Origin: Gammaproteobacteria bacterium
Lineage (GTDB): Bacteria; Pseudomonadota; Gammaproteobacteria; DSM-16500
Assembly (NCBI GenBank): GCA_013287745.1
Contig: JABDDF010000015.1
Span: 2,589 to 37,645, forward strand
DNA length: 35,057 nucleotides
Direction: 5' to 3'
How positions within the stretch are numbered: the stretch's first letter is position 1; each line of letters starts with the position of its first letter. Both the position numbers and the translations under genes were made by a program. Below are positions 1-35,057 of the stretch, in pieces. The notes below the pieces were generated by a model, which ran no database searches, had not been told where the DNA came from, and was given only the letters and a program-made list of their open reading frames with translations.

Positions 1-688
1 CCATGCCTAATTTTTCCATGTCTTTTTCTTCAAGGATAGTGATTGATAATTTTTTGTAATTCTTTGCTAATTCTTTTGCTTGTTCTGCAAGAAAGGCAGG
101 CGTACAAATATTGCTGGGAAGATTGGCTAAATTTTTCGTTAATATAGCGGCACTAGCAATGGCTTGACCCTGTTGCAAGGCTTTTTTACAGGCATCCAAT
201 TGCGTGCTGTGAGGAAGATGAATGGTGATTTCTTTTAAAGAAGAAACGGGTTCTTTTTCACTTTTGAACAAATCAAAACGGTAGATGCCGTCATAAGTGG
301 CTTCTACCAATTGCTTTACTTTCCAGGCTAATGATTTACCTGGGATGTCTAATTCAGCTAGGCAAGAAGTGATTTGCGTGATTTTAGCTGTGCTGAGCGC
401 CTTGATGGATTGACTAATAATTTTACGAAAACCGCTAGGCTTGAGCGCTTCTACCTTGCCGCAGCCGACTAATAATAAATATTCAATTTTAGTGCCAGCC
501 GGATAGAAAAGAAAAAGCGTTTGGCCTAATTTGCCCTGAAACATATCTTGTTTAATCATTTTGCTAAGATAGCCCTTCATGACTTTATCTATTTTTTTTG
601 CAGCGGGGGAGAGTTCGCCGCCTTCAAATAGGCCAATGATTAATCGACTGTCTTCTTCTATGGATGCGGTGCTTAGGTTGAAATTCAT
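1..688 (-). CDS. pepA: Leucyl aminopeptidase PepA, N-terminal part (cut by window edge)
   Basis: Cytosolic M17 leucyl aminopeptidase, which removes N-terminal residues from peptides; in E. coli PepA also acts as a DNA-binding accessory factor in Xer recombination and in pyrimidine regulation. Reading the minus strand from the ATG at 688 gives about 229 open codons (MNFNLSTASIEEDSRLIIGL...) running off the left edge. The stretch ending NLPSNICTPAFLAEQAKEL matches the family segment linking the N-terminal macro-like domain to the catalytic domain. The metal ligands and catalytic residues lie outside the window. The start has a good Shine-Dalgarno (aggag at 696-700 on the minus strand). It is divergent from lptF, the usual gammaproteobacterial pepA/lptF arrangement, which supports both calls. 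Confidence 0.9.
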   Translation of the reverse strand, partial: MNFNLSTASIEEDSRLIIGLFEGGELSPAAKKIDKVMKGYLSKMIKQDMFQGKLGQTLFLFYPAGTKIEYLLLVGCGKVEALKPSGFRKIISQSIKALSTAKITQITSCLAELDIPGKSLAWKVKQLVEATYDGIYRFDLFKSEKEPVSSLKEITIHLPHSTQLDACKKALQQGQAIASAAILTKNLANLPSNICTPAFLAEQAKELAKNYKKLSITILEEKDMEKLGM

Positions 689-705
689 GATGTTTCTCCT
701 AAAAA

Positions 706-772
706 ATTGGGCTATCGCAGGCCTTTGTCATTCCCGCCTGCGCGGGAATGACAAAGGCCTGCGTGTCCCAAT
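706..772. repeat. Palindromic intergenic repeat, family A copy 1
   Basis: Perfect 21-bp inverted arms at 717-737 and 742-762 around a 4-nt loop (ctgc). The core is gtcattcccgc / gcgggaatgac. Imperfect outer arms extend the pairing to attggg (706-711) and cccaat (767-772). The same core recurs at 3054-3083 and 31719-31777, so it is a dispersed family. It sits in the pepA/lptF divergent spacer upstream of the lptF -10 candidate. Confidence 0.85.
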
Positions 773-826
773 GGGTATATATTTTATCTACCACTAAAAA
801 AAGATATGCTGCCAGCTAGTTCACGT

Positions 827-832
827 TATAAT
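827..832 (+). promoter_or_regulatory. Candidate -10 box for lptF-lptG
   Basis: A perfect TATAAT hexamer lies 30 bases upstream of the lptF GTG. No convincing -35 box is seen at 17 bp spacing, so this rests on the -10 and its position alone. Confidence 0.35.
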
Positions 833-862
833 TCGCACATATAGATTATAAAGGCCAGTGCA

Positions 863-1951
863 GTGATCATCTCCCGCTATCTTACCCGAGAAGTCGTCAA
901 TGCTCTATTAGCAGTTACGATTGTTTTATTGCTTGCATTTCTTTGCCAGCAAGTCGTGCGATATTTGAACTATGCGGCTATTGGCAAAATTCCCACCAAT
1001 GTAATGCTCACCTTGGTGAGTTTTGAAGTGCCTTATTTGCTCGCCATTTTGCTGCCGCTGGGCTTATATCTTGGCATTATTTTGGCCTATGGACGTTTAT
1101 ATGCGGATAGTGAAATGGCTGTCTTGCAAATGTATGGTTATAACAATCAGCGTATTTTGCGGCTAACAGTTTGGATTGCCCTAATGATTGCTGCCATCGT
1201 TTTAGTGTTAATGCTATGGGTGAATCCCTGGATTTCAGCCAAGCGTCAACAACTCATGAATAGCGATGAAGCAACGGTCCATTTAGTGGAAACCATGATG
1301 CCAGGGCGTTTTCAAGTGAGCCCAGATGGTAATCATGTCATGTTCGTAGAAAAATTATCGCGTGATAGGCAGCGTGCGCAAAATGTTTTTTTAGCGCAGA
1401 AAAAGAAAAATCAAGATGAAGAAGGACAGGCTGCTTGGTCTCTCGTGCTCGCAGATCAGGGTTATCAAAGTGAAGATAAAACATCGCAGTCTCCCTTATT
1501 TGTGATGATGGATGGTTATCGCTATGAAGGAAAACCAGGCGAAAATGATTATAAAATTACGCAATTTAAACGTTACACCATTCGTATACCGCAAAATGAT
1601 ATTCATTCAACGCATCAAGAAAGCGAAACCCTGCCTATCTCACAATTATGGAAAAATTATGCTAATCCACGCAATGCAGGTGAATTTCAATGGCGATTTT
1701 CGATTGCACTCTCAGCTTTTTTTCTTGCCTTGCTTGCTGTTCCACTCAGTAGACTAAAGCCGCGTCAAAGTAGATATACTATTTTATTGCCCGCCATTTT
1801 ATTTTATATCATCTATATTGAACTTTTATTTATTGCAAGACATTGGGTGGATCAGGGTGCAATTTCAATTAAGATTGGCATGTGGTGGGTGCATACTATT
1901 TTACTTTGTTTCATTATCGTGACGATGTTGTTTAAACGTAGTAATACTTAG
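863..1951 (+). CDS. lptF: LPS export ABC transporter permease LptF
   Basis: Inner-membrane permease subunit of the LptB2FGC transporter that extracts lipopolysaccharide from the inner membrane and drives it along the Lpt bridge. The 362-aa protein has the family plan: two to three transmembrane helices at the N-terminus (from MIISRYLTREVVNALLAV), a periplasmic beta-jellyroll domain in the middle (about residues 130-260), and three helices at the C-terminus. The N-terminus and the LAVPLSRLKPRQSRY segment align with E. coli LptF. The start is GTG with only a weak upstream SD; the homology begins exactly at MIISRY, so I keep it. It is followed after 9 bases by lptG, the usual operon. Confidence 0.95.
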   Translation: MIISRYLTREVVNALLAVTIVLLLAFLCQQVVRYLNYAAIGKIPTNVMLTLVSFEVPYLLAILLPLGLYLGIILAYGRLYADSEMAVLQMYGYNNQRILRLTVWIALMIAAIVLVLMLWVNPWISAKRQQLMNSDEATVHLVETMMPGRFQVSPDGNHVMFVEKLSRDRQRAQNVFLAQKKKNQDEEGQAAWSLVLADQGYQSEDKTSQSPLFVMMDGYRYEGKPGENDYKITQFKRYTIRIPQNDIHSTHQESETLPISQLWKNYANPRNAGEFQWRFSIALSAFFLALLAVPLSRLKPRQSRYTILLPAILFYIIYIELLFIARHWVDQGAISIKIGMWWVHTILLCFIIVTMLFKRSNT

Positions 1952-1960
1952 AGATCGACT

Positions 1961-3025
1961 ATGCCAAATATTCTCGAACGATACATAGCAAAAACCATTG
2001 TGCAAGCCACGCTGCTTTGTATGTTAATCATCGTGGGTGTTTTGTTTCTCATGCTAATGCTAGGCGAAATGAAGGCAATTGGCGAAGGTGATTACGGCAT
2101 GTGGCAGGCCATTGTCTATGTAATGATGCGTTTACCCAATGAGTTATACCAATTTTCTCCCATGTTGATTTTGCTAGGCAGTATGACCGGTTTAAGTGCC
2201 TTATCATCGCATCGTGAAATAGCAGTAATGCGTGCTTCGGGCTTTTCTATCGCGCGTATTGTCAATGCCATATTAGCATCAGCCTTATTATTAATATTAG
2301 CAATTAGCTTGATAGGCGAAGGGGTGGGCCCGCATTGGAGTTATAAGGCAGAAATACGCAAGGAAAATGCACAAAATGCAGATCAAGCTGTCGTTACTTC
2401 ATCTGGGCTATGGTTTCACTTAGATAATAATTTTATTCATATTGAGCATGTGATTGGCCGCCAATTGCTTGAGGGAGTGACACGTTACCAATTTAATGAT
2501 AATCACCAATTGCAAGCGGCTTATTACGCAAAAAAACTGATCTATCAAAACAAGCAATGGAAAATGAAGGATATGGTGGTCACCTTATTTTATCCTGAGC
2601 GAACAAAAAGCCGTGTCTTTGCTGAGAGTGATTGGAACCTTAAGATAAATCAAAATTTATTAAACGTTGGCTTGGTTGATCCGCATGAAATGTCTTTGCC
2701 AAGATTGGCAAAGTTTGCTCGTTATTTGGAAAAAAATGGCTTGCAGGCGCGGGAATATTGGTTTGATTTTTGGCAGCGTTTGTTGCAACCCTTTGCTGCC
2801 TTGGTGATGGTCTTATTAGCCATTCCCTTTGTGTTGCGCTCAAGTTCAGTTGCGCTAGGCTGGCGGATTGTGGCCGGCATTATCGCAGGCTTTGCCTTTT
2901 TTATTCTAAATGCCTTATTAGGGCAATTATCCATTGTTTATCAAGTACCTGGTTTGTTGACTGCATCGTTTCCTTTAGTATTGTTTGTGGTCGTTGGGGT
3001 GCTTGCATTTCTGCGTTATCGTTAG
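1961..3025 (+). CDS. lptG: LPS export ABC transporter permease LptG
   Basis: Second permease of the LptB2FG complex, partner of LptF. The 354-aa protein starts MPNILERYIAKTIVQATLL, as in LptG proteins (LDRYIGKTI in E. coli). It has N-terminal helices up to about residue 120, a periplasmic jellyroll domain at about 130-260, and C-terminal helices. The LSSHREIAVMRASGFS segment matches the coupling helix that contacts LptB. It is translated right after lptF. The stop codon sits inside a direct 11-bp duplication (3015-3036). No terminator with a T-run follows; the downstream spacer holds a family A palindrome. Confidence 0.95.
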   Translation: MPNILERYIAKTIVQATLLCMLIIVGVLFLMLMLGEMKAIGEGDYGMWQAIVYVMMRLPNELYQFSPMLILLGSMTGLSALSSHREIAVMRASGFSIARIVNAILASALLLILAISLIGEGVGPHWSYKAEIRKENAQNADQAVVTSSGLWFHLDNNFIHIEHVIGRQLLEGVTRYQFNDNHQLQAAYYAKKLIYQNKQWKMKDMVVTLFYPERTKSRVFAESDWNLKINQNLLNVGLVDPHEMSLPRLAKFARYLEKNGLQAREYWFDFWQRLLQPFAALVMVLLAIPFVLRSSSVALGWRIVAGIIAGFAFFILNALLGQLSIVYQVPGLLTASFPLVLFVVVGVLAFLRYR

Positions 3026-3036
3026 GTTATCGTTAG
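3015..3036. repeat. 11-bp tandem duplication across the lptG stop codon
   Basis: The unit gttatcgttag occurs twice head to tail (3015-3025 and 3026-3036). The first copy encodes the last residues and the TAG of lptG. This looks like replication slippage with no effect on the reading frame. Confidence 0.85.
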
Positions 3037-3053
3037 GATTGTTGCGCAAATCT

Positions 3054-3083
3054 CTGTCATTCCCGCCTACGCGGGAATGACAG
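3054..3083. repeat. Palindromic intergenic repeat, family A copy 2
   Basis: Perfect 13-bp arms ctgtcattcccgc (3054-3066) and gcgggaatgacag (3071-3083) with loop ctac. The upstream flank gcgcaaatct is found in reverse orientation beside the copy near 31777, so the repeat unit is longer than the hairpin alone. Confidence 0.85.
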
Positions 3084-3110
3084 GCCTAAGTTATGCCGGA
3101 ATGATGACGC

Positions 3111-3140
3111 TCACCTTGAATATTTCCTATTTGCCTATAT
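3111..3140 (+). promoter_or_regulatory. Candidate sigma-32 heat-shock promoter of htpG
   Basis: CTTGAA at 3115-3120, preceded by ctcac, resembles the sigma-32 -35 element (consensus core CCCTTGAA with upstream TCTC). GCCTATAT at 3133-3140 resembles the -10 element CCCCATNT. The spacer is 12 nt, slightly short of the usual 13-15. It lies 35-60 bases upstream of the htpG ATG. Heat-shock control of htpG is established in E. coli; its use here is inferred from the match. Confidence 0.5.
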
Positions 3141-3174
3141 CATAGCCATCAATATTAGAAGTGGAGAGAACAAT

Positions 3175-5082
3175 ATGGCCTTAGATGCTCATCAAGAAAA
3201 ACTCAATTTTCAAGCTGAAGTCAAACAATTACTGAATATTGTGGTGCATTCACTTTATAGTAATAAAGAAATATTTTTACGCGAATTAATTGCCAATGCC
3301 TCCGATGCAAGTGATAAATTTAAATTTGAAGCCTTATCCGATCCCGCATTAAATGAAAATGATGCTAGCACACAAATCCGCATTAACTTTGATAAAGCAG
3401 CTCGCACCATCACCATTAGTGATAATGGTATTGGCATGAGCCGCGATGAAGTGGTTACGAATCTGGGTACGATCGCAAAATCGGGAACACGTGAATTCCT
3501 AGCGCAATTATCAGGTGATCAAAAAAACGATGCGCATTTGATCGGACAATTTGGTGTGGGATTTTATTCTGCCTTTATTGTTGCAGATAAAGTGACAGTC
3601 ATGACTCGTCGTGCAGGACTTGGCAGTGAGCATGGTGTGTGTTGGGAATCTGCAGGTGATGGTGAATATACCGTTTCAAATGTCGATAAAGCGACACGCG
3701 GCACTGAGATCATTTTACATATCAAAGAAAATGAAGATGAATTCTTAGAAAATTGGCGCTTACGCAGTATTATCACCAAATATTCCGATCATTTGAATAT
3801 TTCTATTTTAATGCCTAAATATACAGAAGATGAAAAAGCCACAGAAGAATGGGAAACGGTGAATCGTGCCACCGCACTTTGGACACTGGCAAAAAATAAT
3901 ATCACTGACGAACAATATAAGGAATTTTATAAATACGTCGCGCATGATATGGAAGATCCGCTTGCCTGGACGCATCACCGCATTGAAGGCGGCAATATTG
4001 ATTATAGCTGTCTCATTTATTTGCCTGCGAGAGCACCCTTTGATTTATGGCAGCGTGATACCCATCATGGTTTGAAGTTGTATGTGCAGCGCGTATTTAT
4101 CATGGATAAAGTAGAACAATTTGTTCCGCATTATTTACGCTTTGTGCGCGGGGTCTTAGACACAAGTGCTTTGCCTCTCAATATATCTCGTGAAATCTTA
4201 CAAGATCATCAAGTCATACCCAAATTACGTGCCGCCTTGGTGCGTCATGTTTTAGATTTATTAGAAAGATTAGCAAAAGATGATCCAGCAAAATATGCTG
4301 ATTTCTGGAAGGAATTTGGTAATGTGTTAAAAGAGGGGCCAGCAGAAGATTTTGCAAATCGTGAACGTATTGCAAAATTATTACGATTTGCTTCCACTCA
4401 TGCAGATCATGGACAGCATGTGGGACTCGCTGATTATGTTGCACGCATGAAAGCCAAACAAAATCGAATTTACTATATCACTGCGGAAAATGTGAATGCG
4501 GCCAAGTCGAGTCCGCATTTAGAAGTATTTCGCAAGAATGATATCGAAGTATTACTATTGACTGATAAAATTGATGAATGGGTCGTGAGTCATTTGCCAG
4601 AATTTGAAGGTAAATCTTTGCAATCGGTTGCCAAAGGTGATTTGGCCTTAGATGAATTAGTGACAGAAGATGCTGATGCAAAGGAAGCGGAAGAACGGAA
4701 AGATCAAGCGCAGCAGAAAGAATTTGAATCCTTACTCAAAGAAATTCAAACAATTTTGACTGAGCAAATTAAAGAAGTTCGTTTATCTCATCGTTTAACG
4801 ACTTCACCCGCTTGTTTAGTGCGCGATCAAGATGCCTTGGGCCCGCAAATGGAACGTTTGTTAAAGGCCGCAGGGCAAACGGTGACTGAAGCCAAACCCA
4901 TTTTAGAATTAAATCCCGAGCATGCCATTATTCTAAAGATGCAAGGATTAGATCAAGAACAACTTCGGGAATGGACGCAAATTATTTATGAACAAGCTTT
5001 ATTGGCGGAAGGTAGTTCCTTGCCCGAGCCTGCTGTGTTTGTGCAGCGTATCAATAAAGTATGGATGAAGATGTTTGAGTAG
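3175..5082 (+). CDS. htpG: Molecular chaperone HtpG (Hsp90)
   Basis: Cytosolic Hsp90-family ATP-dependent chaperone, here 635 aa, the normal bacterial length. The N-terminal GHKL ATPase domain shows [12 protein letters not shown] (catalytic Glu37, Asn41), DNGIGM (Asp83, nucleotide adenine contact) and the lid/glycine motif GQFGVGF (124-130). The middle domain contains the conserved NISREILQ segment with its catalytic-loop arginine. The C-terminal dimerisation domain includes [10 protein letters not shown]. There is no eukaryotic MEEVD tail, as expected. A ggagag SD precedes the ATG. The stop codon overlaps the SD of ald, so the two are probably translated from one message. Confidence 0.97.
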
Positions 5083-5092
5083 GAGAATTACA

Positions 5093-6208
5093 ATGTTAAT
5101 TGGCGTGCCAAAAGAAGTAAAAAATTTTGAATATCGCGTGGGCTTAATTCCCAGCAGTATTCGTGAATTAATTGCAAATGGACATCAAGTCCTCGTGCAA
5201 AAAAGTGCAGGTGAAAAAATTGGTTTTGATGATCAATCCTATCAGCAAGTTGGTGCGCGTATTGTTGAGAGTGCTGAAGAAATTTATCAACAAGCAGACA
5301 TGATTATCAAAGTAAAAGAACCGCAGCCGCAGGAATGCCGTATGCTGCGTGAGAACCAAGTTTTATTTACTTATTTGCATTTAGCGCCGGATCCAGAGCA
5401 AGTAAAAATGCTGCAAGCATCAGGCTGTGTTGCCATCGCTTATGAAACTGTTAGCAATCCGCATGGCGGTCTGCCTTTATTGGCACCGATGAGTGAAGTG
5501 GCGGGGCGTATGGCAATTCAAGCAGGTGCAACTAGTCTTGAAATTAAGAATGGCGGCAGAGGCATGCTCTTAGGCGGTGTACCAGGCGTTGCACCAGCAA
5601 AAGTTGTGGTCTTAGGCGGCGGTGTGGTTGGTACCAATTCAGTGCGCGTTGCTATGGGTATGGGTGCACAGGTCATTGTTATCGATAAATCTTTAGAACG
5701 TTTATATCATCTCGATTTGCAATTTGGCTCAAAAATTGTCACGATTTTTTCTACCACAGATGCGATTGAAGAACATGTTTCTGATGCTGATTTGGTAATT
5801 GGCGCCGTATTGATTCCTGGTGCTTCTGCACCGCGTTTGGTGACTGAAAAAATGATAAGCGTGATGCGAGCGGGTTCTGTTGTGGTCGATGTGTCAATTG
5901 ATCAAGGTGGTTGTTTTGAAACAAGTCATGCAACGACACATGAAAGTCCTACTTATGTGGTTGATGGTGTTGTGCATTACTGTGTTGCTAATATGCCAGG
6001 CGCAGTGCCGCGTACTTCAACGGTTGCATTGAATAATGCGACACTTCCCTTTGTCTTATTGTTAGCAAATAAAGGTTATCGTGAGGCCATGCGTGCTAAT
6101 ACGCACTTATTGCATGGATTAAATGTATGTAAGGGAAAAATTACTTATAAGGCTGTTGCGGATGCTTTGCATCAGACTTATACGCCGGCAGAGCAGATGA
6201 TAGCTTAG
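5093..6208 (+). CDS. ald: Alanine dehydrogenase
   Basis: NAD-dependent L-alanine dehydrogenase, which interconverts L-alanine with pyruvate plus ammonia. From the ATG at 5093 the protein is 371 aa, the usual family length, beginning MLIGVPKEVKNFEYRVGLIP. Visible catalytic residues are Lys75 in IKVKEP, His96 in TYLHLAPD and Asp270 in VSIDQGG. The NAD-binding Rossmann motif is VVLGGGVVGTNSVRVAMGMG. I choose 5093 over an upstream in-frame TTG at 5075 because aggag lies at 5081-5085 with 7-nt spacing and family homology begins here. It directly follows htpG. The stop overlaps the stop of the convergent methyltransferase by three bases. Confidence 0.95.
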   Translation: MLIGVPKEVKNFEYRVGLIPSSIRELIANGHQVLVQKSAGEKIGFDDQSYQQVGARIVESAEEIYQQADMIIKVKEPQPQECRMLRENQVLFTYLHLAPDPEQVKMLQASGCVAIAYETVSNPHGGLPLLAPMSEVAGRMAIQAGATSLEIKNGGRGMLLGGVPGVAPAKVVVLGGGVVGTNSVRVAMGMGAQVIVIDKSLERLYHLDLQFGSKIVTIFSTTDAIEEHVSDADLVIGAVLIPGASAPRLVTEKMISVMRAGSVVVDVSIDQGGCFETSHATTHESPTYVVDGVVHYCVANMPGAVPRTSTVALNNATLPFVLLLANKGYREAMRANTHLLHGLNVCKGKITYKAVADALHQTYTPAEQMIA

Positions 6209-6933
6209 TCATTGCTACGCCTACACACAAGGATCCACACGTGCTGCTCTGTTCCAAAATAATTATCATCACAGCTGCCAATAATAAAATTCTCAAAGTA
6301 GGGCGAGAAGGTTTTTTCTATATCAACTTCCGACTCAAATACGCGAAAAATAGACCCATTGCGTAATTTAAGCGGATCATTAGTGATTTCAACATGCCCA
6401 GCTGCTGGTAATGGCTTGGCGCCTTTTAAGATTGAACCTGTTGTTCTGGGAAGAGATGCGATGAGAAATCCACCTGGTTTTACTATTCGGGCTATTTCAT
6501 CTAAATTATTTGTGAAGGTCTCGCGGTGATCGACATAGTATAAGGCGTGACAGGCTAGAAGATAGTCAAAAGATTTATCCTCAAATAAGGTATGTGAATT
6601 CCGACCCAAGCTAAGATCCACTGGAATGCCAAGTCGAGAAAATTTCTCTCGAGCAACATCAAGAATGCTTTCAGCAATTTCCACACCTGAAATAGTAAAT
6701 CCCAAATTTTTTAAAAGGGGAAAATTTCTGCCATCGCCAAAACCGAGATCTAAGATGCGGCTGCCTGGGTAAAGGTTTTGATCCATTTTGAGTAAAGGGT
6801 ATGATCCAAGAAAAACTCTTACCACCCATTCAACAGCATAAATGTGACGGTCAGAATTTTTTTCTTTGTAATGAGTTTCATAGGCTAGATCAATGGGTTT
6901 TAGTCCTTGATGCTTGGATTGTAATGATTGCAT
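6205..6933 (-). CDS. Class I SAM-dependent methyltransferase
   Basis: 242-aa protein with a standard Rossmann methyltransferase core. Motif I is ILDLGFGDGRN at about 60-70, the acidic ribose-binding residue is Glu85 in SGVEIAES, and a motif IV-like segment LLACHALYYVDHRE is followed by IVKPGGFLIASLP. This pattern matches the Methyltransf_11/25-type small-molecule or sugar methyltransferases; the substrate cannot be read from sequence. It ends tail to tail with ald and diverges from the glycan-type operon at 7110, so it may act in the same pathway (inference). Its leader can fold so that the SD-like AAGGA is paired (see the 6945-6988 entry). Confidence 0.8.
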   Translation of the reverse strand: MQSLQSKHQGLKPIDLAYETHYKEKNSDRHIYAVEWVVRVFLGSYPLLKMDQNLYPGSRILDLGFGDGRNFPLLKNLGFTISGVEIAESILDVAREKFSRLGIPVDLSLGRNSHTLFEDKSFDYLLACHALYYVDHRETFTNNLDEIARIVKPGGFLIASLPRTTGSILKGAKPLPAAGHVEITNDPLKLRNGSIFRVFESEVDIEKTFSPYFENFIIGSCDDNYFGTEQHVWILVCRRSND

Positions 6934-6944
6934 AAATAATACTT

Positions 6945-6988
6945 GTCCTTGTATGGGGGTAAATTATTTGTGAGTCTAGTACAAGGAC
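6945..6988 (-). promoter_or_regulatory. Leader inverted repeat covering the methyltransferase ribosome-binding site
   Basis: In the minus-strand transcript, GUCCUUGUA (from 6988-6980) can pair with UACAAGGAC (6953-6945) to form a 9-bp stem with a 26-nt loop. The second arm contains AAGGA, the only SD-like sequence ahead of the ATG at 6933. The stem would hide the ribosome-binding site. As DNA it could equally be a dyad operator. Confidence 0.4.
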
Positions 6989-7009
6989 TTACCTAGGGTC
7001 AAGCTGGCA

Positions 7010-7015
7010 ATTATA
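7010..7015 (-). promoter_or_regulatory. Candidate -10 box for the methyltransferase gene
   Basis: Read on the minus strand this is a perfect TATAAT about 77 bases upstream of the ATG at 6933. The -35 region at 17 bp spacing reads TAATAA, which is poor. Initiation here would give a leader of about 70 nt that contains the hairpin at 6988-6945. Confidence 0.3.
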
Positions 7016-7022
7016 CTTTGAT

Positions 7023-7051
7023 TTGTATAGATTTATTAGCTGAATTATATT
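7023..7051 (+). promoter_or_regulatory. Candidate sigma-70 promoter of the seven-gene operon
   Basis: TTGTAT (7023-7028) and TATATT (7046-7051) are separated by exactly 17 bases. Only three of six -35 positions match consensus, five of six at -10. It lies about 60 bases ahead of the aminotransferase ATG and back to back with the methyltransferase promoter candidate. Confidence 0.4.
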
Positions 7052-7109
7052 ATCTTTCGCATGTAGTCTTGTCGAATTTATAGTATGAAAGGATGATGGA
7101 GGGTTAGGG

Positions 7110-8309
7110 ATGAGAAGCATCAATACTAAGCAGGAAGATTTAATTCCATTCAGCCTCCCTTCAAGACAAGCTAGAGAAATGGATTATGTCCTAGAGGCGA
7201 TGCATAGTCATCATAGACATGGTGCGGGAAATTTTACAAAGCGCGCGATTGCAAAACTCAATGCTATCACAGGGGTTAAAAATATTCTCCTTACCCATTC
7301 CTGTACGGGCGCATTAGAGCTTGCCATGCTGTTAATGGATATTCAACAAGGTGATGAAGTGATTATGCCCTCATTTACCTTTTCTTCAACAGCAAATGCA
7401 GTCGTTCTGCGTGGTGCAAGGCCAGTCTTTGCAGATATTGATCTGAATACTCTATGTCTTGACCCCAATGCAGTGGCAGATTTAATTAGCCCACAAACAA
7501 AACTTATTTTACCAGTGCATTATGCGGGTGTTGGCTGTGACATGGCGTCATTATGTGCGATTGCCAAAGAACATGGGCTTGCCATTATCGAAGATGCAGC
7601 GCAGGCAATTGGCGCAAGCTTCAATGGCAGGGCCTTAGGTTCATTTGGTGAATTGGGTGCCTTGAGTTTTCATGATTCAAAAAATATTTCCTGTGGTGAA
7701 GGCGGGGCCCTCTTAATCAACAATGAGAATATGCTTGAACGTGCTGAAATATTATGGGAAAAGGGGACTAATCGCAGCCGATTCTTACGCGGTGAAGTTG
7801 ATAAATATACTTGGGTCGACCTGGGTTCATCATTTTTGCCAAGTGATGTTAGCGCTGCATTTTTACTGGGACAATTAGAGCGAGTTGAGCAAATTAATAA
7901 TGAGCGCTGCCAAATTTGGAATAATTATTATTCTGCTTTTTCTCTGGCAGAATCTAGTGGTGTGTGTACGCGGCCCTTTGTGCCTGATTCTTGCCAGCAT
8001 AATGGACATATTTTCTATCTTCTCTTAAATAATATGGACGCACGAAATAATATGCTAATGCATTTAAAAGCAAATGGAATTAGCGCTACCTTTCATTATG
8101 TTCCTCTCCATAATAGTCCCGCTGGCATGCAATTTGCTAACACACCTCATTCCTTGCCGAACACTGAAAAGGCTGGAAATTGCTTGATACGATTACCGCT
8201 ATTTCCTGAAATGACTTTGGCTCAACAGGAAAAAGTGATTTCAGTCGCGAATGATTTTCTTTTTGCCCAAATACAAGCTCACGATAGGAGTGTAAAAGTA
8301 AGTATATGA
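7110..8309 (+). CDS. WecE-like sugar-nucleotide aminotransferase (DegT/DnrJ/EryC1/StrS family)
   Basis: PLP-dependent aminotransferase that converts a 4-keto-6-deoxy nucleotide sugar to the 4-amino sugar. In E. coli WecE makes dTDP-4-amino-4,6-dideoxygalactose (TDP-Fuc4N). Similarity to WecE runs end to end: LLTHSCTGALELAMLLMDIQ, DEVIMPSFTFSSTANAVVLR, PVHYAGVGCDM, EDAAQAIG, the PLP lysine Lys191 in SFHDSKNIS, WEKGTNRSRFLRGEVDKYTW and FHYVPLH. The 399-aa length is a little above WecE because of about ten extra N-terminal and some C-terminal residues. The ATG is well supported by ggaggg at 7098-7103. First gene of the operon, overlapping the next by ATGA. The exact sugar and nucleotide are not certain. 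Confidence 0.88.
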   Translation: MRSINTKQEDLIPFSLPSRQAREMDYVLEAMHSHHRHGAGNFTKRAIAKLNAITGVKNILLTHSCTGALELAMLLMDIQQGDEVIMPSFTFSSTANAVVLRGARPVFADIDLNTLCLDPNAVADLISPQTKLILPVHYAGVGCDMASLCAIAKEHGLAIIEDAAQAIGASFNGRALGSFGELGALSFHDSKNISCGEGGALLINNENMLERAEILWEKGTNRSRFLRGEVDKYTWVDLGSSFLPSDVSAAFLLGQLERVEQINNERCQIWNNYYSAFSLAESSGVCTRPFVPDSCQHNGHIFYLLLNNMDARNNMLMHLKANGISATFHYVPLHNSPAGMQFANTPHSLPNTEKAGNCLIRLPLFPEMTLAQQEKVISVANDFLFAQIQAHDRSVKVSI

Positions 8310-8866
8310 GCTACATACAAAGTAAAATAAGTACTTGGCGTACTAGCTATCCCAATACAAGTTTTTTGCTTTACTCTTATTTCTCAACATTAAGTGCAGT
8401 TGCCTTAGATCTTCTGCCGCATTTTATTAGGAATATCATTTTTCGATCTTGCCTGGCTAAATTGGGGGAAAACACACTTATCGATTACAAAGTATATATG
8501 CGATATTTTAAAAACATTGAAATTGGCAGCCATGTTGCAATTAATAGGGGCTGTGAATTATATACATCATTTCATTTAGGAAAAAAAATATCGATTGGTA
8601 ATAATGTAACGATCTCTCCCAATGTCAAATTTTACGGTGCAGCCCAAGATTATCGCAGTAAGGCGATGCCTGATATAGCTGATGACATCATTATTGAAGA
8701 TGATTGTTGGATTTGCGCAGAGTCAATTATATTGCAAGGTGTTACAATAGGCAGGGGCAGTGTGATTGGCGCTGGCAGTGTAGTGGTAAAGAGCATTCCG
8801 CCTTATTCAGTGGCCGTTGGTAATCCAGCAAAAATTATCAAGGAAAGAATTTATCGTGAGAACTAA
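8306..8866 (+). CDS. WcaF-like left-handed beta-helix (hexapeptide) acyltransferase
   Basis: 186-aa protein of the LbH_MAT/WcaF type, typically acetyl-CoA dependent O- or N-acetyltransferases of sugars. About 60 N-terminal residues precede hexapeptide turns such as IEIGSHVAINRG, ISIGNNVTISPNV and VTIGRGSVIGAGSVVVKSIPP, ending in the typical VAVGNPAKIIKER. Where family members usually have the catalytic histidine in SHDYRSP, this protein reads AAQDYRSKAMP with Gln114 in the histidine position. The fold is intact but catalysis may be altered. It overlaps the aminotransferase stop by 4 bp, suggesting the amino sugar is its substrate, as for VioB, FdtC and QdtC next to their aminotransferases (inference). 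Confidence 0.8.
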   Translation: MSYIQSKISTWRTSYPNTSFLLYSYFSTLSAVALDLLPHFIRNIIFRSCLAKLGENTLIDYKVYMRYFKNIEIGSHVAINRGCELYTSFHLGKKISIGNNVTISPNVKFYGAAQDYRSKAMPDIADDIIIEDDCWICAESIILQGVTIGRGSVIGAGSVVVKSIPPYSVAVGNPAKIIKERIYREN

Positions 8867-9224
8867 TTTAGTTTTTATTTTTTGCAGCTTATATGCTTTG
8901 CTTAATGCTTCTGCTGCCTTGATTATCAAAAACAAATTACTTACCCATAGAATCAATCAGGTTCATGATTTTATTTTATTTCTGATTGATCCCGTGATTG
9001 CTGTTGCCTTTGTTCTAATTATCGCATCAATGTATTTTTCGATGAAAGCCTTATCCATCTCGGATTTTTCCTTTGTTATTCCTATATCAACTTCAATTAA
9101 TTTTATTCTCACTGTGATTATAGGCATTGCCTTTTTCAAAGATAATCTTGCCTTGGGCAGTTATATAGGACTCGTATTTATCATAATTGGTATTTCATTA
9201 TTAGCTAAATCCTATGGAAGATGA
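8856..9224 (+). CDS. Small four-helix EamA/SMR-type membrane protein (ArnE/ArnF-like)
   Basis: 122-aa hydrophobic protein with four predicted helices at about 3-23, 38-59, 70-91 and 95-116. The size and pattern match half-size drug/metabolite-transporter proteins, including EmrE-like exporters and the ArnE/ArnF flippase subunits of the aminoarabinose pathway. The start GTG at 8856 is chosen because aggaa (8841-8845) lies upstream. The longer reading from TTG at 8817 would place non-membrane residues inside the previous gene without an SD. It overlaps the acetyltransferase by 11 bp. A role in flipping a lipid-linked sugar fits the neighbours but is inference. The conserved membrane glutamate of EmrE is not evident in helix 1. 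Confidence 0.7.
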   Translation: MRTNLVFIFCSLYALLNASAALIIKNKLLTHRINQVHDFILFLIDPVIAVAFVLIIASMYFSMKALSISDFSFVIPISTSINFILTVIIGIAFFKDNLALGSYIGLVFIIIGISLLAKSYGR

Positions 9225-9225
9225 A

Positions 9226-10464
9226 ATGATGCAATTAAATATACCGCGTGGAATAATTTATCATTCTCTATTTCAAAATTTCTCATCTTTTGTTTCCGCG
9301 CTATTTAAACCCTTAGATAATCGAAAACTTGTAAAAAAATTTGAAAGAAAATTTGCTGATTATCTGGGTTGTAAATACGGTCTCGCCTTTCCCTTTGCGA
9401 GAATTGCAATTTATTATTCATTGAAATTGAAAAAATATCCGGCGGGAACGGAAATTATTATGCCGCCTATCACCATCAAGGCAATTTTAGATGTCGTTCT
9501 TGATCTGGGTTTGAAACCAGTTTTTGTTGATATTGATCGCGACACTTTAGGTTTTGATATCAATAAACTTGCTTCTGCCATTACAGTAAATACCAAAGCA
9601 ATACTGATTACCTATCTCTATGGTATGGTGCCAGATCTGGATCCTATGATTGACTTGTGTAAGGCTAATCATCTTTATGTCATAGAAGATTTTTCACAAT
9701 GTCTGAATGGAGAGTATAAAAATAAAAAAGTAGGAAGTTTTGGCGATGTTGGCGTATATAGCTCGTCATCGATTAAAACACTGGATACCTACGGCGGTGG
9801 TTTGCTCGTCACCAATGATACCGACTTGTATCATCAATTATGTGAATATCAAGAGGAATTAATTGCGCCTTCTCGATCTGCTCTCATTAAAAAAATTCTT
9901 ATTAATACGATTAGAAATATGGCTACGACGCGCCTCATTTTTCATTTATTTACCTTTCCCTTACTAAAAATAGTCAGTTCTTTTAAACCACAAACTTATG
10001 CAAGAAATTTGGGTGAACGTGATAGAACACCAATAAGGCAATTGCCGGCAGCATGGTTTACGCGCTATACCTCATTACAAGCTAAGGTTGGCCTTAGCTT
10101 GCTATCTAAGGTGCAATATGAAGATGAAGTCAGAATACATAATTCCAATGAAATTCGTGAGAGTGTCGCTTTCATGTTTCCACGGGGAGCAAAAGATACA
10201 AGAAATGTTTTTTGGCAAACAATTGCGTATTTTTCTGAGCCCTCAGCCGCATTAAAATTATTACGTAATAGTAAAATCGATAGTGCAACGACTAGTTTAG
10301 TTAAAATATCGACTTTGCCTAAATATTCTTTTATGGGGCATACACCTAATGCAGACATGGTATATGAAAATGCCTTGTTTATTCCCGCCTATCCAGGATT
10401 GAGCAATCAAGATATCAAGCATATTATTGTCACATTGAATAACATCTACCAAAGCCAGATGTGA
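9226..10464 (+). CDS. Second DegT/DnrJ/EryC1/StrS-family aminotransferase
   Basis: PLP aminotransferase-fold protein of about 412 aa, clearly diverged from the one at 7110. It keeps the family order: YLGCKYGLAFPFARIAIYYS near the N-terminus, EIIMPPITIKAILDVVLDLG, PVFVDIDRDTLGFD, an IEDFSQCLNGEY segment at the usual EDAAQ position, and the PLP lysine in YSSSSIKTLDTYGGG (codon 9775-9777, residue 184). An insertion after about residue 210 (ALIKKILINTIRNMATTRLIFHLF) is unusually hydrophobic. The ATG at 9226 has GGA at 9216-9218 with 7-nt spacing; ATG at 9214 or 9229 is also possible. The substrate is unknown. Confidence 0.78.
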   Translation: MMQLNIPRGIIYHSLFQNFSSFVSALFKPLDNRKLVKKFERKFADYLGCKYGLAFPFARIAIYYSLKLKKYPAGTEIIMPPITIKAILDVVLDLGLKPVFVDIDRDTLGFDINKLASAITVNTKAILITYLYGMVPDLDPMIDLCKANHLYVIEDFSQCLNGEYKNKKVGSFGDVGVYSSSSIKTLDTYGGGLLVTNDTDLYHQLCEYQEELIAPSRSALIKKILINTIRNMATTRLIFHLFTFPLLKIVSSFKPQTYARNLGERDRTPIRQLPAAWFTRYTSLQAKVGLSLLSKVQYEDEVRIHNSNEIRESVAFMFPRGAKDTRNVFWQTIAYFSEPSAALKLLRNSKIDSATTSLVKISTLPKYSFMGHTPNADMVYENALFIPAYPGLSNQDIKHIIVTLNNIYQSQM

Positions 10465-10476
10465 GCATCTCATTTA

Positions 10477-12060
10477 ATGACTAGAATTGTGATCATTGGT
10501 TCCGGACTGGCAGCCCTGTCTGCAGCGAGGACATTAATCAAACGTGGTATTAGACCGCTTGTTCTTGACTGTGGTGAATCCCTGCCATTGCGGACTCAAC
10601 ATGTTGTCGAGCGAATGGCGAAAATGACAGCAGGGCAATGGTCAAGTGAAGACATTGATCTAATCAGTGAAAATGCCACGATTCATGCTAAAAATAGTCT
10701 TCCAAGAAAATTAGCATTTGGCTCAGATTATTTTTATGGAAATCATAGTAAGGTATTTAATAATACAGCGCAGGAAAATAATCCATTACCGCCCTTTAGT
10801 TTAGCTCGCGGTGGTTTTAGTGTTGGCTGGGGCGCATCCGTTTTGCCTGCCGCTGATTGTGATATAGGATCATGGCCAATCAGTAGTAATGAATTACGAA
10901 AATATTACGCAGCGACTTTGGCAGAATTACCCTTATCAGCCTGTGATGATGAATTATCAGAACACTTTCCCTTGCATGCGGCTGATTGTGATTCATTAAA
11001 ATTAACGAGGGGCAATGCTGCCTTACTGTCGGCATTTCAAGGCAAGACAGAAAAGTTAAAAATGATGCAGGCTGTTGCTGGTCAAGCACGTCTTTTAACT
11101 CGTGTGTCAAATACAAAAACAGCGCCTGGATGTCAATATTGCGGCTATTGTATGAGTGGCTGTGTTTATGGAAATATCTATAAATCAAGTCTTGAGATTG
11201 ATGATTTGATTAAAAATGATTTGCTTGATTATGAATCGGGTGTCTTTGTTAATTACTTACGCGAGAAAGAAGATGCTGTTGCAATATATTTTACTGATAA
11301 AACGAATAGCAGCCATACTATGCAAGCTAAGCGCGTATTTTTAGCCGCTGGTGCAATCGGCAGTGCGCGCATCATTTTGCAATCAAAAAATGTTTATGAG
11401 CAGTCTATTCCATTGCTAGCAACCATTGGATTTATTGCGCCTCTGTTGAGATTAAAAAAAAATATTCTAGATTGGCCTAATATGAATACGCAACCTGCCG
11501 TATTTTTAGAATATAAAGTGCCAAATTTCTCTGATCATTGGGTGCATGCGCAAATTTCAACGGCAAATGAATTAGCTTTGCAAAAATTGGGGCTGTTAAA
11601 GAATGATCATTCTCTCGGCTATAAATTGCGAAAAAAAGCGGCTGAGCATTTAGTTTTTGCAAATTGCAACATGCATTCCGATCATGGTGTGAGTCATTCA
11701 ATCAAATTATGCAAAGATAATTTATTATTTTCACAGATGGGAGATACAAGCCATGCTCGTCAAGCGGTCAAATTAGCGAAAAAAAGGCTATTTTCAGTGG
11801 CAAGAGCAGCGGGTTGCTATGTTTTATTACCCTTTGTTCAGTCTGGCCTTGGTTTTGCCTCAAATCATTTAGGAGGATCACTTCCCATGAAGCATCACCC
11901 TGAAAAAGAAACAGATACCAATATTTTAGGTAATCCTAAGGGATGGTCAAAAATACACGTGCTTGATAGTAGTGTTTTTCCTAGCATTCCGGGGACAACA
12001 ATTGGTCTTTTGGCGATGGCGAATGCGAAACGTATTGTGGATAGTGTAGAGATAAAATAG
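10477..12060 (+). CDS. GMC-type FAD-dependent oxidoreductase with four-cysteine motif
   Basis: 527-aa flavoprotein. An N-terminal FAD-binding Rossmann motif (VIIGSGLAALSAARTLIKRG) is followed by GGFSVGWGASVLP, where GMC members have their second FAD motif, by VFLAAGAIGSARIIL, and by a C-terminal GMC-like end with NHLGGSLPM (catalytic His region) and PGTTIGLLAMANAKRI. A C-x2-C-x2-C-x3-C motif at Cys219, Cys222, Cys225 and Cys229 could bind an iron-sulfur cluster, as in FAD glucose and fructose dehydrogenase catalytic subunits. There is no signal peptide, so it is probably cytosolic or membrane-peripheral. It probably oxidises an alcohol of a sugar or lipid intermediate; the substrate is unknown. 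It follows the second aminotransferase by 12 bases, with no obvious SD. Confidence 0.78.
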   Translation: MTRIVIIGSGLAALSAARTLIKRGIRPLVLDCGESLPLRTQHVVERMAKMTAGQWSSEDIDLISENATIHAKNSLPRKLAFGSDYFYGNHSKVFNNTAQENNPLPPFSLARGGFSVGWGASVLPAADCDIGSWPISSNELRKYYAATLAELPLSACDDELSEHFPLHAADCDSLKLTRGNAALLSAFQGKTEKLKMMQAVAGQARLLTRVSNTKTAPGCQYCGYCMSGCVYGNIYKSSLEIDDLIKNDLLDYESGVFVNYLREKEDAVAIYFTDKTNSSHTMQAKRVFLAAGAIGSARIILQSKNVYEQSIPLLATIGFIAPLLRLKKNILDWPNMNTQPAVFLEYKVPNFSDHWVHAQISTANELALQKLGLLKNDHSLGYKLRKKAAEHLVFANCNMHSDHGVSHSIKLCKDNLLFSQMGDTSHARQAVKLAKKRLFSVARAAGCYVLLPFVQSGLGFASNHLGGSLPMKHHPEKETDTNILGNPKGWSKIHVLDSSVFPSIPGTTIGLLAMANAKRIVDSVEIK

Positions 12061-12071
12061 GGAGTCAAAAA

Positions 12072-14642
12072 GTGAATAAGGTTGAAACCAGGAAAAATAT
12101 AATTATTATTATAACGGTATTATGTTTTTTTTCTCTTTTTCTTTTTAGCTGGATAACGAATGGTGGGGTGACGAGCTACGGTTTATATTCAGAAATTGAT
12201 GGACAGGGTTTTGCCTGGACTTCAAAATTCCTCGTTGAGTGGGGACGAAAATTAGATATAAATACGCTCAATCCTTTTCAAGGCATGGGATCTGTATTTC
12301 TTCCAGTGAATCCATGGTGGAATCCCGGTGCATTAGTTATGGATCTTCCAACTAGCCATTTAACTAATTCCCTTATTTCCTATGCGATTTATTGGGCTGA
12401 AATCTTTATTGCCATTTATTTTCTGGCGAAAACAACAGGCTTAAATAAAATAGAATCCATTTTAGCTTCAGAGATCTTTGTTTTATATTTATTTCCTCCA
12501 TTCTCCGCTTATTTTAATACAATACCTTATTTTTCTTTAGCACCAATCTATGCGCACTTGTTTGCAATTATAAGCATCATCACCATTTCCTTTGTCAAAC
12601 TGGGTGAAGGCAGCACTAGGCGAAATATTTTTCTTGTTTTTTTACTCATATTCATGACTTATGTTATTGCTATGGTTGGCGGCTTTGGTATTATTCCCTG
12701 TTTTCCCATTTATGCACTATTTGTCCTAGGTTTTGCCCTACAAAAACGTAATAGACGACAATTATTATGGCAAATGCTAACTATTTCTCTCATCATTTGT
12801 CTTTTTCTTGTCACGCATGCCTATCACTATTATAAAGATACCTTGGGATATGTTTCTGCTTCTGTTGGCACATCGAAAAAAATTGCCTTCTCTATTCCTA
12901 CAGTATGGCGGGAACATACAAGTATTTTCTACGGTTCTCCTCCTTTGTTTTCCTATCTTCATGTTTTTGCATTACTGGGTGCTTTGGTTGGAATATTTTG
13001 TCAACGGGGCAAATATAGGTGGATAGCATGTAGTTTTGTTTTTATTGTATTAATGCCAGATACTTTAAATTTCCTTTTTGCGAATGGCATTGTTTCAGGC
13101 AGTATCAGCCAAATTAATTTTGCCTATTATCTTTGGAGTGCCTATCCCTTATACGGTATTTTTGCCGTTATATTGATGTCTTTTCTCTGGCATCTGATGG
13201 CTCAAATAATGAGTTTTGCCGTCAATAAAATAGCAAAAGGCAGTTCAAAAATAAATTCTGTCTTTCATTCATTCAGCATAAATTATCTCATATTATTGGC
13301 ACCCTTCATTCTGCCTGCACTGGCATTTTATATTTGGTTCGGCAATTTTTCCAAGAGTTCAGAACATGTTAAAGAACCGAGTAGAACGCCCATTGTTAAT
13401 TATCTTGAAACGCAAATAGGGCTCAAACCAGGCGATATTTTCAGAGGTACAACTATTTCATATTTTGCGAGTAAAGATGCGCCGTTGAGACAGGCTATTA
13501 TACATGTTATTGAGAGTCCTTATGACGTAGATCCCCGCTTTTCTATGTCTCACTACATCCTTTCACGCGAATTTTTAAATAGACGTTTTAACAATAGACA
13601 TATGTTTTCCGATTTATGGAATTTTAATATTCCCACGCTAGAAGAATATACCCCATGGATATCACTACCCATGTATGTTTTTTTTGGAAAAATGCTAGCA
13701 GAAAAAAGAGATATTCTTGAGCGGCATTTTTTAAATGTCTATAAATTGGATCTAAAAGTTCTACGATCCTTGGGCACGCGATTCATTATAACTGATAAAA
13801 TATTGAATGATAAAGATGTCTCTTTGGTGATGGTAGAAAATCAACAATTAACTAAGCCGAATGACGGTTATATTGATTATAATGTTTCAACTTCTGCTGG
13901 GAAAATTTTTGAAAATTTAATCAATAAATATAGTCACGGCACTGTAGCGCGCGCCGATTTTATAAGAGAATTTAATGATAAATTAGCCGAAATCTATCCT
14001 GCTATGCAGCAAGACAGAGAGAAAACGATTAATTTTTTATATAGTGCAATAAATTCTGCGCTTGCTGAAAAGAGTGACGTGCTCATTTGGTCGCAAATGG
14101 ATTTGAAGAAAATTAAAAGATATTATGATATCGTTCTTTTTATGTGGATGGGCAGTCCACCTTTATATTTATACGAAATTCGAAATCCTAATCTTGCAAG
14201 TTTTAGTCCAACCAAGGTAATTCAAATTAATTCAGCAGATAAATTATTTTCGCAAATGTCAAAGCCGGATTTTTCCTTTGAACAATCAATCATTATACAA
14301 AATAAATTGCCGGCCAACATTGTCAGTCATTTGCTAATGGCAAATAACACTCAGATGCGTTATGAACGAAATGCTGTGCAAGTTAAGGCGGAGAGTAAGG
14401 GGTGGTCTATCTTGCTATTGCCACTTCAATATTCTCACTGTTTCCGTATTAGCAACATGACAGCGTCTTCAAATGATCGTGAACCCGTTCGTTTGATTCG
14501 TGCCAACTTAGTCAATGGAGCGCTTTTATTTAATGGGAATATAGATGTCAAACTGAAATTTGCTTTCGGAATAGGTAAAAACGTGAATTGTCGAAAAAAA
14601 GATATTCAAGACATGCGAAATCTTGGCCTGATAGTTGGTTGA
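12072..14642 (+). CDS. Large multispanning YfhO-like membrane protein (GT-C-like), paralog 1
   Basis: 856-aa protein: about ten transmembrane helices up to residue ~425, then a soluble domain of about 430 residues. The first loop carries LYSEIDGQG (Glu41, Asp43) and NPFQGMGSVFLPVNP, reminiscent of the acidic first-loop motif of GT-C glycosyltransferases and YfhO proteins. The C-terminal part has NFNIPTLEEYTPWISLP, LGTRFIITDKIL, FSPTKVIQI (711-719), WSILLLPLQYSHC and a second cysteine (Cys790 and Cys840). All these recur in the next gene, so the two are paralogs. The C-terminal domain is probably periplasmic and the cysteine pair may form a disulfide (inference). GTG start with ggag at 12061-12064. 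Function unknown; lipid-linked sugar transferase is the leading guess. Confidence 0.65.
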   Translation: MNKVETRKNIIIIITVLCFFSLFLFSWITNGGVTSYGLYSEIDGQGFAWTSKFLVEWGRKLDINTLNPFQGMGSVFLPVNPWWNPGALVMDLPTSHLTNSLISYAIYWAEIFIAIYFLAKTTGLNKIESILASEIFVLYLFPPFSAYFNTIPYFSLAPIYAHLFAIISIITISFVKLGEGSTRRNIFLVFLLIFMTYVIAMVGGFGIIPCFPIYALFVLGFALQKRNRRQLLWQMLTISLIICLFLVTHAYHYYKDTLGYVSASVGTSKKIAFSIPTVWREHTSIFYGSPPLFSYLHVFALLGALVGIFCQRGKYRWIACSFVFIVLMPDTLNFLFANGIVSGSISQINFAYYLWSAYPLYGIFAVILMSFLWHLMAQIMSFAVNKIAKGSSKINSVFHSFSINYLILLAPFILPALAFYIWFGNFSKSSEHVKEPSRTPIVNYLETQIGLKPGDIFRGTTISYFASKDAPLRQAIIHVIESPYDVDPRFSMSHYILSREFLNRRFNNRHMFSDLWNFNIPTLEEYTPWISLPMYVFFGKMLAEKRDILERHFLNVYKLDLKVLRSLGTRFIITDKILNDKDVSLVMVENQQLTKPNDGYIDYNVSTSAGKIFENLINKYSHGTVARADFIREFNDKLAEIYPAMQQDREKTINFLYSAINSALAEKSDVLIWSQMDLKKIKRYYDIVLFMWMGSPPLYLYEIRNPNLASFSPTKVIQINSADKLFSQMSKPDFSFEQSIIIQNKLPANIVSHLLMANNTQMRYERNAVQVKAESKGWSILLLPLQYSHCFRISNMTASSNDREPVRLIRANLVNGALLFNGNIDVKLKFAFGIGKNVNCRKKDIQDMRNLGLIVG

Positions 14643-14657
14643 TATGGAGTTAATGAG

Positions 14658-16808
14658 ATGAAAAGTATTTTCAACACCATACAGTACGATCAGAAAGCAT
14701 TGCAGCTGCCATGGCGCTTTATTTTAATCAATATCATTTTATTTATTATATTTAGCGCGCTAGCATTTCATCAGAATGCAATGTATCTCTTTTATTCTAA
14801 TGATGGTCAGCATACCTTGGCACTAGCAAGATGGTCGGCAATTTGGCATGGCTCGGAATTTGGTTTTTCAAATAATTTTTTACAATCCAATGGCGGTATT
14901 GGATTTCCGTTAAACACAGCATTATTTCCAGGCTTTATCCTGGCAGCCTTATTTAAAAATAATATTATTTATAGCGAGGTCGCCGCCTATCTTGTATTTG
15001 CTTTGGAATTTTTTTCTATTGCGCTGATCATATCTCGTTCGATTGGTCTTAGCTGGAATCTTGCATTGATTTCTGCTTGGGTTCTCCCACTTATTGCCTA
15101 TCCCTATCACTATTATGCCTATCTCTATAACATAATGGAGACTGTTCCAGAATTAGGTACAGTCATCGTTGCTTCAGATTTAATTATCATTTTATTTGCA
15201 TTTTTAGGCAGATCGACTATTCGTCGATTTCTATTTGGCTCCGCAGGTATTATTTTATTATTGGTATACATCGTCATTGCAAATCCACCCTCTATCGTCA
15301 TGTCTGCCCCAATCATTGCCCTGGTATGTTTGGGATATCTTATTTCATGCGCATCTATTAGAGAGAAAAAATTTAAAATATTTTTTACAGCCGCAACCTT
15401 AGTGATTTCAATTCCATTGATAATATTTGTTTATAGTGTGCTTAAATTTACTGTTTCCTATTATTTAACCGCAAATTTAAATTATGGTGAGCACACAATA
15501 ATAAATTGGTATTACATTTCCTTGCTTTTTCATGGCAAAGACAACCCAGATACCTGGCTATTTACGATGGCTAGTCTTGGCGTGGTGCTTTGTTCTTTTT
15601 CCGGAAACAATTTTCAAAAATCATTTGCTCGTGCTGTCTTGTTCGCAATGATTGTACTCATAGGATTTGGGATAGTTTTAACCAGCACTAATTTTTGGAC
15701 TGGTCCCATGCCCTTTTATTTTGAATTTATGCTATGGCCTTTTTATGTATGTTATTCAGTTGCCTTTGTCGGAGCCGTTTTTGCTGCGATAAGCAAATTA
15801 CTTTTTTCTAAATTACAATTTTATGTAAACATTCTTGTTAGAGCTTTAATTATATTAATGCCCTGGTCATTGTTTCTTCTTGCAGCTCCTATAGGAGATT
15901 GCTGGGATGTTCCCAAACCACCAACCAAGACTGCAATTACAGAAATTTTAAATAATAATATCGCACTTGCACCGGGTAAGCCGTTCCTGGGGAGAGTGGC
16001 TAATTTTACCGGACTTAAAATAAAGAAGCCGGTAACTTGGGGGGCTGATATTGCAGCAAATGATAATGAAATATTAAGACAAACGGGCAATGATCATCGC
16101 ATGAGTGGAAATTGGTTTTATAATATTCCTACACTTGAAGTGTATACACCCGTTATATCGCCCATTTATTTTCAATTTGCAAAATTCTTTTTTGCTCTGC
16201 CAGAGGATGAGCAGATACGCTCTGTGATTACGATGAGAAATCCTAACATCCGTTGGTTGACGGCACTGGGTGTTAGATATGTTGTCACAGATGCCTTGCT
16301 GCCGCATGCAAACTTAGTCAAAGTGATGCCGTTAAAAAACATGGGCGATCTTTATTTATATGAATTATCGATTCCGAATATTGGGCAATATTCACCAACT
16401 AAGATAATTCAATTGACAAACTCGAAAGATATTTTAGACAAGTTAAATGAAAGTAATTTTGATCCTCAAACACAGGTTGTCACTGAAATTACTTTGCCGA
16501 TGGCTCTTAATAAAGCAATTAATGGAAAGATAATTGTAGATAAGGGATCTATTAATGTGTCGGCTAGCAGCCAGGGATATTCCTTATTACTTTTGCCGCT
16601 AGAGTATAGTCATTGCCTTACACTGCGGTCACATCTAGCAAAGGAACAAGCACCCCGGCTATTTCGTGCAAATCTAACGCAAACAGGCGTTTTATTTTAT
16701 CGTAAACTGGATGCTTCAATTCGCTATTTTACGGGGCCCTTATCTCATCCTACTTGTCGATTAGCTGATTCAAAAGACTTTGAGAGACTTTCATCATTAA
16801 GAGATTGA
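14658..16808 (+). CDS. Large multispanning YfhO-like membrane protein (GT-C-like), paralog 2
   Basis: 716-aa paralog of the preceding protein, about 140 residues shorter, mainly within the soluble domain. The membrane part (to about residue 420) begins with a helix at 21-38, then FYSNDGQHTLALARW (Asp49) and NNFLQSNGGIGFPLN, aligning with the first-loop motifs of the neighbour. Shared C-terminal landmarks are FYNIPTLEVYTPVISP, LGVRYVVTDALL, YSPTKIIQLTNS, YSLLLLPLEYSHC (Cys653) and HPTC (Cys700), with cysteine spacing of 47 against 50 in paralog 1. ATG start with ggag at 14646-14649. Last gene of the operon; a separate thrS promoter overlaps its stop. The pair may work as a heterodimer or act in sequence (inference). 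Confidence 0.65.
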   Translation: MKSIFNTIQYDQKALQLPWRFILINIILFIIFSALAFHQNAMYLFYSNDGQHTLALARWSAIWHGSEFGFSNNFLQSNGGIGFPLNTALFPGFILAALFKNNIIYSEVAAYLVFALEFFSIALIISRSIGLSWNLALISAWVLPLIAYPYHYYAYLYNIMETVPELGTVIVASDLIIILFAFLGRSTIRRFLFGSAGIILLLVYIVIANPPSIVMSAPIIALVCLGYLISCASIREKKFKIFFTAATLVISIPLIIFVYSVLKFTVSYYLTANLNYGEHTIINWYYISLLFHGKDNPDTWLFTMASLGVVLCSFSGNNFQKSFARAVLFAMIVLIGFGIVLTSTNFWTGPMPFYFEFMLWPFYVCYSVAFVGAVFAAISKLLFSKLQFYVNILVRALIILMPWSLFLLAAPIGDCWDVPKPPTKTAITEILNNNIALAPGKPFLGRVANFTGLKIKKPVTWGADIAANDNEILRQTGNDHRMSGNWFYNIPTLEVYTPVISPIYFQFAKFFFALPEDEQIRSVITMRNPNIRWLTALGVRYVVTDALLPHANLVKVMPLKNMGDLYLYELSIPNIGQYSPTKIIQLTNSKDILDKLNESNFDPQTQVVTEITLPMALNKAINGKIIVDKGSINVSASSQGYSLLLLPLEYSHCLTLRSHLAKEQAPRLFRANLTQTGVLFYRKLDASIRYFTGPLSHPTCRLADSKDFERLSSLRD

Positions 16809-16833
16809 TTTATAAGTGTTGCATAATTACAAT
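16805..16833 (+). promoter_or_regulatory. Candidate sigma-70 promoter of thrS and the translation operon
   Basis: TTGATT (16805-16810) and TACAAT (16828-16833) with a 17-base spacer. The -35 overlaps the stop codon of the preceding gene. It would let the essential translation genes be transcribed independently of the accessory operon upstream. Confidence 0.45.
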
Positions 16834-16877
16834 GCGAGCCATATCCAAATCAAATGACTATACATAAAGTGAATGCT

Positions 16878-18803
16878 ATGCCTGTTATCACATTACCAGA
16901 TAAAAGCCAGAAAAATTTTGATGCGCCTGTTACAGTTGCTCAGGTGGCAGCGAGTATTGGCAGTGGCTTGGCAAAAGCGGCAATTGCAGGCGCAGTCAAT
17001 GGCAAACTTGTCGATACCTTCTACCTCATTGAGCATGATGCCGAGCTTCGTATTATTACAGATCGTGATCCAGAAGGTTTAGAAGTGATACGTCACTCTA
17101 CGGCGCATTTGTTGGCCCATGCGGTTAAATTATTATTCCCGACAGCGCAAGTGACCATTGGTCCCGTGATTGAAAATGGTTTTTACTATGACTTTGCTTT
17201 TTCGCACACATTTTCGCCGGATGATCTAGTGCAAATTGAAAATAAAATGCACGAACTAGTCGAAAAGAATTACCCTGTTTCGCGCCAAGTGGTGAGCCGT
17301 GATGAAGCCATTCATTTTTTTAAAAATTTAGGCGAAGAATATAAGGTCCGTATTATACAAGATATTCCCGCAAATGAAGTTCTCACTATTTATCATCAAG
17401 ATGATTTTGCTGATTTATGCCGCGGTCCTCACGTTCCTTCTACGGGTATGCTGAAGGCATTTAAGTTAACAAAAATCTCAGGTGCCTATTGGCGTGGTGA
17501 TGCTAAAAATGAAATGCTTCAACGTGTCTATGGGACAGCTTGGAAGGACAAAAAATCCCTAGATGAATATTTGAAAAATCTGGAAGAAGCGGAAAAGCGT
17601 GATCATCGCAAAATTGCCAAGACCATGGATTTGTTTCATATGCAGGAAGAAGCACCAGGCATGGTATTTTGGCATCCTAATGGTTGGGCAATTTACCGTA
17701 GTATCCGAGATTATATCAGTGAAAAAATAGCTGAGATGGGTTTTGAAGAAATTGTGACGCCGCAGATGGTCGATATTTCACTTTGGGAAAAGTCGGGGCA
17801 TTTTGCCAATTTCAGCGCAGAAATGTTTGTGGTTATTGCTGATGATAGGCAGTTTGCGATCAAACCCATGAGTTGTCCCTGTCATGTGCAAGTATTCAAG
17901 CAAGGCTTGAAGAGTTACCGTGATTTGCCCCTGCGTTTGGCGGAATTTGGCTGTGTACATCGCAATGAAATGACGGGTGCCATGCATGGTTTGATGCGGG
18001 TAAGACAATTGACTCAAGATGATGGTCATGTTTTTTGTACCGATGAGCAAATTCCAGAAGAAGTTGACCGCTTTACCAAATCTTTATTCGAGATTTATCG
18101 GGATTTTGGCTTTAACGATGTCATTCTTAAATTGGCAACACGTCCTGAAATGCGTATTGGCTCAGATGAATCCTGGGATAAGGCTGAGCAAGCCCTGGCT
18201 GAGTCGCTGCGTAGGATGAATTTACCTTTTGAAATGAAACCAGGCGAGGGCGGTTTTTACGGTCCAAAAATTGAATTTCATCTCAAAGATTGCTTGGGTC
18301 GAATGTGGCAATGTGGTACATTGCAGTTGGATTATAATATGCCAGCTCGTTTAGAGGCTTATTATGTTGCTGAAGATGGCAGTAAAAAAACACCAGTGAT
18401 GCTGCATCGTGCAATTCTGGGCGCCATTGAACGATTTATGGGTATTTTACTTGAGCATTATGCGGGCAAATTACCGCTTTGGCTGGCGCCTATGCAAGCT
18501 GTGGTCATGAATATTACAGATAAACAAGCCGATTTTGCCCAGAAAGTAGCAACTGAGCTAAGAAAACAGGGGCTTAGAGTGAAATCGGACTTGAGAAATG
18601 AGAAGATCGGCTTTAAAATCCGCGAACATACTATTGAATATGTTCCTTATCTGTTGGTGGTGGGCGATCGTGAGGTTGAATCTGCTACAGTCTCAGTGAG
18701 GACGCGAGAGGGTGTTGATTTAGGTGCTATGTCTATCTCTCAGTATGCGGATATGATGAAAACAGAAATTAATCAGCGAAGTAAGCGTTTATCGTCAAAT
18801 TAA
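16878..18803 (+). CDS. thrS: Threonyl-tRNA synthetase
   Basis: Class II synthetase that charges tRNA-Thr; 641 aa from the ATG at 16878, against 642 in E. coli. Order: TGS domain ([14 protein letters not shown]...), editing domain with HSTAHLLAH (His73, His77) and LCRGPHV, catalytic core with motif 2 ([18 protein letters not shown]) and motif 3 ([11 protein letters not shown]), and an anticodon-binding domain ([14 protein letters not shown]). The zinc-site motif reads SCPCH (Cys333) where E. coli has NCPGH. The start is chosen because homology begins at MPVITLP; the longer ATG at 16854 has no SD and adds eight unmatched residues. First gene of thrS-infC-rpmI-rplT-pheST-ihfA. Confidence 0.96.
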
Positions 18804-18843
18804 GTTGGATGTTTAAAGTAGGGTGAAAAAAGCGCAAGTTATG

Positions 18844-18858
18844 GGAGGGTATCCGATT
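18844..18858 (+). promoter_or_regulatory. infC Shine-Dalgarno and AUU initiation codon
   Basis: A strong SD ggaggg (18844-18849) is followed after 6 bases by ATT (18856-18858), in frame with infC. The in-frame GTG at 18823 and ATG at 18841 have poor or misplaced SDs. In E. coli infC the AUU start lets IF3 repress its own translation; the same arrangement is visible here. Confidence 0.8.
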
Positions 18859-19398
18859 ACTACTGAAAAAAAACCTCGGGGAAGTGACGACAAAAAACCT
18901 CGGGTGAACGATGAGATTAGGTCTCATGAAATTCGTTTAATTGATGCTGAAGGCGGACAACTGGGTGTTGTCACAATGCAAGAAGCAAAAAGAATCAGCG
19001 AAGAAGCTGGACTAGATATTGTTGAAGTTTCGCCAGAGGCCAAACCCCCTGTTTGCCGTATCATGGATTACGGTAAATATAAATTTCAAATGAGTAAGCG
19101 AAAAGCGGCGGCTAAGAAGAAACAAAAGCAAATTCAGATTAAAGAAATGAAGTTGCGTATTGCAACAGAAGAATTTGATTATCAAGTTAAATTACGAAAT
19201 ACGATTAAGTTCTTAGAAAATGGTGACAAGGTAAAAATAACAGTGCGTTTCCGTGGTCGTGAAATATCGCATCCAGAATTAGGCCAGCAATTATTGAGTA
19301 GGATAGTAACTGATTTGGCTGACTATGGTGTGGTTGAACAGCATCCTAAGTTTGAAGGACGCCAAATTGTGATGGTCTTAGGGCCAAAGAAAAAGTGA
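18856..19398 (+). CDS. infC: Translation initiation factor IF-3 (AUU start)
   Basis: IF3 binds the 30S subunit, prevents premature 50S joining and checks start codon and initiator tRNA. From ATT at 18856 the protein is 180 aa, the E. coli length. The N-terminal domain contains [41 protein letters not shown] and [11 protein letters not shown] lysine-rich linker ([18 protein letters not shown]) leads to the C-terminal domain with [29 protein letters not shown] and [16 protein letters not shown] longer reading frame from GTG at 18823 is open, but the SD position, length and known biology favour ATT. It sits 52 bases after thrS and 30 before rpmI. Confidence 0.93.
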
Positions 19399-19428
19399 AT
19401 TAGTAATAAAATTGTTTCGGAGTAAGAA

Positions 19429-19656
19429 ATGCCAAGAGCTTATAGAGGTAAGAAAACAACCAAGTTAAAATCTAACCGTGGTGCAGCCAAACGTTTTCGT
19501 GCAACTGCCAATGGTGGTTTTAAATGCAAAAGTTCGAATCGTAATCACATATTAACGAAGAAAACGACAAAGCGTAAACGTCGTTTACGTGCTGGTGTGA
19601 TGGTGAGAGATGAAGATTTAGGTAGAGTTGAGCAAATGCTTCCCTATGCGTCATGA
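19429..19656 (+). CDS. rpmI: 50S ribosomal protein L35
   Basis: Small basic large-subunit protein. [25 protein letters not shown] and the end [11 protein letters not shown] match L35. At 75 aa it is about ten residues longer than E. coli L35 (65), because [20 protein letters not shown] replaces MPKIKTVRGAA. The ATG is supported by ggag at 19415-19418, and no internal ATG gives the short form, so the extension appears real. Located between infC and rplT as in most bacteria. Confidence 0.95.
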
Positions 19657-19709
19657 TAGGGCTGTGCTGCTGAATTCATATAGATTAAAAGAGAGTAGAG
19701 GAAGAAGAT

Positions 19710-20075
19710 ATGCCAAGAGTTAAACGTGGTGTTACTGCTAGAGCTAAACACAAAAAAGTTCTTGATAAGGCCAAAGGTTATTACGGAGCTCGCAGTCGCG
19801 TTTTTCGTGTTGCCAAACAAGCGGTGATTAAAGCTGCTCAATATGCTTTTCGTGATCGTCGTCAGAGAAAACGTGAGTTTCGTGCGCTTTGGATTATTCG
19901 TGTGAATGCGGCGGCTCGTGCCCATGGTATGAGTTATGGCGTATTTATGAATGGTCTGAAAAAAGCTTCTATTAGCATTGATCGTAAAATTCTTGCAGAT
20001 ATCGCAGTACATGATAAACCTGCATTTACGGCTTTGGTTGAGCAAGTTAAAGCTGTATTGAACCTTGCTGCTTAG
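19710..20075 (+). CDS. rplT: 50S ribosomal protein L20
   Basis: L20 binds 23S rRNA early in assembly; in E. coli it also represses the rpmI-rplT mRNA. The 121-aa sequence is typical: [58 protein letters not shown] and RINAA-type core (here [11 protein letters not shown]). The purine-rich stretch agaggaagaag precedes the ATG. The 53-base gap after rpmI shows no evident pseudoknot by eye. A family B palindrome follows the stop. Confidence 0.97.
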
Positions 20076-20086
20076 GTTTGCAGATG

Positions 20087-20148
20087 CTGTCATGCCAGCC
20101 GGGTTTGTCATGCCACCTCGCACAAAGAGCGTGCGGCTGGCATGACAG
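20087..20148. repeat. Palindromic intergenic repeat, family B copy 1
   Basis: Perfect 14-bp arms ctgtcatgccagcc (20087-20100) and ggctggcatgacag (20135-20148) enclose a further partial copy (gtcatgccacc) and a small inner hairpin cgcac/gtgcg. The arms match the hairpin after rpsA (31652-31686). Both copies are followed by gcgtgaac.cttac and ttcaag, so a longer conserved tail belongs to the unit. It occupies the rplT-pheS spacer, where E. coli has the pheM attenuator. Confidence 0.8.
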
Positions 20149-20207
20149 AGTCCCTGCAAGTAAGCGCGTGAACACTTACGTAAATTTTCAAGAGGATGTG
20201 CCTGTGC

Positions 20208-21221
20208 ATGCAAGCTTTAGACGATATTCTGCAAGATGCCGAAACTGCCATTCAATCAGCCGCAGATTTAAAATCATTAGATGATTGTCGTGTTCATTAT
20301 TTAGGGAAAAAAGGACAGTTAACAGAATATCTAAAAAAGCTGGGTCAATTATCCGCAGAAGAACGTCCTATTGCTGGGCAAAAAATTAATGCGATTAAAG
20401 AAAAAATTCAAGCATTAATTGAAGAGCGTAATTTAGAATTAAAAAATCTATTAATAGCAGCGCAACTTTCTTCTGAAGCCATCGATATTACACTTCCAGG
20501 TCGAATGCTAGGTAATGGCAGTCTTCATCCCATTACACAAACAATAGAAGATTTGCGTCGTATTTTTTCACAAATGGGATTTTCTTTTTGTGAAGGGCCT
20601 GAAATTGAAGATGATTATCATAATTTTGCGGCACTGAATATTCCAGCCTTGCATCCTGCAAGAGCAATGCAAGATACCTTTTATTTCCCAGATGGTTTGC
20701 TATTACGTACGCATATGTCTCCAGTGCAAATTCATGTTATGGAAACGCTAAAGCCACCTTTCAGAATCGCTGCCACGGGTAAAGTATATCGTCGAGATTT
20801 TGATTTAACCCATACGCCTATGTTTCATCAAATGGATGTATTAATGATAGAAGAGAATTTGAGTTTTGCTAAATTAAAAGGATTAGTCACTACATTTTTG
20901 CGTGAATTTTTTCAAATTGATGCGGCTGTACGCTTTCGCCCCTCTTATTTTCCTTTTACTGAACCATCAGCGGAAGCAGATATGTCTTGTTTAAATTGCA
21001 GTGGCGAGGGTTGTCGTATTTGCAAAAATACAGGTTGGTTGGAAGTGCTTGGTTGCGGTATGGTGCATCCCAATGTATTCAAAGGTGTGGGCATCGATCA
21101 TCAACGTTTTCGTGGTTTTGCCTTGGGCGCAGGTTTGGATCGTTTAGCACTTTTAAAATATGGTATATCAGATTTACGCGCGCTATTTGAAAATGATTTA
21201 CGATTTTTAAATCAATTTTAA
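20208..21221 (+). CDS. pheS: Phenylalanyl-tRNA synthetase alpha subunit
   Basis: Catalytic class II subunit of the (alpha-beta)2 PheRS. An N-terminal coiled-coil arm (about 1-90) precedes the core with [23 protein letters not shown], motif 2 ([22 protein letters not shown]), [14 protein letters not shown] and motif 3 ([16 protein letters not shown]), ending [11 protein letters not shown]. Where E. coli has a plain loop, there is a zinc-knuckle-like C-x2-C-x4-C-x2-C (Cys261, 264, 269, 272), as in many other bacterial PheS proteins. ATG 20208 is preferred; ATG 20196 is in frame, but the agagg SD abuts it directly. The stop codon lies in the left copy of a 12-bp direct repeat flanking an inserted hairpin. 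Confidence 0.95.
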
Positions 21222-21300
21222 CTGTTCCCCCCTCTCCCCCAACGCTTTTTGTTGGGGGAGAGGGTTGGGGTGAGGGGGAGCAGTTACCAATCAATTTTAA
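21210..21300. mobile_element. Hairpin insertion (MITE/REP-like) with 12-bp flanking direct repeat
   Basis: The 12-mer aatcaattttaa occurs at 21210-21221 and 21289-21300, bracketing 67 bases that form a hairpin. The inner perfect arms are ccctctcccccaac (21230-21243) and gttgggggagaggg (21251-21264). The outer arms aactgttccccc / gggggagcagtt run to 21220-21285. The left 12-mer is the last codons and stop of pheS, so the repeat looks like a target-site duplication from insertion between pheS and pheT. No coding capacity. Confidence 0.6.
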
Positions 21301-21315
21301 AAGAAGAGTCATGCT

Positions 21316-23688
21316 ATGAAATGCAGTGAATTATGGCTAAAAGAATGGGTTCAGCCAGCCTTAGATCGGGAACAATTATGCCAAACTTTAACGATGGCAG
21401 GTCTTGAAGTTGAAGAAGTCATGTCTGCTGCACCCGATTTTACTCGTGTAGTAGTGGCGCAAATAAGTCAGCTAGAAAAGCATCCTGATGCGGATCGTTT
21501 GCATATCTGTCAAGTGATCACGGAAAATAATGGACAAGTTTTGCAAATTGTTTGTGGTGCAAAAAATGTGGCAGTCGGTGCTAAAGTCGCACTTGCGCAA
21601 ATTGCTGCGACACTGCCGCATGATCTCGTGATTAATGAAAGTTCTTTTCGTAATGTCCTTTCGCAAGGCATGTTATGTTCAGCAAAAGAATTAGGTTTGG
21701 CTGAAGAAAGTGAGGGCATATTAATTTTACCTGTGGATGCTCCCTTAGGCGAAGATCTAAGAAATTACTTGAAATTAAATGATTACATTATTGATCTCTC
21801 AATTACCCCTAATCGTGGTGATTGCCTAAGTATACGTGGTGTTGCGCGTGAGATTTCTGCTTTAACGCAAACAGCCTTACATGAGCCTGAGATAAAAGTT
21901 ATTCCGCCATCAATTAAAACTAGTTTGCCCATCTCAGTAAAAGCACCTGCAGCCTGTCCGCGCTATGTTGGACGCATTATCAAAGGCGTTAAAGCGGATG
22001 CACCAACACCATTGTGGTTAAAAGAACGTTTACGTCGTAGTGGCATACGCTCTATTACAGCGATTGTCGATGTCACCAATTATGTGATGTTGGAATTAGG
22101 TCAGCCCATGCATGCCTTTGATTTAGACACAATAGAGGGCAGTATTATTGTGCGTGAATCTCAGGTGGGAGAAGAAATCGCCTTACTTGATGGCAGTCAA
22201 AAAATATTAAATGCAGATACTTTGATTATCGCAGATAAGAAAAAGCCCTTGGCCATTGCAGGGGTAATGGGCGGCTTGGATTCTAGCGTTACTTTATTAA
22301 CGAAGGATATATTCCTAGAAAGTGCCTATTTTTCTCCAGAAATTGTGGCAAAACAACGACAGCATTATGCTTTACACTCAGAATCAAGTTATCGATTTGA
22401 GCGCGGCGTTGATCCCGCCATGCAACGGCAAGCCATTGAACGAGCAAGCCAATTAATTTTAACGATTGCAGGTGGCGAAGCAGGGCCGGTAGAAGAAATA
22501 GTCAGTGAAAAAGATTTACCTCCACCGCGATCAATAAAAATTTCCTCGTCAAAGATTGCAGAAACGCTCGGCCTAGAAATTCCTTCAACAGAGATTTCTG
22601 CGATTTTCACACGGCTTGGTTTTTCTTTTCAACAAGAAGCGAATCAATGGATCGTTGTCGTGCCAACTTATCGTTTTGATCTTTCCTTGCCTGAAGATCT
22701 CATCGAAGAAATTGCTCGCGTATATGGTTATGACAATATTCCAACTCAAAACTTATATGCGGCCTTGAGTGTCAGCGATATAAGTACGCAAGGCGATTAT
22801 TCATTGCGGCAAGCATTAAAGCATCGTGCCTATCATGAGGTAATTAGCTATAGTTTTATCGACGAACAGGGACAGGCATTATTAGATCCCATGACCAAGC
22901 CTTATGCCTTACTAAATCCCATGACGAGTGATATGGCAGTCATGCGAACTAATTTATGGCCTGGCCTAGTAAATACCCTTATCTACAACAAAAGCAGACA
23001 GCAGCACAGAGTACGCCTATTTGAAATTGGCATGTGTTTTGTTTCGCAAGAAGGCAAGTTGATGCAGCAGCCTAGATTGGCAGGTTTGCTAAGTGGCAGC
23101 GCTATGCCAGAACAATGGGGTGAAACTTTTCGTCAAGTCGATTTTTATGATCTTAAAGGAGATTTGCAAGATTTTTTCCTATCTATCGGAATAAATGATT
23201 GTATATTTAAAGATGATGAGCATGCCGCCTTACATCCAGGACAAACTGCCGCTATTTATATTGGCGACCAAAAGGCGGGAGTCATGGGCGCCTTGCATCC
23301 TCATGCCGAGCAAGCCATGGGCTTATCCGATAAGGTGTTTCTCTTCGAGTTAGACTTGAATATCCTCAAAAAACCAATTAAACGTTTACATACCGAGATT
23401 TCAAGGTATCCTGAGATAAGGCGCGATATTGCTATTCTTGTAAATCAAGCTGTACCAGTAAAAGAGATTCAGGATACAATAAGAGTTACGGCAGGTGATT
23501 GGTTAAAAGACGTTTTTATATTTGACGTCTATAATGGGAAAGGAATCTCGCCTGGTTTGAAAAGTATTGCGTTGGCTTTAATTTTTCAACATCCAACGCG
23601 TACCTTGGTCGACGATGAGGTGACAGCCTGTGTGGCTCATGTTACCGCAGCGTTAAACAAACAATTGGGGGCAGCATTAAGGAGTTGA
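21316..23688 (+). CDS. pheT: Phenylalanyl-tRNA synthetase beta subunit
   Basis: 790-aa beta subunit, close to the 795 of E. coli. Domains in order: N-terminal B1 ([20 protein letters not shown]), OB-fold tRNA-binding domain ([20 protein letters not shown]), B3/B4 editing region ([19 protein letters not shown] through [10 protein letters not shown]), B5, the inactive catalytic-like domain ([26 protein letters not shown]) and the C-terminal anticodon-binding FDX-ACB domain ([16 protein letters not shown]). The ATG has only a weak aagag upstream; the inserted hairpin at 21222-21288 may have displaced the normal leader. The stop overlaps the spacer of ihfA, whose SD lies in the pheT tail. Confidence 0.97.
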
Positions 23689-23689
23689 C

Positions 23690-24007
23690 ATGATGACGCT
23701 AACAAAAGCTGATCTTGCTAAACACTTAGATGAAGAAATTGGTTTAACAAATCGAGAAGCCAAAGAAATTGTTGAGTACTATTTTCAAATGGTTGCCAAT
23801 TCTTTAGTGAAAGGCGAACAGGTAAAAATTTCTGGATATGGTAATTTCACGCTGCATGATAAAAAAGAACGTCCAGGACGTAATCCTCGTACGGGTGAAG
23901 AAGTGCCAGTGTCAGCACGTCGAGTGGTTACTTTTCATTGCGGACAGAAATTGAAAGCACGAGTGGAAAAGCATGCCAAGAAAGAGCATCAGGATGAGCA
24001 AACGTGA
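23690..24007 (+). CDS. ihfA: Integration host factor alpha subunit
   Basis: DNA-bending HU/IHF-family protein that forms the IHF heterodimer with IhfB. The 105-aa sequence has [70 protein letters not shown] and GQKLKARVE. The beta-arm proline within RPGRNP is the residue that intercalates into DNA. aaggag (23679-23684) serves ATG 23690 or the adjacent ATG 23693. It follows pheT by one base, the standard gammaproteobacterial order, and its TGA overlaps the merR-like start. Confidence 0.96.
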
Positions 24008-24384
24008 AGCGTAAGCAACGATCGGATAAAGAGTTACCCCTTATTCCAGATAAACTCTACTTCACAATTAGCGAAGTTAGTTATCTTTGTGCAGTGAAAG
24101 CTTACGTCCTGCGTTATTGGGAACAGGAATTTTCTCAATTAAAACCAGTAAAACGCCGCGGTAACAGACGTTACTATCAACAGCGCGATGTGTTGCTCGT
24201 TCGTCAAATTAAAAAATTATTATACGAAGATGGATTTACGATAGAAGGAGCTCGTGCTCAGTTGTCTAACGCACCTGAAGCCCTAAGTCAATCTATAAAA
24301 GTAGATGTAACAGTAAAAAAAATGATTGCAGAACTTGAAAGTGTTTTGCAAAATCTGCAAGCAGAAATGGAAATCACACATTAG
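24004..24384 (+). CDS. MerR-family transcriptional regulator
   Basis: 126-aa protein with an N-terminal winged-helix MerR DNA-binding domain: [66 protein letters not shown] short helical tail (to residue 126) without an effector cysteine cluster follows. A MerR protein of this kind directly downstream of ihfA is a common gammaproteobacterial arrangement, and its target is not known to me. The GTG start overlaps the ihfA stop (gtga), so it is probably translationally coupled. Confidence 0.9.
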
Positions 24385-24407
24385 AGCTTTTTATAGCTCA
24401 TCATATT

Positions 24408-24481
24408 CGGGGCGTGGCGCAGTCTGGTAGCGCACTTGTCTGGGGGGCAAGTGGTCGTCGGTTCAAATCCGGCCGTCCCGA
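24408..24481 (+). tRNA. tRNA-Pro (anticodon GGG)
   Basis: A full cloverleaf can be drawn. The acceptor is cggggcg with cgtcccg (one G-T pair) and discriminator A. The D arm contains agtctggta. The anticodon stem is cttgt/gcaag with loop ctggggg, giving anticodon GGG. The T arm is gtcgg-ttcaaat-ccggc. It is 74 nt without CCA, which is not encoded (atttatt follows). Its place after ihfA-merR matches other gammaproteobacteria such as Pseudomonas. Confidence 0.95.
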
Positions 24482-24501
24482 TTTATTTGAAATGGCAACT
24501 C

Positions 24502-24703
24502 ACGTGAGGATATGCAGCGCCTCGTCGTTGCGAGGAGCGCTTTTTGCGACGAAGCAATCCAGGCTTCGACTTTTATAAAATGTTGCTTTTTTTATAAAAG
24601 TCGAAGCCTGGATTGCTTCGTCGCAAAAAGCGCTCCTCGCAACGACGAACACCTCGCAACGACAAAATTCCTCGCAACGACGAGGCGCTGCATATCCCCA
24701 CGT
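24502..24703. repeat. Long nested inverted repeat between tRNA-Pro and fadD
   Basis: The inner arms 24523-24580 and 24590-24647 are perfectly complementary over 58 bases with a 9-nt loop. Outer arms 24502-24535 and 24670-24703 pair over 34 bases with one mismatch. The right side carries three direct copies of cctcgcaacgac (starting 24635, 24652 and 24670). The arms contain gcgaggagcg and gacgaagcaatcc, a motif type seen as dispersed repeats in several bacterial genomes. The interval has no gene. It is open in frame with fadD from 24512, but that reading only translates the repeat. Confidence 0.85.
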
Positions 24704-24745
24704 AAGCTATGCTACTATTTGGGCTTGTTTAGAAAGGAATTGCGT

Positions 24746-26422
24746 GTGGAAAAGATTTGGTTGAAAAGTTACCCGCCTGGTGTTCCTGCCGAAATTAATC
24801 CTGATGCCTACCAATCAATTACTGAAATGATGGAAAAGGTATGTCAGCAATATCACGATCGCCCAGCTTATTATAATATGGGCGCGACTATTAATTATAA
24901 AGAGCTTGATCAATACAGCCGTGACTTTGCTGCCTACTTGCAGCAACAGGAATTAAAACTAGAAAAAGGCAGCCGCATTGCCTTGATGCTTCCTAATGCT
25001 TTGCAATATCCCATTGCCATGTTAGGTGCTTTACGTGCTGGATTAATTGTGGTGAATGTGAATCCACTCTATACCCCGGATGAATTGGCTCATCAAATAA
25101 ATGATGCGGGCGCTGAAGTTATTCTTGTCATGACCAATTTTGCTAATGTGGTAGAAAGGGCCTTGCCACGGATGCCATTGCTGAAACATATCATTACGAC
25201 AAATTTAGGCGATATGTTTTCTCCATTCAAAGCTTGGACAATCAATCTGGCGCTTAAATATTTTTATAAAAAAATTCCAGCCTGGCAGCTTCCCAAACCG
25301 ATTTCTTTTAAGCAAGTGTTAGCTAAGGGAAGAAAGCTGGCATTTATACCCGTACCGCAAACAAATCAAGATGTTGCTTTTTTACAATATACGGGCGGAA
25401 CAACAGGTAGATCAAAGGGTGCCATGCTCACGCATCGCAACATTATTGCGAATATCCAGCAAGCAAATGCCTGGTTCAAAGATTTTTTACAAGGCCGTGA
25501 TGAAATCATTATTACTGCCTTACCGCTCTATCATATTTTTTCATTGACGGCTAATTGCTTATTTTTTTCGAAAATTGGCGGTTTAAATGTACTGATTACC
25601 AATCCACGTGATATTCCTACTATGATCAAGGAAATGAAAAAATTTAAATTCACGGCGATTACTGCGGTTAATACTTTATTTAATGCTTTAATGAAAGATC
25701 CACGTTTTACCCAATTAGATTTTAGCCGCTTACATTTGGCATTAGGCGGCGGCATGGCGGTGCAAGAAGCAGTGGCTACTAAATGGGAAGCGATAACACA
25801 TGCACCTTTATTAGAAGCCTATGGTCTGACAGAAACTTCTCCCTGTGTCACCATCAATCCTGCCAATATGAAAGGCTTTAATGGCACGATTGGCTTGCCA
25901 GTTTCTTCAACGGATGTTTGTATTCTTGATGATAATGGACAAGAGGTGCCGATTGGAAAGCCTGGTGAATTAGCAGTAAAAGGTCCGCAAGTAATGAAAG
26001 CTTATTGGCATAATCCCGCTGAAACCGCCAAAGTATTTACCCAAGATGGATGGCTATTAACGGGAGATATCGCAACAATAGACAGCCAGGGATTTATACG
26101 TTTGTTAGAACGTAAAAAAGACATGATTTTAGTCTCAGGTTTTAATGTTTACCCTAATGAAATTGAAGATGTGCTTGCAAAATTGCCGGGTGTGCGTGAA
26201 GTGGCAGTGATAGGTGTTGCAGATGAAAATTCAGGCGAAGCGCCCAAAGCTTATATCGTAAAAGAGGGTGTTGCTTTGACAGCAGATGATGTCATTAAAT
26301 ATTGCCGCGAACATCTCACCCCTTATAAGGTCCCTAAACAAGTAGAATTTGTTATGGATTTGCCTAAAACAAATGTAGGCAAAATTTTACGCCGAGCCTT
26401 GAGGGGTTATGCAAATAATTAG
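24746..26422 (+). CDS. fadD: Long-chain fatty acid-CoA ligase FadD
   Basis: ANL-superfamily acyl-CoA synthetase that activates long-chain fatty acids with ATP and CoA on the inner face of the membrane, feeding beta-oxidation or phospholipid synthesis. The 558-aa protein aligns throughout with E. coli FadD: EKIWLKSYPPGVPAEINPD at the start, P-loop YTGGTTGRSKGAMLTHRN, TALPLYHIFSLT, LEAYGLTETSP, the TGDIA aspartate, and the hinge/C-terminal KKDMILVSGFNVYPNEIEDV and PKTNVGKILRR with its catalytic lysine. The GTG at 24746 is chosen because agaaaggaa precedes it and FadD homology starts here; the upstream open frame is only repeat DNA. Confidence 0.95.
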   Translation: MEKIWLKSYPPGVPAEINPDAYQSITEMMEKVCQQYHDRPAYYNMGATINYKELDQYSRDFAAYLQQQELKLEKGSRIALMLPNALQYPIAMLGALRAGLIVVNVNPLYTPDELAHQINDAGAEVILVMTNFANVVERALPRMPLLKHIITTNLGDMFSPFKAWTINLALKYFYKKIPAWQLPKPISFKQVLAKGRKLAFIPVPQTNQDVAFLQYTGGTTGRSKGAMLTHRNIIANIQQANAWFKDFLQGRDEIIITALPLYHIFSLTANCLFFSKIGGLNVLITNPRDIPTMIKEMKKFKFTAITAVNTLFNALMKDPRFTQLDFSRLHLALGGGMAVQEAVATKWEAITHAPLLEAYGLTETSPCVTINPANMKGFNGTIGLPVSSTDVCILDDNGQEVPIGKPGELAVKGPQVMKAYWHNPAETAKVFTQDGWLLTGDIATIDSQGFIRLLERKKDMILVSGFNVYPNEIEDVLAKLPGVREVAVIGVADENSGEAPKAYIVKEGVALTADDVIKYCREHLTPYKVPKQVEFVMDLPKTNVGKILRRALRGYANN

Positions 26423-26470
26423 CTAGACGTTTTTTTGCCCTTATCCAGCCAATAAAATACCCGAATTTAC

Positions 26471-26499
26471 TGTCCTAAGTCCTACATTTATGTTATGAT
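26471..26499 (+). promoter_or_regulatory. Candidate extended -10 promoter of gyrA
   Basis: TATGAT (26494-26499) preceded by TG at 26491-26492 forms an extended -10 element. The -35 position at 17-bp spacing (26471-26476) reads TGTCCT, a weak match, as is common with an extended -10. It lies 18 bases before the gyrA ATG, so the leader would be only about ten bases and lack a clear SD. Confidence 0.45.
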
Positions 26500-26516
26500 T
26501 CTTTGGTTAAAATTCT

Positions 26517-29081
26517 ATGAAAATGCAGCCACCTATGGATAATATAATTGCCAAAGAAGTCCAAAAAGTTAGCGTCGAAAATGAGCTAAAAAAGTCCTAC
26601 CTTGATTATGCAATGAGCGTTATTGTTGGACGTGCCTTGCCTGATGTTCGTGATGGTTTGAAGCCAGTTCATCGTCGTGTTCTATTTGCCATGCATGAAT
26701 TGGGCAATGATTGGAACAAGGCTTATAAAAAATCAGCGCGTATTGTTGGTGATGTGATAGGTAAATATCATCCTCATGGCGATACGGCTGTTTATGACAC
26801 CATTGTTCGTATGGCGCAGCCTTTCTCTATGCGTTATTTGCTAGTCGATGGTCAAGGCAATTTCGGTTCCATTGATGGCGATGCTGCAGCGGCTATGCGT
26901 TATACAGAAATTCGTATGTCACGTCTTGCGCATGCCCTATTGGCGGATATCGAAAAAGAAACCGTCGATTTCGCACCAAACTATGATGAAACAGAAATGG
27001 CGCCAGTGGTTTTACCAACCAGAGTGCCTCATTTACTCGTCAATGGTTCGTCTGGTATTGCCGTGGGCATGGCAACTAACATTCCCCCTCATAATTTGAC
27101 GGAAGTTGTTAATGCCTGTATCGCCTTGATTGATCAACCCAATATTACTATCGGCGAATTAATGGAATATATTCCAGGCCCAGATTTTCCAACAGCTGCA
27201 ATGATTCAAGGTAAAAATGGCATTTTTGAAGCCTATCATACGGGTCGTGGACGTGTGATAGTGCGTGCTAAAACGCATATTGAAGCAGACGAAAAAGCCG
27301 GTAAAGAACGCATTATCATTACAGAATTGCCCTATCAAGTGAATAAAGCTCGTTTAGTGGAGCGTATTGCTGAACTCATTAAAGATAAGAAAATTGAAGG
27401 CATCACTGCGCTTAGAGATGAGTCAGACAAGCAGGGCATGCGTGTTGTCATTGAAGTACGACGCAATGAAAATGTCGATGTCTTACTCAATAACCTATTT
27501 GTACATACACAATTACAAAGCGTATTTGGGATTAACATGGTGGCCCTTGTTAACGGCCAGCCTAAAATCCTTAATCTTAAGCAGTTTATTGATGCCTTTA
27601 TTGATCACCGTCGTGAAGTCGTCACTCGCCGTACCGTATTTGATTTGGGAAAGGCAAGGGCAAGAGTGCATATTTTAGAAGGTTTGGCGATAGCCCTTTC
27701 TAATATTGATGCCATGATTACTTTAATTAAGCAGGCAAAAGATTCTGGGGAAGCAAAAATCCAACTCATGACCCAGGTTTGGCAGCTTACGCAAACAGTG
27801 GAAATTTTGACTCGCGCGGGCGCGGTGGATTCCCTTTTACACACCACTGAAGCCTATGGCTTAACCGATCAGGGTTATCGACTTTCACCCGAACAAGCTC
27901 AGGCCATTCTTGATATGCGTCTGCATCGCTTAACAGGATTAGAGCAGGATAAAATAAGCAATGAACACAAGGAATTACAGCAATTAATTAAACAATTACT
28001 TGAAATACTACAGGATCCAGCCTGTCTCATGCGTCTGATACGCGATGAATTACTTGCGATTCAAAGCGAATTTGGCGATGCGCGTCGTACTGAAATCATT
28101 GCGACAGAAGAAGGCGAAGTCCTCATTGAAGATTTAATCCCTGATGAAGAAGTCGTTGTTACCTTATCGCATCAAGGCTATGTCAAAACGCAGCCGCTTA
28201 CTATTTATCAGGCACAGCATCGTGGTGGCCGCGGAAAATCTGCTACGGCGATGAAAGAAGAAGATTTTGTTGAATATTTAATCGCTGCACGTACTCACGA
28301 TACGGTTTTATGCTTTACCAATCATGGCAAGGTGTATTGGCTGAAGGTCTATCAATTGCCTCAGGCAAATCGTGCTGCACGCGGCCGTCCTATCATTAAT
28401 ATTTTGCCATTGGCAGAGGGAGAACGGGTAAATGCCTTCTTGCCAGTTCGCGAATATCGCGAAAATGAATATGTTGTAATGGCTACCTCACTAGGATTGA
28501 TTAAAAAAGTTTCATTGGTTGATTTCTCTCGTCCCCGTTCATCTGGCATTATCGCTATTGCCCTGAATGAAGGGGATTACTTAGTGCAAGCCGATATTAC
28601 TGATGGACAGCACGATATCATGCTCTTTACTAATGCGGGTAAGGCGGTGCGCTTCCCAGAAACGAAAGTGCGTTGCATGGGGCGTCAGGCAGCAGGTGTA
28701 CGAGGTGTCAGCCTGCATGAAGATCAGCGTGTTGTTTCATTGATTGTTTCTCGCGAAGGCGACATTTTAACAGCGACAGAAAATGGCTATGGTAAACGCA
28801 CCACCTTGGATGAGTATCGTTTGAGCGGCCGTGGTGGACAAGGTGTCATTTCGATTCAAGTCAGTGAACGAAATGGCAAGGTGGTGGGTGCAATCCAAAT
28901 ACACCAAGATGACGAGGTTATGTTAATTAGTAATGCAGGTACCTTGGTTCGTGTACCTGCAGCGGAAATTTCGCTGGTAGGACGTAACACGCAGGGCGTA
29001 CGTCTCATTCAACTAGGTGAAGGTGAATCCTTAGTCAGTTTAGAACGTATTGCCAATATAAAAGGAGATACGACGGAATGA
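26517..29081 (+). CDS. gyrA: DNA gyrase subunit A
   Basis: Breakage-reunion subunit of gyrase (A2B2), which introduces negative supercoils. The 854-aa protein has [20 protein letters not shown], the winged-helix domain with the quinolone region [17 protein letters not shown] (Thr90 and Asp94 correspond to E. coli Ser83 and Asp87), and catalytic Tyr129 in AAMRYTEIR. The GyrA box is QHRGGRG at 567-573, then the C-terminal beta-pinwheel repeats. The GyrA box, not a ParC-like blade set, supports GyrA. The tail ends at NIKGDTTE and lacks the acidic extension of E. coli GyrA. The stop overlaps the cmk start as ATGA. Confidence 0.96.
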
Positions 29082-29806
29082 TTCCAAAAGCAGCCCCTGT
29101 CATCACTGTTGATGGCGCAAGTGGAACGGGTAAGGGCACTGTAAGCCAATTAGTCGCTACACAATTGGGATGGAAGTTGCTAGATAGTGGAGCTCTGTAT
29201 AGAGTTTTGGCATTAGCAGCACAAAAACATAGTGTCGCCCTCGATCATGAAAAAGCCCTAGACGTATTGGCTGAGTACCTAGATGTGCAATTTATTGCAC
29301 AATTGAATGATTTTCCCTTGGTTATTTTAGAAGGTGAAGAGGTAACCGGCACCATTCGGACAGAAATAATAGGAAATGCAGCCTCCATTGTAGCCGCTCT
29401 TCCCGCTGTGCGAGCGGCTTTATTGAGCAGACAGCGCGCTTTTCGTGAATATCCTGGCTTGGTCGCGGATGGACGTGACATGGGAACAGTGGTTTTTCCC
29501 GACGCAGAATTGAAAATCTTCCTCTTCGCCAGTCCAGAAGAACGGGCCTTGAGACGTTACAACCAGTTGAAAGAACGTGGTGTCAGTGTTAATCTAGGCG
29601 ACCTTATCAAAGAGCTGCAAGAGCGTGATAAGCGCGATCAAGAGCGTATTGTTGCCCCTCTAAAACCGGCAAACGATGCGATCTGTATCGATACGAACCG
29701 TTTATCGGTTGAAGATGTGGTTGAACGGATTGTAAGAGAGATCCAAGGAAAAAAGGCCTTTCCTGCTATCTCAGAACTCAATCTTGAGTTTGGGATGGCA
29801 GAGTAA
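29078..29806 (+). CDS. cmk: Cytidylate kinase
   Basis: Phosphorylates CMP and dCMP with ATP for nucleotide recycling. The 242-aa protein begins with the P-loop [19 protein letters not shown], followed by LDSGALYR (substrate contact), [15 protein letters not shown] (CMP binding) and the lid region [16 protein letters not shown], ending with the usual C-terminal helix plus a short extra tail. It is translationally coupled to gyrA (4-bp overlap) and followed by rpsA. cmk-rpsA adjacency is widespread; gyrA directly upstream is less usual, where serC or aroA is often found. Confidence 0.95.
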
Positions 29807-29891
29807 GAACATTAATTAACTTAACGTACTGCTTAACTATTCATATCTGCACATGCAAGATGTATTAGTGAAAGTCATAGAGGTTTCCCGC

Positions 29892-31649
29892 GTGAAACAA
29901 AATAATGCCCCCGATATTTTTGCTGAATTATTTGAAAAAAGTTTAACTGATGCTCCCATGTTACCTGGCGCAATTATCAATGCTACCGTTGAACGTATTA
30001 TCATAGGTAAACATGTAGTTGTAGATGCAGGTCTCAAATCTGAATCCTATATTCCCATCGATCAATTTTATGATGAAGGCGGCAAGCTTGAAATCAAGGT
30101 TGGTGATGAAGTTAAAGTCGCACTTGAAGTATTGGAAGATGGTTTTGGCAGCACAAGATTATCACGTGAACGTGCCAAACGTCTCGAATCCTGGATTCAT
30201 TTGGAAGAAGCCTATGAATCTAAAGAAACGATTCATGGTGTTATCGTCGGTCGAGTTAAAGGTGGTTTCACCGTTGAAATTAATAAAGTACGTGCCTTCT
30301 TACCAGGCTCCTTAGTTGATGTAAAACCCATTCGTGATCCAGAAAGTTTTGAAGGAAAAGAATTCGAATTTAAAGTTATCAAGGTTGATCCTAAGCGCAA
30401 TAATATTGTTGTTTCACGACGTGCAGTCCTTGAAGCAGAAAGCAATGTTGAACGTGCCGCTGTATTAGAAAATATTACTGATGGCGATGAAGTGAAAGGT
30501 ATTGTGAAAAATCTCACTGATTACGGCGCATTCATTGATTTAGGCGGCGTTGACGGTTTGTTACATATCACAGATATGTCATGGAAACGTATCAAACATC
30601 CTAATGAAATATTAACTATCGGCGATGAAATCAAAGTCAAGATCTTGAAAATTGATCGTGACAATGTCCGTGTATCATTAGGCTTGAAGCAATTGGGCGG
30701 CGATCCATGGCATGACATTAGTCATCGTTACCCAGTCAATTCCAAGATCAGTGGCCGTGTGACCAATATCACTGATTATGGTTGCTTTGTTGAAATTGAA
30801 GAAGGCATTGAAGGTTTGGTGCATGTTTCTGAAATGGATTGGACCAATAAAAATGTCAACCCCAATAAGGTTGTTCATTTAGGCCAAGATATTGAAGTCA
30901 TGGTCTTAGATGTTGATGCTGAACGCCGACGTATTTCCTTAGGCATTAAACAATGCGTATCAAATCCATGGGCTGCTTTTGCAGAAAATCATGAAAAGAA
31001 CGAGCATGTAAAAGGCAAAATCAAATCAATCACTGATTTTGGTATCTTCCTTGAATTAGATGGCGGCATTGATGGCTTGATCTATCTCTCTGACATCGCT
31101 TGGAGCGAAACTGATGCCCAAGATACTTTGCGCAAACATCAAAAAGGTGATGAGCTTGAAGCGGTTATTCTTGCCATTGATGTTGAACGTGAACGTATTG
31201 CCTTGGGTTTAAAACAATTGGCTGAAGATCCTTTAGCAAATTACTTAAATGCAAATGAAAAGGGCACTATTGTTAACGGTAAAGTTGTTGAAGTTGAGCA
31301 AAAGCATGCTGTGATTGAATTAGCTGAGGGTATTCGCGGTATCTTGCGTGCATCTGATATTTCTGCTGAAAAAGTGGAAGATGCCCGTACTAAATTGCAA
31401 ATTGGTGATGCAGTCGAAGCTAAAATCATCGGTACTGATAGAAAGACACATGCCATTACGCTTTCTATTAAGGCAAAAGATGCAAAAACACCAGCTAAAA
31501 AGGCGGCGAAATCTGCTACTCCAAAAACTGCTGCTGCAAGTGGCACAGGTAAAAAGAAGAAAGCAACGGCTGAGAGCGGCTTAAAGACGACCTTGGGTGA
31601 TTTGTTTAAAGATCACATTAATAGTTCGGATGAACCGGAAGAGAAATAA
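29892..31649 (+). CDS. rpsA: 30S ribosomal protein S1
   Basis: RNA-binding protein needed for translation initiation on structured or weak-SD mRNAs. 585 aa from GTG 29892, with six S1 (OB-fold) repeats. Landmarks are [91 protein letters not shown] and [12 protein letters not shown]. The C-terminus ends in a Lys/Ala-rich linker ([15 protein letters not shown]) and [19 protein letters not shown] prefer GTG 29892 because tagagg lies 8 bases upstream and [11 protein letters not shown] then aligns with the E. coli N-terminus. ATG 29853 would add 13 residues with no SD. Confidence 0.93.
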
Positions 31650-31651
31650 GC

Positions 31652-31686
31652 CTGTCATGCCAGCATGTTTTTAGCTGGCATGACAG
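31652..31686. repeat. Palindromic intergenic repeat, family B copy 2
   Basis: Arms ctgtcatgccagc (31652-31664) and gctggcatgacag (31674-31686) are perfect over 13 bp with a 9-nt loop. It begins three bases after the rpsA stop. There is no T-run downstream, so it is not a standard intrinsic terminator, though a stem here could protect the 3' end of the mRNA. The tail gcgtgaacgcttac (31691-31704) is shared with copy 1. Confidence 0.8.
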
Positions 31687-31718
31687 CGTGGCGTGAACGC
31701 TTACAATTCAAGATGGGT

Positions 31719-31777
31719 TCCCGCCTACGCGGGAATGACAAGCCTATGCGGGAATGACAGGCCTGCGCGGAATAACA
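31719..31777. repeat. Family A repeat, copy 3, with decaying tandem half-units
   Basis: A ttcccgc-ctac-gcgggaa hairpin is followed by two further copies of its right half at about 19-base steps: gcgggaatgacaa, gcgggaatgacag and a degraded gcggaataacag. The next bases, agatttgcgc, are the reverse complement of the flank found beside copy 2 near 3050, so the element is inverted relative to that copy. Confidence 0.75.
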
Positions 31778-31800
31778 GAGATTTGCGCCGTCTCGAAGGG

Positions 31801-32109
31801 TTACCCCACTAACTGCAGCAAAGGAATCATCGAAGCAATAATAATCAGCATAATAAGCGGAATAGTGGGTGCAGCTAACATAATAGCCGCCATCGGTAAT
31901 TTTTTTATTAAGCGATAAAGCATGGCTATAGTGATAAATAAATATAATGCGCCAATAATGATAGCCGGTATAATCCAGTGTTTGCCCCGATGGAGAATAA
32001 ATAAGGCCACCGAAAAAGTACTTAGATAAAATAGGGCAAGAAACTTTCCTGTGATAGCTAAATAATGTTTCCAAGAAGTAGGAGATGATAAATCTTTTGA
32101 GTCATCCAT
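31801..32109 (-). CDS. Hypothetical small membrane protein
   Basis: 102-aa protein from the ATG at 32109 (MDDSKDLSSPTSWKHYLAIT...), with three to four hydrophobic helices at about residues 18-38, 43-64 and 70-100 separated by short basic loops (HRGKHW, YRLIKKLP). I do not recognise the family. A TTG at 32121 would add four residues. Neither start has a clear SD. It is supported as coding by its continuous membrane-protein pattern, with positive residues in the loops, and by filling the space between rpsA and darP in divergent orientation to darP. An overlapping minus-strand frame (31655-32074) is not convincing. Confidence 0.6.
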   Translation of the reverse strand: MDDSKDLSSPTSWKHYLAITGKFLALFYLSTFSVALFILHRGKHWIIPAIIIGALYLFITIAMLYRLIKKLPMAAIMLAAPTIPLIMLIIIASMIPLLQLVG

Positions 32110-32145
32110 GTTTTTCAGCAACAGATAAGAGATATTGCATCATTT

Positions 32146-32151
32146 TATAAT
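32146..32151 (+). promoter_or_regulatory. Candidate -10 box for darP
   Basis: A TATAAT hexamer lies 43 bases upstream of the darP ATG. No matching -35 is seen at 16-18 bp. The call depends on the -10 and its placement. Confidence 0.3.
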
Positions 32152-32193
32152 TCTCATGCTAAGATTTGTCAATATCTATTTACGAGGTGACTT

Positions 32194-32700
32194 ATGCCTG
32201 AATCAGAACCATTAAAACCAGATGAAAATAGTAAATCTAAGCGTAAAAGAGAAATGCTCGCCTTGCAAAAAATGGGCGAAGCTTTATTGAAGTTAAGCCC
32301 AGATCAATTAAATAAAATTGAATTACCTGAAAATCTATTGGCAGCCATTTTGCAGGCAAAATCACTTAGTTCACATGAGGCCAAGCGGCGTCAATTGCAA
32401 TATATTGGCAAGCTCATGCGTGACCTAGACCCCGATGCTATCAAGCTTGCATTAAAGCGTATTCAACTTATTCATGAAAAATCGACCACAGCATTTCATC
32501 TCATTGAATCGTGGCGAACTAAATTAATCGATGGAGGAGATGATGCATTAAATAGCTTCATGCTCGAATACCCATCATGTGATAGACAGCAATTACGCCA
32601 ATTAATTCGTAAGGCGCAGCAGGATAGGAAAAATGATAAAAATACAGGTGCTGAGAAATCCTTATTTAAATTGCTTGAATCTATTTTAGGGCTTAATTAA
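32194..32700 (+). CDS. darP: Dual-action ribosomal maturation protein DarP (YjgA, DUF615)
   Basis: 168-aa helical protein of the DUF615/YjgA family, which binds 50S precursors and helps late large-subunit maturation. The N-terminal lysine-rich segment (SKSKRKREMLALQKMGEAL) is followed by LPENLLAAILQAKSLSSHEAKRRQLQYIGKLMRDLD and by LIDGGDDALNSFMLEYPSCDRQQLRQLIRKAQQDRKNDK, both diagnostic of the family. The SD gaggtga (about 32183-32189) is strong. Single gene between the divergent small membrane protein and the hydrolase 18 bases downstream. Confidence 0.92.
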   Translation: MPESEPLKPDENSKSKRKREMLALQKMGEALLKLSPDQLNKIELPENLLAAILQAKSLSSHEAKRRQLQYIGKLMRDLDPDAIKLALKRIQLIHEKSTTAFHLIESWRTKLIDGGDDALNSFMLEYPSCDRQQLRQLIRKAQQDRKNDKNTGAEKSLFKLLESILGLN

Positions 32701-32718
32701 CCTGTCAATGAGGACGAG

Positions 32719-33894
32719 ATGTTTAATCTAGCAATGAAATTCACGACAAGTATATTTTTTTTAATAAGCATTTCATTATTTTCATTTAGTGAGATGTGTT
32801 TTGCCGATGAAAAACAGCCTTCTCCTCAATTCCAGCATTGGATTGAAAATCTGATGAAAGAATACAATATTCCAGGCGTAAGCATTACTGTTATTAAGAA
32901 TTATAAAATTGAATGGACAAAAGGGTTTGGCTTTCGTAATAAGAAAAATCATTTGCCCGTTAATCATTCCACCTTATTTCAGGCTGCTTCTATTAGCAAA
33001 CCAATCACAGCAATTGCTGCTTTAGAAAGCTTTTCAAATAAGCACTTTTCAATAGACGCAAACGTTAATGATTTATTAACATCATGGAAAATTCCTTATA
33101 GCCAATATACTAAAACACAATTTGTGACATTAAAATTATTATTATCTCACACAGCGGGAATAACAGGAGTACGTGAAACAGGTTATCCTGTTAATAAAAA
33201 ATTTCCTACTGTATTAGATATTTTAAACGGTGTTGCTCCAGCAAATACGCCTCCTATCATGATGGTAAGAAAACCAAATATAAAATATGAATATTCACCA
33301 GCAAGTTATACCATCGTACAAGCCATGCTTGTTGATATGTATCAATTGCCCTTTGATAAAATTATGCAAAAACTAATATTATCTCCGCTGCATATGAACA
33401 ATAGTACATTTATTCAACCCTTACCTAAATCATATTATCGAAATATGGCATGGCCATATTTACCAGATGGAACAATACCAGCCAATTCTCCTTACGCGTT
33501 TCCACAAGCTAATGGAGGCCTATGGACAACATCACGTGATTTAGCAAGGTTTACGATTGCGCTTCAGAAAGCATTAACTGGTGATAGCCAAGACGGTATT
33601 AGCAAAAAAATAGTAAAAGAAATGATGATGCCTGGGTTAAGCCATAATATGGGGCATGGTATGGAAGTAAATATTGATAAATATGGTGCAATGTCCAAGG
33701 GAAAAGGGAATTATTTTCGGCATGCTGGCAGTCAAACTGGTTACCTCTGTATTCTTGTAGGAAGCAAACAAGGAGGCAATGGAGTCGTCATTATGACTAA
33801 TTCGGGTCCTTATATGACAGAAAAAGAAGTAAAACAATATGACTTTTTGGTTAAAGCAGTCAAACATATTTCTAAAATTGAAAAATGGCAGTAA
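32719..33894 (+). CDS. Secreted serine hydrolase of the beta-lactamase (class C/PBP-like) family
   Basis: 391-aa protein with an N-terminal signal peptide (hydrophobic core FTTSIFFLISISLF, likely cleavage after CFA near residue 29). The mature domain has the serine-protease-like PBP fold motifs: SISK with Ser91 and Lys94, YSP at Tyr192 in the Y-x-N position, and HAG (335-337) in the KTG-equivalent position. LLLSHTAGI and NGGLWTTSRDLARF are standard for this family. Members include esterases, D-aminopeptidases and peptidoglycan-active enzymes; true beta-lactamase activity cannot be assumed. SD gagga precedes the ATG. It converges on the recombinase with a 4-base gap and no terminator. Confidence 0.88.
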   Translation: MFNLAMKFTTSIFFLISISLFSFSEMCFADEKQPSPQFQHWIENLMKEYNIPGVSITVIKNYKIEWTKGFGFRNKKNHLPVNHSTLFQAASISKPITAIAALESFSNKHFSIDANVNDLLTSWKIPYSQYTKTQFVTLKLLLSHTAGITGVRETGYPVNKKFPTVLDILNGVAPANTPPIMMVRKPNIKYEYSPASYTIVQAMLVDMYQLPFDKIMQKLILSPLHMNNSTFIQPLPKSYYRNMAWPYLPDGTIPANSPYAFPQANGGLWTTSRDLARFTIALQKALTGDSQDGISKKIVKEMMMPGLSHNMGHGMEVNIDKYGAMSKGKGNYFRHAGSQTGYLCILVGSKQGGNGVVIMTNSGPYMTEKEVKQYDFLVKAVKHISKIEKWQ

Positions 33895-33898
33895 ATAA

Positions 33899-35057
33899 CT
33901 AACTATTCTCAGGCAAAAGCTTAATTAATTTCTTCTTCGCCGACGAATGCCTTTCACGCAATTCAATATCAATATATTGATCTGTGATCGCACTAGAACT
34001 ATGTCCCGCATCATCACGCACATGTTCACGCGGGCGTATTTTAACATCTTCAGAAATGCCTGTGTGACGCAGCCAATGCACTGTTGCTGTCATGAGTATT
34101 TCAGCATCTTCTTTTAAACCATCTGCTTGCATGCGATGAATAGCATGATCAAAACACTGCTGGACAATTTTACGTATATGACGTGAACCAGTCACAGGAC
34201 CAGTGCCAATAGTCTTGCTAATCAGTGCTGTCGTTTCACCAGGAGAGGGCAGTGAAGTTAAATTCAAGCTAATTCTATAACGCTTAAGCGCTGCCAACAT
34301 AGCATTACTCACGCAAATATCTCTTTCCTTATTCCCCTTGCCCACCGTTTTAAACCACCAATTCCCATCTCTATCACGATAAAAATGCCCCATTTGCGGC
34401 GTCCAGCGCGCATGACTGCTCAATTCAGAAATACGTAAATACATGGCAAATAAGGCATTCATAATAAATAATGTCCGCTCGTGTAAATGCGGATTTTCCT
34501 TTGCCATTAATTCGGCTGTCTCAATGATGTAAGTCCATTGTAATTCTGACAAGCGTCGTATGACTCTCTTTCCCTGATGCTTACGTAAAAATTTACTTTT
34601 CTGTCTAATTTGAGCAATGGGATTAAGCAAGGCATATTCTTCTTGCTCAAGATAATGATAAAAGCTGCTAAGAATAGCAAAGATAGCTTGTAAGGCACTC
34701 TGTGATAATGAATATAATTTTATATTACTGATCTTACCTTCTCGATGCGATTTTTTACTAATACCAGCAATGAAAGGACGCCATGCCAAATTTGCAATGC
34801 GCACACCTGCATCTTCAATGAATCTCGTCACATGTTTAATACCAATCCATTCTTTGGGTGGGGCCTGGCAAAATTCTAAAAATATTTCAATATCAGCACG
34901 CCGCAATTCAGCCAAGGATTTTGCATGTATAAACCAAGTCCATTGCAGCAATCTTTCAATTTCTCGTCGATATGACTTAAAGGTTTCAGCGCTGCCGCGA
35001 TAGGCATATAAAAATTGGCATGCCAGCTTATAATCAGATAAAGCCTTATCTTTTGCT
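33899..35057 (-). CDS. Tyrosine recombinase / phage-type integrase, N-terminus cut by window edge
   Basis: Site-specific recombinase of the lambda-integrase/XerC superfamily. The minus-strand frame stays open to the last base, so the true start is beyond 35057; the TTG at 34951 is merely the first start-like codon inside. The visible N-terminal part (LACQFLYAYRGSAETFKSYR) belongs to the SAM-like core-binding domain. The catalytic domain is complete: Arg in FAMYLRISEL, Lys in VGKGNKERD, HWLRHT (His and Arg), the second His in DAGHSS and the nucleophile Tyr in ITDQYIDI. Unlike XerC/XerD it is long and carries an extra segment (PPKEWIGIKHVTRFIEDAG). Possibly the edge of an integrated element lying to the right. 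Confidence 0.85.
   Translation of the reverse strand, partial: AKDKALSDYKLACQFLYAYRGSAETFKSYRREIERLLQWTWFIHAKSLAELRRADIEIFLEFCQAPPKEWIGIKHVTRFIEDAGVRIANLAWRPFIAGISKKSHREGKISNIKLYSLSQSALQAIFAILSSFYHYLEQEEYALLNPIAQIRQKSKFLRKHQGKRVIRRLSELQWTYIIETAELMAKENPHLHERTLFIMNALFAMYLRISELSSHARWTPQMGHFYRDRDGNWWFKTVGKGNKERDICVSNAMLAALKRYRISLNLTSLPSPGETTALISKTIGTGPVTGSRHIRKIVQQCFDHAIHRMQADGLKEDAEILMTATVHWLRHTGISEDVKIRPREHVRDDAGHSSSAITDQYIDIELRERHSSAKKKLIKLLPENS

Follow-up and report, generated by a model that had tools for sequence, protein, structure and literature searches.

Within the 35,057 nucleotides of gammaproteobacterial DNA analysed here, referred to as the window, two adjacent genes code for large membrane proteins, A and B, which probably represent an old GT-C-type paralog pair moving an undecaprenyl-phosphate-linked, N-acylated 4-amino-4,6-dideoxyhexose onto an envelope glycan. 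GT-C enzymes decorating periplasmic glycans are already well known, and A and B are unsurprising in kind; they form an unnamed group within a known kind of enzyme, which is marked by a family-specific cysteine pair. For this family, which is unnamed in Pfam, NCBIfam and PHROGs, a fold and a membrane topology, together with a probable pathway, can now be proposed.

Two ancient paralogs of an unnamed family

The two genes and the features referred to in the following are:

12072..14642, + strand: protein A, 856 aa, GT-C-like membrane protein with a predicted periplasmic C-terminal domain; GTG start
12198..12206, + strand: DGQ of A (residues 43-45), opening the first periplasmic loop (motif position and family alignment)
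14430..14441, + strand: YSHC of A (residues 787-790) with the first conserved cysteine (Cys in 8 of 8 alignment rows)
14589..14591, + strand: Cys840 of A, the second conserved cysteine (Cys in 8 of 8 alignment rows)
14658..16808, + strand: protein B, 716 aa, GT-C-like membrane protein with a predicted periplasmic C-terminal domain; ATG start
14802..14810, + strand: DGQ of B (residues 49-51; motif position)
15915..16808, + strand: C-terminal soluble domain of B (residues 420-716), kin of the YfhO-type and probably of the AftD C-terminal domains (hhalign, structural model and VIA-align)
16605..16616, + strand: YSHC of B (residues 650-653) with the first conserved cysteine (motif position)
16755..16757, + strand: Cys700 of B, the second conserved cysteine (motif position)

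Both genes lie on the + strand, are separated by 15 bp and carry a GGAG a few bases 5' of the start codon. A preliminary description of this DNA had reported both reading frames, the motifs common to them and a cysteine pair in each protein, all of which are found exactly at the positions given there. Besides DGQ and YSHC, these are NPFQGMG at residue 67 of A and NFLQSNGG at residue 73 of B, IPTLE.YTP (520 in A, 490 in B), LG.R(F/Y)(I/V).TD (567 and 537) and SPTK(V/I)IQ (712 and 579). In BLASTP, A and B align in two segments, the first at 32% across 154 columns (E 1e-24) and the second at 24% across 652 columns (E 6e-20). This similarity is beyond chance, and by this measure the two are true, diverged paralogs, as had been proposed. 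Pfam, NCBIfam and PHROGs contain no family that either protein matches better than by chance.

Together with six further proteins A and B make up a family of eight known members, all devoid of a Pfam match and spread over four gammaproteobacterial genomes, namely the window's own, G006 from the same genus, and the metagenome-assembled genomes G246 (JACQWY010000032.1) and OFTM63 (JAJFKM010000041.1). G006 harbours three copies, of 858, 775 and 672+ aa. In the third (L002 1489-3735, - strand) codon 673 is an in-frame TAG, located ahead of the conserved YSHC block. As the conserved frame resumes behind this stop, copy 3 may be a gene that was disrupted recently or else a shortened form. While G246 contains a single family gene, OFTM63 possesses one whole copy and a second one of 330 aa (L025 12556-13548, - strand) consisting of the soluble half with both cysteines, the membrane half being gone. 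Damaged genes thus account for two of the eight members.

In the alignment of the eight members only the two C-terminal cysteine columns are conserved in all rows, in agreement with the conservation claimed for this pair in the preliminary description, while the remaining five cysteines of A and five of B are not conserved. The first of the pair lies within YSHC (FSHC or FSNC in some rows), the second, 42-50 residues further on, within C-R (C-L in one row). The common first-loop DGQ, also put forward in that description, is present in A and B, but family-wide only its Asp-Gly holds: this dipeptide opens the first loop in all seven rows having an N-terminus and is followed by Gln in just three of them. 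The Asn of NPxQG is likewise kept in 7 of 7 such rows.

A tree of the eight members is divided, with support values of 100/99, into a B side (B, G006 copy 3, G246 and OFTM63 copy 1) and an A side, in which A pairs with copy 1 of G006, and copy 2 of G006 with copy 2 of OFTM63. The branching order within the B clade is unsure since the long branches of G246 and OFTM63 meet there. All four genomes carry a B-side gene and three of them an A-side gene. A recent tandem duplication is ruled out as the origin of the two neighbours, since A clusters with copy 1 of G006, and B shares its clade with members of three other genomes; judged from the tree, A and B are members of two old clades and hence an ancient pair.

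Fold, topology and the C-terminal cysteine pair

Hydropathy predicts 11 TM segments in A as well as in B, and a model of full-length B shows 11 long helices in the TM half. With the N-terminus inside, the loops of A predicted to be cytoplasmic contain 17 Lys+Arg compared to 7 in the periplasmic ones (hydropathy loops). For B the Lys+Arg density amounts to 0.149 per residue in predicted cytoplasmic versus 0.021 in periplasmic loops if the helix limits of the model are applied; only then does a positive-inside bias become visible, the plain hydropathy loops containing 7 versus 9 such residues. As 11 helices and an internal N-terminus place the C-terminal half on the outer side of the membrane, this half of A and B is predicted to be periplasmic, and the cytoplasmic location which the preliminary description had considered as a possible objection is at odds with the number of TM segments and with the positive-inside bias.

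From six sequences AlphaFold2 yields a model of full-length B of low overall quality (pLDDT 57, pTM 0.51), with the loop bearing the DG motif (residues 40-88) falling below a pLDDT of 50. In a second look by VIA-align, rows 1 to 40 of the 50 PDB entries listed all belong to GT-C proteins, with Z falling from 14.7 to 7.2, and unrelated rows start at Z 6.9; the best match reaches Z 14.7 with an rmsd of 6.5 over 398 residues, although helical models may attain Z 14 in VIA-align without having a clear relative. The GT-C rows comprise OST/STT3, PglB, AglB, PMT, ArnT, AftA, AftB, AftD, Emb, ALG, DPY19 and GPI proteins, including PIG-U type chains, which we take to be GT-C-like. The top three Foldseek matches of the same model are AftA and AftD chains. 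Because of the low model confidence we accept a GT-C fold for A and B with caution. The assignment as GT-C-type membrane enzymes, made before from the sequence, thus agrees with the fold comparison, the enzymatic activity itself being predicted. It also agrees with the features by which GT-C enzymes are recognised, 8-13 TM helices and an acidic residue in the first extracytoplasmic loop, as we find 11 TM segments and Asp-Gly in all seven rows having an N-terminus. This Asp-Gly is likely to be catalytic or donor-binding.

In contrast to full-length B, the C-terminal beta-domain, modelled on eight sequences, is predicted with confidence (pLDDT 83.7, pTM 0.85). In VIA-align the domain of B matches the mycobacterial arabinofuranosyltransferase AftD (6wby) with Z 10.1 over 234 residues (rmsd 4.8), compared to Z 3.7 for the next entry. 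Foldseek with this domain model yields no PDB match at E 0.001, a viral structure library contains no match to it, and sequence searches of the family proteins against PDB chains return nothing meaningful.

The preliminary description had called both proteins YfhO-like. YfhO (PF09586) is a GT-C transferase for LTA/WTA glycosylation in Firmicutes. Like A and B it combines multiple TM segments with a large extracytoplasmic C-terminal domain, and according to a review it works together with a GT2 making undecaprenyl-P-sugar (PMC8035078). PF09586 is unmatched in all eight family members at E 0.5, and nowhere in the window's genome is a match found. For a comparison of profiles we used 200 genomes of the phylum, 29 of which contain a PF09586 match; 20 loci were taken and 13 aligned, leaving out L033, L039, L044 and L046 (wrong-frame ORFs), L040 (short) as well as L038 and L043, the latter two looking close to included rows. 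Alignment of the family profile to this YfhO-type profile by hhalign covers 169 columns within the C-terminal domain (probability 97.5, E 8.5e-12) and scores 105, compared to at most 19.0 in all 13 controls (one reversed, 12 block-shuffled). The C-terminal halves alone yield E 1.4e-10. The TM halves alone score 15.9 versus 19.0 for the reversed control, a comparison weakened by the YfhO-type loci, which except for L041 may lack an N-terminal part. The term YfhO-like therefore holds for the C-terminal domain, at the level of profile-profile comparison; the membrane half shows no similarity above control in this partly truncated set, and PF09586 itself does not match. YfhO appears in none of the structural match lists of the C-terminal domain, an absence which carries no evidential weight.

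The 13 YfhO-type rows share the signature YxPGW...DG, in which W697 is invariant and G703 nearly invariant. YSHC aligns onto YxPGW, the first cysteine corresponding to the residue before the invariant Trp. At the position of this Trp the family contains Leu, Phe, Tyr or, in G246, Trp, and the DG of YxPGW..DG is missing. From this alignment we infer a C-terminal domain of YfhO type whose signature has been changed and to which a cysteine pair has been added, so that, unlike YfhO, A and B carry YSHC in place of the Trp signature and a second cysteine 42-50 residues later. A C-terminal domain of YfhO type, resembling that of AftD in its predicted structure, occurs with altered signature in gammaproteobacteria. 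The cysteine pair lies in the predicted periplasmic domain and DsbB is encoded in the window's genome; conservation, topology and DsbB suggest that the two cysteines may form a disulfide. Together with Asp43 of A and Asp49 of B, the pair provides precise residues for testing.

The sugar cassette and a proposed pathway

Upstream of A the following genes precede the pair in the same direction:

7110..8309, + strand: WecE-type sugar 4-aminotransferase, opening the cassette (exceeds the cut-offs of NCBIfam NF008687 and TIGR02379)
8306..8866, + strand: hexapeptide (left-handed beta-helix) acyltransferase (PF00132, 1.5e-13; WcaF-like, below cut-off)
8817..9224, + strand: small SMR/EamA-like membrane protein, candidate lipid-P-sugar flippase (weak)
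9214..10464, + strand: second, diverged DegT-family aminotransferase (PF01041, 9.9e-48; alignment with WecE)
10477..12060, + strand: GMC-like FAD oxidoreductase (weak FAD-binding/GMC matches, GMC_oxred_N/C about 1e-3)

All genes of this cassette (7110-16808) point the same way, and as far as thrS neighbouring genes are no more than 50 bp apart or overlap by no more than 50 bp. The matches of the candidate flippase all remain below cut-off (TMEM234 1.1e-5, EamA 9.4e-5, ArnE 7.3e-4); its gene overlaps that of the acyltransferase by 50 bases as called, its true start probably lying further in. The second aminotransferase retains the Lys column aligned with that of WecE. Promoter and terminator counts within the cassette do not exceed those in shuffled sequence. 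The G+C content is 0.35-0.37 at 9.0-10.5 and 12.0-16.5 kb compared to 0.377-0.453 in the remaining 1.5-kb steps.

A GT2 gene is absent from the operon of the window. On another contig of the same genome (C2), uvrB is followed by genes for WbqC, an ArnC/PgfS-like GT2 (PgfS 1.7e-47, ArnC 3.5e-35, both below cut-off), a methyltransferase, a hexapeptide protein, an SDR, a GNAT and an AMP ligase. Relatives of the WbqC, GT2 and hexapeptide genes are found near the family genes of both G006 and G246, those of the SDR and the AMP ligase near that of G246. Of the WecE relatives, the one in G006 (70% identical) is encoded at a distance of 3 kb from a family gene and the one in G246 (52% identical) about 20 bp in front of the family gene; none is present in the 15 kb examined of OFTM63. 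There, a GT2-methyltransferase fusion is encoded within 3 kb of the family genes. G006 copy 2 adjoins a GT2 gene behind which an LPG_synthase_TM gene is located. About 1 kb from copy 1 of the same genome (L013 7593-9845, - strand) a protein of 751 aa with a hydrophobic start and without Pfam match is encoded.

Fold, neighbourhood and partner genes, taken together with PMC8035078 and PMC11127046, lead us to infer a multi-component periplasmic glycosylation system. WecE would make a 4-amino sugar in the cytoplasm which acyltransferases would then modify, the product probably being an N-acylated 4-amino-4,6-dideoxyhexose. The ArnC/PgfS-like GT2 encoded outside the window operon would load this sugar onto undecaprenyl phosphate, the SMR-like protein would flip the lipid-linked sugar across the membrane, and A and B would transfer it in the periplasm from undecaprenyl phosphate to an envelope glycan, probably in two different transfers.

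Several known systems resemble this arrangement. ArnT, the undecaprenyl-P-L-Ara4N transferase, resembles A and B in the GT-C fold, the aminosugar logic and an SMR-type flippase partner, which for A and B is a candidate; its entries 5f15 and 5ezm match the B model with Z 12.1 in VIA-align, but there is no match between ArnT and A or B at the level of sequence families. AftD combines a GT-C core with a C-terminal periplasmic domain, the arrangement predicted for A and B. It is, however, far longer than A and B (1250-1312 residues in PDB entries) and shows no sequence match to them in PDB chains, and the sugar genes found here are unlike an arabinan pathway. In the GT136 system of C. youngae (ORF12), as portrayed in PMC11127046, a polyprenyl-P-sugar synthase, a flippase and a GT-C enzyme add periplasmic side chains; by description, the GT-C enzyme of this three-component pentofuranose system also possesses an extra periplasmic domain, but its sugar genes differ from those of the A/B cassette. 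The Pgf system of S. mutans resembles the A/B system, again by description, in comprising two membrane proteins, PgfM1 and PgfM2, and one GT2, PgfS; PgfM1 is proposed to act early and PgfM2 last, and PgfM1 differs from A and B in being described as a PMT-2 subfamily member with 16 TM domains (PMC5856776).

The Pgf membrane proteins, proposed to act at different stages (PMC5856776), offer a precedent for two transfer steps, an arrangement which in our analysis fits somewhat better to A and B than a heterodimer. An obligate heterodimer, with one catalytic subunit and a partner that would serve to recognise the acceptor or to hold the complex together, as in Pmt1-Pmt2 and EmbA-EmbB, is in our estimate unlikely. 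Entries of both these pairs are among the structural matches of the B model, A-side and B-side genes co-occur in three of four genomes, being adjacent in the window and 0.5 kb apart in OFTM63, and a review speculates that small GT-C enzymes might rely on a separate protein to bind the acceptor (PMC8035078). In G006, two A-side genes are 1.2 kb apart and the B-side gene lies about 40 kb off. An obligate pair is, however, hard to reconcile with G246 carrying a B-side gene only, with the A-side copy of OFTM63 having lost its membrane half beside an intact B-side copy, and with the in-frame stop in the B-side copy of G006. Moreover, since both A and B retain the DG motif and the cysteine pair, neither looks like a dead subunit. 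Quite speculatively, A and B could represent a GT-C family of its own in which the two transfer steps are divided between a matched pair: one protein would add the acylated 4-amino-dideoxy sugar and its partner would extend or cap this sugar, the acceptor site in the periplasmic YfhO/AftD-type domain being built on a disulfide instead of the Trp signature. If this were true, transfer would depend on the Dsb system.

That A and B are plain YfhO family (PF09586) members missed by the profile appears quite improbable: the homology of the C-terminal domain (E 8.5e-12) is what such a membership would entail, but PF09586 matches none of the eight members nor anything else in the genome, YSHC replaces the YxPGW...DG signature, and the TM halves score no higher than their control (15.9 vs 19.0, the YfhO rows being mostly N-terminally incomplete). 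The top structural rows of the B model are STT3 oligosaccharyltransferases, which would suit a transfer of preassembled lipid-linked oligosaccharides instead of single sugars. The order of GT-C subtypes is uninformative, though, because their Z values differ little, and the neighbours and partners (aminotransferases, acyltransferases, the ArnC/PgfS-like GT2) look like single-sugar genes; we regard such an oligosaccharyltransferase or ligase function as very unlikely. Hardly credible, finally, is a non-enzymatic scaffold of GT-C-like shape in the manner of PIG-U. GPI-transamidase chains of PIG-U type are indeed among the structural matches and the enzymatic role of every family member is a prediction, but all seven rows that have an N-terminus retain the DG, and the neighbourhood consists of sugar-pathway genes.

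Distribution and the uvrB-thrS junction

Family genes are present in 2 of 36 genomes of the order and in 2 of 369 of a class sample, the window's own included in both cases, and in 1 of 398 of a phylum sample, which is the window's own; within the taxonomic family of G246 they occur in 1 of 36 genomes. These scans use a loose first look, so that absences are not firm, and within this scope the distribution is patchy. Being missing from most relatives (found in 2 of the 36 genomes in the order), the A/B system seems to be dispensable. A scan of genome contigs with a first alignment, one row of which ends before the C-terminal motif, found no relatives; with a second alignment two loci were obtained, one of them again G246. 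Plasmids (query B) and phages (query A) yielded no relatives, and among viral contigs two stretches fit a pattern, neither being confirmed as a relative. A match in G005 (E 2.8e-4) was dropped as chance; it contains an internal stop, lies in a cytochrome-oxidase-like region and was not repeated by the profile.

The cassette genes are absent 5' of thrS in all nine same-genus genomes (4.3-13 kb examined). In seven of these, uvrB precedes thrS at a distance of 0.3-5.3 kb and is read in the same direction; in the remaining two, the contig ends 4-5 kb from thrS. In the window's genome the operon from WecE to A and B stands before thrS (window upstream of 16854) and the module from WbqC to the AMP ligase after uvrB (L080 1917-13309). 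Judging from this gene order, a rearrangement seems to have broken an old uvrB-thrS junction, with one half of a single sugar island on either side of the break. A separate set consisting of a GtrB-like GT2, GtrA (PF04138) and a PMT_2 protein is encoded elsewhere in the same genome (contig C48, L081 2049-5154).
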